A stretch of 51,481 bases of DNA from Nodularia sp. LEGE 06071 (lineage in GTDB: Bacteria; Cyanobacteriota; Cyanobacteriia; Cyanobacteriales; Nostocaceae), in the NCBI RefSeq assembly GCF_015207755.1, contig NZ_JADEWH010000023.1, positions 1 through 51,481 of the forward strand. The letters are read 5' to 3'. Below the pieces are notes generated by a model that searched no databases, was not told the DNA's origin, and was given only the letters and a program-made list of their open reading frames with translations. Within the stretch, counting starts at the first letter, position 1. Every line of letters starts with the position of its first letter. The position numbers were made by a program, and so were the translations under genes. Shown in pieces: positions 1 through 51,481 of the stretch.

Positions 1-155
1 GACTTTATTTAGTTAGTGGGGGGTTTACCATCGGTAACCGTGTCACTGAAATCACATCTGAAATCAAGCTGCTGCGGTCTGAGGTGGTCTCGCAGAATGA
101 AATTCAGAATTACCGAATTGAAAAGCTCGAAGGGCTGAGAACTGCTAATAATTAA
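1..155 (+). CDS. C-terminal end of an unknown protein (truncated by window edge)
   Basis: An open frame runs from the window edge (first full codon at base 3) to TAA at 153-155. It reads LYLVSGGFTIGNRVTEI, then a polar, probably helical tail ending LRTANN. The short Gly-containing hydrophobic stretch followed by a charged helix could be the end of a membrane-anchored or coiled-coil protein. The start and most of the gene lie outside the window, so no function is assigned. It is called coding because the frame stays open and its composition looks protein-like. Confidence 0.5.
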   Translation, partial: LYLVSGGFTIGNRVTEITSEIKLLRSEVVSQNEIQNYRIEKLEGLRTANN

Positions 156-249
156 CTCAGGACTCAGGATTTACAATTGGGGATTCTTGTAACCAAGTTT
201 GTGATCTATGCGGAAATTTTATAATATTCTGAAAAAGATCCGCCTCTTC

Positions 250-381
250 TCAGTTCGCGTGGTACTTAGGGTCGTTAACCGACTTGATGATGATTATTTC
301 AGCGCCAAATTGGTCAGCTGTCATCTCAACGATCATATCTGCTGAAAGACGCGATTCGCTGACAAAATCATCTACACTCAA
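250..381 (-). CDS. Possible small ORF or gene remnant, unknown
   Basis: On the minus strand a frame runs from TTG (381) to TGA (250), 43 codons. It contains SVDDFVSESRLSADM and ends AEIIIIKSVNDPKYHAN. The acidic start and the beta-strand-like IIII run look protein-like rather than random. An in-frame stop lies just upstream, and no clear ribosome site was seen. It could be a tiny gene or the tail of a decayed one. It lies convergent to the gene ending at 155 and divergent from sufE. Function unknown. Confidence 0.22.
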   Translation of the reverse strand: MSVDDFVSESRLSADMIVEMTADQFGAEIIIIKSVNDPKYHAN

Positions 382-410
382 AGTAAGACTGATTATTTGC
401 AGCTTCTGTT

Positions 411-851
411 ATGTCCTCAATTATCGATTCTTTGCCACCTGCTCTCGCTAAAATCGTCCAGCGCTTTCAACGTGCTACTGAACCGAAGCGGCGCTACGAA
501 CAATTAATCTGGTATGCTCAGAAGCTCAAGGATTTCCCAGAAACTGGCAAAGTTCCAGAAAACAAAGTTCCTGGCTGTGTATCTCAAGTTTTTATCACCG
601 CAGCCCTGGATGACGGTAAGGTTGTATATGAAGGTGATTCCGATTCCCAGTTGACCAAAGGATTAGTAGGGCTGTTGATTGAAGGCTTAAATGGACTAAC
701 TCCTACGGAAATTGTGCAACTCACCCCAGATTTTATTCAAGAAACGGGTTTAAATGTTAGTCTCACACCTTCCCGTGCTAATGGATTTTATAACATTTTT
801 AAAACCATGCAAAAAAAAGCACTCGAATGTAAGTTAGATTTGCCTAGCTAA
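411..851 (+). CDS. sufE: SufE cysteine desulfurase sulfur acceptor
   Basis: SufE accepts persulfide sulfur from the cysteine desulfurase SufS and passes it to the SufBCD scaffold in the cytoplasm, for Fe-S cluster assembly. The 146-residue length fits the family. Visible signature: RYEQLIWYAQKLKDFP near the N-terminus, then VPGCVSQV, where Cys56 corresponds to the sulfur-accepting Cys51 of E. coli SufE. The C-terminal half has the expected SRANGFYNIFKTM helix. The ATG at 411 gives a full-length family N-terminus. No suf partner lies nearby in the window; in cyanobacteria sufE is commonly separate from sufBCDS. A MITE-like element sits just downstream. Confidence 0.93.
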   Translation: MSSIIDSLPPALAKIVQRFQRATEPKRRYEQLIWYAQKLKDFPETGKVPENKVPGCVSQVFITAALDDGKVVYEGDSDSQLTKGLVGLLIEGLNGLTPTEIVQLTPDFIQETGLNVSLTPSRANGFYNIFKTMQKKALECKLDLPS

Positions 852-913
852 ATAAACGCCCGATGCTCAATCTGGTCGCATCCTAGCATCTCAAAGCTAC
901 ATTTCATCTCCCC

Positions 914-1105
914 TCCTCGCTTGCCTACCGTGTACACACAAGTGATCGAATCGCCCCCTAACCCCCAATTCTGGGGGAACAAGAATTTTCAAAGTCCCCC
1001 AAAATTGGGGGATTTAGGGGGCAGAACAAGCTCAAATGCAGACAGGTAGGATTTGTGTGTACACCGTAGTCCTCGCTTGCGGGGAGGGGCTGGGGGTGGG
1101 GTTCT
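914..1105. repeat. Dispersed hairpin repeat interrupted by MITE copy A
   Basis: Removing the element at 925-1069 and one copy of the 11-base duplication TCCTCGCTTGC joins the flanks into CCCCTCCTCGCTTGC followed by GGGGAGGGGCTGGGGG. This is a hairpin with stem CCCCTCC/GGGGAGG. It then reads GTGGGGTT and matches, in reverse orientation, the repeat at about 22941-22981 (GACCCCACCCCTAACCC then GCAAGCGAGGAGGGG). It is therefore an older dispersed repeat that received a later insertion. It could also serve as a terminator for sufE. Confidence 0.6.
925..1069. mobile_element. MITE-like 145-bp element, copy A
   Basis: The left end is CTACCGTGTACACACAA and the right end is the reverse complement of CTACGGTGTACACACAA. 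The interior has C-runs and G-runs (CCCCCTAACCCCCAATT, then CCCCCAAAATTGGGGG, then TTTAGGGGG) that can fold into a long hairpin. It is flanked by an 11-bp direct repeat, TCCTCGCTTGC, at 914-924 and 1070-1080, which is read as a target-site duplication. It has no coding capacity. It is closely similar to copy B (15448-15592, opposite orientation). A transposase acting in trans is inferred but not present here. Confidence 0.85.
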
Positions 1106-1146
1106 TTTATTCCCATAAATTCCTATAACAACCAAAATTTAGCCTG

Positions 1147-2055
1147 ATGTCAACCAATTTACGATCAACCTCTGATCCTGTAGGATTTGGTGGAACAGTT
1201 CAAGAATATACCTGGACTTGGGACAACCAACCATTACAGGTGATTTATGAAACCATCGGTACAGGTTCACCCCTGTTGCTCCTACCAGCCTTTAGTAGCG
1301 TTTCCATGCGTGCGGAAATGGGTGAACTGGCCAAATTACTGGCTCCCCACTTTCAAGTTACAGTTTTAGACTGGCCGGGATTTGGACAATCTTCTCGTCC
1401 GAGTTTAAATTACCGACCGGAAATATATCAGCAATTTCTGGAAGATTTTGTCAAAACTGTTTTTCATACTCCCATTACTGTAGTGGCGGCTGGTCATGCT
1501 TCTAGTTACGTCTTGCAACTAGCTGTGAAGCAGCCTGATATTTGGAAGCGGATTTTGTTACTAGCACCCACTTGGCGGGGTCCTTTACCCACTATGGGCG
1601 CAAATCCACGGATAGCAGAAATTGTTAAAGGATTAGTGCGATCGCCTATAGTAGGTCAAGCACTGTATAAACTCAACACCACACCATCCTTTTTAACTTG
1701 GATGTACCGCCGTCACGTCTTTACCGATGATGCTAAACTTACACCCAGCTTCATTGAGAAAAAATGGCAAACCACGCAAAAACCAGGAGCTAGATTTGCA
1801 TCTGCGGCTTTTGTCACAGGGAAACTTGATGCTGTACGTCAGCAAACGGATTTTCTCACACTTGTGCAATCTTTGTCCGTACCCCTGATGGTAGTAATTG
1901 GCGAATCCAGTCCACCCAAGTCACGACAGGAAATGAACGCTTTAGCCGCATTACCAGGAGTAAGAAGCGTTATCGTTCCCGGTTCTCTGGGACTGTATGA
2001 AGAATACCCAGAAATTGTATTCACAGCAGTACAAGATTTTCTGTTATCTGCATAA
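1147..2055 (+). CDS. Alpha/beta-hydrolase fold protein lacking the nucleophile serine
   Basis: This 302-residue protein has the alpha/beta-hydrolase layout. LLLLPAFSSVS (residues 42-52) occupies the oxyanion-loop strand, VTVLDWPGFGQSSRP (71-85) is the typical strand-turn, and the nucleophile elbow follows. The elbow reads AAGHASS (114-120): where GHSxG is expected, Ala118 replaces the catalytic Ser. A later strand, PLMVVIGESSPP, resembles the acid region. The substitution suggests a non-hydrolytic or altered role, a pattern found in some cyanobacterial and plastid relatives; that is inference. The start ATG 1147 lies 78 bases after MITE copy A, which may separate the gene from its promoter. 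The downstream spacer is repeat-bearing. Confidence 0.75.
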   Translation: MSTNLRSTSDPVGFGGTVQEYTWTWDNQPLQVIYETIGTGSPLLLLPAFSSVSMRAEMGELAKLLAPHFQVTVLDWPGFGQSSRPSLNYRPEIYQQFLEDFVKTVFHTPITVVAAGHASSYVLQLAVKQPDIWKRILLLAPTWRGPLPTMGANPRIAEIVKGLVRSPIVGQALYKLNTTPSFLTWMYRRHVFTDDAKLTPSFIEKKWQTTQKPGARFASAAFVTGKLDAVRQQTDFLTLVQSLSVPLMVVIGESSPPKSRQEMNALAALPGVRSVIVPGSLGLYEEYPEIVFTAVQDFLLSA

Positions 2056-2116
2056 AATCAGACTGCCATGCTTCTAAATATACAGTAGTTTACAATTTAT
2101 CTGTGTTCATCTGTGT

Positions 2117-2140
2117 ACCCTGCGGGTAGCCGCTACGCGT
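2117..2140. repeat. Short dispersed repeat (SDR-like), 24 nt
   Basis: The sequence ACCCTGCGGGT-AGCCGCTACGCGT sits inside the otherwise continuous phrase CTGTGT/CTATATCTGTGG. It is made of two small inverted repeats. Size and style match the 21-27 nt short dispersed repeats known from Nostoc genomes, which appear to insert as whole units. Related GC-rich units recur in this window at 25851-25870 and 25966-25986. Confidence 0.5.
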
Positions 2141-2389
2141 CTATATCTGTGGTCGATTATTCTTTCAAGTATAGTTGAAAATAAAAACGATAATAATTAT
2201 GACTCTGATCGGGTGAGCAATCAAAGAATTGTGAAAAATTGCTGTCACCCTTAACTCAACACCTTTAATATTTACAACTTATTGCAGATGCATCAGCACA
2301 AAAGCATCTTTTGCTAAAACTGTGGGATTACCTCCTCAAACCTAATTACAGTCAATTCGCCACAATCATATAAAAAGAATTATTATGGG

Positions 2390-2404
2390 TGGTAATCATT
2401 ATCT
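2390..2404. promoter_or_regulatory. Candidate Zur box
   Basis: TGGTAATCATTATCT matches the cyanobacterial Zur palindrome TGATAATNATTATCA at 12 of 14 fixed positions. It lies 27 bases upstream of the start of a COG0523 GTPase, a classic Zur target. Under zinc sufficiency Zur would repress, and under zinc starvation the gene would be expressed. The match is seen directly; regulation is inferred from knowledge of the Anabaena Zur regulon. Confidence 0.65.
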
Positions 2405-2431
2405 CAACTATCAAAAAAAGGCATTTAGACC

Positions 2432-3403
2432 ATGTTGACTGAAGAAATTACGAATACAGTACCTGTAACTGTATTGACAGGCTACCTGGGTGCAGGCAAA
2501 ACCACTCTCCTAAACCACATCCTCACCTACGAACATGGTAAAAAAGTAGCCGTAATTGTGAATGAATTTGGGGAAGTGGGTATTGATAATCAACTGATTA
2601 TTGATGCAGATGAAGAAATTTTTGAGATGAACAATGGCTGCATTTGCTGTACAGTGCGTGGTGACTTAATTCGCATTGTGGGCAACTTAATGAAGCGGCG
2701 AGATAAGTTCGATCATTTAGTCATTGAAACCACTGGTTTAGCCGATCCAGCACCAGTAATTCAAACGTTTTTTGTAGATGAAGATATGCAAAGCCTACTG
2801 TCTTTAGATGCAGTAGTAACTGTTGTGGATGCCAAGCATATTTGGCAACACTGGGATGCAGACGAAGCACAAGAACAAATTGCTTTTGCTGATGTGATTC
2901 TCCTGAATAAAACTGATTTAGTCACGCCAGAACAGTTGCAGGAATTAGAAAAGCGGATTCGGAGTATGAATGCGATCGCTAAAATCTACCCTACCGAGAA
3001 CGCCCAACTAGGAATGGATGCTTTATTGGGTGTGAAAGCCTTTGACTTAGCGCGGGCATTGGAAATTGATCCGGATTTCTTAGGTGAAGATGCTCACCAA
3101 CATGATGAAAAAGTTTATTCTGTAGCTTTAGTAGAAAGTGGCGAACTAGACGGGCAAAAACTCAACTCTTGGCTTTCTGAGCTATTGCAGACCCAAGGGC
3201 AAGATATTTTCCGCATGAAAGGCATTTTAAATATTGCCGGAGAAGATAATCGATATGTATTCCAAGGTGTACATATGATATTAGATGGTAAACCTGATCG
3301 TCCTTGGAAAGAAAATGAAACTCGGAAAAATGAACTAGTTTTCATTGGTCGCAATCTTGATGAAGCCCAATTGAAGCAAGATTTTCTCGCTTGTTTCGTA
3401 TGA
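2432..3403 (+). CDS. CobW/COG0523-family zinc-related GTPase metallochaperone
   Basis: This 323-residue G3E GTPase has Walker A GYLGAGKTT (17-25), a switch region NEFGEVGID (44-52), the family metal motif CICC (Cys70, Cys72, Cys73) in NNGCICCTVRGDL, Walker-B-like ETTGLADP (99-106) and the guanine motif NKTD (159-162). A small HQH cluster lies near residue 222, and the CobW C-terminal domain follows. COG0523 proteins use GTP hydrolysis to deliver Zn (or another metal) to client proteins in the cytoplasm. The upstream Zur-like box and the neighbouring ZnuA-like gene favour a low-zinc role over cobalamin synthesis. The start ATG 2432 is the only one giving a complete P-loop N-terminus. A hairpin follows at 3413-3432. 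Confidence 0.88.
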   Translation: MLTEEITNTVPVTVLTGYLGAGKTTLLNHILTYEHGKKVAVIVNEFGEVGIDNQLIIDADEEIFEMNNGCICCTVRGDLIRIVGNLMKRRDKFDHLVIETTGLADPAPVIQTFFVDEDMQSLLSLDAVVTVVDAKHIWQHWDADEAQEQIAFADVILLNKTDLVTPEQLQELEKRIRSMNAIAKIYPTENAQLGMDALLGVKAFDLARALEIDPDFLGEDAHQHDEKVYSVALVESGELDGQKLNSWLSELLQTQGQDIFRMKGILNIAGEDNRYVFQGVHMILDGKPDRPWKENETRKNELVFIGRNLDEAQLKQDFLACFV

Positions 3404-3412
3404 ACTAGCTAA

Positions 3413-3432
3413 AGACGCGATTCATCGCGTCT
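3413..3432. terminator. Hairpin between cobW-type gene and WD40 gene
   Basis: This is a perfect 8-bp stem, AGACGCGA/TCGCGTCT, with a TTCA loop, immediately after the GTPase stop. No strong T-run follows, so it may be a dispersed palindrome or an RNA processing/attenuation site rather than a full terminator. AGACGCGATT also appears at about 347-356, suggesting a repeat family. Confidence 0.45.
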
Positions 3433-3485
3433 GCACAAGGAAAATTTTTTCCATTCCCGATGTCCTTTTTACATCTGCACAGATT

Positions 3486-4547
3486 ATGAATCCCACAGCT
3501 AGCAAAACTAAGGAATTTGAAGAACATTATTCAGCGACGCTTTCCGATTATGTAACTGCGATCGCCTGGTCACCGCATGGTAAAACTTTAGTAGCCACCT
3601 CCGCATCTGGTGAAGTGGTACTGTGGCATGATGGCAACCTCACAACCTTACAGACTGGTAACGGTACATCAGTAGACTGTGTGGCTTTTTCCGCAGATGG
3701 CAAATTTTTCGCCGTTGGTGGACAAGATGGACAGGTAAAAATTTGGCAGGATACTGAATTAATTACCACATTAGAAAACGCCCCGGCATGGGTGGATAAA
3801 CTAGCTTGGAGTCGTACCAGTAACCAACTAGCCTTTAGTTTAGGGCGTTACGTCCAAGTCTGGGATGCCGATACGAAGGAAGTTGTCGTCACCCTGAATT
3901 TTGATAAATCCTCAGTATTGGGAATTGATTGGCGTAGAGATGGGCAATACCTAGCCATTGGTGGCTATCAGGGAGTCAAGATTTGGGACAGCCAAAACTG
4001 GGATGAGGAACCATATCTTTTAGATATGGCTACTGTCAGTATAGCGATGGCTTGGTCACCCGATGGCAAATTCCTGGCTTCTGGCAACATGGATCGCAGT
4101 ATCGCCGTCTTAGAATGGAACAATCCCGATCCTTGGGTGATGCGTGGTTTCCCTGGTAAAATCCGTCAATTAGCCTGGTCAGAAGCTACTACCAAAATGG
4201 GTGCGCCGATTTTGGCATCCTCCAGCGTTGAAGGTATCGTAGTTTGGGAAAAACTAGAAGATGAATCCTTGGGTTGGGAAGCACGAGTTTTAACTAATCA
4301 TGTGGATATTATCACTGCGATCGCCTTTGCGCCTAACAGCTTCCTTCTCGCTTCCGCCGCTAGTGATGGCTGGCTGTGTTTGTGGAACAAAGCAAAACAA
4401 GTCACCCAAGTGCTGACAGGGGTTTCCGGGGGGTTTTCTAGCCTAGCTTGGCATCCTCAAGGTAAATTCCTCGCCGCAGGTGGTGACAAAGGCGAATTAC
4501 TGGTTTGGTCTAAGGTAGCAAGAGGTCAAGGATTCGGACGTAGTTAA
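3486..4547 (+). CDS. WD40-repeat beta-propeller protein
   Basis: This 353-residue protein is made of about seven WD40 blades with no signal peptide. Repeating phrases such as IAWSPHGK, VAFSADGKFFAVGGQDGQVKIW, MAWSPDGKFLASG and LAWHPQGKFLAAGG end in W-type strands (VKIW, VQVWD, LCLWN, LLVWS). Beta-propellers of this sort scaffold protein interactions in the cytoplasm and no catalytic site is visible. It lies 82 bases after the CobW-type GTPase in the same direction, so the two may be co-transcribed and Zur-controlled. A link to zinc handling is inference from neighbourhood only. Confidence 0.88.
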   Translation: MNPTASKTKEFEEHYSATLSDYVTAIAWSPHGKTLVATSASGEVVLWHDGNLTTLQTGNGTSVDCVAFSADGKFFAVGGQDGQVKIWQDTELITTLENAPAWVDKLAWSRTSNQLAFSLGRYVQVWDADTKEVVVTLNFDKSSVLGIDWRRDGQYLAIGGYQGVKIWDSQNWDEEPYLLDMATVSIAMAWSPDGKFLASGNMDRSIAVLEWNNPDPWVMRGFPGKIRQLAWSEATTKMGAPILASSSVEGIVVWEKLEDESLGWEARVLTNHVDIITAIAFAPNSFLLASAASDGWLCLWNKAKQVTQVLTGVSGGFSSLAWHPQGKFLAAGGDKGELLVWSKVARGQGFGRS

Positions 4548-4624
4548 CAATACAAACTCATGCACGTTGAAGGTAGTCAATTAATTGGCTATGCTGTATC
4601 AGAAATAGTATTTATCTGTGAATT

Positions 4625-4897
4625 ATGAACATAGCCAAAATGATTTTGCTTGCCTGTCCTGTATTTATTGGATCTATACTACTGGTAGCAAATCCTGCAC
4701 AGGCATCTAATCTTAAACCTGAATTCGCGTCACAAATGATTTCGGTAGCATCTACCCAACCCATGAGCGAATTAGTAACGCTTCATGCCACCAAAACATC
4801 TAACCCAATTATGGATCAACTTGGTTGTAATTGCGCGACTTGTTTTCAGTCTAAATTTGAAATGCTGCAAGGGAAATTTCCCTCTGTAGACTTTTAA
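4625..4897 (+). CDS. Small exported protein with CxCxxC motif
   Basis: This 90-residue protein starts with a Sec-type signal peptide (MNIAKMILLACPVFIGSIL, cleavage probably after NPAQA-S around residue 27). The mature part is about 60 residues and carries CNCATC (a CxCxxC motif) near residue 73, then FQSKFEMLQGKFPSVDF. The Cys cluster could bind a metal or form disulfides in the periplasm. It lies 77 bases after the WD40 gene in the same direction, in a cluster that looks zinc-related, so a periplasmic Zn-binding role is a reasonable but unproved guess. I do not recognise the family. Hairpins follow at 4916-4943 and 5102-5135. Confidence 0.65.
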   Translation: MNIAKMILLACPVFIGSILLVANPAQASNLKPEFASQMISVASTQPMSELVTLHATKTSNPIMDQLGCNCATCFQSKFEMLQGKFPSVDF

Positions 4898-4915
4898 TTA
4901 AAACTACAGATAGTC

Positions 4916-4943
4916 TCAAGGCGCAGCATTGCTGTGTCCTTGA
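4916..4943 (+). terminator. Hairpin after the small exported gene
   Basis: TCAAGG..CAGC pairs with GCTG..CCTTGA around an ATT loop. T-rich sequence (TTTTGCTTTTTAATT) follows about 8-20 bases later. It lies 18 bases beyond the stop at 4897 and is probably the end of the zinc-cluster transcript, though the internal bulges make it an imperfect intrinsic terminator. Confidence 0.45.
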
Positions 4944-5101
4944 TTATGTATTTTGCTTTTTAATTACCTCTGCTGACTTTGTTGATTGACAATTTATTTT
5001 AATTTTGAATTATGCTAACTTTTAGTTGAGCGTCATTTTAAGCCAAAAATATTTAAAGGTTTGTAGTCAGGACTTTAGTCCTGCAAATATCAATATACTC
5101 A

Positions 5102-5135
5102 AATTCCTGACTGTTTAAATAAGTCGGGAATTTTT
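5102..5135 (+). terminator. Intrinsic-terminator-like hairpin
   Basis: AATTCCTGACT pairs with AGTCGGGAATT (one G-T pair) over a nine-base loop, and a TTTTT run follows. It may end read-through from the upstream cluster before the ZnuA-like gene begins. Confidence 0.5.
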
Positions 5136-5334
5136 CTGTTCATAACTCAATCAGAATGACACTTTGGGAAAGCAAACAAAAGTGGTATCAATTGGAACTA
5201 TTTAACATAGTATAGTGAAGTATTTTGGAACAATCAAAGACAAATAAATGTCCATAATTTCTCAAGCTAGGGCTACAATTGCTTTAGATTCATTAGTCTG
5301 AGCAATAATCACCATCATCACCACAGCCACTATT

Positions 5335-5349
5335 TTTAAATGATTATCC
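5335..5349. promoter_or_regulatory. Partial Zur-box-like site
   Basis: TTTAAATGATTATCC shares 10 of 14 fixed positions with TGATAATNATTATCA and has an intact right half (ATTATC). It lies 28 bases upstream of the ZnuA-like start. The left half is weak, so Zur binding is only suggested. Confidence 0.35.
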
Positions 5350-5377
5350 TTTTCATACATTCAATTAGGAGTTGATG

Positions 5378-6367
5378 ATGCTAAAAAAAATACTATCAAA
5401 GCATTCCTTACGAGCTACCTTAGCCGTCTTCACAATTGGATTTCTTGGCTGTGCAAATCAAACAGGAAGCACTTCATTCACTCAGACAACCACTAGGATA
5501 GACGAGAATCTTCCTCGTGTTGTCGCAACTACCAGCATACTTTGCGACTTAACTAGACAAGTAGCTGAAAATACAATTAACCTGATTTGCTTGGGTTCTC
5601 CTGGTAACGACTCCTACCTTTATCAACCCAGACCAGAAGACCGGGAAGCGATCGCACAAGCTGATATAATTCTCCACAGTGGCTACAATTTAAAACCAGA
5701 ATTTAGCAAAATAGTGGCAGAAAGTCAAAATTCTGCACCCAAAATAGCTGTAAGTCAACTGGCGGTTTCTCAACCACAGCAATTTCAAGCATCTGGAAAA
5801 AATTTAACTAACCCTCATATTTGGCATAATCCTCAGAACACTATCAAAATGGTAGAGGTAATTAGCAAAAATTTGGAGAAATTAGCACCGGACAACGCCA
5901 CATTATATAGTGGTAATGCCAAATTAATTAAAAATGAACTAACTCAACTCGATAGTTGGATAAAATCCCGAATAGAAACTATTCCTGCTAATCAACGCAA
6001 GTTAGCCACAACTAGTAATGTCCTAAATTATTACACTACAGCCTACAAAATTCCTTTAGTCGGGTTAAATGGTATCAGTAATCAAGTAAATCCCACAGAT
6101 ACACAAATACAAAATTGGGCGAAAACTATCCAGCAAGCGCAAGTACCAACAATATTTGCGGAGACAACAATTAACTCCGAATTAATTGAACCTGTGGCGA
6201 CAAAGGCTAATGTCAGACTCTCCAAAAGGCAATTATATACTTATGGACTAGGTGAACCCGGAAGCGAAGCCGATACCTATCAGAAAATCATGGTTGCTAA
6301 TACACGCACAATTGTAGAAGGTTTGGGAGGGACTTATCTAATCTTTGTACCGACAGTTGCTCAATGA
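5378..6367 (+). CDS. ZnuA/MntC-like metal ABC transporter substrate-binding lipoprotein, altered metal site
   Basis: Cluster A-I solute-binding proteins capture Zn or Mn in the periplasm for an ABC importer. TTG 5372, ATG 5375 and ATG 5378 are all in frame; AGGAG at 5367-5371 best serves 5378 (329 aa). The signal peptide ends FLGC, so a lipoprotein Cys at residue 25 is likely. Family features: VVATTSILCDLTRQVA, GNDSYLYQPRPED, NPHIWHNP, IFAETTINSE and GEPGSEADTY. Of the four usual ligands, His147 (NPH), Glu262 and Asp299 are visible. The first His position, normally DPHxY, is Tyr80, and the third, normally SHxxFxY, is Asn214 (TSNVLNYY). This suggests changed metal choice or a sensing role. No permease or ATPase gene is adjacent. 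Confidence 0.82.
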   Translation: MLKKILSKHSLRATLAVFTIGFLGCANQTGSTSFTQTTTRIDENLPRVVATTSILCDLTRQVAENTINLICLGSPGNDSYLYQPRPEDREAIAQADIILHSGYNLKPEFSKIVAESQNSAPKIAVSQLAVSQPQQFQASGKNLTNPHIWHNPQNTIKMVEVISKNLEKLAPDNATLYSGNAKLIKNELTQLDSWIKSRIETIPANQRKLATTSNVLNYYTTAYKIPLVGLNGISNQVNPTDTQIQNWAKTIQQAQVPTIFAETTINSELIEPVATKANVRLSKRQLYTYGLGEPGSEADTYQKIMVANTRTIVEGLGGTYLIFVPTVAQ

Positions 6368-6384
6368 AAAGAATGCTAGCAACT

Positions 6385-6465
6385 ATATAGCAATCCTATC
6401 TGATTTGCTTTCCACCGCGAGGCTTAGATCCCTTTGGGTTCGTAACTGATTTAGGATTGTTATAT
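6385..6465. repeat. Palindromic-ended repeat, 81 bp
   Basis: The left end ATATAGCAATCCT is mirrored by the right end AGGATTGTTATAT with one mismatch, and pairing continues partly inward (TCTGATTT against AACTGATTT). It lies between convergent genes, so it could act as a bidirectional terminator. It resembles the ends of the repeat at 31488-31589. Confidence 0.6.
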
Positions 6466-6537
6466 TAGGATCAGAATGTATCAAGTTGCTTGAGAAAATC
6501 GGCTGAAGAATTTGTGGAATTACTGTAAAGTAAATGC

Positions 6538-8283
6538 TCATGGTTTGATGAGACGTTCCTCAGACTTACGGTATTTAGCAATTAGCTTGCGGCGTTGGAG
6601 GGGTGGATAAAGCAGCATAGTTGCTAAAGGTAATCCGGTTCCTGATAGTGCTAATAAAATGTAGGGATTTAGCAGTCCGATTATACAACCAATTCCAAAA
6701 CTAATTCCTAATCCTGCTGTGAGTAGCAGCAACCGTCGAACAATTGACTTATGCTCAAAAGTGTAAATCATATTTTTAGCCACTATAACAGCCCCACCCA
6801 TAGCCACCATAGCAGCCCCACTCATAGCCACACCCCCAGCACCAACCCCAGCCCCAACCATAGCCACTATAACAGCCCCACCCCCACCCACAGCTATAGC
6901 CCCCATAACAGCACCACTCACAGCCCCACCCCCACTCACAACCCCACTCACAACCCCACCCGCAGCACCACCCGCAGCACCACCCAAAGCCCCCAGAAAA
7001 GCCCCCAGAAAAGCTACCATCAAAGCCCCATCCCCACCCACAGCTATAGCCCAAGATATAGCGATAGATACAACCGCAAAAACTAAGAATATGACAGCAA
7101 ATTGAGTATAAGGGACTTTTCGCTTTTCAATTGGCAGAGGCGCTGTCTGGACTTGCACAGTTAAAGGGTAAACTGCTGGATCAGCATTACTACGCAATAG
7201 CAACTGACGTTTATACAGCTTGTCAGCCATCAACTTGCTAGTATCTACTTCCACACTACACTGAGTATGATTGCGGCTAAACTGAGCAGGTTCTACACAA
7301 ATCCAAGGGTGAGAGTCCGGGGTATGGGGTGGGTCTTGGGGATGAGGCGCGACTTCCCATTTACCTTCGAGCATCGTATCTGGTATCGGGTTCTCAACTG
7401 TAATAGTTTGCCTTAGCCTTTCACCTAACTGAGTTGCTGTGAACTCTAGCACCGATGTACTCAACTCAACTCTTGGTACACGCACCAAATTAAGCTGTTT
7501 CAACGCATCTAAAGCTGTTTGTGCATCAGCAAAACGTTCATTGAATCGAGGTTTCACCATCAACTCCAACCAGTTGAGAAAGCGCAGACTTAATTTAGGC
7601 AACAAATGACGAAAATTAATCACATAAGGGTCATAGTCATCTGTTAAGTCTTGCATCTGCGTCGATTTTGTCCCAGTCAGTAGACAAATCAGCGTAGCAC
7701 CCAAACCGTATAGGTCAGACCCTACCTTTGGCTTACGTATTTGCTCTGGGGGCATAAAACCAGGCGTACCATTAAATACACTACTAGCAGCTAGTTCCTG
7801 GCTCCCAATGCGACTCATCCCAAAGTCAATCAGATAAACATTAATTTGCTCATCCACTAAGATATTTTCTGGTTTAATATCTCGATGAATAACCGGAGGA
7901 ATCCGATTTTGTAAATATACTAATATTTCTAAAACTTTGACGGCTATTTGTTTAATTTCTTCCGAGTCAAAGCTGCGTTGAACTGCTAAAGTCCGGGCGT
8001 TTTTGTATTCTTGAATCAAACAAAAGCCATCCAGTGTTTCCAATGCACCCAAATATTTGGGAATACCTGGGTGATTGAGTCCTTGTAGGACTTGAATTTC
8101 TCGCTCATGTTCTTTATACGCTGACCAGTCAGAACCAACTTGAGCAAAACAGAACTGCTTGATTACCACCTGTTGACTTGTCTTCAGGTCTGTCGCTAAC
8201 CATGCAATTCTTCCCCCTTCCCGATTGCGTCCTAGTTCGCTGATGACTTGATAACCTTGTGGAGAAAAGTCTGGATAGCTCAT
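6538..8283 (-). CDS. Membrane Ser/Thr protein kinase, tandem copy 1
   Basis: This 581-residue Hanks-type kinase has a Gly-rich loop around ELGRNREGG (16-24), ATP-anchoring Lys42 in VVIKQF, HRDIKPEN (133-140), DFG (153-155) and TPGFMPPE (173-180) as the activation/APE segment. Residues about 265-385 form a beta-rich domain with HPWICVEP and LLLRSNAD that is shared with its neighbour. A membrane segment near 395-415 precedes about 90 residues almost entirely of Gly, Ala, Val and Met, then two hydrophobic helices and a basic tail (RRKLIAKYRKSEERLIKP). The kinase domain is probably cytoplasmic. It lies 90 bp downstream of a near-identical paralogue, a tandem duplication. The target is unknown. 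Confidence 0.9.
   Translation of the reverse strand: MSYPDFSPQGYQVISELGRNREGGRIAWLATDLKTSQQVVIKQFCFAQVGSDWSAYKEHEREIQVLQGLNHPGIPKYLGALETLDGFCLIQEYKNARTLAVQRSFDSEEIKQIAVKVLEILVYLQNRIPPVIHRDIKPENILVDEQINVYLIDFGMSRIGSQELAASSVFNGTPGFMPPEQIRKPKVGSDLYGLGATLICLLTGTKSTQMQDLTDDYDPYVINFRHLLPKLSLRFLNWLELMVKPRFNERFADAQTALDALKQLNLVRVPRVELSTSVLEFTATQLGERLRQTITVENPIPDTMLEGKWEVAPHPQDPPHTPDSHPWICVEPAQFSRNHTQCSVEVDTSKLMADKLYKRQLLLRSNADPAVYPLTVQVQTAPLPIEKRKVPYTQFAVIFLVFAVVSIAISWAIAVGGDGALMVAFLGAFLGALGGAAGGAAGGVVSGVVSGGGAVSGAVMGAIAVGGGGAVIVAMVGAGVGAGGVAMSGAAMVAMGGAVIVAKNMIYTFEHKSIVRRLLLLTAGLGISFGIGCIIGLLNPYILLALSGTGLPLATMLLYPPLQRRKLIAKYRKSEERLIKP
6776..7054. repeat. Low-complexity C-rich coding repeat inside kinase copy 1
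   Basis: The plus strand shows imperfect iterations of ACAGCCCCACCC, ATAGCCACCATAGC and CCCGCAGCACCA. On the coding (minus) strand these spell the Gly/Ala/Val-rich membrane stretch of the kinase. Its repeat nature makes slippage likely, and it is the part that differs most from kinase copy 2. Open frames on the other strands here are artefacts of the composition. Confidence 0.7.
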
Positions 8284-8373
8284 AGTCTGGTAGCAGCAAG
8301 TTAATGTGATTAATTTAGCACATTCAGCTTTTTAGAGGATTTCCGAAAAGTGCAAACATAGTTTAATATTCAT

Positions 8374-10101
8374 TCATGGTTTGATGAGACGTTCCTCAGA
8401 CTTACGGTATTGAGCAATTAACTTGCGGCGTTCAGAGCGTTGAGAAAGCAGCATAGTTGCTAAGGGTAATCCGGTTCCTGACAGTGCTAATAAAATGTAG
8501 GGATTAAACAGTCCGACTATCCAACCAATTCCAATAGTAATTCCTAATCCGGCTGTGAGTAGCAGCAACGGTATACTAATTGACTTATTCTTAACACTAG
8601 CAGCGACAGTCGCAGCACCCATCACAGACGCAAGCACAGCCCCAATTACAGATCCAAACACCTCCCCCCCATTGGCAGCGCTCCCAGCCCCTATCAAAGC
8701 CCCTATCACCGCCCCAAACACCCCCACACTCGCAGCCACACTCGCAGCCCTACTCGTAGCTCTACTCGCAGCGCTCCCAACCCCAACCAAAGCCCCAATT
8801 ACAGCCCCAATTACAGCCCCAACTACAGCCCTAACTACAGCCCTAATTACAGTCTCAGACCCACCAATAGTTATAGCCCAAGAGAATAATATAGAGACAA
8901 CAGCACAAGCTAAGAATATGTAAATAAGATAAGCTTTTCGGCTTTCAATCGGCAGAGGAGCCGTCTGTACTTGCACAGTTAAACAGTAAACTTCTGGATC
9001 AGCATTAGTACGTAATAGCAACTGACGTTGATACAACTTATCACTCATTAACTTGCTAGTATTTAACAAGACAGTACACACAGTATCATTGCGGCTAACC
9101 AGAGCGGGTTCTACAACAATCCAAGGGTGAGAATCTGGCGTATGAGGAGGGTCTTGGGGATGGGGCGCGACTTCCCATTTCCCTTCGAGCATCGTACCAG
9201 ACATGGTGTTGACAACCTGAATAGATTGTTTGAGCTTTTCACCTAACGTACTTGCGTGAAACACTAATATCGATTGACTCAATTTTACTTCTGGTACACG
9301 CACCACATCCAGAGGTTTTAACGCATCTAAAGCTGTTTGTGCATTAGCAAAACGTTCCTTGAGTCGAGGTTTGACCATCAACTCCAACCAGTTGAGAAAG
9401 CGCGGACTTAACTGAGGTAATAAATGACGGAAATTAATCACATAAGGGTCATCATCATCTGCTAAATCTGGCATCTGCATTGATTTTGTCCCAGTTAGCA
9501 GACAAATCAGCGTTGCACCCAAACCATACAGGTCAGAGCCTACTGTTGGCTTACGTATTTGTTCGGGGGGAATAAAACCAGGCGTACCATTAAATACACT
9601 GCTAGCAGCTAGTTCCTGGCTCCCAATGCGACTCATGCCAAAGTCAATCAGATAAACATTGATTTGCTCATCTACCAAGATATTTTCTGGTTTAATGTCT
9701 CGATGGATGACCGCAGGAATCCGATTTTGCAAATAAACTAAAATTTCTAGGGCTTTGACGGCTATTTGTTTAATTTCTTCTGGTTCAAAGCTGCGTTGAA
9801 TTGCTAAATTCGGGGCGTTTTTGTATTCTTGGATTAAACAAAAGCCATCCGGTGTTTCCAATGCACCCAAATATTTGGGAATACCTGGGTGATTGAGTCC
9901 TCGTAGGACTTGAATTTCTCGCTCATGTTCTTTGTAAGCTGACCAATTTGAAGCAACTTGAGCAAAACAGAACTGCTTGACTACCACCTGTTGACTTGTA
10001 TTTAAGTCTGTCGCTAACCATGCAATTCTTCCCCCTTCCCGATTCCGTCCCAGTTCGCTGATGACCTGATAGCCTTGTGGGGAAAAGTCTGGATAGCTCA
10101 T
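8374..10101 (-). CDS. Membrane Ser/Thr protein kinase, tandem copy 2
   Basis: This 575-residue paralogue of the next gene has an almost identical first 260 residues (Lys42 in VVVKQF, HRDIKPEN at 133-140, DFG at 153-155) and the same middle beta domain. The membrane part (about 393-515) is again Gly/Ala/Val-rich but contains Ser/Arg-bearing units (GSAASRATSRAASVAAS) and IGA repeats not seen in copy 1. The shared end reads LLLLTAGLGI to EERLIKP. Copy 2 is the first gene of the pair on the minus strand, with a TA-repeat tract (10122-10133) upstream. The conserved tail after a variable middle suggests selection on both ends or gene conversion. The signal sensed is unknown. Confidence 0.9.
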   Translation of the reverse strand: MSYPDFSPQGYQVISELGRNREGGRIAWLATDLNTSQQVVVKQFCFAQVASNWSAYKEHEREIQVLRGLNHPGIPKYLGALETPDGFCLIQEYKNAPNLAIQRSFEPEEIKQIAVKALEILVYLQNRIPAVIHRDIKPENILVDEQINVYLIDFGMSRIGSQELAASSVFNGTPGFIPPEQIRKPTVGSDLYGLGATLICLLTGTKSMQMPDLADDDDPYVINFRHLLPQLSPRFLNWLELMVKPRLKERFANAQTALDALKPLDVVRVPEVKLSQSILVFHASTLGEKLKQSIQVVNTMSGTMLEGKWEVAPHPQDPPHTPDSHPWIVVEPALVSRNDTVCTVLLNTSKLMSDKLYQRQLLLRTNADPEVYCLTVQVQTAPLPIESRKAYLIYIFLACAVVSILFSWAITIGGSETVIRAVVRAVVGAVIGAVIGALVGVGSAASRATSRAASVAASVGVFGAVIGALIGAGSAANGGEVFGSVIGAVLASVMGAATVAASVKNKSISIPLLLLTAGLGITIGIGWIVGLFNPYILLALSGTGLPLATMLLSQRSERRKLIAQYRKSEERLIKP

Positions 10102-10315
10102 AGCTTAATTGCACAAAGAATATATATATATATCCCACATTCCGCACCTTCAACTGTCACAAGCTGTAATTACTGAAAGAAAAATGTAAACAAAGAATAA
10201 AATTAGACATTTGTAGGGAGAAAAGATTTTGAGCAGTCATTAATCTGACAAAATGGCATCAGAATGTATTGTCTTTCTCAAAAATCTATTGCAACATTTT
10301 AGCCTTGCCACGCCA

Positions 10316-10577
10316 GTAGGGTGTGTTAGCGGTAGCGTAACGCACCAAAGCCTTAATAATGGTGCGTTACGGACTTCATCCTAACGCACCCTACAATACT
10401 TAATTTTTTGGCGTTGCTGATTTCAAATATGAATTAGTCTCACGCAAAGGCGCATTCGGCGAAGCCGTTCCCGAAGGGTAGGCGCAAAGGTAGGAAGAAA
10501 AATTAAGGTGATTTTGGCATTTCAGACTTTAGTTCAGCAACGCCAATTTTTTCGTCAATCAAACCGGATTCCTATAT
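10316..10577. repeat. Dispersed palindromic repeat, interrupted copy
   Basis: GTAGGGTGTGTTAGCGG followed by AATGGTGCGTTACGGACTTC and CTAACGCACCCTAC matches 23052-23146 nearly base for base. After AATTTTTT this copy is interrupted by a 135-bp element, then resumes with AATCAAACCGGATTCCTATAT exactly as at 23171. Internal complementarity (GTAGGGTGTGTTAG against CTAACGCACCCTAC) gives a hairpin. Confidence 0.75.
10410..10544. mobile_element. MITE-like 135-bp element with 8-bp target duplication
   Basis: Terminal inverted repeats are GGCGTTGCTGA and TCAGCAACGCC. It is flanked on both sides by AATTTTTT (10402-10409 and 10545-10552). The uninterrupted homologous repeat at 23139-23146 has a single AATTTTTT, so it represents the empty site. 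The interior includes CACGCAAAGGCGC and GGCGCAAAGG heptad-type repeats around a small palindrome, and no ORF. A transposase with these ends would act in trans and is not in the window. Confidence 0.8.
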
Positions 10578-10826
10578 TTGCCAAAGTGGGATGATCGCTG
10601 TTAGTTAAAAGTAGTATTAAATACATTTAATATTTAAAATACATATACAATCAAAAAACATCTATCTCAAGACATAAATATTGCTATGTGATGAATTTTA
10701 TCTGAATCAATGAAAAATTACCCTGAAGCTGTAAATTGAGCAAGTTGTAGGCACACAGTAATATTCCCGAAGACAGATACAGAGATGGTTCTCGATATCA
10801 GCACTGCTGGAGAGAAAAACTAAAGG

Positions 10827-13493
10827 ATGAAAAACTGGATCACGAAATTAGTAATCTGCATAATCTTAGTGTACAATTTGCTACACAATTTTAATTACGC
10901 AGCAGCTAGCCAACTTGACTCTCCTGATATGCAGCAATTAACTTTACTCCCAGAAGTTGAGAACTTTGGGAACAATAGAAAGGAAGATTGGCCCCGATTT
11001 CGTGAAGTAATTAAAGCCACTGATAAATTAGCAGGACTGTTTACACTATATTCCAGTCAGGAATCAGGACAAATTTACTGGGAAATTACACCAGAGCAAC
11101 TGAATAAAAATTACCTGGCGACAGTGACATTAGAATCGGGTATTGGGGAAAGTGGGCTTTATAGTGGCTTACCACTTTCTGACTTCCTCTTCTACTTGCG
11201 GCGAGTTAATAATAATTTACACTTTGTGGTGCGGAATGTGAAATTTCGTGCAGAACCAAATGAACCAGAAAAGCGATCGCTAACTCGTTCATTTAGCGAC
11301 TCGGTTCTGTATGCACTGCCAATAGAAAGTATTGATTCATACAGTAAAAATATTTTAATTAATCTAGATCATCTGTTAATGCAGGATTTTCCCGGATTAA
11401 CCCCCTTATTAAAATACTCCTTACAGGCTGATTATCGCCTAGAACAAAGCAAGTCATATTTTGGTGCTATCAATAGTTTTCCAGAGAATCTAGAAATTGA
11501 TGCATTTTACGGGTTTTCCTCACCAGATGGAGCCAATTTAATTACCTTACCTGATAGCAGAGGGTTGACTCTGCAAGTACACTACAGCTTTTCCCAACTC
11601 AGCGAAAATAACGGTTATATTCCTAGACTTGCCGACGACAGAGTAGGATATTTTATTACGGCTTTCCAAAATTTTGCTGATCATCACGACTACAAACCAT
11701 TTGTACGTTACATCAATCGTTGGCATCTAGAACCATCCGCTCCTGATGCACCCATATCTCCACCGAAAAAGCCGATTGTGTTTTGGATTGAAAATGCTGT
11801 CCCTGTATCATACCGTGAGGCAATTCGTGAAGGCATTTTAATGTGGAACAAAGCATTTGCTAAAGCTGGATTCCAAAATGCCATTGAAGTCCGGCAAATG
11901 CCAGATGATGCTGATTGGCAACCCGCAGATATCCGTTACAATACTATTCGCTGGTTCAATTCTCTGGATGCAGGTTTTGCTAGAGGGCCTGTGCGCGTCA
12001 ACCCATTTACTGGGGAAATATTGGACGCAGATATTATCGTAGATGCCAATATGGTGCGCTCAATTCAGCACGAATATCGCGCATTGATGGCAGCAAATAC
12101 ATCCCTGGGTAAAAACCAATGTTCAGGTAATATACCTGCAATGGGGTTAGACAGAACAGGATTATCGGATGATGTCTGCTATGGGATGGAGTCTTCAGAG
12201 CAAGCAGCGATGGGGGCGCTAGTGTTATCAATTTTGCAAAAAACTACACCGAGTAGTGAAGCCATGCAGGATTATGTGCATCAATATTTACGTTCTTTAA
12301 TCGCTCACGAAGTCGGGCATACTCTCGGTTTACGCCATAACTTTCAGGGTAGCACCATGTTAGCTCCTGAAGATTTAAATAATCCCGAAATCACTCATAG
12401 CAAAGGTTTAGTCGGTTCGGTGATGGATTATCTCCCTGTGAATATAGCGCCACCAGGAATTGTGCAAGGTGACTATTTTCCAGGGATTGTTGGCCCTTAC
12501 GATGAATGGGCGATTGTTTATGGTTATAAAACTAATGTTCACCCAGAAGCCGAAACAAGTTTTTTAGAAGAGATTGCTTTAGCATCGCCTCAAGCTGAAT
12601 TATCTTACGCCACTGATGAAGATATTTGGGATATTAATCCTTTGGCAAATCTGTGGGATATGAGTAGCGATGTCCTATTGTATTCTCAGGGGCAAATGGA
12701 TAATGCTCGTGTAATGTGGCAGCGTCTTGATAAGGGTTATTTATCTCTAGGAGAAAGCTATAGTAACCTACGGTTTTTATTTAACCAAATCCTGAAATAT
12801 TATTTTCGGAACGCGACCTTATTGCCTCGATATATTGGTGGACAATCATTTCAGCGTCTCCATGTGAGTGATGATCCTGACTGGGCATTTGTACCAGTTT
12901 CGCTGCTCAAACAACGTCAAGTATTGGCAAAATTACAAGAGTATGTTTTTGCTGAGGATGTTTTCAATTTTTCACCACCATTACTGAATCAGTTAGCACC
13001 GTCGCGTTGGCAACACTGGGGTAATTCTGTACCCTATAACCGCCTTGATTATCCGATTCACGAAACAATTCTCAGGTTCCAAAGTGAAATATTGCGATCG
13101 CTGTTGGATGGCGATCGCTTAAATCGGTTACGAGATATAGAATTAAAATCTCCGCATGGAGAAGCGCTTTCTATCCCCGAATTGTTTGACACTCTGCAAC
13201 AAGGTATCTGGACAGAAGTGTTAGCCCCAGAGGAACCACAGACAATTTCCAGTATCCGCCGTTCTTTGCAACAAGAACACTTAAATATTTTGCTAGAAAT
13301 CATATTGCATCCTACAGACACACCCGAAGATGGTCGGACAATAGCTTGGTATAAATTGTGCGAACTGCAAAAAGCTATTGATATCAGCCTGAAAGAATTT
13401 GGTGAAAAACTGGATATCTATACCATAGCTCACTTGCAATTTGCGAGCGATCGCGTCAGCGCTGCTGCAAAGCAGATCGCACTGAGAAAATAG
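10827..13493 (+). CDS. Exported zinc-dependent metalloprotease (DUF5117/DUF4953-type)
   Basis: This large 888-residue protein has an N-terminal signal peptide (MKNWITKLVICIILVYNLL, cleavage near YAAAS). The catalytic zinc motif HEVGHTLGLRH spans residues 494-504: the metzincin-type HExxHxxGxxH with Glu495 as general base. A Met-turn-like SVMDYLPVN follows about 40 residues later. The N-terminal half (about 30-290) has the WEITPEQLNKNYL and VHYSFSQL phrases of the associated DUF5117-type domain. The C-terminal 300 residues are helical, as in DUF4953. It probably degrades or processes proteins in the periplasm or outside. It is monocistronic, with AT-rich sequence upstream; the nearest ribosome site is AAAGGATG-like. 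Confidence 0.85.
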   Translation: MKNWITKLVICIILVYNLLHNFNYAAASQLDSPDMQQLTLLPEVENFGNNRKEDWPRFREVIKATDKLAGLFTLYSSQESGQIYWEITPEQLNKNYLATVTLESGIGESGLYSGLPLSDFLFYLRRVNNNLHFVVRNVKFRAEPNEPEKRSLTRSFSDSVLYALPIESIDSYSKNILINLDHLLMQDFPGLTPLLKYSLQADYRLEQSKSYFGAINSFPENLEIDAFYGFSSPDGANLITLPDSRGLTLQVHYSFSQLSENNGYIPRLADDRVGYFITAFQNFADHHDYKPFVRYINRWHLEPSAPDAPISPPKKPIVFWIENAVPVSYREAIREGILMWNKAFAKAGFQNAIEVRQMPDDADWQPADIRYNTIRWFNSLDAGFARGPVRVNPFTGEILDADIIVDANMVRSIQHEYRALMAANTSLGKNQCSGNIPAMGLDRTGLSDDVCYGMESSEQAAMGALVLSILQKTTPSSEAMQDYVHQYLRSLIAHEVGHTLGLRHNFQGSTMLAPEDLNNPEITHSKGLVGSVMDYLPVNIAPPGIVQGDYFPGIVGPYDEWAIVYGYKTNVHPEAETSFLEEIALASPQAELSYATDEDIWDINPLANLWDMSSDVLLYSQGQMDNARVMWQRLDKGYLSLGESYSNLRFLFNQILKYYFRNATLLPRYIGGQSFQRLHVSDDPDWAFVPVSLLKQRQVLAKLQEYVFAEDVFNFSPPLLNQLAPSRWQHWGNSVPYNRLDYPIHETILRFQSEILRSLLDGDRLNRLRDIELKSPHGEALSIPELFDTLQQGIWTEVLAPEEPQTISSIRRSLQQEHLNILLEIILHPTDTPEDGRTIAWYKLCELQKAIDISLKEFGEKLDIYTIAHLQFASDRVSAAAKQIALRK

Positions 13494-13639
13494 CGGCAAC
13501 TTGGGCTACAATTTTAGGACGGCGGGAAATGGGAGAATCTCTCAAGGCGATCGCCAATGATTTAGAAATGCCTGTTGCTACAGTTAGAATTTACACAAAA
13601 TTGGCTAGGCGATCGCTAAACCATTCAAATGCAAAGTAA
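13490..13639 (+). pseudogene. Helix-turn-helix-like fragment
   Basis: Overlapping the protease stop in another frame, 49 codons read IAATWATILGRREM, then GESLKAIANDLEMPVATVRI, then a basic tail ending LNHSNAK. ESLKAIANDLEMPVATVRIY has the pattern of an HTH that steps through IA..L.....TVR, as in small resolvase/sigma-like DNA-binding modules. No start codon lies in frame within at least 20 codons upstream, so it is more likely a relic or a frameshifted tail than a working gene. Confidence 0.3.
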
Positions 13640-13883
13640 TATATCTCGACAAGAGCAAACAATCATCTTATGATGATGTCATCAGCTTAAATTTTGGCAG
13701 ACCTATAGTGAGGTCAAAAACCCTGGGGGGTTTGCCAAATCGCCAGAACCTTGAAAAATCAATAGTTACAGAGTTTCATAAGTTTCAGTTGCGAATTTCG
13801 CGAAGCCTGAAATAGGGTTTCTAGATCAGCTTTGCCAAAATCGCCTCCAGAATCCACTGGTAGACTATGTTTCAGATGGCGGA
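13640..13883 (+). promoter_or_regulatory. Probable CRISPR leader
   Basis: This AT-rich, non-coding stretch lies immediately 5' of the first repeat, on the side opposite the degenerate last repeat. It contains CCTATAGTGAGGTCAAAAAC and TGGGGGGTTTGCCAAATCGC. The array reads outward from here. The leader call rests on position and repeat polarity, not on a matched leader sequence. Confidence 0.5.
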
Positions 13884-14512
13884 CTTTCCGCTAAACTAAT
13901 CCCCGCAAGGGGACTGAAACCTTGGTCGCGTGTCGCTTTGTTTCAGGCAATGGAAACTTTCCGCTAAACTAATCCCCGCAAGGGGACTGAAACTGTAGAA
14001 AAATATGGGCGAGAAGCCAAAATACTCAGAACTTTCCGCTAAACTAATCCCCGCAAGGGGACTGAAACATCAAGGCAACCGGACCAGTGTGGCGATCGCT
14101 CACCACTTTCCGCTAAACTAATCCCCGCAAGGGGACTGAAACGTTCTAGTACAAATTTATCGGTGAAAATCCATTCTAGACTTTCCGCTAAACTAATCCC
14201 CGCAAGGGGACTGAAACATCTGTAAGCATTAAGTGAATAAATGAAATTTCTGCCTTTCCGCTAAACTAATCCCCGCAAGGGGACTGAAACACTTTAAGCT
14301 GACCGTTCCATAAGACGTGTTCAGCTTTCCGCTAAACTAATCCCCGCAAGGGGACTGAAACATAAACTTCTTCAAATCTTTGCTACAAAATCCATAAGTC
14401 TTTCCGCTAAACTAATCCCCGCAAGGGGACTGAAACAAATCAGGTAAGGTCACTTTTAGAGAAGATTTTTTAAACCTTTCCGCTAAACTAATCCCCGCAA
14501 GGGGACTAAAAC
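13884..14512 (+). CRISPR. CRISPR array, 9 repeats of 37 bp and 8 spacers, subtype I-D-like, no cas genes nearby
   Basis: The repeats begin CTTTCCGCTAAACTAAT and end CAAGGGGACTGAAAC, with CCCC-GCAA-GGGG forming a stem-loop. They start at 13884, 13957, 14032, 14106, 14181, 14254, 14325, 14400 and 14476. Spacers are 34-39 bases and all differ. The ninth repeat has ACTAAAAC instead of ACTGAAAC, as expected of the leader-distal end, so the array is read on the plus strand. The 37-bp length, the CTTTCC start and GGGACTGAAAC end resemble the subtype I-D repeat of Synechocystis 6803 CRISPR1; processing would leave an ACTGAAAC 5' handle. No cas gene is in the window, so crRNA processing would need Cas6 encoded elsewhere. 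Confidence 0.97.
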
Positions 14513-14630
14513 ATTTCTGGCAGGTAGTAGAAAATCAATCAAGCCGAATTATAAAGTTTTTAGGAATAGTTTGCAATAAGCAAGAATATAAACAAAGCGA
14601 CGGGTTAAAAACCATATCGCCTTGCTCTCA

Positions 14631-14745
14631 TCACTCCAAAATCCCAATCACCGCAGCCAGAACAGCCGCAGCGTGATTACCTGTTGGGAAGAATATCCGC
14701 TTGCGCCACTGGATGATCTCAGTGAAACTTTTAAGCACTTTACCA
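14631..14745 (-). pseudogene. Possible C-terminal gene remnant beside the DUF427 gene
   Basis: On the minus strand, just past the DUF427 stop, a frame reads GDGKVLKSFTEIIQWRKRI, then FFPTGNHAAAVLAAVIGILE and a stop. The amphipathic composition (TEIIQWRKRIFFPTGNH and an Ala-rich helix) looks like the end of a real protein. No start or upstream part is visible except in the shadow of the DUF427 gene. I do not recognise it. It could be a relic cut off by rearrangement near the CRISPR array. Confidence 0.25.
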
Positions 14746-15243
14746 TCCCCAAGTGCCAGGACTACCCTTAAACGGCCCAACAATATCATTGGTAACCCAA
14801 CCACCGTAAAAGTTACCTGGTTGCGGTTGTACTTTTTCGCCATCGACGTAGCAACCATCCATAAGATGGGCATAAAATGCTACATAATCTTTAATAGTTG
14901 CAAAAGCTGGTGTAGGGTCGGGATAGAACCAAGCCGCATTCTGTGCTTCTTTATCACCAACGCGGATGGTGTAGTAACCAGCAGAGCCTTTCCATTCACA
15001 AAAGCTGGATTTTGGCATCCGTACTAGGTGTTCCATTTTGATGTCAGCAGGGGGAATGTAGTAACCCGGTGGATGGCTGGTTTCTAAAACCCGTTTGGCG
15101 TTGTGAGTGTCTGCAATTGTTACTCCATTAAAGAGGATTTGAATATGTTTGCTTGTGTCTTCTAGGCGAGGGGGACGAGGGTAATCCCAAACTGATTCTT
15201 GTCCGGGAGCAGGGTTAATGGGTTGGGGAGACACCATGATCAA
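14740..15243 (-). CDS. DUF427 domain protein
   Basis: This 167-residue protein carries the DUF427 fold signature: ILFNGVTIADTHNAKRVLETSHPPGYYIPPADI (residues 35-67), SFCEWKGSAGYYTIRVGD, NAAWFYPDPTPAFATIKDYVAFY and the C-terminal GGWVTNDIVGPFKG. The family forms small beta-barrel proteins with no established activity and is common in bacteria and fungi. ATGs at residues 1 and 3 are both usable; the second (MVSPQP) has the more typical N-terminus. It is monocistronic, divergent from a repeat-filled spacer and convergent with the CRISPR array. Confidence 0.85.
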   Translation of the reverse strand: MIMVSPQPINPAPGQESVWDYPRPPRLEDTSKHIQILFNGVTIADTHNAKRVLETSHPPGYYIPPADIKMEHLVRMPKSSFCEWKGSAGYYTIRVGDKEAQNAAWFYPDPTPAFATIKDYVAFYAHLMDGCYVDGEKVQPQPGNFYGGWVTNDIVGPFKGSPGTWGW

Positions 15244-15663
15244 TAAAGATTAAAATTTTATTTTAATCAAGGAACGGCCTTGGCGCTAGCCTCTCCCTTT
15301 GGGAGAAGAAGCCTAAAGCCTTCGGCATAGCTTCGCTTACCGCGTAGCGTCTTTGTCAACAGAAGAGAAGAACGCCAAGTCAGAGAGGCTTGTAGTGAGG
15401 ACTCACCGAAGAACCTCACCCCCCAGCCCCTCTCCTTAGTAAGGAGACTACGGTGTACACACAAATCTTGCCTGTCTGCGTTTGAGCCTGTTTAGCCCCC
15501 TAAATCCCCCAAGTTTGGGGGACTTTGAAAATTCTTGTTCCCCCAGAATTGGGGGTTAGGGGGCGATTGGATCACTTGTGTGTACACGGTAGTTAGTAAG
15601 GAGAAGGGAGATTTTGACAAATTACTCTCAATTTATGCAATAATTCAACTTTTTTAGAGATAT
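15244..15663. other. Repeat-filled spacer
   Basis: The first part (15275-15385) is a run of GC-rich short palindromes (CTCTCCCTTTGGGAGAAG, AAGCCTTCGGCATAGCTTCG, CTTACCGCGTAGCG) typical of Nostoc dispersed repeats. It is followed by an ACCTCACCCCCCAGCCCC repeat that is interrupted by MITE copy B (15448-15592). Open frames in this stretch are made of repeat sequence and are not believed to be genes. Confidence 0.6.
15448..15592. mobile_element. MITE-like 145-bp element, copy B (inverted relative to A)
   Basis: The element begins CTACGGTGTACACACAA, ends with the complement of CTACCGTGTACACACAA, and is again exactly 145 bp. A 12-bp direct repeat, TTAGTAAGGAGA, flanks it (15436-15447 and 15593-15604). 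Removing the element restores CCTCTCCTTAGTAAGGAGAAG, a hairpin. The reverse complement is close to copy A throughout, including CCCCCAATTCTGGGGGAAC and AAGAATTTTCAAAGTCCCCC. Confidence 0.88.
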
Positions 15664-15987
15664 TTATTTTTTGATGGACAACTCTTTTTGTTGGTTAAAT
15701 CTCGCCAAGTATTCATTGCGAGTTCCATCTAATCGGTAGTGGTCGCAAATTTGACAGAGTTTTAAAATATCTAATCTGCTGAATACTTTTTGATGCTCAA
15801 TTTGGTTGTCATTCCTCCACCGCCAGAAAGTTGTCCGATCAATGCGCCGATTGCTATCTGGCCATCTGCGTTGGGATAAAAACTCTATCAATTCATCCTC
15901 ATGAAGCGAATAATCTTTTGGTAATTTCATAAGTTTTACTCTTAATTCTGTTAGCGGTATAAGTGGATCTAGCTTCGAGAGTTTCAT
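15664..15987 (-). CDS. Unknown small protein with HTH-like features
   Basis: This 107-residue protein is rich in charged residues and has no signal peptide or membrane segment. The middle reads DELIEFLSQRRWPDSNRRID and RTTFWRWRNDNQIEHQ, followed by RLDILKLCQICDHYRLDGTR. The R-T-x-F-W-R-W-R run after a helix resembles the recognition part of a helix-turn-helix that ends in a basic wing, so DNA binding is possible. I do not recognise the family. It is isolated between a MITE and a 500-base AT-rich spacer, which would also fit a horizontally acquired orphan gene. Confidence 0.55.
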   Translation of the reverse strand: MKLSKLDPLIPLTELRVKLMKLPKDYSLHEDELIEFLSQRRWPDSNRRIDRTTFWRWRNDNQIEHQKVFSRLDILKLCQICDHYRLDGTRNEYLARFNQQKELSIKK

Positions 15988-16493
15988 GCCAGCAAGCTCT
16001 GCTATTTTTATATGAGTCCAATTATGTGGAATGCTTTATGCACCAGAGTTTCAAAGTTTTAGATTGTACTGTAACTCTGTGAATTTAATAGCGAATTAAA
16101 ATATGAGATGATTTAAATGAATGTATATATGTATTATTTTTAACTTTTCATACCTCAATTCGCTCAATAAATACTATAGGGTTACATTATTTATTTACAG
16201 AGAATAAACTGATTAATATGCAAGTGCAACCCATATGCAACAGATTTAGTATTCAATATTGGTGATGATCTGATCAATATGAATTGTCGAGTTTATCGAG
16301 ATATCAATAAATTAATCACAGCAAAATTATCGATTATATCAAAATAAATGACTTTGTTTCATGGGGTTTGATAAGTAGTGAGATTGATTATAGATATTCA
16401 TAGCCAAAGTGATCATGTTGTAAACATCACAACCAAGGAATAAAAATTACCAAAGTATCAGCTAATAGATAGATTAATCAGTAGGCGGTGACA
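15988..16493. other. AT-rich spacer without recognisable features
   Basis: About 506 bases, strongly AT-rich, contain repeated short ATCGA/TTGATCA-like words (GATGATCTGATCAATATGAA, TTATCGATTATATC) but no convincing ORF, tRNA or hairpin with a T-run. It must carry the promoter of the 15664-15987 gene and the terminator of the TetR gene. Confidence 0.5.
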
Positions 16494-17711
16494 CTATATA
16501 GGCTTATGATCTAAACGAGTTGCTTGCTCTAGGGCGGCTTTTTCTTTGGCTCTTTTGGCATAGGATTGTAATTGGGTGCGATCGCAACCTGTGAGAATAG
16601 TCAGGTTTTCCCAGCTCATTCCCCGCATTAACATTTCGACACACCAGGTATGTTGGGTTTGTGCGATCGCAGGTGGTTGTCCTTGAGGCGTTAACAATCC
16701 CTCGGTCCATACTTGCCAATGTTGACATAAATCTGATTCTGTCATAGCTTGACCCGTTTCATTGACAAACATCGCAGGTTGATGATCTTTACGACTTTTC
16801 AGCCATTTGATTAAAGGGTTATTGCTGTAAGAACCATAGCGTTTACCGAGAATCCACTGATTAACAGGGACTTGGCGGCGCAATTCTGGGGTAGTAATTT
16901 GGAGGAAATGTCCAGAATTATCACAGATTTGGTGATTTTGCTGCAAACTGACAATTTCTCTCCCAGATAAGCCCGCACCAAATAACACATAAGCCAAAGC
17001 ATAATCTTGTGTTCCCAACTTTCGAGCTTGTTGCAAAATTTGGTGAACTAAACCCACTGGTAAATCAGCTACTTCCTGCACATTTTCCCGAACTGTGACT
17101 GCTGTTCCCGAAGATGACATCGCACCGTGTAAAAATAACTCGACTAAATTCTCCAGAAAATCATCCCGATCCACCCAAAGCTCATTAAATTCACTGGTAA
17201 ATTCAATTACCGCATACCCCAGGATCATCACATTCAGCAAACTAGCTAATTTTTCTGCGGGGAGATAGGTATTTAAATCTCCTTGCTGAATAACAGTCGC
17301 TAAATACTCGGCTACATAGCGGTTGGCTTCAGTTAAACCACGTCCTAAAGCACGGCGATTTTCCGTGGGGTACTGGTTAGCTTCACCCACCACAGACCGA
17401 ACTAACTCCGGTATTCTTTCTAAAGCATATAAGCTGTCACTTGCATAATCTTTGAGGGCTTGGTAGATGTCACCAGGAGGAGTAGCCCTTTGCACCAGCG
17501 ACTCGCCTAAATTCTTGAAAGCTGCGGATTCTTCCAGCACAGACAATAACAGCCCATGCTTGTTCCCAAAATTTCGGAATAACGTGACTTCGTTGACTTC
17601 AGCTTTTTCAGCGATTTGGCGGGTTGTGGTGGCGCTGACTCCCTGAGCTGTAAATAATTCCAGTGCTGATTGAATCAGACGTTGACGTGCTGAAATTGGT
17701 TGGTATGTCAT
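16494..17711 (-). CDS. TetR-type regulator fused to a degenerate tyrosine-recombinase-like domain
   Basis: The N-terminus is a TetR DNA-binding domain: RQRLIQSALELFTAQGVS, TTRQIAEKAEVNEVTLFRNF, then a helical ligand-type domain to about residue 205. The remaining 180 residues follow the tyrosine-recombinase catalytic layout: GAGLSGREIVSLQ (like TGLRxxEL), a basic hairpin VNQWILGKRYG, a PLIKWL segment, AQTQHTWCVEMLMRGMSWEN (like LRHTFATxLLxxG), GC where GH is usual, and SYAKR with Tyr384 at the nucleophile position. Both catalytic Arg appear lost, so cleavage is unlikely; DNA binding or dimerisation is plausible. ATG 17711 is preferred over 17738 because the palindrome at 17721-17737 would otherwise be coding. 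It is divergent from a desaturase gene. Confidence 0.82.
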   Translation of the reverse strand: MTYQPISARQRLIQSALELFTAQGVSATTTRQIAEKAEVNEVTLFRNFGNKHGLLLSVLEESAAFKNLGESLVQRATPPGDIYQALKDYASDSLYALERIPELVRSVVGEANQYPTENRRALGRGLTEANRYVAEYLATVIQQGDLNTYLPAEKLASLLNVMILGYAVIEFTSEFNELWVDRDDFLENLVELFLHGAMSSSGTAVTVRENVQEVADLPVGLVHQILQQARKLGTQDYALAYVLFGAGLSGREIVSLQQNHQICDNSGHFLQITTPELRRQVPVNQWILGKRYGSYSNNPLIKWLKSRKDHQPAMFVNETGQAMTESDLCQHWQVWTEGLLTPQGQPPAIAQTQHTWCVEMLMRGMSWENLTILTGCDRTQLQSYAKRAKEKAALEQATRLDHKPI

Positions 17712-17720
17712 AAGGAATAA

Positions 17721-17737
17721 TGCAAGTGGTACTTGCA
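17721..17737. promoter_or_regulatory. Palindromic operator 1, probable TetR site
   Basis: TGCAAGT-GGT-ACTTGCA is a perfect 7-bp inverted repeat with a 3-base centre, 9 bases upstream of the preferred TetR start. It shares its core AAGTGnTACTT with operator 2, 47 bases away. Autoregulation by the adjacent TetR protein is inferred. Confidence 0.7.
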
Positions 17738-17767
17738 TGAAAGTTACAGGTCTGTTAGCATAACAAA

Positions 17768-17784
17768 TGTAAGTGATACTTGCT
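17768..17784. promoter_or_regulatory. Palindromic operator 2, probable TetR site
   Basis: TGTAAGT-GAT-ACTTGCT repeats operator 1 with three base changes. It sits in the divergent promoter region 114 bases before the desaturase ATG. Two sites 47 bp centre to centre (about 4.5 helical turns) could allow joint control of both genes. Confidence 0.68.
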
Positions 17785-17897
17785 TTTCTTTACTGTAACT
17801 AAACTGTAACTAACTGCTTGTGCAGAGTGGGCAAAATCCTACTGGGGTTGCACCAAGAAATAGCAAATCGCTTGATCATCCATCAACAGGAATTTTT

Positions 17898-18755
17898 ATG
17901 ACTGCGAAGTTTCTGGCGTTCACTCCTGATGTAGGAAATTCACCTCGTCTTCGGTGGGTGAACGTGGTATTTTTTGCTGCATTTCATGCCTTAGCTCTCC
18001 TAGCTCCTTGGTTCTTCTCTTGGCCAGCATTAGGTTTGCTGGTGTTTCTCCACTGGTTATTCGGGAGTATCGGCATTTGTCTAGGATATCATCGACTGTT
18101 GAGCCATAAAAGTTTTCAAGTCCCTAAGTGGTTAGAATATGCGATCGCCACTATCGGAGCGCTGGCTCTACAAGGAGGTCCGATTTTCTGGGTTGGTGGA
18201 CACCGCCAGCATCACGCCCACACAGAAGATATCAACCTAGACCCATATTCTGCCCAGCGAGGATTTTGGTGGAGCCATATGCTGTGGATTTTTTACCCAC
18301 GGTCTGAATTTTTTGATTATGACGTTTATCAAAAATATGCGCCTGATTTAGCAAGACAACCTTTCTATCGCTGGCTGGATCGCTACTTCCTCCTCTTGCA
18401 AATTCCCTTGGGGTTGCTGCTGTATGTCTTAGGTGGTTGGTCTTTTGTTATTTACGGCACATTTTTGCGGTCAGTCTTACTATGGCATTCCACCTGGTTT
18501 GTCAACTCAGCCTCACACCTTTGGGGTTATCGTACCTTTGATGCCGATGATGGCGCACGTAACCTTTGGTGGGTATCGCTGGTAACTTATGGAGAAGGAT
18601 GGCACAATAACCATCACACTTATCCTCATATGGCCAAATCTGGATTGTCTTGGTGGGAGATTGATATGACTTGGTGGAGTATTAAACTCTTGCAGACTCT
18701 GGGTTTAGCCAAAAAAGTAGTTTCTGTTCCCCCTCATAGCGCCACGCTAAAATAG
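17898..18755 (+). CDS. desC: Delta-9-type acyl-lipid fatty acid desaturase
   Basis: This membrane di-iron desaturase introduces a first cis double bond into lipid-bound acyl chains, using ferredoxin in cyanobacteria. All three His boxes are present: HRLLSH (65-70), HRQHH (102-106) and HNNHH (236-240), counted from ATG 17898 (285 aa). Four or so hydrophobic segments surround them (VVFFAAFHALALLAPWF, LGLLVFLHWLFG, FLLLQIPLGLLLYVLGG). A longer GTG-started frame from 17820 exists, but CAGG precedes ATG 17898 and the extra 26 residues are polar and unlike the family. The divergent TetR gene and twin operators suggest local control of membrane fluidity. Regiospecificity is inferred from family resemblance. 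Confidence 0.87.
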   Translation: MTAKFLAFTPDVGNSPRLRWVNVVFFAAFHALALLAPWFFSWPALGLLVFLHWLFGSIGICLGYHRLLSHKSFQVPKWLEYAIATIGALALQGGPIFWVGGHRQHHAHTEDINLDPYSAQRGFWWSHMLWIFYPRSEFFDYDVYQKYAPDLARQPFYRWLDRYFLLLQIPLGLLLYVLGGWSFVIYGTFLRSVLLWHSTWFVNSASHLWGYRTFDADDGARNLWWVSLVTYGEGWHNNHHTYPHMAKSGLSWWEIDMTWWSIKLLQTLGLAKKVVSVPPHSATLK

Positions 18756-18927
18756 ATTGCCCCCAAAATCTTACCAAAGAATCAACAACCGGGAAACCAC
18801 GGATGCAACTGTGGGGAATGAGTTACAAATTTTTCATGCCGACTGCTGATCATGCCGTCGGCTTGCTCAACAATTTGCCTAGTATCTCAGCTGATAATCT
18901 GCCGAATGGGAGAGTCGTAATTTGTTT

Positions 18928-18953
18928 CACGCAGAGGCGCAGAGTCGCAGAGA
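18928..18953. repeat. Heptad GCGCAGA-type tandem repeat
   Basis: CACGCAGAGGCGCAGAG followed by TCGCAGAGAG is a short member of the CGCAGAG/CGCAAAGG heptad repeats that are widespread in Nostocales. It lies downstream of the desaturase, close to the end of the convergent oxidoreductase gene. Confidence 0.6.
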
Positions 18954-18970
18954 GTAAGAGTTGAGAATGT

Positions 18971-20188
18971 TTAATGATGAATTAATTCCGCAACTCGCAT
19001 TGCAGATGTGATAGCTCCTTCATGCAATCCGTCTCCCAGGTAGGCTCCCGCATGGTAAGTATTGTTTTCACCGTTGGTAGTGATAATTTCGTTTCTGTAT
19101 TTGAAGGAATCCACTGTGTACAAGGGTGTGTGGTGTGATTGTATGTGCAGAATTTTATCCTCAGCGATGAGATTATCCAGGTGAAAGGCCAAGCTGTATT
19201 CAGGAGGTGATGATATTCCGCAGAGATGGTTGAGGTAAGCATTATATCCCCATCCTTGTGCTGTTTGGAAAAAATCAAATTCCCCAGCTTGTTTGATGCC
19301 GTGTCTGCTATATATTGAAGTATCTGTATGTATAACTGTTGTGGCTGGGTTTTTTTGCCATGCGGAAAACCGTTTAATTTCTTCGTTTGTCGGATCAGAT
19401 AATAATTTCATTACCTGATCAGGTGGTGCTGCTAAAACCACTTTGTCGAAAATATGCGTCACACCATCCGCTAATCTGATTTGAACTGTGTCATTTTGTC
19501 TAATAATTCCGGCAATTTTGACATTGAGCCAAATTCTCCCCTGAAAGCGTTCTAAGATTTTTTCAATATAGGAATACACTCCGCCTTTTATCCTCACCCA
19601 GTTGACAAATATATAGTCTCGTAGTGTAGGAATTACCAGTTCTACTGGGCAATTATCAATTAATTCAAATGGCATAGAATAGCTATACATCACCAAGAGT
19701 TTTAGCCAATAATTCCGGATGCACTGGTGTGGCAAATATTGGGAAATTGGCTGATTTATCAAATTCTGTTTGGGGACAAAATGCGTTTTCATCCATAATT
19801 TACCAGCACCAGCATAGAGAGTATTCAGTTTAAAATATTCAATTAAACGCTGGATTCCTGTAAAATTTTGGTGGATCATCAACGCTGACAGCAAATGACG
19901 ACCATCTTGCAAAAACAATGCTGAACCAATATTAACTGCTTCTAACTCTACTTCTAGCTCTTGCATTAATTTGAGAAAGTTGTGAAATACACAGGGAAAT
20001 TCCAGCACACCACATTCTAAAATCTGATTACAGTCTGATTTATTCGGTTTAACATTTTTATTTAATGTCCGAATATGTCCACCTAAAATAGGTTCTTTTT
20101 CCAAAACTGTGACTTCATGACCATGTTTATTTAGCAGGTATGCTGTCACCATCCCGCTAGCTCCGCCTCCAATAATTGCTATTTTCAT
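18971..20188 (-). CDS. FAD-dependent amine-oxidase-like oxidoreductase
   Basis: This 405-residue protein has a dinucleotide-binding N-terminus, IAIIGGGASGMVTAYLLNKHGHEVTVLEKEP (GxGxxG, Glu at the ribose position), the family GGHIRT loop, and a C-terminal Ala/Gly FAD motif GAYLGDGLHEGAITSAMRVAELI. The middle includes KVVLAAPPDQVMKLL, typical of amine oxidase/protoporphyrinogen-oxidase-like proteins. It belongs to the broad cytoplasmic NAD(P)-binding Rossmann amine-oxidase group; the substrate is unknown. Neighbours are another FAD enzyme upstream (78-base gap with a strong hairpin) and the desaturase, so a lipid or isoprenoid substrate is conceivable but unproved. Confidence 0.82.
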   Translation of the reverse strand: MKIAIIGGGASGMVTAYLLNKHGHEVTVLEKEPILGGHIRTLNKNVKPNKSDCNQILECGVLEFPCVFHNFLKLMQELEVELEAVNIGSALFLQDGRHLLSALMIHQNFTGIQRLIEYFKLNTLYAGAGKLWMKTHFVPKQNLINQPISQYLPHQCIRNYWLKLLVMYSYSMPFELIDNCPVELVIPTLRDYIFVNWVRIKGGVYSYIEKILERFQGRIWLNVKIAGIIRQNDTVQIRLADGVTHIFDKVVLAAPPDQVMKLLSDPTNEEIKRFSAWQKNPATTVIHTDTSIYSRHGIKQAGEFDFFQTAQGWGYNAYLNHLCGISSPPEYSLAFHLDNLIAEDKILHIQSHHTPLYTVDSFKYRNEIITTNGENNTYHAGAYLGDGLHEGAITSAMRVAELIHH

Positions 20189-20227
20189 ATCTCATTACCA
20201 AACGAATGAATAATCAAAAGAGGCTCA

Positions 20228-20258
20228 GATCCCCGACTTCTCCAAGAAGTCGGGGATC
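20228..20258. terminator. Strong hairpin between the two FAD enzyme genes
   Basis: A perfect 13-bp stem, GATCCCCGACTTC/GAAGTCGGGGATC, has the loop TCCAA. Read on the minus strand, it follows the 20266-21801 gene and is trailed by GAGCCTCTTTT. It may terminate that gene, but the same palindrome type is dispersed in Nostoc genomes, so it may also be a REP-like repeat. Confidence 0.6.
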
Positions 20259-20265
20259 TATTTTA

Positions 20266-21801
20266 TTAACCTTTTGGTAAAATCACATCACCTGATAATT
20301 TTTGATATAAGCTGGCTCCAGTCCAAAATGTTGGCGCAAATCCTGGATAGCCAGATGAAGCATTACAAAAGTAGAAGTTTTTGAAAGATGTCTGGTAATT
20401 CAGCCTACCAATGCCCATATTGCGCGGTGTGAGATTAGAACCATAAGAGTTTCCTTTGGGACACCAACAATATCTTTCATTGGTTGTAGGACTTCCAGTA
20501 ATTTTAAAGACAAGATGGTTTCTAATATTCGGAATATAGTTCTTTTCAACGACATCTAAAATGGCATCTAAAATTTCGGCTTTTTTTTGTCTATAAGCCT
20601 TGGCATCAGTATCTTTAAGTTTTTTAAAGTAATCATAATTAGCAACAGTCAAAAACTCGATGATTTGACATCCTTCTGGACTGTCTGGCTGCTCTGTCAT
20701 TAAAGATGGTGTTGTTATAGCAAAACTAGGATGAGAAAAATCATGCTTTTCATACATTTGAGCAAATGCTTCATTCAAGTTCTGATGACTAGTATGAAAG
20801 ACATTCCATTTCCCAAATCCGTAGTCGCGCAAGTCAATATCTTTGACAACGCAGTAAGCCATAAAATTTGAAGGAGAATATTCATAATTAAGCTTTTGGC
20901 GGACTTTTTTCGCGAAGTTTTCCACTCCAATCATCTGAGCAGCTTTTTGCGGATCTATATTGCAGATAATATTTTCACCAGTGAATTCACGGCTTTGATG
21001 GGTGATTCTATCAATTGCTTGAACTTTAGTTACAGTTTTGTTAATGACTTCAAAATCAGTGACTTCCTGATTCAGCAGAATTTCGCCGCCATTATCCTCA
21101 ATTACCTTGACTAATGAATTGATTACATGATCAAAATGCTGTACTGGGTAGAAAGCACCTTGTTGATATCCAGTAAATAAAATAACCCAAGCGTAAAAAG
21201 AAACTTGATTTGGAGGTAATAAAAAATCAGGCCATTGTAGTGCTAAGAGGGTTTGCGCTGCTTGCGGTAACTTGAATTTGTCGAACACATCTTGCAGCGT
21301 ACTGTTGAGATACATGACAGCAGTGGATACTTCACCCAAATGTGCGAATATCTCCGCCGGAATCATTGGGGGTGATAACTTCTTGACTCCCTGACTGGTT
21401 TTTTGTACTTCCCAGACAAATTTACCTATCTGTTCGGCATCTTGGGGAAAAAGATCAGATAGTCGCCGGATTAACTCTGCGGGTTCAGAGGGAATATCTA
21501 ATGAGTAACCAGGCATTCTCATATGATCAAAACCTTCAGGATCATATCGAGTAAAGGTGACATCTTGATCCAAGTTGAGTTTTTTCAGGACACGATTCAC
21601 TGTATGTCCTTCGCCACAATCCCAAACATAATGTAATTGGGCATTGAATTTATATTTTTTTGCCATCGTAAAGGTGTGGCCAAATCCCCCCGGATGTTCA
21701 TGAGCTTCCAAGATTTGCACTTTTTGACCAGATTTCGCCATCAGTGAGCCAAATACCAATGCCGATAAGCCACTACCTAAGATGAGATAATCTTTTTTCA
21801 T
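20266..21801 (-). CDS. Phytoene-desaturase/retinol-saturase-like FAD oxidoreductase
   Basis: This 511-residue protein begins KDYLILGSGLSALVFGSLMAKSG with an ADP-binding fold and the Glu-x-H loop EAHEHPGGFGHTF, as in CrtI/CrtO and all-trans-retinol 13,14-reductase relatives. The centre has ENIICNIDPQKAAQMIG. The C-terminal FAD motif is FYFCNASSGYPGFAPTFWTGASL. These enzymes add or remove double bonds in polyenes. It is 511 residues long, like the CrtI group, but the NARYCWCPKG-like region (NERYCWCPKGNSYG) points to the retinol-saturase/CrtO side branch. The exact substrate cannot be read. It starts at ATG 21801, divergent from the RNase D-like gene. Confidence 0.82.
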   Translation of the reverse strand: MKKDYLILGSGLSALVFGSLMAKSGQKVQILEAHEHPGGFGHTFTMAKKYKFNAQLHYVWDCGEGHTVNRVLKKLNLDQDVTFTRYDPEGFDHMRMPGYSLDIPSEPAELIRRLSDLFPQDAEQIGKFVWEVQKTSQGVKKLSPPMIPAEIFAHLGEVSTAVMYLNSTLQDVFDKFKLPQAAQTLLALQWPDFLLPPNQVSFYAWVILFTGYQQGAFYPVQHFDHVINSLVKVIEDNGGEILLNQEVTDFEVINKTVTKVQAIDRITHQSREFTGENIICNIDPQKAAQMIGVENFAKKVRQKLNYEYSPSNFMAYCVVKDIDLRDYGFGKWNVFHTSHQNLNEAFAQMYEKHDFSHPSFAITTPSLMTEQPDSPEGCQIIEFLTVANYDYFKKLKDTDAKAYRQKKAEILDAILDVVEKNYIPNIRNHLVFKITGSPTTNERYCWCPKGNSYGSNLTPRNMGIGRLNYQTSFKNFYFCNASSGYPGFAPTFWTGASLYQKLSGDVILPKG

Positions 21802-21903
21802 ATGTATATCAACCGCTAAAGGTATCAGCGTGGATATGCAAAATGTTAATTTGGAAAACTGTGATTAACTTCATCTTACTCAACTATCAGGAAAGATTTG
21901 CTC

Positions 21904-22824
21904 ATGCCATACTTAAATTCTGCTAGTAATATTCGTGCCAAAGTCGCTGAATATACCAATGCCAAAACTTTGTGGATCGATACAGAAGTGGCTGATTATA
22001 AATCTCGTAATCCTAGACTGTCACTGATTCAGGTATTGGATGATCCTACAGATATGAGTGGCGATCGCGTTTTTCTTTTAGATGTGCTGGATCAGCCGGA
22101 TCTGGTTGCTGACTTTATTGAGCAAATCATGATCAATCCTGATATTGAGAAAGTATTTCACAATGCCAATTATGATTTAAAGTTTCTGAGTAATAAGAAA
22201 GCGAAAAATATCACTTGCACTTTAGAAATAGCTCAGAAAATACCTTACTATATTTTGCCATTACCTAACTACCAACTGAAAACTTTAGCTACAGCACTGT
22301 GCAAATTTAATTATATTGACAAACAGGAACAAAGCAGTGATTGGGGCAGGCGACCTTTAAGTGAAGGTCAGATTGAATATGCTTACTTGGATTGTATTTA
22401 TCTGGCGCAAGTACATTTACAGTTATTAGAGTTACAACTAGTAAGTAACCCAGATCCCCAAAGAGAAGATTTAACGGCACTCGATGCCAGATACACAGAA
22501 TTATCAGAAAGTTGGCAGTTGTTAAAGTCGGAATTTGAGCATCTGCAAGAACGTTTCAAAAAAGCTATGCAAGCTCAAGATGTGATGGAAACCTCTGTCT
22601 GTAAGTTAACTAGTTATCAGCGGAAATCTGTAAAAGTGCCATTTACGGAATTAGTCAGACTGGTACAAAGCCAAGACGTGAGTTTAGATTTTCCCATCAC
22701 ACTGACACAGAAAATGCAAAAAGATTTAGGTCAAAATTTGGAGCAATTGTCTGTAGATATTGATGTAAGTACATCTTGGCGACTGTCTAGCAAAAATCAA
22801 GAAGATGATGATACGCAGGAGTAA
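21904..22824 (+). CDS. Ribonuclease D-like 3'-5' exonuclease
   Basis: DEDD-type exonucleases trim RNA 3' ends using two metal ions. Visible motifs (ORF opens at TTG 21898, ATG 21904 is preferred): Exo I LWIDTEVADY, Exo II VFHNANYDLKFL and Exo III YAYLDCIYLAQ with the Tyr of the DEDDy class. LKTLATALCKFNYIDKQEQSSDW matches the RNase D/WRN exonuclease insert. The C-terminal 110 residues replace the usual HRDC domains with a helical, probably coiled-coil tail (SESWQLLKSEFEHLQERFKKAMQ), making it shorter than E. coli Rnd. It may act in tRNA or rRNA maturation. Confidence 0.87.
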   Translation: MPYLNSASNIRAKVAEYTNAKTLWIDTEVADYKSRNPRLSLIQVLDDPTDMSGDRVFLLDVLDQPDLVADFIEQIMINPDIEKVFHNANYDLKFLSNKKAKNITCTLEIAQKIPYYILPLPNYQLKTLATALCKFNYIDKQEQSSDWGRRPLSEGQIEYAYLDCIYLAQVHLQLLELQLVSNPDPQREDLTALDARYTELSESWQLLKSEFEHLQERFKKAMQAQDVMETSVCKLTSYQRKSVKVPFTELVRLVQSQDVSLDFPITLTQKMQKDLGQNLEQLSVDIDVSTSWRLSSKNQEDDDTQE

Positions 22825-22905
22825 AGCTGCTAAATAGTCAAATATTTGATTTAGATTCAGCGAATGTTGTTCGGAAAATTTAATTTTAATTAAACTTTCG
22901 CTTGA

Positions 22906-22954
22906 CTAATACCAATTATTTGTGAGGCTGCATATTATTTCGACCCCACCCCTA
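22906..22954. repeat. 49-nt dispersed repeat, copy 1
   Basis: CTAATACCAATTATTTGTG, GGCTGCATATTATTTCGACC and CCACCCCTA run consecutively here and are identical at 51310-51358. Here the sequence continues as ACCCATCCGGTGCAAGCGAG, a hairpin repeat; at 51358 it changes abruptly. Confidence 0.8.
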
Positions 22955-23017
22955 ACCCATCCGGTGCAAGCGAGGAGGGGAACTGGATTTCTGGTTAAAT
23001 TTTATTCATGCATCTTT

Positions 23018-23171
23018 ATATAGGACTACTATTTGATTTTTGAACAGACACGTAGGGTGTGTTAGCGGGGAGAGTACGGCACCAAAGCCTTAATAATGGT
23101 GCGTTACGGACTTCATCCTAACGCACCCTACAATACTTAATTTTTTCATAAATCAAACCGGATTCCTATAT
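23018..23171. repeat. Palindromic-ended repeat, intact (empty-site) copy
   Basis: The left end ATATAGGA..TTTGATTTTTG is mirrored by the right end CATAAATCAAAC..TCCTATAT. The inside carries GTAGGGTGTGTTAG/CTAACGCACCCTAC arms. It is homologous to 10316-10577 but without the 135-bp insertion. A non-coding MITE-like hairpin is the best description. Confidence 0.7.
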
Positions 23172-23422
23172 TAAATTGGTATAAGGCAATTCTGCATAAA
23201 GTATCAGGAAAAACAGAAAAACTTCATCTGGTTATCTAAAATATAATTCATATAAAAAATCTGTATTTTATCCAGGATAAATATTTGATACTTCATCCTT
23301 AATTAAGGAGGTAACCGCTCATTGAATTGAGGTTATATGAAGGTAAGAAGATTTAATTAAAAGGAACGAACTAAGTTTAGTGCTAATTGTAATCCAGGTG
23401 TAATGACGATTTAGGGTAATTT

Positions 23423-24265
23423 ATGAAACTGCGGTTTTTTGAGCAAAAGCAGGAGAAGGTTAAAAGAATATTGACCATAGCTGTGGTTACCGCATTGAGT
23501 GCAATTACCAGCATTTCTTGTAGTCAGAACAAAGATGTATTGGTGACAGAAATAGGCGTTAGTCCTCCTAACAGTCGGATAGCGCAAAGTTCCCAAGCAG
23601 GTAATCTCTATGTTCAGGGAAAGAATCAGCACGTCAAAGGTGACTTGCAAGGGGCGATCGCTACCTATACTAAAGTGATTGATGTCGATCCGGACTATGC
23701 GGAGGCTTATAATAGCCGGGGACTGGCTTATTTTGATGCGGGGGACAAGCAAAGGGCGATCGCTGATTACAACCAAGCTCTTAATCTTTCTCCTAATGAT
23801 GCCGAAGCCTACAATAATCGCGGAAATGCCCTCGCTGCTCTAGGAGATCACCAACGCGCGATCGCTGACTATAACGAAGCTATTCGTCTCTCGCCCCGCT
23901 ATGCGGAGGCTTATAATAATCGGGGAAATGCTCGCGCTTCCCAAGGAGACAATAACGGGGCGCTAGATGACTTCAACCAAGCCATTAATCTCAATTCTCG
24001 ATCTGCCATTGCTTACAATAATCGCGGAAATGCCCGCGCGGCTCAAGGAGACAGACAGGGTGCGATCGCCGATTACAATCAAGCCATTCGCCTCAATTCC
24101 AAGTTTGGCCCCGCCTACAATAACCGGGGAAATGCCCGTGCTGCTCAGGGAGACAGAGAGGGTGCGCTCAAGGACTTGCAACAAGCCGCAGGCATTTTTC
24201 AAGCACAAAATAACAATGACTTATATAAACAAGTGATGAACAATATTAGAGAACTGGGGCAATAG
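23423..24265 (+). CDS. Exported TPR-repeat protein
   Basis: This 280-residue protein has a basic N-terminus and hydrophobic signal segment (ILTIAVVTALSAITSISC). Cys33 could be a lipoprotein anchor, though SISC is an imperfect lipobox. Five to six 34-residue TPR units follow from about residue 57, with repeated phrases such as AEAYNNRGNALAALGDHQRAIADYNEAI and NNRGNARAAQGDRQGAIADYNQAI. TPRs form a protein-binding superhelix; partner unknown. The repeats are very alike at DNA level too (GCGATCGCTGATTAC-type stretches), which suggests recent internal duplication. Start ATG 23423. Confidence 0.88.
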   Translation: MKLRFFEQKQEKVKRILTIAVVTALSAITSISCSQNKDVLVTEIGVSPPNSRIAQSSQAGNLYVQGKNQHVKGDLQGAIATYTKVIDVDPDYAEAYNSRGLAYFDAGDKQRAIADYNQALNLSPNDAEAYNNRGNALAALGDHQRAIADYNEAIRLSPRYAEAYNNRGNARASQGDNNGALDDFNQAINLNSRSAIAYNNRGNARAAQGDRQGAIADYNQAIRLNSKFGPAYNNRGNARAAQGDREGALKDLQQAAGIFQAQNNNDLYKQVMNNIRELGQ

Positions 24266-24319
24266 TGACACTCTATTTTAGATTTGTGTCAGAAGCGCCT
24301 CATTTCCCTATTCCCCAAT

Positions 24320-24664
24320 TTATTTACCTAATAGAGATTCAAATTCAGCTTGTAAAGATGTGATGTCTGCCAGCCTAGCGACGAGTATATTCTCATTACC
24401 AGCATCAATTAAACGGATTTTCCAATAACGAATACTCTCGGCGTTGTTTAACCAAAACTGCACGACAGTATCTATGACTTGTTCGGTATTCCAACCCCAT
24501 TTAACTGGTAATGGTTCCACAGTTTCTAATAAGGCATCTAATGTACATTTATGACTAATTAGATATTCCACACCTCGCGGCATTGGTTGGTTTACGGTCT
24601 GTTGTTGATGATTAAAAAATTGCCAAGTAGGAGATACGCCTACAATATCAAAAGTATATTTCAT
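24320..24664 (-). CDS. Conserved-looking cyanobacterial protein of unknown function
   Basis: This 114-residue soluble protein has no signal peptide. It reads MKYTFDIVGVSPTWQFFNHQ, then a Pro/Arg turn MPRGVEYLIS, then WGWNTEQVIDTVVQFWLNN and a final helix DITSLQAEFESLLGK. Balanced composition, a proper ATG and good codon usage argue for a real gene. I recognise no family motif. It is convergent with the TPR gene (54 bases apart). Confidence 0.65.
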   Translation of the reverse strand: MKYTFDIVGVSPTWQFFNHQQQTVNQPMPRGVEYLISHKCTLDALLETVEPLPVKWGWNTEQVIDTVVQFWLNNAESIRYWKIRLIDAGNENILVARLADITSLQAEFESLLGK

Positions 24665-24952
24665 TCCAGTCCTCCCAATGATTAATTAGTTGTGTGGAAA
24701 TGCTTGATTCGGCTGATTAATTATGGCAAAGAAACCTCTCCATCTATCTAGAAAAACTATTTATTTTTACCAATGGCATGGGAATATTCTTTTTGGGAAG
24801 ATTAGCACTCACTGGATGAGAGTGCTATAATTATTTTCAGTTATTTACTGTAATCTTAAACATTTTTGAGCATTATTTAAGAGGTAAATTATATTTTTAA
24901 TAATTTTTTAATAAATGGCAAAGGTGAATTAGCGGCTTTAGCTGCTGCTGGT

Positions 24953-25807
24953 TTGTGGGCGATCGCTTCGGTGGTATATGGCATTGTGGGACAGCATATT
25001 CCGCCGCTACGCCTAAATTTGATCAAGGGGATAGTGGCGATCGCCTTCTTAATTTTGACCATCTTCGTCACTGGGGAATCCTGGCCTATTTCTGCCCCCA
25101 TGCCAATTTTGCTGCTGTGCTTAAGTGGAGTGATCGGTATTAGCTGGGGTGATACTGCTTTTTTGGGGGCGATTAATTACTTGGGCGCACGCCGGGTTTT
25201 ACTTCTCAGCACCCTTGCGCCTCCCCTGACTGCGATCGCCTCGATGATTTGGCTTCAGGAAACTTTAAATATCAGTGCTTGGTGTGGAATTTTGATCACG
25301 ATTTTGGGAGTTGCTTGGGTAGTTACAGAACGAGTTCCCGATAGCAGCGATGATTCCCCCGCGCACCTATGGCGAGGTATCGGCTTGGGCTTATTAGCAG
25401 CGATCGCCAATGCCATTGGCACAGTTATCTCTCGCGTAGCATTTACTACTGGCAGCATTACATCTGTGTGGGCTGCATTATTGCGCTTAGGTGCAGCCGA
25501 ATTGATTCTCTTCGGGTGGATGTGCTTACCCCACCATCAGGCGCAAGCAATATCATTTCCCTACAAACAATCAGGTAAAATCATTTTTGCTACTTGCTTT
25601 GCAGCTTTTTGTGGGACTTATTTGGGCATTTGGCTACAACAAACAGCAATTAAATTCACGGCTGCGGGAATTGCTTCCACCTTGTTACAGACTAGCCCCA
25701 TATTTGTCATTCCTATTGCTATCTGCATTGGTGAAAAAGTTAGTTGGCGAGCGATCGCAGGTGTAATTATTGCCATCATCGGCATTGGATTATTATTTTT
25801 TTCGTAA
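24953..25807 (+). CDS. EamA/DMT-family membrane transporter, start codon unclear
   Basis: About ten hydrophobic segments in two EamA halves (LAALAAAGLWAIASVVYG..., then GLLAAIANAIGTVISRVAF...) mark a drug/metabolite transporter of the inner membrane. The typical pre-helix FISWGDTAFLGAINYLGARR-like phrase and IAICIGEKVSWRAIAGVIIAIIGIGLLFF end are present. The recorded start is TTG 24953, but the reading frame is open back to 24881 and family-like GELAALAAAG precedes it. An ATG at 24915 is one base out of frame (ATGGCAAAGG where ATGGGCAAAGG would fit), suggesting loss of the start by a one-base deletion, a sequence error, or a non-ATG start. Substrate unknown. Confidence 0.8.
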   Translation: MWAIASVVYGIVGQHIPPLRLNLIKGIVAIAFLILTIFVTGESWPISAPMPILLLCLSGVIGISWGDTAFLGAINYLGARRVLLLSTLAPPLTAIASMIWLQETLNISAWCGILITILGVAWVVTERVPDSSDDSPAHLWRGIGLGLLAAIANAIGTVISRVAFTTGSITSVWAALLRLGAAELILFGWMCLPHHQAQAISFPYKQSGKIIFATCFAAFCGTYLGIWLQQTAIKFTAAGIASTLLQTSPIFVIPIAICIGEKVSWRAIAGVIIAIIGIGLLFFS

Positions 25808-25850
25808 GTAGCCGCAGTGCTGCTTGACCTTTTTTGAATTCAAAATAGAG

Positions 25851-25986
25851 CCTCCGGCACGCTGCGCGAACAAAATTCAAAATGCAAAATGAAGAAGAAA
25901 TAAAATTTTGGAATTGATTAATTTTGGGTACAAGCCCCCGCCAAATCAAAGATTATGGCGGTCTTCCCTACGGGACGCTACGCGAA
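25851..25986. repeat. Two related short dispersed repeats
   Basis: CCTCCGGCACGCTGCGCGAA (25851-25870) and CCTACGGGACGCTACGCGAA (25967-25986) are close variants, and both are followed by CAA. Each sits in AT-rich, TTCAAAAT/AATT-type flanks, as expected of short insertion-like repeats. Confidence 0.5.
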
Positions 25987-26261
25987 CAATTAGTGGCGAG
26001 TTCATGCTCCTACTAATTGTCTTTAATTTTGAATTAATAATTTTGAATTGGAGCGTAGCGACTTGACATTATGGCAATTTGGCAGACAAAATTCGTCTGT
26101 TACAGTTTTAATTGAGATATTAGCTGGGTCACTGAGACAAACAGCTTCGTTGTCCGAGGGATAAATTACCTCTAGTCTCAGAAATCCCACACAATTGCCA
26201 GTTGCTGATCCTCGCGCTATAGAGCGCCCCTATATGGTTGATATAGGTATTTACCGAAAAA

Positions 26262-26660
26262 TTGGGTTGAAAGCCCCGTCGTTCTACGACTGCTTTCAAT
26301 TTATGAGTGTACCAATATGCTGCTATACTCATAATAGTGGAAAGGTAATCAACCACTTAAAAAACCTAGCTGTCGAAAGACGAAGCACTGAACCTTGATA
26401 ATTGAATCTATGCGGTTCTACTGCATTGTTCTAGTTTCCTCCTAGCAGTAGGTAAAAGATTCATAGGGGCTAGACGAATCAGCATTTTGAGACAATTTGT
26501 TTCAAACCAAACAGGACTTGCACTAATGCAAATAGGGTAGGGCATACCCGAATTAACGCTTGGGGAGAATCCCACCTCTGGTTTAGACGACGCAAGGACT
26601 CTAGGTTAAGTGGTTTCGTTGAACCAAGAATCCCCGTCGATTTATCACGGGGAGTGTCAA
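26262..26660 (+). mobile_element. Decayed IS200/IS605-type element (ends and tnpB tail only)
   Basis: Left-end hairpins: TTGAAAGC..GTCGT pairing with ACGAC..GCTTTCAA (26267-26299), then TTATGAGT/ACTCATAA (26301-26334), the subterminal structures usual for cyanobacterial IS200/IS605 members. Right end: AATCCCCGT and ACGGGGAGTGTCAA (26630-26660), again a hairpin. Between them, GCTTGGGGAGAATCCCACCT and the frame ending VVSLNQESPSIYHGE resemble the extreme C-terminus of TnpB, where the guide (omega) RNA scaffold overlaps the right end. Only about 400 bp remain, so tnpB is internally deleted. The element is inactive by itself but might be mobilised in trans. Confidence 0.6.
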
Positions 26661-26766
26661 AGCACGAGATCACCACTTCATCGCAACTGGCTAAAAATCA
26701 AACCAAAAACACATAGCACTTCCAGACTGATGCAGTTCAAAATTAAGGATTTGGCAAGTCTAACAA

Positions 26767-26847
26767 TTTTGGATTTTGGATTTTGGATTTTGGATTTTGG
26801 TTAGGGAAGCGTTAGCAGCAAGTGCGAGTATTTTGGATTTTGGATTG
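26767..26847. repeat. TTTTGGA heptad tandem repeat split by a 29-nt insert
   Basis: TTTTGGA is repeated 4.9 times (26767-26800), then interrupted by 29 bases starting TTAGGGAAGCGTTAGCAG. The array resumes in phase with ATTTTGGATTTTGGATT from 26830. The insert resembles short dispersed repeats in size. Confidence 0.75.
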
Positions 26848-26893
26848 ATTTCACAGATAAATCCAAAGGATTGTAGCATTAAGGAACTATTGG

Positions 26894-27142
26894 TCATTTC
26901 TGAGAACTATCATTTATGTATGAATTAGATGATTTCTCCTGCTTGGCTTTTTTGATTAATTCCACATAGACATTAACCTCATTAACTTCTAAATCATGCT
27001 CAATTCTGGTGACGCGCCAATTTTCCTTATTTAAGTAAACTTCCTCTCCTATTCTGGGAGTAAATTGTAAGTCATAGAATTTTTTTAGATAACTTTTTTG
27101 TTTTTCTTCCCATACTATTATTTTTGCTACTTCTTGGCTCAT
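26894..27142 (-). CDS. Small unknown cytoplasmic protein
   Basis: This 82-residue protein begins MSQEVAKIIVWEEKQKSYLK, continues FTPRIGEEVYLNKENWRVTRIEHDLEVNEVNVYVELIKKAKQ and has a Ser/Asn-rich tail. The alternating hydrophobic pattern suggests a small beta-barrel (RVTRIEHDL, VNVYVELI). ATG 27142 has AGGAGAACC-like sequence upstream on its strand (GGAGAACCA). I do not recognise the family. It is flanked by repeats on both sides. Confidence 0.6.
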   Translation of the reverse strand: MSQEVAKIIVWEEKQKSYLKKFYDLQFTPRIGEEVYLNKENWRVTRIEHDLEVNEVNVYVELIKKAKQEKSSNSYINDSSQK

Positions 27143-27528
27143 TGGTTCTCCTGTTTTGCTACTAAATGAAAGTCAGTATTTTGATGCCATCTATAGGGCA
27201 ATTTTATCTTACTAATTCCATGTTATAGCGTAGTTAAAACCACAGTTTTAAAATTGATATTTTGGTAACAAGATAAAATTATCGATTTATACAAAGTCAA
27301 GCATAAGTTTAAGAGGATGTTTGACAATTCCGATTGACGGGAGCAAAACATCCTACAGCACTTTGCCAGTAAATTGTGAAGAAAAGTAAATAAGGCTCAA
27401 ACTCTTTCTCCCCCTGCCCCCTGCCCCCTGCCCCCTGCCCCCTGCCCCCTGCCTTATTCCAACAATAATTATTTACGCCGACCTACTTAATCAAATCCCC
27501 TCCTAGCAATTGGGAATTAGGAACACTT
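27143..27528. other. Spacer with CCCCCTG heptad array
   Basis: This 386-base spacer is AT-rich to about 27330, then carries a run of CCCCCTG heptads (27410-27453, about six units), then CTTATTCCAACAATAATT and the end of the acetyltransferase gene. No gene was seen. Confidence 0.6.
27410..27453. repeat. CCCCCTG heptad tandem array
   Basis: About six consecutive CCCCCTG units, a short tandemly repeated repetitive (STRR) sequence typical of heterocystous cyanobacteria. Related degenerate arrays occur at 36898-36966, 41092-41153, 42542-42632 and 48480-48520. Confidence 0.85.
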
Positions 27529-28110
27529 CTACGTGGTTGCTGTTTCCTGATTCTTCTGTCTGGGATACTTAGGACGACAAGGATTTCCCCAACACACCTG
27601 TCCAGCCGGCATATCAGTAAAAACAGTACTACGTGCGCCAATCACGGCATTAGAACCAACTTCTACTCCTATGCCCACAAAACAATCTGCTGCCAACCAG
27701 ACCCCATTGCCAATGGTAATGCTTCCTGTTTTTAACCCAAAGGCAGGATCTTCAAGATCATGGCTACCAGTACACAGATAACTTTTCTGGGAAATTACGC
27801 AATGTTTACCGATGCGAATTTGATCCAGACTGTATAAAACTACATCATCACCAATCCAACTGTAGTCGCCAATGCTAACTTTCCAAGGGTAGGTGAAACG
27901 GGCGGTAGGTCGAATTAATACATTTTTGCCAATTTTAGCGCCAAATATTCGGAGTATACTACAACGCCAACTACTGAAAGAATGAGGAGTTAGAGGAAAA
28001 GCGATCGCCTGCACAAACCACCATAAAAAAATATACCAACTAGGTCGCCCCCGATCAAACCAGGATTGATCATATTTACGTAAATCTACAAAAGATTGGT
28101 CATTAATCAT
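27529..28110 (-). CDS. WcaF-like hexapeptide-repeat acetyltransferase
   Basis: This 193-residue member of the left-handed beta-helix acyltransferases is closest in layout to the WcaF colanic-acid group. The N-terminal RGRPSWYIFLWWFVQAIAFPLTPHSFSSWR segment precedes hexapeptide rungs IGKNVLIRPTARFTYPWKVSIGDYSWIGDDV, then the active-site region LCTGSHDLEDPAFGLKTGSITIGNGVWLAADCFVG, with the expected catalytic His in GSHD, and VPAGQVCWGNPCRPKYPR-like end (MPAGQVCWGNP). It would O-acetylate a sugar for exopolysaccharide. It is followed by a glycosyltransferase on the same strand upstream (28207-29154), so the pair may act together. Its start codon lies inside GTCATTG repeats. Confidence 0.86.
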   Translation of the reverse strand: MINDQSFVDLRKYDQSWFDRGRPSWYIFLWWFVQAIAFPLTPHSFSSWRCSILRIFGAKIGKNVLIRPTARFTYPWKVSIGDYSWIGDDVVLYSLDQIRIGKHCVISQKSYLCTGSHDLEDPAFGLKTGSITIGNGVWLAADCFVGIGVEVGSNAVIGARSTVFTDMPAGQVCWGNPCRPKYPRQKNQETATT

Positions 28111-28160
28111 TGGTCATTGGTCATTGGTCATTAGTCATTTGTCATTAGTCATTTGTCATG
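28095..28160. repeat. GGTCATT / TTGTCAT tandem repeat at the acetyltransferase start
   Basis: Seven or so units of (T)TGGTCAT, TTAGTCAT and TTTGTCAT lie between the acetyltransferase and glycosyltransferase genes. The array overlaps the acetyltransferase start codon (28108-28110), so the first residues MINDQ are repeat-encoded. The same heptads recur at 41039-41070 and 48435-48461. Confidence 0.75.
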
Positions 28161-28206
28161 AAAAAAATTTTTACTAGAGAAACTAGTATTTTAGATGACA
28201 TAAAAT

Positions 28207-29154
28207 TTATGACTTCTTATTAATTGATAGTAAGCCTTGAATAGCAGCATTTAAGTAACCTATCTGCCCATAAGCATACACAAGTTTGTCAAAACGTTCT
28301 GCCGGATTGGCAAAATATTTTAATGCTTTGTATAAACCCCGCAAAAATCGCTCACTACCCCGTTGCAACTGACCAATATCGGCTTGACCAGCCAGTTGTT
28401 CTCGATAGCACTCACTAATACCTTGCCACCAGCCGCGATTTAAAAACCAGGAGCGTTTGAGGCGTTCTGGAGCGACATTGTGAGCAACTAAAGCTTCGGG
28501 AAGGTATGCCACTTGCCAACCACGCTGGAGGGCAAATTCTGTCATTTGCAATTCTTCATTGGATAATAAGTTTTTTCCGACTCGACCGAGATGAGGATCA
28601 AAACCACCGATTTCATCCAGAAAACTGCGGCGTAGGGAGTAATTCAAGCCTCTAGGGGTTAAACCTGGCTGCTGAATGTAAATCATCCGATCGCCTAAAT
28701 CGTATGCTCCTAGATTGCTGGCTAACCCAGGAGATAGCCAGGGTGGCGGTTCGATGTTGGGCGGCCATAACAGAGTCACTTTCCCCCCAGCGATCGCTAG
28801 TTGAGAATGATTTTGATAGGCAGTATATAAGACTTGCAGCCAGGAAACACTAGCTACGGCATCGTCATCTAAATAAGCGAGAATTTCCGCCCTCGCAACT
28901 CTGGCTCCAGTATTACGGGCTACAGATAAACCAATGGTGGGTTCAAAGACGTACTTAACACGAGGGTCGCCCAGCCTTTGTTCTACCACTTCACGAGTGC
29001 GATCGCTAGACCCATTATCTACGACCACAACTTCAAACTCAGCAGTAAAATCCTGTGCCAACAAACTATCAATCGCAGCACCTAAGTAGGAATCTCGATT
29101 GTGAGTGCAGATGATGGCAGAGATTTGGTGATCTGGCATAGGATAGATTTTCAA
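28207..29154 (-). CDS. Family 2 glycosyltransferase
   Basis: This 315-residue GT-A-fold glycosyltransferase transfers a sugar from a nucleotide-sugar to a cell-surface glycan precursor. Visible: ISAIICTHNRDSYLGAAIDSLLAQ (nucleotide-binding start), VVVVDNGSSDRTREVV, AEILAYLDDDAVAS (the DxD metal motif) and GGFDPHLGR, then EELQMTEFALQRGWQVAYLPEALVAHNV (the ED/acceptor region). It has no N-terminal signal and no clear C-terminal membrane anchor. ATG 29154 and ATG 29139 (MPDHQ) are both possible starts; the second is closer to the family N-terminus. It probably works with the downstream acetyltransferase in exopolysaccharide assembly. Confidence 0.87.
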   Translation of the reverse strand: MKIYPMPDHQISAIICTHNRDSYLGAAIDSLLAQDFTAEFEVVVVDNGSSDRTREVVEQRLGDPRVKYVFEPTIGLSVARNTGARVARAEILAYLDDDAVASVSWLQVLYTAYQNHSQLAIAGGKVTLLWPPNIEPPPWLSPGLASNLGAYDLGDRMIYIQQPGLTPRGLNYSLRRSFLDEIGGFDPHLGRVGKNLLSNEELQMTEFALQRGWQVAYLPEALVAHNVAPERLKRSWFLNRGWWQGISECYREQLAGQADIGQLQRGSERFLRGLYKALKYFANPAERFDKLVYAYGQIGYLNAAIQGLLSINKKS

Positions 29155-29197
29155 TTGAGTGAGTTAATTTCAGTAAAACCTCGTTTCCCGGTTCTAC

Positions 29198-29995
29198 TCA
29201 AACCTGTTGAATGTTACTGTGTAAAACTACCAGAGTTTCTGCCAATTGACTCAGGCGGGTTTCTAAATACTGCTTGCGCCCCAAAAGTTGGCGTAATTTT
29301 TGGTGACGTGCGATCGCCATACTCACAATCGGTAACTGCTCTGATGGACAAGGACGCGACCAGACTTTACCCGCAGCATCCAAACCATGTAGACTATAGC
29401 CAGTCTGGGCGGATTGCTCAGATACCTTCCCACTGGTTGTACAAATTTCTTCTACGTAGTCCATCAATTGGTCAACTTCCCCGTGGCGAAGTGTAGCAGT
29501 TTTTCCCTGTTCTGGTTCTTTGAGATTGGACTCTAACCAGCCATTCACAATCGGGCCTTCTAAGTAAATATCTTGAATTTGCTGCAAATTTGTTTGGAGT
29601 TCTCTCTGCCAACCAGCGATATGTTCCTGAATTTCTTGCAATATATTCATTGCTAATGCCGGATTAGCTCCGTGGCGATGGCTACTGAAGCTAGGATTTT
29701 TGAACTTGGGTAGGCTGGGTGTTTTGCCGCCCATATCTTGGGCTGGAAAGGTTTGCACAGAGTTATGCTGAGGAAATAAATTCGGATCGGCAAAATACTC
29801 ACTGGGGGATTCTGTACCTACTTCCTCTGTTTGTTTTACCGATGAAGCATCTGCACTGGCTGTAGATTCCGTTGCTCCCACGCTAATCCTAAAAGAAAAA
29901 GACGACTTTAAGGAATCACCCGCTTCTGTGGGGGTAGTGCTACGATTCCCTAAATCATGTAAAGTTGCTTCAATACGTTTTAAACCTGTTTTCAT
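29198..29995 (-). CDS. Unknown cyanobacterial protein with low-complexity N-terminal half
   Basis: ATG 29995 is chosen because CAGGA lies 8 bases upstream on its strand; a longer frame opens at 30043 but its added residues (MEIFNTIGDCTFQDIF) are outside this signal. The 265-residue product starts KTGLKRIEATLHDLGNRS, passes through a Ser/Thr/Glu-rich disordered stretch to about residue 120, then has a helical domain NILQEIQEHIAGWQRELQTN to LRQLLGRKQYLETRLSQLAETLVVL. A coiled-coil interaction role is plausible. I know no catalytic motif here. It is divergent from cobU. Confidence 0.65.
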   Translation of the reverse strand: MKTGLKRIEATLHDLGNRSTTPTEAGDSLKSSFSFRISVGATESTASADASSVKQTEEVGTESPSEYFADPNLFPQHNSVQTFPAQDMGGKTPSLPKFKNPSFSSHRHGANPALAMNILQEIQEHIAGWQRELQTNLQQIQDIYLEGPIVNGWLESNLKEPEQGKTATLRHGEVDQLMDYVEEICTTSGKVSEQSAQTGYSLHGLDAAGKVWSRPCPSEQLPIVSMAIARHQKLRQLLGRKQYLETRLSQLAETLVVLHSNIQQV

Positions 29996-30161
29996 AAAAA
30001 TATCCTGAAATGTGCAGTCCCCAATAGTGTTGAATATTTCCAAATGGGGTCGTTTGGTTGATCGCTTTTGCCAATTTTGGCATAAATAATCATAATGTTG
30101 CTCATTTTAGCTTTGATAAAGTTATTAGCAACAAATAATAGCAATTAATCAGGATATAGCT

Positions 30162-30716
30162 TTGAGCAAAGTCATTTTAGTCACAGGCCCGGCAAAATCT
30201 GGTAAAAGCGAATGGGCAGAAATTCTGGCAATACAGTCAGGAAAAACTGTGGTTTACGTAGCCACAGCTATTGAAAACCCAGCCGATGCCGAATGGGACA
30301 AACGTATTCAAGAACACCAAAAACGCCGTCCCTCAGATTGGTCTACACTTTTAGTACCTGTAGAATTATCAGCTACTCTAGCTGATGCCAAGCCAAATAC
30401 CTGCCTTTTGGTTGATTCTTTGGGTACTTGGGTAGCTAATCTTTTAGAACAAGATCAGGATACTTGGAAAAATACCCAGGCTGAGTTATTGGAAACAGTG
30501 CAACTGGTGGCGGCTGATATGGTATTTGTCGCTGAAGAAACAGGTTGGGGCGTAATTCCAGCTTATCCCCTGGGTCGCTTGTTTCGCGATCGCTTGGGTT
30601 CTCTTATCCGCCAGTTAGGGGCAATTTGTGAACCTGTTTATTTAGTCACTGGCGGTCATGTTCTCAATCTCAGCGTTTTGGGGACACCATTACCCAGTTC
30701 TGAAAATTTAATTTAA
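30162..30716 (+). CDS. cobU: CobU adenosylcobinamide kinase / GTP:cobinamide-P guanylyltransferase
   Basis: CobU phosphorylates adenosylcobinamide and attaches GMP in late (pseudo)cobalamin nucleotide-loop assembly, in the cytoplasm. The 184-residue length fits. The N-terminal P-loop VTGPAKSGKSEWAE is clear, followed by KTVVYVATAIENPADAEWDKRIQEHQKRRPSDW, with the RRP-W region that holds the guanylylated His in relatives (here EHQ). CLLVDSLGTWVANLL and VFVAEETGWGVIPAYPLGRLFRDRLG follow. It begins with TTG at 30162, with no better ATG in frame. No cobalamin riboswitch was seen upstream. Confidence 0.92.
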   Translation: MSKVILVTGPAKSGKSEWAEILAIQSGKTVVYVATAIENPADAEWDKRIQEHQKRRPSDWSTLLVPVELSATLADAKPNTCLLVDSLGTWVANLLEQDQDTWKNTQAELLETVQLVAADMVFVAEETGWGVIPAYPLGRLFRDRLGSLIRQLGAICEPVYLVTGGHVLNLSVLGTPLPSSENLI

Positions 30717-30767
30717 AATTAAGTATTCCAACGGCAAAATCTCCGGTAAAAACTTTAAAATTTCGAT

Positions 30768-31199
30768 ATGGCAACCACACAAGAAGTTAAAGAGTATCTT
30801 GCCTACTGGTTTCAGTTGGGTAAGAAAGTCGTAGTTGGCAATGGTAAGGCGACCTTTCTGCCCCAACCAGTTCTGAAAGGCGATCGCTACAGTCAAGAAT
30901 TTGAAGAATGTTGGCAAACAATTCTTTCCCAGACCACAGGCGACTGTTACCTAGAAGGTACTAATGAAACCATTCGCGAACTCCTAACACCCGCTTGGGA
31001 AGTGTCGGCTTGTGGCCGTTGTGAAATGCCAGTACCCATACGAAGCGTGGGGATGCCTGCCTTGTTATGTCCTTGCAATGATTTACCCGACTGGCCTAAT
31101 ACTGAATTACCAGCGCCACGCTCCCCCATTAGTAACCAAGAGCAACTAATACTCATTAGACAACGGCTTCAGAATCATACTTCTACAACAAATAAATAA
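30768..31199 (+). CDS. Unknown protein with Cys-cluster
   Basis: This 143-residue cytoplasmic protein begins MATTQEVKEYLAYWFQLGKKVVVGNGKATFLPQPVLKGDRYSQEFEECW. A Cys-bearing section follows: VSACGRCEMPVP (CxxC) and ALLCPCNDLPDWPN (CxC), ending in a helix EQLILIRQRLQ. The four Cys could bind zinc or iron. It starts 52 bases after cobU on the same strand, so co-transcription is likely. I do not recognise a named family. A hairpin-like T/A tract follows the stop. Confidence 0.7.
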   Translation: MATTQEVKEYLAYWFQLGKKVVVGNGKATFLPQPVLKGDRYSQEFEECWQTILSQTTGDCYLEGTNETIRELLTPAWEVSACGRCEMPVPIRSVGMPALLCPCNDLPDWPNTELPAPRSPISNQEQLILIRQRLQNHTSTTNK

Positions 31200-31639
31200 G
31201 CTTTTTTTGTCGTTTCCTGTAGTTGATGCCATCACAAAAAAAGGCTTTTCTCCAGGACGTAAATTACCAGTAGGCATATCCGCAAATGAGTATCAAAGCC
31301 TTGTACAGCAAGGGTGAAAACCTAATTTTCGGATAAGTCTATTACATTGGACAAACCATAAAACCAGATTTAAACTAAAATTATCACTACATCTCATAGT
31401 CTTTGACTCTCTCTGGTATAAATGCACAGGAATTAAAACTATTCTTCCGAAAGAAACTAAAGGCATCTTTCTCCACAGTTAAGAGACTATAGCAGTCCTA
31501 AATCATTTATGAACCTGTTTACTTCTTCACTTGGCGACCTTGGCGACTTGGCGGTTCGATAAATTCATAAATCAAATAGGATGGCTATATTTATTGTTTA
31601 TGCTTAAATTACCTTGGCAATTGCTACACATTTATTAAT
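31200..31639. other. Spacer before the histidine kinase
   Basis: This 440-base spacer begins with AAGCTTTTTTTGT and ACAAAAAAAGGCTT, which can pair as a weak hairpin directly after the upstream stop. It then has plain AT-rich sequence, and the palindromic repeat at 31488-31589. No coding frame was seen. The kinase promoter should lie between 31590 and 31640 or upstream of the repeat. Confidence 0.5.
31488..31589. repeat. Palindromic-ended repeat, 102 bp
   Basis: TATAGCAGTCCTAAATCATTTATGAA at the left (in two parts: TATAGCAGTCCTA, AATCATTTATGAA) is mirrored by TTCATAAATC and TAGGATGGCTATA at the right. The middle has CTTGGCGACCTTGGCGACTTGGCG, a heptad repeat. It belongs with the 6385-6465 and 23018-23171 repeats by its TATAG..TCCT ends. 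Confidence 0.6.
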
Positions 31640-33736
31640 ATGGGTAAAAACTTCACTGGGTTAAAGTGGTTTTATAACTTACCAATTCGCCACAAACAAT
31701 TAATTGGTTTATTCTCCTCCGAAGTAATTTCAATTGTAGGACTCTTGGGAGTTGGAGTAGTTTTAATTATCAATGGAGGACGGACTATATTAGTTAACCA
31801 AGCTCAATCTGAGCTAGCTGTAACTGAGATTAATTATAATATCAAAATCGATCAAATGGGATTTGGATTTCGAGGACAATCTGATAACATTGCCATTATT
31901 GCTGCTGCAAGAGAACCCAAATTAGACCCAGATTTAAAGGAACAAGTCCAGCAGATTCTTGAGAATGAAACCAAAGCTAGAAATATAGAATATGCGACAT
32001 TAGTAGGTAGGGACTTACGAATTATTGTCAATGCTAATAGAGATCGCAGTGGTGAAATTTTTAACCCCAATAATTTAGTTACCCAGGTATTACTTCATCC
32101 TCAACAAATCAAGTCTAGTGAAATTATCAGTTGGGAAGAATTAACTCAGGAATCACCAACACTACTTCCCAAGATAAAACCGCAGCAACTATTGATTCGC
32201 TATACAATTACACCAGTAAAAGAGCCAGAAACTCAGGAAGTTATTGGAGTTTTAGTTTCTGGAGATATTGTCAACCAAAAACTGCCCATAGTCAAAGAAA
32301 CTGTTTTAACTTATGGTGGCGGTTATAGTGCAATTTATTCGCTCCCAGGGGAGGGAGATTTTAAATTAGCTACAGCTTCATTAGCTACGGATAACAACAA
32401 AAGTTCTTCTCCTATTTATCCTCATGCAGATGAAATTTTATTGGATACCCCTTTACCCGACAATTCATTACTTAAAGCTGCAATCGCAGTCCCAGGTAAA
32501 AAAGTAGCTCAACGGATAAAATTACAGAGTAAAACCTATACTATGGCTGCAAAGACAGTCTCTAACTTCTCTGGTAAACCAATCGCCATATTAGTAAGGG
32601 GTACTCCAGAGACAGATTTAAATGCTTTACTTCAGCAAAGTTTGCTTATCCAAAGCGTGATTGCTATTTTGGCTTTAGTTATAGATGTAGGATTAGTAAT
32701 TCTTTTGGGGAGAGCAATCGCTTATCCAATTAAACTTTTACGAAAAACGACTCAGGCATTTTCCGCAGGTAATATCCATGAACGCGCCAAAATAATTGCA
32801 AATGATGAGATAGGAGACCTAGCCACAAGTTTTAATTTAATGGCTGACGAACTTGTAAAAAGAGAACAAACTATTCATCAGCAAATGCAACAACTCCAAG
32901 ATACTTTACAAAGGTTACAAGAAAACCAAAGCCAATTGATTCAAACTGAAAAAATGTCCAGTTTAGGACAAATGGTGGCTGGAATTGCCCATGAAATAAA
33001 TAATCCTATTAATTTTATTTATGGCAACATTAATTATTTAGAAAACTATATTAATAATTTATTGGAACTTTTGGCTCAATATCAGCAAGAGTATACTCAA
33101 CCCCCATTATATATTCAAGAAAGCATAAAAAATATAGACCTAGATTTTTTGGTAGAAGACTTGCAAAAAATCATCAATTCCATGCACATGGGAACCAAAC
33201 GAATTAGCCAAATAGTTAAATCTTTACGAAATTTTTCTAGATTAGATGAATCTGAATATAAAGAAGTAAATTTACATGAAGGAATTGAAAGCACACTGTT
33301 GATTCTCAGTCATAAGATCAAGACACAAGAAGTGTCCATTGAGCTAATTAAACAGTATGGAGATTTACCTTTATTAAAATGCTATTCCGGTCAACTTAAT
33401 CAAGTATTTATGAATATTATTAGTAATGCCATTGATGCTCTTCAGGAAAAAAGTACTAAAGATTCACTATTTACTCCTACGATTACTATTTGCACTAACC
33501 AAATTGACAATGAATGGGTAGCAATTAATATTATAGATAATGGTATAGGGATTCAACAAGAAATCCACTCTAGTTTATTCGAGCCATTTTTTACCACTAA
33601 ACCAATAGGTAAAGGTACAGGTTTGGGATTATCTATTAGTTATCAGATAGTTGTAGAAAAACATGGTGGTAAACTCACTTGCTATTCTGAAGTAGGAAAA
33701 GGAACAAAATTTGTGATTGAAATTCCTATTCGGTAA
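31640..33736 (+). CDS. Orphan membrane sensor histidine kinase
   Basis: This 698-residue protein has an N-terminal membrane helix (VISIVGLLGVGVVLIING), a 270-residue extracytoplasmic sensing region (probably a PAS-like Cache domain), a second helix VIAILALVIDVGLVILLGRAI (about 335-355), a HAMP segment (PIKLLRKTTQAFSAGN...), a short coiled coil, the HisKA box AGIAHEINNPINF with His451, and an HATPase_c domain with N-box NAIDAL, G1 DNGIGI, and GTGLGLSISYQI. It would autophosphorylate His451 and pass the phosphate to a response regulator, but none is adjacent. The HEINNP box places it in the common HPK4-like group. The signal is unknown. Confidence 0.92.
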   Translation: MGKNFTGLKWFYNLPIRHKQLIGLFSSEVISIVGLLGVGVVLIINGGRTILVNQAQSELAVTEINYNIKIDQMGFGFRGQSDNIAIIAAAREPKLDPDLKEQVQQILENETKARNIEYATLVGRDLRIIVNANRDRSGEIFNPNNLVTQVLLHPQQIKSSEIISWEELTQESPTLLPKIKPQQLLIRYTITPVKEPETQEVIGVLVSGDIVNQKLPIVKETVLTYGGGYSAIYSLPGEGDFKLATASLATDNNKSSSPIYPHADEILLDTPLPDNSLLKAAIAVPGKKVAQRIKLQSKTYTMAAKTVSNFSGKPIAILVRGTPETDLNALLQQSLLIQSVIAILALVIDVGLVILLGRAIAYPIKLLRKTTQAFSAGNIHERAKIIANDEIGDLATSFNLMADELVKREQTIHQQMQQLQDTLQRLQENQSQLIQTEKMSSLGQMVAGIAHEINNPINFIYGNINYLENYINNLLELLAQYQQEYTQPPLYIQESIKNIDLDFLVEDLQKIINSMHMGTKRISQIVKSLRNFSRLDESEYKEVNLHEGIESTLLILSHKIKTQEVSIELIKQYGDLPLLKCYSGQLNQVFMNIISNAIDALQEKSTKDSLFTPTITICTNQIDNEWVAINIIDNGIGIQQEIHSSLFEPFFTTKPIGKGTGLGLSISYQIVVEKHGGKLTCYSEVGKGTKFVIEIPIR

Positions 33737-34086
33737 CATTTGCAAACCCTAGCTAGGTAAGTGCTTCTGATCACGGTAACCGGGAATTACATTTGGTGGT
33801 ATTTTGTTTGGTAGATAGCAGAAATTAATTAAAAAAAATAGACCGAAATCTCTCACCAGTCCTCTCAAAACGACGTTCGCTATAATCAGGGAGTTGAAAC
33901 CCCGGCGGTTTATTGCGACTAAACTTGCCGTCTAGATATTTAATGTATAGAGTTGATACAGTGTTATTGGCTTTTTGCCGATAGACACAAAACTTAAAGT
34001 TATATATGATACAAAATTTGCATATGTAAAAATAGCCATCAAGATGACGCTACCAAATCAGAAGTTTTACATCAATAATTATTATT
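33737..34086. other. Spacer between kinase and small acidic gene
   Basis: This 350-base AT-rich spacer includes ATGGGAGTTGAAACCCC-type sequence (33888-33905) and TCAAAACGACGTTCGCTATA, a string reminiscent of dispersed IS200/IS605 ends but too degraded to call. A 66-codon frame from 33975 overlaps the next gene and is judged spurious. Confidence 0.45.
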
Positions 34087-34317
34087 ATGGAGCAAAATCA
34101 GCACCACGCCGCAGACCAAAAGTTTCAGGAATCTCTAGAGGATTTAGAGGTTATCTTGCCAAAACGTTCCATTGAAGATGAAGTGAAACCAAAACTGAAT
34201 CACAGCCGTAGAGATGAAGCTGAACTCATTGAAGATTTAATAGATATTGATTTAGCAGAGTTGGAGGATGCCGTTGCTGATATTGAAGCATATCTTGACA
34301 AAAAAAACAAAAAATAG
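34087..34317 (+). CDS. Small acidic protein, unknown
   Basis: This 76-residue protein is strongly acidic in the middle. It starts MEQNQHHAADQKFQESLEDLEVILPK and then has DEAELIEDLIDIDLAELEDAVADIEAYLDKKNKK, an amphipathic acidic helix. It has no signal peptide. ATTATTATTATGG precedes it without a strong Shine-Dalgarno. The continuous heptad-like Leu/Ile pattern suggests helical dimerisation. Its stop is three bases from the end of the convergent methyltransferase gene. The family is unknown to me. Confidence 0.62.
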   Translation: MEQNQHHAADQKFQESLEDLEVILPKRSIEDEVKPKLNHSRRDEAELIEDLIDIDLAELEDAVADIEAYLDKKNKK

Positions 34318-34320
34318 GGT

Positions 34321-35127
34321 TCACGAATTACAAATTTTTTGCCTTTGAGCTTCATACAACATTAAAGCAGCTGCGATCGCCACATTCAAAGACTCTACTC
34401 CTGGACTCAGGGGTATTTTCACTTGCTGATCAGCCATGCTGGCTAAATCTGGCGACAAACCAGCCCCTTCATTACCCAGTAAAATTAAACTGGGTTTTCG
34501 CCAGTCTACATCCCAATAAGTTAAATTTGCCGTGGGTAAAGTTGCAACTACCTGCATTCCGGCTTGCTGACTTTGTTCTACTGTCGCTTTCAAATCTTCA
34601 CTCACTGCTGTGGCGACGCGAAACCACTGACCCGCAGAAGCACGCAAAACTTTGGGACTGTCTAAATCTACACTATCGTCACTCAGCCATAACCCCGTTG
34701 CGCCAATCGCCGCCGCCGTGCGAATTATCGTCCCTAGATTACCGGGATCTTGGATAGTTTCCAAGGCTAAAACTAAACCATTAAAGGGGACTTGATTTTG
34801 ATTAATCAACCGTTGGGCTGTGGCAATTACACCATCTGGTTGGACTGTAGTGGCGATCGCAGTTAAAACTTCCTGACTAACAATTTCCACCCTTTCACTG
34901 TGGCTACAAGCCTCTTCCCAGAGTTCCGGGTGGGCTATTTGCCATTCTGGGGTACAACAAACTGTCACCAGGGGATAATTCATCACACAAGCTTCTTGTA
35001 ACAGGTGTGTTCCTTCCAGTAAACACAATTGCTGCTTATGTCGCTCTTTGGTAGAGTGCAGCTTCCGGATTTGTTTGACTAAAGAGTTTTGTAGACTAGT
35101 TAACACAATTGAGGATTTTGGATTCAA
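34321..35127 (-). CDS. SpoU/TrmH-family 2'-O-ribose rRNA methyltransferase
   Basis: This 268-residue knotted (SPOUT) methyltransferase 2'-O-methylates a ribose in rRNA or tRNA, using S-adenosylmethionine. N-terminal substrate-binding part: LTSLQNSLVKQIRKLHSTKERHKQQLCLLEGTHLL. Motif 1 QDPGNLGTIIRTAAAIGATG, motif 2 ILLGNEGAGLSPDL and motif 3 IPLSPGVESLNVAIAAALMLYE are all intact, including the Asn and Arg of the knot. Length and the RxKE-type N-terminus suggest an RlmB-like 23S enzyme; the exact target base cannot be read. ATG 35127 lies 12 bases after the tRNA-Leu gene on the same strand. Confidence 0.92.
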   Translation of the reverse strand: MNPKSSIVLTSLQNSLVKQIRKLHSTKERHKQQLCLLEGTHLLQEACVMNYPLVTVCCTPEWQIAHPELWEEACSHSERVEIVSQEVLTAIATTVQPDGVIATAQRLINQNQVPFNGLVLALETIQDPGNLGTIIRTAAAIGATGLWLSDDSVDLDSPKVLRASAGQWFRVATAVSEDLKATVEQSQQAGMQVVATLPTANLTYWDVDWRKPSLILLGNEGAGLSPDLASMADQQVKIPLSPGVESLNVAIAAALMLYEAQRQKICNS

Positions 35128-35139
35128 CCAAAATTAATA

Positions 35140-35220
35140 TGCGGAACCCGGGACTTGAACCCGGAAGCCTTGCGGCACTAGAACCTGAATCTAGCGCGTC
35201 TGCCATTCCGCCAGTTCCGC
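35140..35220 (-). tRNA. tRNA-Leu (anticodon CAG)
   Basis: On the minus strand a full cloverleaf is present: acceptor GCGGAAC/GTTCCGC with discriminator A (no CCA encoded), D arm, anticodon stem CTAGA/TCTAG with loop TTCAGGT (anticodon CAG, reads CUG), a long variable arm GTGCCGCAAGGC and the T arm CCGGGTTCAAGTCCCGG. The long variable arm is typical of tRNA-Leu. It is 81 nt and lies directly upstream of the methyltransferase gene. Confidence 0.95.
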
Positions 35221-35505
35221 TGGTATCGATGTTTTATCGACAGCTTCTTATCTTTACTTAAATATTTATTTTTGTCAAGTGCGAATTTAGAATGAATCTG
35301 TGTTCTTTCTTGCCTTCCCGGCTGGCTAAAATAGTTAAATTCTCATAAAGCTTGCTACAGCTTGCTTACAGCCTTTAATTAATATCTAAAGCCAAATTTC
35401 TTTATACAAGATGTCCGACAAAATGTAGACTAACCAACTCTTTACTGTAGAATCAAAACCAACTTCTAACCTATAAAATTACCTATTTTTTTTGGAGGTA
35501 GGCTT
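35221..35505. other. Promoter-bearing spacer before murA
   Basis: About 285 bases are AT-rich. The last part, TATTTTTTTTGGAGGTAGGC, carries the murA ribosome-binding site GGAGG (35494-35498). Divergent transcription of tRNA-Leu and murA must start here. No ORF or repeat was seen. Confidence 0.5.
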
Positions 35506-36885
35506 ATTAATCCTTCTAGCGGCTTACCAGATGCCAAGCTTTCTCCGGAAGCAGACTCCTCAGTCTTGCAAATATGGGGTGGGCATCCTTTGCGAGGTCA
35601 TGTAAAAATTAGTGGTGCTAAAAATTCAGCACTGGTAATCATGGCTGGCTCCTTGCTGTGTTCAGGCGATTGTCGTATCCGCAACGTTCCCTTATTGGCG
35701 GATGTAGAGCGGATGAGTCAGGTTTTGTCAGCTTTAGGTGTTCGCCTCACCAGACAAGGCGACATTTTAGATATCAACGCCAGCGAAATTACCACATCAA
35801 AAGCGCCCTACGAACTAGTTACCCAACTCCGGGCCAGTTTTTTTGCCATAGGGGCAATATTAGCCCGGCTAGGAACGGCACAAATGCCATTACCAGGTGG
35901 TTGCGCCATTGGAGCCAGACCAGTTGATTTGCACGTCCGAGGACTGCAAGCAATGGGCGCTGAAGTGCAGATTGAACATGGCATTTGTAATGCTTATGTT
36001 CCAGGTAGTGGTGGCAGATTACAAGGAGCCAAAATCTACCTAGATAGTCCCAGTGTGGGAGCAACGGAGACTTTAATGATGGCCGCCACCCTTGCAGATG
36101 GCGAAACCATTCTCGAAAATGCTGCACGGGAGCCGGAAGTCGTTGATCTGGCGAATTTCTGTAACGCGATGGGAGCCAAGATTCAGGGTGCAGGCAGCAG
36201 TCAGATTACAATCGTGGGTGTACCAAAGTTGCACTCTCTTGACTACAGCATTATTCCTGATCGCATTGAGGCGGGAACCTTCTTAGTGGCTGGAGCCATC
36301 ACTCGTTCAGAAATTAGTCTGTCGCCAGTGTTACCAAACCACTTAATCCCAGTCATTGCCAAACTGCGGGAAATGGGTTTAACAATCATTGAGGATGCAC
36401 CAGACTGCTTACGTATCCTACCAGCAGAAACTCTGAGAGCTAGGGATATTGAAACCTTACCTCATCCTGGTTTTCCTACGGATATGCAAGCTCCATTTAT
36501 GGCCTTGCTGACTGTGGCAGACGGTGACAGCCTGATTAATGAATCTGTCTTTGAAAATCGTCTGCGTCATGCCTCCGAGTTGAATCGCTTGGGAGCCGAG
36601 ATTCGCGTCAAAGGCAATGCTGCCTTCGTCCGGGGTGTGCCGATGTTATCGGGCGCACCAGTAATAGGTACAGATTTACGGGCATCGGCAGCATTAGTTT
36701 TAGCAGGACTGGCAGCTGAAGGACAAACGATATTTCAGGGATTACACCATCTCGATCGCGGCTATGATCGGATTGATCTGAAATTACAGCAACTAGGAGC
36801 GAAAATTCTCCGCGTGGGCGATGTGCCAGCAGATACAGAATTAACTTCTAGTAGCAGTATTCCCCCAGCTTCTATTTCGACTTAG
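35506..36885 (+). CDS. murA: UDP-N-acetylglucosamine 1-carboxyvinyltransferase (MurA), probable ATT start
   Basis: MurA joins the enolpyruvyl of PEP to UDP-GlcNAc, the first committed step of peptidoglycan synthesis. Recognisable: [27 protein letters not shown] (N-terminal PEP-binding), [15 protein letters not shown] with catalytic Cys (113 counted from TTG 35566, 133 from ATT), and [22 protein letters not shown] near the end. The usual ORF start is TTG 35566 (439 aa), which has no Shine-Dalgarno. In frame, 20 codons earlier, ATT AAT CCT TCT lies 7 bases after GGAGG, and the extra residues [10 protein letters not shown].. look like a protein N-terminus. The start is therefore inferred to be ATT 35506. 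No ATG exists in frame in this interval. Confidence 0.93.
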
Positions 36886-37152
36886 ATCAGGGAGTAGGAA
36901 GAGGCAGAGGGGCAGGGGGCAGGGGAGAAGAGGCAGGGGAGCAGGGAGCAGGGGGCAGGGGAGAAGACCAGAGGAAAGGTTGTTAAGCAACCGGGAGTGT
37001 CAAGTAATTTCCAACTCACCCCTGCTCTCCGCTCCCCCGCTCCCCTGCTTATTTCCCCCGATTCTTCTTACTTCTGAGAAATCAGTCAGGAAGCACTCGT
37101 TATACTAAATATGGGAGGCTGTTGATATTTTGTTTTTCCAGCTTGCTATATC
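36886..37152. repeat. GC-rich heptad array between murA and the M48 protease gene
   Basis: From 36898 to about 36966, variants of GGGGCAGG, GAGCAGGG and GAAGAGGCA repeat in tandem. A complementary C-rich part, CTCTCCGCTCCCCCGCTCCC, at 37027-37046 could fold with it. The M48 gene promoter must lie in 37070-37150. Confidence 0.75.
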
Positions 37153-38028
37153 ATGTCCTTGTTTAAAACTCCGCTCATCGGTTTAAAAGCCGACTCCTTT
37201 CGTCATCCATTAGACCTACAAGCCACCACATCTCTGAAGCAGATCCCAGGTCTGGATATGATGGTGCGAAACTTGCTCGGTCCAATGGCAGAACAGGTTT
37301 TTTATGTAGAAAATATTGCCGCCAGTGTGCTGGTGGGTGAAAAGCAACTACCTGATTTATACAAATTATTGTTAGAAGCCTGCAAAATTCTGGATATAGA
37401 GCCTCCCCAGTTATACATCCGCCAACATCCGGCTCCTAATGCCTATACCTTTGCTATGCGGGGTAAGCAACCTTTTATTGTGCTGCATACCTCCTTGGTT
37501 GATATGCTCACACCAGCGGAAATACAGGCAGTAATTGCCCATGAGTTAGGGCATCTTAAATGTGACCACAGCGTTTATTTAACGCCTGTAAATATATTGG
37601 TGTTAGCAGCCTCAATTGTACCCAATGTTGGCACATTTGTCGCCCAAGCCATACAGTCACAACTATTGGAATGGGTACGCTGTGCTGAGTTTACCTGCGA
37701 TCGCGCCGCATTGCTAGCAACCCAAGACCCCAAAGTCGTGATGTCGGTATTAATGAAGTTAGCGGGTGGTTCACCTATCCTCGCCCCGCAACTGAACTTA
37801 GATGCCTTTGTTGCCCAAGCTCGTGCTTACGACGATATTAGTAAAACCGAACTGGGTGAAATGGTCAAAGAAGCTCGCACAGCTCAATTAACTCATCCAG
37901 TCCCAGTGCTACGAGCTAGAGAAATTGACCGTTGGTCTAGCAGCACCGAATATCAATCTTTATTGCAAGGTAATGGGGTGAAGCCTACAAATGAAATTAC
38001 ATCCCAAGGTAGGTGGCGCAATTGGTAG
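37153..38028 (+). CDS. M48-family zinc metalloprotease (HtpX-like)
   Basis: This 291-residue peptidase has the zinc motif HELGH (130-134) in IQAVIAHELGHLKCDHS, and the third ligand Glu179 in WVRCAEFTCDRAALLA. The remainder has the M48 core order: YIRQHPAPNAYTFAMRGKQPFIVLHTSLVDML before the motif and a C-terminal DAFVAQARAYDDISKTELG. It has a single weak hydrophobic segment (ILVLAASIVPNVGTFVAQ, 148-166), unlike HtpX with four helices, so it is better called an M48 relative. It probably degrades membrane-linked or damaged proteins. Start ATG 37153. Confidence 0.86.
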   Translation: MSLFKTPLIGLKADSFRHPLDLQATTSLKQIPGLDMMVRNLLGPMAEQVFYVENIAASVLVGEKQLPDLYKLLLEACKILDIEPPQLYIRQHPAPNAYTFAMRGKQPFIVLHTSLVDMLTPAEIQAVIAHELGHLKCDHSVYLTPVNILVLAASIVPNVGTFVAQAIQSQLLEWVRCAEFTCDRAALLATQDPKVVMSVLMKLAGGSPILAPQLNLDAFVAQARAYDDISKTELGEMVKEARTAQLTHPVPVLRAREIDRWSSSTEYQSLLQGNGVKPTNEITSQGRWRNW

Positions 38029-38081
38029 TCTGCATGACGGCTGCACAACCAACGCACCCCCATAGATGAGACTTAGATTAT

Positions 38082-38116
38082 GCGTTTAGCTTCGTCATAT
38101 TCCAAGAGCTAAACGC
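38082..38116. terminator. Hairpin downstream of the M48 gene
   Basis: GCGTTTAGCT pairs perfectly with AGCTAAACGC across a 15-base loop. CACCCTATTTCCC follows. It resembles the dispersed ACGCACCCTA hairpin repeats seen at 10316 and 23052, so it may be a repeat that also terminates transcription. Confidence 0.45.
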
Positions 38117-38223
38117 ACCCTATTTCCCACTCCCCACAGATAAAGTCAGATAGCTAAACAAAAATTTTTTATTTACTTGTTGCAAAGTCAAAAAATAGGC
38201 TATAGTAATAAAGTTGCACCCAA

Positions 38224-38307
38224 GGGCGGGTGGCGAAATTGGTAGACGCACCACACTCAAAATGTGGCGGCCTTGCGGTCATAGGAGTTCGATTCTCCTC
38301 CTGCCCA
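38224..38307 (+). tRNA. tRNA-Leu (anticodon CAA)
   Basis: The cloverleaf has acceptor GGGCGGG/CCTGCCC (one G-T pair) with discriminator A, anticodon stem CCACA/TGTGG with loop CTCAAAA (anticodon CAA, reads UUG), a long variable arm CGGCCTTGCGGTCAT and the T arm with GGAGTTCGATTCTCC. No CCA is encoded. The length is 84 nt. Confidence 0.95.
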
Positions 38308-38368
38308 CTTTAACGATGTATGTTGAATTTGACATATATCTTACTCGCGTTCTGAGAAAACTAAAACC

Positions 38369-38635
38369 ATGCAAATTAAAAGATGGGAATCTCCCCGTAG
38401 AGAAGGGAGAAACGATAAAGGCAGAGGCGGTTCAGCCAGAAAGCGCCAACTCAAAAAACAAAGGCAAATGTTACGCCAACGCCTAAAAGATGCTAACAAG
38501 CCAAACAACAACAAAAATTACGGACTGGGGGAAGAAAAAAATCTTCCCCCTTTTTTGTATCCGGTATACACACAAGTTGAACTAGAGCGAGTTTCCAGCC
38601 ACAAAAAGCTCTGGGTAGTCGGAGATGAGTTTTAG
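38369..38635 (+). CDS. Small basic protein, unknown (annotated frame may be too long)
   Basis: The 88-codon frame begins MQIKRWESPRREGRNDKGRGGSARKRQLKKQRQMLRQRLKDANK, rich in Arg/Lys, consistent with a nucleic-acid-binding peptide of about 50 residues. The second half is read through an intrinsic terminator (38527-38556) and repeat-like sequence, which is unusual for a real gene. Either the protein simply continues or the true end is disrupted. The terminator overlapping the frame argues that transcription of the upstream tRNA-Leu/ORF unit stops inside it. Function unknown. Confidence 0.42.
   Translation: MQIKRWESPRREGRNDKGRGGSARKRQLKKQRQMLRQRLKDANKPNNNKNYGLGEEKNLPPFLYPVYTQVELERVSSHKKLWVVGDEF
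38527..38556 (+). terminator. Intrinsic terminator
   Basis: GGGGGAAGA pairs with TCTTCCCCC across an A6 loop, followed immediately by TTTTTT. This is the clearest rho-independent terminator in the window and would end transcripts from tRNA-Leu and the small basic ORF. Confidence 0.85.
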
Positions 38636-38833
38636 TCCTCGCAAGGGGACTATGTAAGTGGAAAGGTGAGGTAATACCCGGTTCTCAACACAATCTCCGG
38701 TTTCCATTCCCTTGTTAGTGTAATATTTATTTCAAGCGAAATTTACAGTTGTGTAAATATATTTACGCTAACTGCACATTAGGCTAAATTTGGCTCATCA
38801 CCTCAGTAAAACTTCCCATTAAAGGCTTTTTAA

Positions 38834-39712
38834 ATGAAACTAACTAACTTAGGTACAGTTATCACTGCACTGGTAGTAGCAACGATATTTGATCTAGTCA
38901 GCGTCGCCAAACAGGCGGCGGCTGTTAGTCTGGTAGGATTAACTGAAGACAACAGTCTAGTTCTTTTTGATTCCAACAATCCCACTATTACTAGCACTGT
39001 CTCAGTCACTGGGGTCGATGGTTCTTTGTTGGGCATTGACCGTCGCCCAGCTAACAATCTGATCTATGGCCTCACGAATACCAACAATCTATACAGCATT
39101 AACCTTAACACTGGTGCTGCTTCTTTTGTAAGTACCCTCTCGGTACCCTTCAACGGCGGGACTATTTCTGGAGTAGACTTCAACCCAGTTCCTGATCGTC
39201 TACGGGTCGTTGGTGACAATGACCAAAATTACCGCATCAATGTAGAGACTGGTGCAGTTATTCTTGATGGGACATTGAACCCAGGAGATCCCAACATCAC
39301 TGCTGCGGCATACACTAATGCTGACAATGACCCGGCAACTGGAACCACGTTGTACACCGTTGACTATATCAGCGATGCATTGTTCATCCAAAACCCTCCA
39401 AATAATGGCACTCAGGTACTAGTAGGTTCGCTAGGTTTCGACATTAGCTCGGCCGCAGGGTTTGACATCTTCACAGCAAATGGGGTGAATACTGCCTTTT
39501 TTGCAGCTACTCCCACCTCCGCATCTGGTTCCAATCTATATACCATCAACTTGGACACAGGTGCAGCTACCTTAGTAAACAGTATCAGTAGCGATCAGCG
39601 TCTTATTGGACTCACATCTGTTGTTGTGCCTGAGCCTAGCGTTGGTCTTGGGACTCTACTCGGTGTTGGTGTTTTTGGTCTATTAGGTCGTCGCCGCAAG
39701 TTGGTCAGATAG
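38834..39712 (+). CDS. DUF4394 PEP-CTERM exported protein
   Basis: This 292-residue exported protein has an N-terminal hydrophobic signal (LGTVITALVVATIFDLV), a beta-propeller-like DUF4394 body (repeated units like NLYSINLNTGAASFVSTL, DFNPVPDRLRVVGDNDQNYRIN, NLYTINLDTGAATLVN), and a C-terminal PEP-CTERM tail VVPEPSVGLGTLLGVGVFGLLGRRRKL (PEP motif, hydrophobic helix, basic cluster). PEP-CTERM proteins are sorted to the surface by an exosortase, usually with exopolysaccharide, and this tail is complete. No exosortase gene is in the window. Start ATG 38834. Confidence 0.87.
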   Translation: MKLTNLGTVITALVVATIFDLVSVAKQAAAVSLVGLTEDNSLVLFDSNNPTITSTVSVTGVDGSLLGIDRRPANNLIYGLTNTNNLYSINLNTGAASFVSTLSVPFNGGTISGVDFNPVPDRLRVVGDNDQNYRINVETGAVILDGTLNPGDPNITAAAYTNADNDPATGTTLYTVDYISDALFIQNPPNNGTQVLVGSLGFDISSAAGFDIFTANGVNTAFFAATPTSASGSNLYTINLDTGAATLVNSISSDQRLIGLTSVVVPEPSVGLGTLLGVGVFGLLGRRRKLVR

Positions 39713-40235
39713 TCTTTTGATCTCTCTATAGGTTATGCCGGAAGCTTTTAGTGGCTTTTTGGCAGCAAACCGAGAAGGTACTTAGCATAGCTAGTAGCGA
39801 TCGCCTCCGACGGGCAGCGCCATCGCTTTATCTCTATCTTTTGTATTTGTAGCTTGTTCATATTGCTGCTTTGCGTCTGATAGAGTTTTTTTTTGCATCA
39901 TTCAATATTTCGGGAGCATCGACCCAATGAAGCGTTAAGGAATGCTCTTCCTGAAGGCTACGGTGTACACACAAGTCTTATCAAGTTACCTAACAGCGTT
40001 TCGATCCCCCCTAGCCCCCCTTGAAAAGGGGGGAAAATTTCTTAAAGTCCCCCTTTTTAAGGGGGATTTAGGGGGATCAAATCACTTGTGTGTACACTGT
40101 AGCTTCCTGAAGGAGAGAGGAGGTAAGTCAAAAAAAGCAGATGCAAATTAGCATTTAGATTATTCTCCTAAATTTATGCTCAAGGTACTTGACATTACAC
40201 GGGGAGAAGATGCTATAGTTATTCAAGTCAATCGA
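39713..40235. other. Spacer with MITE copy C before tRNA-Gln
   Basis: This 523-base spacer contains AAGGTACTTAGCATAGC AT-rich text, a GC-rich short repeat (about 39797-39826) with GCGATCGCC, MITE copy C (39958-40102) and 40103-40235 AT-rich sequence that must hold the tRNA-Gln promoter (ATGCTATAGTTATTC nearby). Confidence 0.55.
39958..40102. mobile_element. MITE-like 145-bp element, copy C
   Basis: Ends CTACGGTGTACACACAA and the complement of CTACAGTGTACACACAA enclose exactly 145 bp. An 11-bp direct repeat, CTTCCTGAAGG, flanks it (39947-39957 and 40103-40113). The interior differs from copies A/B (TCCCCCCTAGCCCCCC, AAAAGGGGGG, AAAGTCCCCC, AAGGGGGATTTAGG) but keeps the C-run/G-run hairpin plan. 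The restored target GCTCTTCCTGAAGGAGAGAG is an imperfect palindrome. Confidence 0.85.
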
Positions 40236-40307
40236 TGGGGCGTAGCCAAGTGGTACGGCAGCGGGTTTTGGTCCCGCCATCCCTAGGTTCGAATCCTAGC
40301 GCCCCAG
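40236..40307 (+). tRNA. tRNA-Gln (anticodon TTG)
   Basis: The cloverleaf has acceptor TGGGGCG/CGCCCCA with discriminator G, anticodon stem GCGGG/CCCGC with loop TTTTGGT (anticodon TTG, reads CAA), and T arm CTAGG TTCGAAT CCTAG. No CCA is encoded. The length is 72 nt. A terminator follows at 40314. Confidence 0.95.
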
Positions 40308-40313
40308 CATTTT

Positions 40314-40346
40314 AAGGAGTAGATTAATCTGCTCCTTCTTTTTTTG
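40314..40346 (+). terminator. Intrinsic terminator after tRNA-Gln
   Basis: AAGGAGTAGAT pairs with ATCTGCTCCTT around a TA turn (one G-T pair), followed by CTTTTTTTT. Its placement 7 bases after the tRNA end fits a tRNA transcript terminator. Confidence 0.85.
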
Positions 40347-40477
40347 GATATCAAGCGCCTACCCGCTTGGGCGGATCTGTGAATGTATAATATCCTTTCT
40401 AGGGAAACGCTGAGGCGATCGCCTTGAGGCAAAAGATGATCAATTCACAGTTGAATAACTCGGTGCAACATAGGTAA

Positions 40478-40957
40478 CTATTCGTCAGGAGATTTTAAAG
40501 CTTGATCCAAAACTTCGCGTGCGTGTTCGGCTTTAGCTCGTGCTTCCTGGTAGCGCAAATTAGCCTGGGCAAAGTTTTTCAGGACTTTAAAACCTTCCTT
40601 CAGACGAGCAATTTCCTCTTCAGTTACGGAATTATCTAAAAACAGGACATCCACAGCCTTACGAATTTCTAGTGCCTCAGCGCGTGATTCCTGCACCTTC
40701 AGCTTGAGTGTGGCTAGGTTATTCAAAATCTGGACAGCTTGTGTAATGCTGTCCTCGCCACTAGCCGAATCATTAGCAGGTTCCTTGACCTCAATTAATT
40801 GTTGAGGACCAAATCCCTCTTCCAATTCCGTGGTCAGCTTACCAGCGTCCATCAATTCCATCAGCTGATCCATAGCTTTTTCACGGGCTTTAGCTGAGTC
40901 TTTTCCAGAAACAGTGAGGATAATTTCTGGGCTTTGAGCGAGAGTATACTGAACCAT
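40478..40957 (-). CDS. Unknown cyanobacterial coiled-coil protein
   Basis: An internal ATG at 40957 (MVQYTLAQSPEIILTVSGKDSAKAREKAMDQLMELMDAGKL) gives 159 residues and is preferred; the longer frame from 40999 adds SLAWLISNFSVLN, which looks unlike it. The second half is helical and charged (NNLATLKLKVQESRAEALEIRKAV...TEEEIARLKEGFKVLKNFAQANLRYQEARAKAEHAREVLDQAL), typical of a coiled coil. No catalytic motif is seen. It is divergent from 41223-42539 across a repeat-bearing spacer. Confidence 0.68.
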   Translation of the reverse strand: MVQYTLAQSPEIILTVSGKDSAKAREKAMDQLMELMDAGKLTTELEEGFGPQQLIEVKEPANDSASGEDSITQAVQILNNLATLKLKVQESRAEALEIRKAVDVLFLDNSVTEEEIARLKEGFKVLKNFAQANLRYQEARAKAEHAREVLDQALKSPDE

Positions 40958-41036
40958 ATTTAGAACTGAAAAATTGCTGATTAACCAAGCCAAGCTCAAT
41001 AATCATAACATGAGGGAAGTGGCACTAAAAGCTACA

Positions 41037-41153
41037 GTCATTGGTCATTGGTCATTAGTCATTGGTCATTGGGAAGTTACCGTCTTCTCTCCCCTGCTCC
41101 CTGCTCCCTGCTCCCCTGCTCCCTGCTCCCTGCTCCCCTGCCTCTTCTCCCCC
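41037..41153. repeat. Composite repeat: GTCATTG heptads plus CTCCCTG heptads
   Basis: From about 41039, GGTCATTGGTCATTAGTCAT leads into GGGAAGTTACCGTCTTCT and then (CTCCCTG)n. The same order, with the same GGGAAGTTACCGTCTTCTCC link, is found at 48435-48516. The two arrays therefore share an origin rather than being independent simple repeats. Confidence 0.75.
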
Positions 41154-41222
41154 ACTCCCCAGCTAAAATAAAACTTTATACTTAAGAAAGATTAAACTAA
41201 ATTTTAACAGGAGGGAAGAGTA

Positions 41223-42539
41223 GTGACTCCCAATCCCACCATCATGCAAGCTGTTGAAAAACTGGGCTACCGAGTTACTGTTGGTGATGTGTCAAGTCAG
41301 GCTGGCTTGAATCTCGCCGAGGCTGGGCAAGGGTTATTGGCTCTGGCTTCTGATGCTGGCGGACATTTACAAGTAGCGGAAACAGGTGATATTGTTTACC
41401 AATTTCCGCGAAATTTCCGCGATGTTTTACGTAATAAATACTTTCAGATCCGGCTGCGGGAATGGTGGAAAAAGGTCTGGGAAGTTCTTTTTTACCTGAT
41501 TCGGATTTCTTTTGCTATTTTCTTAATTGCTTCTATTGTCCTGATAACTATTACCATCTTTATCATTGTTACTGCCTCCAACTCAGACCGCGACGGCGAC
41601 AGTAGGGGTAGCAGTTCTAGGGGTGGGGGGTTATTCTTTTTCCCTTTCCCGGATTTATTTTGGTATTTTAGCCCCAATTATCGCGATCGCCAACAAGAAC
41701 GGCAGTACCAAAGACACCAACAAAGAAGCCAAGAAAGCAATTTGAATTTCTTTGAGGCTGTATTTTCGTTTTTGTTTGGTGATGGTAATCCGAATGCCAA
41801 TTTAGAAGAACGCCGATGGCAAGAAATTGGGGCTGTGATTCGGAATAATCAGGGTGCGGTAGTCGCAGAACAAATTGCTCCTTATCTGGATAATCTTGGT
41901 GCAAGTTATACACAAGACTATGAAGATTATATGCTGCCGGTGCTGATTCGATTTAATGGGCAACCAGAGGTAAGTCCGGAAGGGCAGATTGTCTATTATT
42001 TCCCAGAGTTGCAAGTGAAAGCAACTAAGACTCGTCATCAGTCAGTTCCAACGCACCTGGAAGAATATCCTTGGCGTTTTAGTGCGGCGGGTTCAGGACA
42101 GATTATGCTGTCGGCTGGTTTGGGTGTACTCAACTTTGTGGCGGCTTTAATCTTAGGAGGTTTGATAGCGGATGGTACAGCAGCTGCCCAATTAGGCGGA
42201 TTAGTCGCTTTTGTCAAAGGTATTTATTGGCTGTTGTTGGGTTACGGCGCAGGTTTCTTGGGTGTACCGTTAGTGCGTTATTTTTGGATTCAATGGCGCA
42301 ATAAAAAAATTGCTGCACGCAATCGCGATCGCCTGTCCCGATCTAGACTATTAACAAACCAAGATGATGCTTTACAGCGAAAAATTGACTACGCACAGCA
42401 GTTTGCCACAGAAAAGGTGATCGGTAGTGAAGATTTAGTATATTCCAGCGAAACCGACTTAATCGATCAAGAAATTGAGCGTTCTGCACAAATTGACGCT
42501 GAATGGCAAAGGCGATTGGAAGAGGGAAGTGGGGAGTAG
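41223..42539 (+). CDS. Unknown cyanobacterial membrane protein
   Basis: This 438-residue protein starts at GTG 41223, just after GGAGGG (41211-41216). Layout: a soluble N-terminus (MTPNPTIMQAVEKLGYRVTVGDVSSQAGLNLAEAGQGLLALASDAGGHLQV, similar to a small wHTH-like fold), helix FYLIRISFAIFLIASIVLITITIFIIV (residues 90-116), a Ser/Gly/Asp-rich patch, a helical domain with QERQYQRHQQRSQ, a second hydrophobic pair LSAGLGVLNFVAALILGGL and GIYWLLLGYGAGFLGVPLVRYFW, then a basic cytoplasmic tail. I know no function. A heptad array follows. Confidence 0.72.
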   Translation: MTPNPTIMQAVEKLGYRVTVGDVSSQAGLNLAEAGQGLLALASDAGGHLQVAETGDIVYQFPRNFRDVLRNKYFQIRLREWWKKVWEVLFYLIRISFAIFLIASIVLITITIFIIVTASNSDRDGDSRGSSSRGGGLFFFPFPDLFWYFSPNYRDRQQERQYQRHQQRSQESNLNFFEAVFSFLFGDGNPNANLEERRWQEIGAVIRNNQGAVVAEQIAPYLDNLGASYTQDYEDYMLPVLIRFNGQPEVSPEGQIVYYFPELQVKATKTRHQSVPTHLEEYPWRFSAAGSGQIMLSAGLGVLNFVAALILGGLIADGTAAAQLGGLVAFVKGIYWLLLGYGAGFLGVPLVRYFWIQWRNKKIAARNRDRLSRSRLLTNQDDALQRKIDYAQQFATEKVIGSEDLVYSSETDLIDQEIERSAQIDAEWQRRLEEGSGE

Positions 42540-42541
42540 AG

Positions 42542-42632
42542 GGGAAGAGGCAGGGGAGCAGGGAGCAGGGAGCAGGGGGGAAGAGGCAAGGGAGCAGGAA
42601 GAGGGGAGCAGGGAGCAGGGGGAAAGAGGATT
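42542..42632. repeat. AGGGAGC/GGGAGCA heptad tandem array
   Basis: Repeats of GGGAGCA and GAAGAGG variants (for example GGGAGCAGGGAGCAGGG) fill the start of the convergent spacer between 42540 and pnkp's end at 42735. These belong to the same STRR family as the CCCCCTG arrays, on the other strand. Confidence 0.75.
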
Positions 42633-42734
42633 TTGCAGTTTTTGTACAGATGCAGGAATGATAACTAATTAGGTAATTAGGCGCACATGATATGAGGGGC
42701 AATGGGGAGTATGTCAAGAGCAGTATTCCGTCTA

Positions 42735-45311
42735 TTAAAGTCGTGGATCGACGGGTTCGCTTTCCAATGCCAGAATACCGAAAACACATTCATGTACGCG
42801 GCGCAGAGGGGTGAGGGCGACAAATCGCTCCAATGCTTCAACACCCAAAGCAAATTCGCGCATAGCCAGAGAACGCTTGTGAGATAAACCACGTTGGCGC
42901 AGACGTTGCAGATTCTCTGGAGTGGAATATTCAGGGCCATAGATAATCCGCAAATATTCTTGTCCGCGACATTTCACCGCAGGTTGGACAATACCGCGAC
43001 TACCTCGAACGATAAAGTCCATAGGCTTGACAACCATTCCTTCACCTCCGACTTTGGTCAATTTTTCCCACCAATAAATCCCCTCTGCTTGACTGCTGGG
43101 GTCAGTCAAATCTATGACTTTATAGGCAGTAGCTAGGAGCAAGGAGGGGTCTTTTTGGCAGATTTTGGCAATTTCCTCCATGTGCCAGCGATGGTCTTGA
43201 TCGATATGGACGGCTCCTTCTGTTGCGAGGATGTGGAAAGGAGCTAACCTTAATCCAGAAATATCAGTAACAGACCAGCAGTATTGGCGGTAGGCACTGA
43301 CGTACTGATTTGCCATCTCTGCGCGTTGTTGGTAATAAGTCAGTTGGGTACTAATATCTACGCCGCGATCGCTTGCTTTTTGTAAACAGGTAACAGCATC
43401 ATTCAGGGACAGGCGTGAAGCCACTCCCACAGGTGCATACTGTTGTTGGAGCAGCCCCTGTGCTTTGGCTGACCACGGCATCAATTCACAGTCTAGACAT
43501 ACCCAGTCGGTTTGAAATTCTGACCAAAATCCGCTCTGGGAAAGGGCAAGATTCACCCGCTCCAAAAGTTCTGTCTCTAATGCTGAATTATCGAAAAACC
43601 TCCTTCCCGTGCGCGTATAGCAGATGCCGATGCCCTCATTTACGACACCAAATCGTTTTTCGGCAGCTGCTACATCTCGGCAAATAATCACAACCACCCG
43701 CGAACCCATGTGTTTTTCTTCACATACTACTTGTGTAATTTCTTGATTTTGGTAGTGGGTGAAGGCTTGGGCTGGATGTTCCAAAAATCCGGGTAATAGG
43801 GATGTTTCTACGGGGGACATAGTGGGGGGTAAATAAATCAGCCATTTGGGATTGGTAGCAAAACGGCTGATCACTTCTAAAGCTGCGATCGCATTTTCTT
43901 CCCGAATCGTAATATTAGACTTCAATCGGGTGTTGATGATCCGCTTACCCAAAACGTCTTCAATATACAAAACATCATCCAATTCCTGTTGAGATGTGCG
44001 TGTTGCGGTGTTCTGTACCAAAGGTTTCACAGGTTCACAGTAGACGCGGGCAGCAGGGATGCTTACCAGTTCCTTTTCTGGATAGCGGAGGGCAGTAAGT
44101 TTGCCACCAAAGACGCAACCTGTATCGATATCAATAGTGTTATTTAACCATTCCGCTTCTGGCACAGGGGTATGTCCGTAGACCACCATTGCTTCACCCC
44201 GATACTCTCCTGCCCAGTTGTAGCGCACGGGTAAGCCAAATTCATCAATCTCGCCAGTGCTTTCGCCGTAAAGAGCAAACTCGCGCACAGCACCAGATCC
44301 CCGTCCTTGCATTTCCTGTTTCATCCCTGCGTGAGCCACCACTAACTGCCCATTGTCTAAGAGGTAGTGACTGATTAAGGAGTCCAGAAACTTTTGCAGT
44401 TCTGTCGTGAAAGGTTCGCGCACTTCATCGGGTAAAGCCTCAATTTCAGTCAGGGTTTGCTCTAACCCATGAGTAACCCGGACATTTTTACCACGTAGTT
44501 TCCGCAATAGTTTGTTTTCATGATTACCAGGAATGCAGAGAGCCGTACCTGCGTCAACCATGTTTCGCACTAGTTTAACTGTATCTAAGATCCGCGTTCC
44601 CCGATCTACTAAATCACCGAGAAATACAGCTTTGCGTCCTTCTGGATGGGAGTAGATTGGGTAGTCCCAAAGTCCAGGAGATAATTCTTCCCCTTTTTGA
44701 TAGCCTAACTGTTGAAGTAATATTTCGAGTTCATCACAACAGCCGTGAATATCCCCAATGATGTCAAAGGGGCCATGTTCGTGTTTGAGGTTGTTCCACA
44801 AAGGCTGGCGCTCAATTTCGACGGATGTGATTTCTTCTAAAGATTTGAGAGTGTAGACATAACGAAAGCCTTCCTTTTCTAAACCCCGCAGAGAACGCCG
44901 TAACATTTGGGTATGACGACGCACTACGTGAGAACCAAATTGGCGATCGCTCCTTTGTTGATTACGTTCGTGGCATAATTCTTCTGGTAGGTCGAGGATA
45001 ATGGCGATCGCAAAGCAATGATACTGTCGTGCCATTTGCAGTAAGGGTTTGCGGTCTTCCATCTGCACATTGGTAGCATCAATTACTGTGAGTCTACCTG
45101 CTGCCAGCCGCTTTTCAGCAATGAAGCGCAGCACCTCAAAGGCATCTTTAGTTGCAGATTGGTTATTTTCCTCATTTGACACCAACCCCCGACAAAAGTC
45201 GGAAGACAGTACCTCAAAAGGTTGAAAGTGCTGACTAGCAAAGGTCGATTTACCGGAACCAGAAGCACCGATGAGGACAATTAGGGATAGTTCAGGAATA
45301 GTCAGCTTCAT
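42735..45311 (-). CDS. pnkp: Pnkp polynucleotide kinase-phosphatase-ligase
   Basis: Pnkp heals and seals broken RNA: it phosphorylates 5'-OH ends, removes 2',3'-cyclic/3' phosphates and ligates. The 858-residue protein has the full module order: kinase with P-loop GASGSGKST (15-23), metallophosphatase with GDIHG (Asp187, His189), LGDLVDRG (231-238) and GNHEN (Asn263, His264), and adenylyltransferase with EEKHMGSR, Lys533 as the AMP site. These residue numbers agree with those known for Clostridium thermocellum Pnkp. It overlaps hen1 by four bases (stop and start share ATGA), so the two genes are translated together. Partners repair ribotoxin-damaged RNA with a protecting 2'-O-methyl mark. Confidence 0.96.
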   Translation of the reverse strand: MKLTIPELSLIVLIGASGSGKSTFASQHFQPFEVLSSDFCRGLVSNEENNQSATKDAFEVLRFIAEKRLAAGRLTVIDATNVQMEDRKPLLQMARQYHCFAIAIILDLPEELCHERNQQRSDRQFGSHVVRRHTQMLRRSLRGLEKEGFRYVYTLKSLEEITSVEIERQPLWNNLKHEHGPFDIIGDIHGCCDELEILLQQLGYQKGEELSPGLWDYPIYSHPEGRKAVFLGDLVDRGTRILDTVKLVRNMVDAGTALCIPGNHENKLLRKLRGKNVRVTHGLEQTLTEIEALPDEVREPFTTELQKFLDSLISHYLLDNGQLVVAHAGMKQEMQGRGSGAVREFALYGESTGEIDEFGLPVRYNWAGEYRGEAMVVYGHTPVPEAEWLNNTIDIDTGCVFGGKLTALRYPEKELVSIPAARVYCEPVKPLVQNTATRTSQQELDDVLYIEDVLGKRIINTRLKSNITIREENAIAALEVISRFATNPKWLIYLPPTMSPVETSLLPGFLEHPAQAFTHYQNQEITQVVCEEKHMGSRVVVIICRDVAAAEKRFGVVNEGIGICYTRTGRRFFDNSALETELLERVNLALSQSGFWSEFQTDWVCLDCELMPWSAKAQGLLQQQYAPVGVASRLSLNDAVTCLQKASDRGVDISTQLTYYQQRAEMANQYVSAYRQYCWSVTDISGLRLAPFHILATEGAVHIDQDHRWHMEEIAKICQKDPSLLLATAYKVIDLTDPSSQAEGIYWWEKLTKVGGEGMVVKPMDFIVRGSRGIVQPAVKCRGQEYLRIIYGPEYSTPENLQRLRQRGLSHKRSLAMREFALGVEALERFVALTPLRRVHECVFGILALESEPVDPRL

Positions 45312-46690
45312 CTTTTAAATACCGCCATTTGTGTAGGTGAACCGACTTCTGGATCTTCCGTTCCTATCGGTTGAAATTCCACAGTGTAGCCAAAGCCTGC
45401 TGCTACTTGGTTTGCCCAGTTTTGAAATTGCGATCGCGTCCATTCAAAGCGGTGGTCTTGATGTCGCAGTTTTCCCGCCGGGAGATTCTCAAATTTGATA
45501 TTGTATTCAATATTGGGCGTTGTTACCAGCACCGTTTTCGGTTGGGCAAACTCGAACACAACCCGCTCAAATGCTCCCAGTCGCGGCAAATCAAGATGCT
45601 CAATCACCTCAATTACCGTCGCCGCATCATAGCCACTAAAGCGTTTATCCTGGTAAGTGATTGCGCCTTGGAACAGTTGTACGCGTTCCCACTGGTTGCG
45701 TGTCAGGCGCAGACGGTCTAATCTTTCTTGGGCAATTTCTAGCGCCCTGTAGGAAACATCAACGCCTGTAATCTCGTGAAAAAAGCCGTCTTTAAGCAGT
45801 ATTTTGAGCAGATTGCCTTGACCACAACCTAAATCAATCACTCTTTTGGCATTGCTTTGTTTTAGAGCCGCAATCACCGCATCCAAGCGCTGCTGATTCA
45901 GACTAATCGGCTTTTCTACCGCCGCCTCTTGTTTAGCATAGTTTTCTTCAGCGCTATCGAGATCGGGATGATCTGACTCTACTAGTTGAGCTAAGGCTAG
46001 ACGAGTTAAGCGTTGCTGTCGTTTCAGGTAACGCCTGGTAATTTGTTCTCGCGCTGGATGGGTAGTTAACCAACCTTCACCATGACGTAGTAACTTTTCG
46101 ATTTCTTCATCGCCTACCCAATAATGCTTATCGTCATCCAACACCGGAATGAGGACGTAGAGATGACTTAACAAATCACTCAAAGGTAAGGTGTGCTGAA
46201 GTTCGACGGTAAAGTATTGGCTCTGCCCCCAATCCGGGAATTTCTCATCTAAAATATGACCTGCGGCACTGACACTATAGCCCAACGGCTCAAATAATTG
46301 CCGCAGAAACTCTTCACCACCACGACAAGGTAGAACAGACAGTTTTGCTATTAAAGGAATGGGGGTTTGTGCTAATTCTGGTAAGTCTTTGCAACGACCA
46401 CCTAAAGCCGTGCCAAACACTTGAGCGATCGCTACACTCAAAAAAGAAGAAGCAACATAAGGGCGATCGCTTACATATTGTTCTAGCCTTGCACCACGTC
46501 CCCGCACCAAATTCACAGGATCAACATCCAACAGCAACGCCGCCGTACATCGCTCTACACTAGCTTCTGGGTAGAAGACATGAGCCTTGCCAAAACTTAG
46601 GGCAAAAGACTGACAACGGTCTGGGTGTTTATGCAACAGGTAGCCTAACTCCGTTGCTGGGGAATGTGTCGTTGTGATTGTCAGCAGCAT
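45308..46690 (-). CDS. hen1: Hen1 RNA 3'-terminal ribose 2'-O-methyltransferase
   Basis: Bacterial Hen1 2'-O-methylates the 3' end of RNA cleaved by ribotoxins so that, after ligation by Pnkp, the same site cannot be cut again. This 460-residue protein has an N-terminal domain (about 1-245) that contacts Pnkp in relatives, and a C-terminal methyltransferase domain: VIDLGCGQGNLLKILL (SAM loop), TGVDVSYRALEIA, and the metal set EVIEH (Glu361, Glu364, His365) with QDHRFEWTR (His413). YDAATVIEVIEHLDLPRLGAFERVVFE and TPNIEYNIKFENL are characteristic. It starts ATG 46690 and is followed directly by pnkp. Confidence 0.95.
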   Translation of the reverse strand: MLLTITTTHSPATELGYLLHKHPDRCQSFALSFGKAHVFYPEASVERCTAALLLDVDPVNLVRGRGARLEQYVSDRPYVASSFLSVAIAQVFGTALGGRCKDLPELAQTPIPLIAKLSVLPCRGGEEFLRQLFEPLGYSVSAAGHILDEKFPDWGQSQYFTVELQHTLPLSDLLSHLYVLIPVLDDDKHYWVGDEEIEKLLRHGEGWLTTHPAREQITRRYLKRQQRLTRLALAQLVESDHPDLDSAEENYAKQEAAVEKPISLNQQRLDAVIAALKQSNAKRVIDLGCGQGNLLKILLKDGFFHEITGVDVSYRALEIAQERLDRLRLTRNQWERVQLFQGAITYQDKRFSGYDAATVIEVIEHLDLPRLGAFERVVFEFAQPKTVLVTTPNIEYNIKFENLPAGKLRHQDHRFEWTRSQFQNWANQVAAGFGYTVEFQPIGTEDPEVGSPTQMAVFKR

Positions 46691-47138
46691 TTATTCACTT
46701 TTACAAAGATTTAAGGATACGAAATAATTAATGGTAATTTCGCACAAATTAACACAGTAGTTTTCTTTTGTTAGCAAAACTTTTGATTTTGCTTTTTCAG
46801 AAAGCTTTTTTAGTAAATGTAATATTGAGATTTCAAGGAAGAAACCTACGGTGTACACACAAGTGATCGAATTTAGCCAAGCCCTTACAGAATCGCCCCC
46901 TAGCCCCCAATTATGGGGGAACAAGAATTTTCCAAATCCCCCAGACTTGAGGGATTTAGGGGGCAAAATAGACGTAAACGCAGACAGATAGGACTTGTGT
47001 GTACACTGTAGCCCCAGTCTCTAATACAGGACGACGTAAATAAACCGACCATTTAAAATCAATAAAAAGCCTACATCATCAGCTTTTTGACTTTTGATTT
47101 TTGAATTTTGACTTCCGCGTAGCGGTACTAGTCCCTTA
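46691..47138. other. Spacer between hen1 and the SpoIID-like gene, with MITE copy D
   Basis: The hen1 promoter must lie in about 46691-46845 (AT-rich). MITE copy D occupies 46846-47011. From 47035 to 47138 is repeat-like AT-rich sequence (GACTTTTGATTTTTGAATTT, and a GCGTAGCG mini-palindrome), then the end of the SpoIID-like gene. A 91-codon frame at 46691-46966 runs through the MITE and is rejected. Confidence 0.55.
46846..47011. mobile_element. MITE-like element, copy D, 166 bp
   Basis: The left end CTACGGTGTACACACAA and the right end, the complement of CTACAGTGTACACACAA, are kept. The interior resembles copy A but is 21 bases longer because of extra sequence ATTTAGCCAAGCCCTTACAG near the left end. 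No convincing direct repeat flanks it (GAAGAAAC to the left, CCCCAGTC to the right), so it is either older or rearranged. Confidence 0.75.
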
Positions 47139-48284
47139 TTACTTGGTTTTAATTGGTGTGAGGGCTACTCCTTGGTAATAATGTCCTAAAATTTGCAGGT
47201 GGTTGGCTCCTTGTCGAGCTAGATTGTACGCTCCCCACTGGCTCATTCCTAAGCCATGACCGAAGCCTAAACCTTGTAGAACAAAACTCCCATTTGCGCC
47301 TTTAGTAATATTAAAGCGAGTGCTTCTAAGTTGGAGTGCAGTCCGGACTTCTTCGCCCTTTAAGACCCTTGTACCCTGGTCACCGACAATTTTTAAGGTT
47401 TTCACACTACGGAAAGGCGAGTGGGCTTCTGCAATCATTTCTTTGACATTGCCCACACCAGAAATTCTGGAGCTAATTTGATTGGAAGAAAAGGTTCTTT
47501 CCCAGTTACAGGCGCTGATATTTTGGTCGTAGTCTTGAACAGCACGCAGGTAAGCGAGGGGATTTCCCCAAACATCTTCGACATTTTCAGTGTGTCCTCC
47601 AGAACAAGCGTGGAAAACTGAGAGAATAATTTCGTTGTTATGTGTTAATACTTTGCCGGCGGTAGCATCTACTGCGGAGTAAATAGTGGGAGATTCGCTG
47701 ATCACTCCTTTATAAATTTGCCAACGATCTGGACTAGCCCCTAAGTCATAGGTGGGATTATTGCGTTGTTCGTTGCGCTTGTAGAGGGCATAGGTACGAG
47801 CTGCGATCGCTTGAGCTTTGAGAGCTTCCTGTGGCCATCCAGAATCCATTTCTCCACCGATGACACTGTAGAGATATTCTTCTAAATCAACCCAATTAAC
47901 GGCATCTAAACCCTTATCTGTCGGGACAACCAGCGTTCGTCCACGATACCAGCGATCGCCAATATAAACAAATCCATCACCTGTAGGTTCAATCCAAAAT
48001 AAACCAGATTGCCATCTATCCAGAGCCACACCACCGGGGATAGTTTGGGCATTAAATGAACTCATAGCCGGCAATTGTCCGAGAGTACGACCTGTACTAT
48101 CCTTAACAACCGCAGTTGTCGAACTGCCAACTTTCACCTGATTCACTCCCCTCTGAATTGCCACGCGCAGGATTACAGATGCTTGAGCTGGGGCTACTAA
48201 AGCCATCCACAAGAAGATACCTATCCACCAATGACGTACTTTGATCTGGGAAAATAAAGAGCCTAATAACAGTTGAAATTTCAT
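47139..48284 (-). CDS. SpoIID/LytB-domain protein
   Basis: SpoIID-type proteins are peptidoglycan lytic transglycosylases or amidase enhancers. ATG 48284 gives 381 residues; the longer frame from 48293 adds MIS only. It has a hydrophobic signal-type segment (WWIGIFLWMALVAPAQA). The SpoIID domain is recognisable: VDLEEYLYSVIGGEMDSGWPQEALKAQAIAARTYAL, LSVFHACSGGHTENVEDVWG (family Cys/His segment), YLRAVQDYD and the final FGHGLGMSQWGAYNLARQG. No sporulation occurs in cyanobacteria, so a cell-wall remodelling role is inferred. It is convergent with the hen1-pnkp unit, not part of it. Confidence 0.88.
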   Translation of the reverse strand: MKFQLLLGSLFSQIKVRHWWIGIFLWMALVAPAQASVILRVAIQRGVNQVKVGSSTTAVVKDSTGRTLGQLPAMSSFNAQTIPGGVALDRWQSGLFWIEPTGDGFVYIGDRWYRGRTLVVPTDKGLDAVNWVDLEEYLYSVIGGEMDSGWPQEALKAQAIAARTYALYKRNEQRNNPTYDLGASPDRWQIYKGVISESPTIYSAVDATAGKVLTHNNEIILSVFHACSGGHTENVEDVWGNPLAYLRAVQDYDQNISACNWERTFSSNQISSRISGVGNVKEMIAEAHSPFRSVKTLKIVGDQGTRVLKGEEVRTALQLRSTRFNITKGANGSFVLQGLGFGHGLGMSQWGAYNLARQGANHLQILGHYYQGVALTPIKTK

Positions 48285-48432
48285 ACTGATCATTTAAATC
48301 ACATTTAAGCAAGTATCTGTTTGACGCTCTGGAGCCTAGTGTCTACCACTTAGATGAGACAGTTCTCCACCCTGGTAAGTTGCCACTTCCTCACAATTAT
48401 GCAATCAGTATGAAAAATCGGCCAATTAATTT

Positions 48433-48516
48433 AGTCATTGGTCATTGGTCATTGGTCATTGGGAAGTTACCGTCTTCTCCCCCCTGCTCCCTGCACCCTG
48501 CACCCCTGCCTCTTCC
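48433..48516. repeat. Composite repeat, second copy
   Basis: GTCATTGGTCATTGGTCATT followed by GGGAAGTTACCGTCTTCTCC and (CTCCCTG)-type heptads parallels 41039-41150 in order and sequence. It separates the SpoIID-like gene start from the Wzc-like gene end. Confidence 0.75.
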
Positions 48517-50735
48517 TACTCCCTACTGACATCGTTAGCAATAATTCCCACTAAATTCAAAGTGCTTAAAATTTCTGTAGTTTCTGTCAATTCATTGGGG
48601 GTGATATGACCAATGCGCCCTACCATCACAATTCCATCACAGAATGAGGCTAAAATCCTGGCATCGACTGTGCCTAAAATTGGCGGAGCATCTATGATCA
48701 CTAGATCATAGGTTTGCTCGAACAACTTGATCAGTTCTTGCATTCGTTGAGAACTCAGCAGGTTGATTGTGTCTTCCGGTTTAGGGCCAGCAGTTAAAAT
48801 ATCAATAGAAGGGTGAATCGGCTGGATATAATCTTGAACTTGGGTATTTGTTTCATCGACTAATAACAGAGATAGTCCCCAGTCATTAGATAATTGCAAG
48901 TTTTTGTGTAGATGAGGATCTCGCAGGTTAGCATCAATCAATAGTATCCGCCGATGCATCCGAGCCGCGCTAGCCGCTAGTCCCAGAGCCAAGGTTGTTT
49001 TACCTTCTCTCGATAGCGCCGAAGTTAACATCAGGGATTTGAAAGGGTAAGGATGCTTGAATATTTGAATGTTTTGGTAGACCATATCCAAGCTTTCGTG
49101 GCATGGTAACCAAGTGCTAGTTTCTACAAAAGAGGGTGCTAAATTTCGCCGTTTTTGCCAAAACCAGATGGGTAAACGCTTTTTGAAACCACGCGGCGCT
49201 AGTTTTGGCACAGATCCCAGGAATCGGAGTTTGGTCAGCTTCTGTAATTCTTGTACGGAATAAATGGTGTAATTAAACATTCCCCAAGTGAGAGCGATCG
49301 CAATACCTAAAATGGGGCTGACTACAACTCCTCCAAGTAAAAGTATTGATCTGCGGTTACTGGTGGAAGTTCCCAAGGCTGGTTCTTCTAAAACTTGCCA
49401 ATCAAACCCTCCCTGAGAAATTTTTAATCCCAAATACTGTTGCGTCTGGAGTAATTGCTCAAGTATTTTGCGTTGAGTTTCTACTGCTGGTAGTAAGCGG
49501 TTATACTCCGCTATCAGGCTGGGATATTTGCTGAGTTGCGAACTGAGCCGCTTTTCTGACTCAGCTAGACTATTTTCATGAGCAATCAGTCCTTGAACCA
49601 TTGTTTGCACCTGAGTAAACTCTTGCACTAGTATTGGATCAACTTCTGCTGTTTGCCCTTGTATCAATAGTAAATTTCTGGTATTGCTAGTATTTATTGC
49701 TTTGTCACCGAGCAAATTTTTCACCTCTTGCTGTAACAGCCTTTGTTGAGTCTGATGTTGCTGTCTGAGCTGTTCTAGGATTGGTGACTCGTCTGTGTAG
49801 CGCATTTCTTCCTTAGCGATCGCTAATTCAGTCTTTTGAACTTCATTCAATAGCGATTGGTAACGAGTTGACTGATTTAAACGAGAAGTAATTTCTGCGT
49901 TCTGGGATAAATCAGCTATTTTTTGTTCTAGGTTATTGTACCGAGCTTGTACATCTTTGATTTGTGCGCGGGTAGTTTGTCGCTGTTTTTCAATGTTTGC
50001 CAGAGATTCTAGCAAAATTGTACTTTGTACTTGCGGATCGAGTATATTATGCTTCCGGCGAAAGTCTTCTAAGTTTTTCTCAGCTTGACTCACTTCTTGT
50101 TTGATCTGGGGTAAGCGAGTGCTAACAAAAGTAAGTCCTTTATGCAGTCGTTCTTGTTGTTGCTCTTTATTGTAGTCTTGATAAACTTTTCGTAAAGCTT
50201 GCAGTACTCTTTGTGTTTTAACCGGATCATCATCATGAAAGGAAATTTCAAATACTTGACTAGGAACTTCTTTCAGTCCAGCCATACCTTCTAATTGGTT
50301 CACTACCAAAGCAGATTTTTGATTGTGATGATTATTACCCTTGATATCTTCTACGGTCAAATCTGGATAATCAGGATGAAGGATATCGACAGCTTTCTGT
50401 ATCAGCTTAGAACTCTCCATCAGTTTCATCTGAGCGCTGTAGTCAAATACTGGCAGATTTGGTTCAATTAACTGACTATTTACACCTAATGGGATATTAT
50501 TTAACCTGACACCTTCATATAAATTGGAATTTACCAGGATCTGCATCGAGCTTTGGTAATTCGTTTTGGTATTGGCAGCCAAGAGTCCAGCAATTGACAT
50601 AAAAATGCAGGAAACACCTAAGCATAAAAAACGTCTGCGAAGCAAAATTTTAGGTAGTCGTCTGACATCAACTGGGTTTAGTGAAGAGTGATGAACCAGT
50701 TGCTCTCGATTCATACTTGTGTTAGCCACTATCAA
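48516..50735 (-). CDS. Wzc-like exopolysaccharide chain-length/tyrosine-kinase protein
   Basis: This 739-residue protein has the polysaccharide copolymerase (Wzz/PCP2a) layout: membrane helix LCLGVSCIFMSIAGLLAA (about 36-54), a long periplasmic helical stretch with coiled coils (EKNLEDFRRKHNILD... ETQRKILEQLLQ), a second helix SILLLGGVVVSPILGIAIALTWGMF (about 465), then a cytoplasmic BY-kinase-like ATPase with Walker A ALSREGKTT (about 575), Walker A' ILLIDANLRDP and Walker B YDLVIIDAPP (about 680). No C-terminal Tyr cluster is present, so autophosphorylation may be limited. It would control export length of an exopolysaccharide. ATG 50735 is preferred over 50714 (MNREQ). Confidence 0.9.
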   Translation of the reverse strand: MIVANTSMNREQLVHHSSLNPVDVRRLPKILLRRRFLCLGVSCIFMSIAGLLAANTKTNYQSSMQILVNSNLYEGVRLNNIPLGVNSQLIEPNLPVFDYSAQMKLMESSKLIQKAVDILHPDYPDLTVEDIKGNNHHNQKSALVVNQLEGMAGLKEVPSQVFEISFHDDDPVKTQRVLQALRKVYQDYNKEQQQERLHKGLTFVSTRLPQIKQEVSQAEKNLEDFRRKHNILDPQVQSTILLESLANIEKQRQTTRAQIKDVQARYNNLEQKIADLSQNAEITSRLNQSTRYQSLLNEVQKTELAIAKEEMRYTDESPILEQLRQQHQTQQRLLQQEVKNLLGDKAINTSNTRNLLLIQGQTAEVDPILVQEFTQVQTMVQGLIAHENSLAESEKRLSSQLSKYPSLIAEYNRLLPAVETQRKILEQLLQTQQYLGLKISQGGFDWQVLEEPALGTSTSNRRSILLLGGVVVSPILGIAIALTWGMFNYTIYSVQELQKLTKLRFLGSVPKLAPRGFKKRLPIWFWQKRRNLAPSFVETSTWLPCHESLDMVYQNIQIFKHPYPFKSLMLTSALSREGKTTLALGLAASAARMHRRILLIDANLRDPHLHKNLQLSNDWGLSLLLVDETNTQVQDYIQPIHPSIDILTAGPKPEDTINLLSSQRMQELIKLFEQTYDLVIIDAPPILGTVDARILASFCDGIVMVGRIGHITPNELTETTEILSTLNLVGIIANDVSRE

Positions 50736-51481
50736 ATTCCTCTAATATCGAAATTCAGAAACACTATATATGGAAGATCATGAAATCATTGATTGAAAAT
50801 GAGTTGTTTTTAATCTATAGACCAAACATAATACTAAATGTTTCTGATTCCGATTATGAAGAGTTTGTAGAATAAAAAAATGGCTGTTATTGTTACACTT
50901 GTCAAGTATTTCTAGTAATCATAATTATGACGTTTTATCATAATTTACCCGGATAAAATAAGCAGAGCAAAACACTCATTAGGTAAATACCATTACCGTT
51001 ATATTCAATTTGATTAGTTAGAAATTAATCGCTGCATTCAGCATTACAGCCAATTCATCTGCGAAATACTTATAGGTTTGCTGTGTATTTTTGTGCAAAT
51101 TTCGATTGGAAAAAATCTTTTTTTGTGGGATAGAAAGAATACATATTTTTCATCATGAAATAATTCCAGGTATGTAATAAACATTTCCTCTCTGAAAAAT
51201 ATTTACTATTACAATTTAAGTTTGTGTGAAATTACTCAATATTTTCCTGTTTGTCAGTTGAACTGCTGGATAATCGGATAAAGTATAGAGATGGGCTGAT
51301 GTTAATCATCTAATACCAATTATTTGTGAGGCTGCATATTATTTCGACCCCACCCCTAGGGCGTGTTTTCAAACTGGTTGTATCCTAAGAAATAGGCGAT
51401 CGCTTTTAGCGGGCGCTCCGCGCCATCGCCGGAGGCGGGGCTTTGCCCATCGCATTGTAGTGATGATGAATAGACCAGACT
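50736..51481. other. AT-rich terminal spacer
   Basis: This 746-base AT-rich spacer must carry the promoter of the Wzc-like gene. No tRNA, ORF or clear hairpin is visible through 50740-51300. At 51310-51358 the 49-base dispersed repeat begins, followed by GGGCGTGTTTTCAAACTGG and GC-rich short repeats (GCGGGCGCTCCGCGCC, GGAGGCGGGGCTTTGCCC) up to the window end. Confidence 0.55.
51310..51358. repeat. 49-nt dispersed repeat, copy 2
   Basis: It is identical to 22906-22954 base for base. It ends at CCACCCCTA, after which the sequence changes to GGGCGTGTTTTCAAAC instead of ACCCATCCGG. The break is sharp, suggesting an insertion or recombination junction. Confidence 0.8.

Follow-up and report, generated by a model that had tools for sequence, protein, structure and literature searches.

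According to the cited passages of PMC2266710, target duplications of about 10 bp are normal in the IS4 family, and its IS50 subgroup is characterized by ends of the form CW------Y---CA-A--W-, a size of 1350-1550 bp, and direct repeats of 8-9 bp. Another member of the family, ISRm22 of Sinorhizobium meliloti (IS4Sa subgroup), sits at the symmetry axis of palindromic repeats (excerpts of PMC1525189 and PMC2266710), and its copies without matching repeats are put down to recombination there. Repetitive extragenic palindromes are likewise described as the targets of IS1397, ISKpn1, and IS621 (same excerpts, PMC1525189).

Here, we examined a family of short repeats in a 51,481-nucleotide stretch of Nodularia sp. 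LEGE 06071 (NZ_JADEWH010000023.1, 1-51,481; "the window"); the 5.58-Mb genome of the same strain (G000) is called the own genome below. From the ends, the duplications, the empty sites, the full-length elements with the same ends, and the target motif, all of which were directly observed, we consider it very probable that these repeats are MITEs moved in trans by a Tn5/IS50-like transposase, with a duplication of about 11 bp and a symmetric motif as the target.

MITE copies and their target-site duplications

An earlier note on this DNA had proposed a MITE-like family, and its description of the copies was largely borne out: the repeats are short and noncoding, with terminal inverted repeats, many copies, and target duplications (Table 1). 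Copies A, B, and C are indeed each exactly 145 bp between inverted ends, the 17-bp sequence CTACNGTGTACACACAA, and lie beside direct repeats of 11, 12, and 11 bp, while copy D (166 bp) lacks a duplication. The note had also treated the three as one set inserted into unrelated targets, all of them hairpins. This part has to be revised: C belongs to another subfamily (ungapped identity to A is 94% for B and 59% for C), at all three targets, the left arm is rich in pyrimidines and the right arm in purines, and the stem score is 9.3 at A and 8.5 at B but only 5.3 at C.

Table 1. Positions of MITE copies A to D and their flanking features in the window
Feature	Position	Strand	Description
MITE copy A	925..1069	+	145 bp, main subfamily
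Left 11-bp target duplication of copy A, TCCTCGCTTGC	914..924		Present once at orthologous empty site L195
Right 11-bp target duplication of copy A, TCCTCGCTTGC	1070..1080		
Target hairpin of copy A, CCCCTCCTCGCTTGC / GGGGAGGGG	910..1089 (910-924 and 1081-1089)		Interrupted
MITE copy B	15448..15592	-	145 bp, main subfamily, 94% identical to A, opposite orientation
Left 12-bp target duplication of copy B, TTAGTAAGGAGA	15436..15447		
Right 12-bp target duplication of copy B, TTAGTAAGGAGA	15593..15604		
MITE copy C	39958..40102		145 bp, same ends, other interior subfamily (59% ungapped identity to A)
Left 11-bp target duplication of copy C, CTTCCTGAAGG	39947..39957		
Right 11-bp target duplication of copy C, CTTCCTGAAGG	40103..40113		
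MITE copy D	46846..47011		166 bp, same ends, without flanking duplication

Nine matches to the end pattern with at most 3 mismatches were found in the window (0.27 expected), eight of them exact and one, at 38559, a lone match with 3 mismatches. The own genome holds 169 ends with at most 1 mismatch, compared with 0 for the reversed control pattern. Copies were resolved from the surroundings of all 107 exact end matches (the other 62 ends have one mismatch), so that the set covers copies with at least one exact end. Pairing, which favored the partner with a duplication where several were possible, yielded 71 own-genome copies, 41 of them exactly 145 bp long, with some exact ends left unpaired (e.g., L037, L066, L081, L087, and L092). 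A single subfamily accounts for 37 of the 48 copies of 143-148 bp (mean pairwise identity, 94.7%). Of 145 genomes sampled from the family (Nostocaceae), 117 have exact ends; in a phylum-wide sample that includes family members, an exact end was found in 29 of 291 genomes, further orders among them, and was rarer outside the family than inside.

Other repeats adjoin these copies. Another family end lies at most 130 bp outside the element at seven of the 71 own copies (L033, L034, L035, L052, L078, L083, and L088). Several of these have inserted into the hairpin of a second MITE family, the interior of which is the preferred target hairpin. Another dispersed repeat, ACCTCCTCTTCCTGAAGGAGAGAGG..., with further copies in the genus, adjoins or encloses both copy C (window 39900-40150) and L067. 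For the G/C-rich interior of copy A (window 962-1026), matches of about 83-87% identity were found in plasmids of Synechocystis, Gloeocapsa, and Picosynechococcus; they suggest that it may be an older dispersed repeat of its own. In a plasmid search with copy A, mainly this interior repeat was matched, and the best match, in Pseudanabaena galeata, covered 81% of copy A at 79% identity.

The earlier note had allowed that most copies might lack direct repeats and had proposed aligning the flanks of all copies. When the flanks of all resolved copies were compared, duplications of about 11 bp were the rule: 54 of the 71 own copies have one of 9-12 bp with at most 1 mismatch (37 of 11 bp, 12 of 10 bp, three of 9 bp, and two of 12 bp), 41 have a perfect duplication of at least 9 bp, and 17 have no good duplication. 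The same holds for 24 of 36 copies in other genomes (11 of 11 bp, eight of 10 bp, three of 12 bp, and two of 9 bp). Some duplication-less copies look as though they may have recombined, for example two 1,487-bp copies in Nostocales cyanobacterium HT-58-2 (L256 and L257), in which the start of the right flank is common and the left flank is not.

For 20 insertion sites, the element and one repeat copy were removed, and the rejoined flanks were used to look for empty sites across the genus (the own genome and four others); loci L183-L212 were aligned. At eight sites (S01, which is copy A, S05, S07, S09, S10, S12, S14, and S20), the alignment to a relative spans the junction and is homologous on either side of it; S06, S11, S13, and S16, where alignments were partial or within dispersed repeats, were left out of the count. 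The target bases, which the earlier note had cautioned might already be doubled at such sites, are present once at seven of the eight, and S10 has a deletion at the site (G003). The empty site of copy A in G002 (L195) is 81% identical over 240 bases, with the hairpin intact and the 11 bases once. The remaining empty sites were found for S05 in G003, with one change in the hairpin (G004 is rearranged at the site); for S07 in G001; for S09 in G004; for S12 in G001 and G002; for S14 in G002, G003, and G004 (query to bases 188, 229, and 200, respectively), with five arm bases missing in G004; and for S20 in G003 (query to base 180). Because empty sites in relatives hold the bases once, the direct repeats are target-site duplications of a mobile element. 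We conclude that the elements are mobile and make real target-site duplications of about 11 bp.

At the site of L050 (G000:C3:33081), G003 (L210) and G004 (L202) carry the family left end with a different interior and no right end, and about 30 bp of the left flank reappear after that interior. Another subfamily seems to have inserted at this target in a separate event in G003 and G004.

Full-length elements and their transposase

A full-length transposon with the same ends, the search for which the earlier note had recommended, was found in related cyanobacteria at about 1,487 bp. Some end pairs in family genomes lie ~1.49 kb apart and enclose an IS4-family transposase (NCBIfam NF033590); the element is mostly 1,487 bp long, with ends CTACGGTGTACACACAA. 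NF033590 matched in 105 of 145 genomes, over the cut-off in 47. Nine of 30 fetched loci have these ends on both sides, bounding an element of 1,486-1,602 bp, a tenth has one end, and 20 have neither; L173 ends at a contig edge. Both ends and the gene are carried by Calothrix membranacea FACHB-236, Nostoc sp. FACHB-152, Fortiea sp. LEGE XX443, Nostocales cyanobacterium HT-58-2, Nostoc sp. LEGE 06077, and Scytonema tolypothrichoides VB-61278. The transposase gene is open in L166, L168, and L169 and has in-frame stop codons in L167, L170, L171, and L172. The open frame of L166, like that of L169, ends exactly at the last base of the element, so that its stop codon is the terminal TAG. A wider set of 20 end pairings, representing 19 places and including several broken genes, has a duplication at 15 (eight of 11 bp, five of 10 bp, one of 9 bp, and one of 6 bp), and the full-length elements thus show the duplication of about one helix turn (~10 bp) of the IS4 family.

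The transposase aligns to residues 24-452 of the Tn5 transposase (E value, 4e-37), and the L166 open reading frame contains the Y(2)R(3)E(6)K motif, read as Y-TW-R-WRI-E-QLFAIL-K. DDE was placed in the L166 alignment with the Tn5 residues that we take to be catalytic. Together with the NF033590 match over the cut-off, the L166 motif and the Tn5 alignment give the DDE and YREK residues of an IS4-family transposase.

An IS that encodes a transposase and has the same ends, a mark of MITEs, is thus present in relatives; no such IS was found in the own genome. In G002, of the same genus, the intact copy examined (L162) belongs to the other lineage (below). At the three loci with PF01609 genes in the own genome (L100-L102), family ends are absent within 4 mismatches, and the gene in a 2,840-bp interval between two ends (L031) was read by eye as an isopentenyl isomerase, not a transposase. 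The MITEs of the own genome look orphaned, or their IS appears to have been lost from the draft assembly.

Beyond the inverted repeats, the interiors were compared with the IS by z score. For the unpaired end L037, similar to the second MITE family, the match to the 3' coding end of the IS transposase runs 40-50 bp past the inverted repeat (z, 8-9; 300 shuffles). For two paired members of the second family, z was 3.4-5.0, mostly within the shuffle range. No clear likeness to the IS beyond the inverted repeats was found for the main 145-bp subfamily (z of at most 2.1) or for the subfamily of copy C (one z of 4.4, within the shuffle range).

Two other accounts of the repeats were weighed. REP/RAYT-type repeats are defined by a Y1 transposase and have no inverted-repeat-bounded duplication, and we know of no duplication of target bases in Y1 transposition. 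That the elements are such IS200/IS605-like repeats, with GTAG tags and moved by a Y1 transposase, might be read from their CTAC...GTAG ends and their palindromic-repeat targets, and GTAG-tagged REPs are reported from cyanobacteria (cited passages of PMC3733652). We find this barely credible in the face of long terminal inverted repeats and ~11-bp duplications: elements with the same ends encode a DDE-type transposase, and it is these full-length elements that contradict membership. The direct repeats might instead be preexisting sequence of the hairpin repeats rather than products of insertion, as palindromic repeats do hold similar half-sites. Against this stand the orthologous empty sites, including that of copy A in G002, which have one copy only, and a duplication length that is near constant though the target sequences differ; the idea is already refuted for the sites examined and is highly improbable overall.

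In the mechanism that we propose, the 145-bp repeats would be nonautonomous MITEs moved by an IS4-family, Tn5/IS50-like DDE transposase, supplied by elements like those of other cyanobacteria, mostly of 1,487 bp. The transposase would link the element to cuts staggered by 11 bp (range, 9-12), and each insertion thereby duplicates a stretch of that length, presumably by cut-and-paste chemistry. It would pick a short palindromic motif centered on the duplicated bases, about CCYCY-N11-RGRGG, reading the duplex sequence and not an extruded hairpin, and intergenic hairpin repeats, which often hold the motif, would take most insertions. The own genome yielded a single weak NF033590 match (E value, 1.8e-10) and no full-length gene for such a transposase; we therefore infer, rather than observe, mobilization of the MITEs by such an enzyme there.

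Target motif and hairpins

The preference for hairpins suggested in the earlier note survives in part. Most sites do lie in hairpins: the stem score is at least 7.5 at 41 of the 56 duplication-bearing own sites compared with 1.6% of window intergenic positions, and its mean of 8.2, compared with 3.5 for intergenic sequence, sets the targets apart from random spacers. The near-invariant feature, however, is an arm motif and not the hairpin alone. By a simple pattern rule, 24 of the 56 sites are of a CGCTTGC type and 19 of a CTT-N3-AAG type, and the hairpin preference needs correction because many of the hairpins hit are copies of the same repeats. A nonredundant set was therefore picked greedily, comprising 14 of 110 sites that share no 8-mer, two of them of lineage B (below). 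The constant feature of these sites is a symmetric motif just outside the duplication, CYCY-N9-12-RGRG. Of their 28 arms, 93% have C at position 2 and 100% have C or T at position 3; position 1 is mostly T or C, and C is favored at positions 4-5. In a leave-one-out analysis, 13 of the 14 sites ranked among the top 1% of intergenic positions by the arm motif (median, 0.06%) and five did so by stem strength (median, 10%); the stem score is below 6 in nine or eight of the 14, depending on which of two picks of the set is used. YC occupies positions 3-2 on both arms at 46 of 56 own sites and 20 of 25 other sites. Neither genome-wide (166 sites versus 266 for the reversed control pattern) nor in the window outside the elements (0 versus 2.4 expected) is the strict motif enriched.

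The transposase might instead read hairpin shape, as a cruciform or single-stranded stem, with the shared arms only mirroring which hairpins are common. Beyond the high stem scores of the own sites, even the 14 nonredundant sites (in the pick with nine scores below 6) average 5.8, which none of 20,000 random draws reached. When the arms are held constant as CYCT-N11-AGRG, a hairpin (stem of at least 7.5) is present at 10 of 10 occupied own-genome sites and 8 of 16 unoccupied intergenic-like sites (one-sided Fisher P = 0.008), or at 8 of 10 and 3 of 16 by the first criterion of at least 4 of 5 inner pairs (P = 0.003), in a comparison whose occupied sites are interrelated, whose unoccupied sites come from 41 of the 166 sites, all on contigs 1 and 2, whose "intergenic-like" class was judged by open frames, and whose stem criterion was chosen after the first output. 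Hairpins are also slightly stronger at the empty sites of relatives than at their filled counterparts in the own genome (S07, 6 versus 4; S12, 11 versus 8.5; S16 repeat, 6.1 versus 5.8); decay of the hairpin after insertion would make own sites look less paired and bias the nonredundant test against the hairpin. On the other hand, the hairpin sites are heavily redundant and, once thinned, are ranked far better by the arm motif than by the stem; arm pairing does not exceed the expectation from column composition (49 of 98 pairs, 43.6 when shuffled, P = 0.11); and insertions occur without a good hairpin (stem scores of 2 at L286, 3 at L265, 4.1 at L263 and at L254, and 5.3 at L169). We judge hairpin shape an unlikely basis for target choice, to which it may still add something.

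The arm motif extends beyond the elements described so far. Transposases of a second lineage (B) have ends CTATCCATTACCC and are 28-33% identical to L166. In a tree of 30 of 39 proteins (nine fragments or duplicates were dropped, and no named IS50-subgroup proteins are among them), this lineage is a separate branch, with each end type on one side of the branch at 99-100% bootstrap support; end type and tree agree, and rows without found ends lie inside the B and C groups. Duplications of 9-11 bp flank 12 of 21 second-lineage copies, six of these 12 sites have stem scores of at least 7.5, and most sites have the same kind of arms, L176 being an exception. A broken S. meliloti relative of the first type (39% identity) has ends CTACGGCATGCACACA, an 11-bp duplication, and TTCCC / GGGAA arms. 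For a third type, with ends CTGACTTTTCCC, the flanking repeat is 9 bp at L178 and 11 bp with one mismatch at L182, and neither site has arms of this kind. The target code may be older than the MITEs or may have been gained more than once. A broader scenario is speculative and rather unlikely: two deep IS4 lineages would have kept or independently gained the target code, the MITEs would carry the target themselves (in the second family, hairpin CCCCTCCTCGCTTGCGGGGAGGGG), building their own landing sites and nesting there, and the transposase would also read hairpin shape.

Six ends of the second lineage, CTATCCATTACCCACA, occur in the own genome. A stretch starting with this sequence breaks the internal hairpin of a 378-bp MITE (L031:2792-3169, G000:C5), and the PF01609 transposase gene of L100 (G000:C11:44721-45256) lies about 60 bp from such an end.

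Comparison with known systems

Under transposition in trans toward an arm motif, an unexplained class of Nostocales intergenic repeats becomes a testable system, with a candidate transposase, defined ends, a duplication of about 11 bp, and a short symmetric motif. Intergenic palindromes as landing sites offer a simple possible reason why so many copies are tolerated, and target choice by Tn5-like transposases could become easier to understand from a relative of Tn5 whose target motif is strong.

Nezha, a MITE of Nostocales too, is said to prefer A+T-rich sites. Compared by description only, Nezha has ISNpu3-like elements as its proposed mover (cited passages of PMC3049150), and for Anabaena sp. 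90 the excerpted text (PMC3542288) gives 147 MITEs, whole or partial, of 77-541 bp and no partner IS in that genome. Relative to the IS50 (Tn5) subgroup as excerpted above, the ends here (CTACGGTGTACACACAAGT) fit the consensus at 7 of 7 stated positions, counted by hand, DDE and YREK residues are present in the sequence of the full-length element, and most copies, at 1,484-1,496 bp, are within the size range, a few of 1,572-1,602 bp being above it. The elements differ from the subgroup in their strong symmetric target motif and in their duplications (mode, 11; range, 9-12; one outlier of 6). The earlier note had thought a system that duplicates 11-12 bp and prefers hairpins unusual; the duplication is longer than the 8-9 bp of the subgroup, but since ~10 bp is normal in the IS4 family, its length alone is not unusual. 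A cyanobacterial relative annotated as ISSysp3 family, on plasmid pAQ7 of Picosynechococcus PCC 7002, is 65.6% identical to the L166 protein, with ends CTACTGTGTACACACAAGT and a 10-bp duplication.

Nothing related was found in a literature search with end-sequence fragments, most subscription papers lying outside it. The kind of system is known; the combination of ~11-bp duplications, a CYCY...RGRG target, and high-copy, family-wide MITEs was not met in the literature searched, which likewise excluded most subscription papers. Among the elements that target palindromic repeats, IS1397 and ISKpn1 belong to the IS3 family and IS621 to the IS110 family, unlike the IS4-family element here (excerpts of PMC1525189). 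ISRm22 differs in its 6-bp duplications, its subgroup, and its nine copies in the REP elements of one genome, and its position makes it the best precedent that the cited passages (PMC1525189, PMC2266710) offer for insertion of an IS4-family element at the axis of such repeats.
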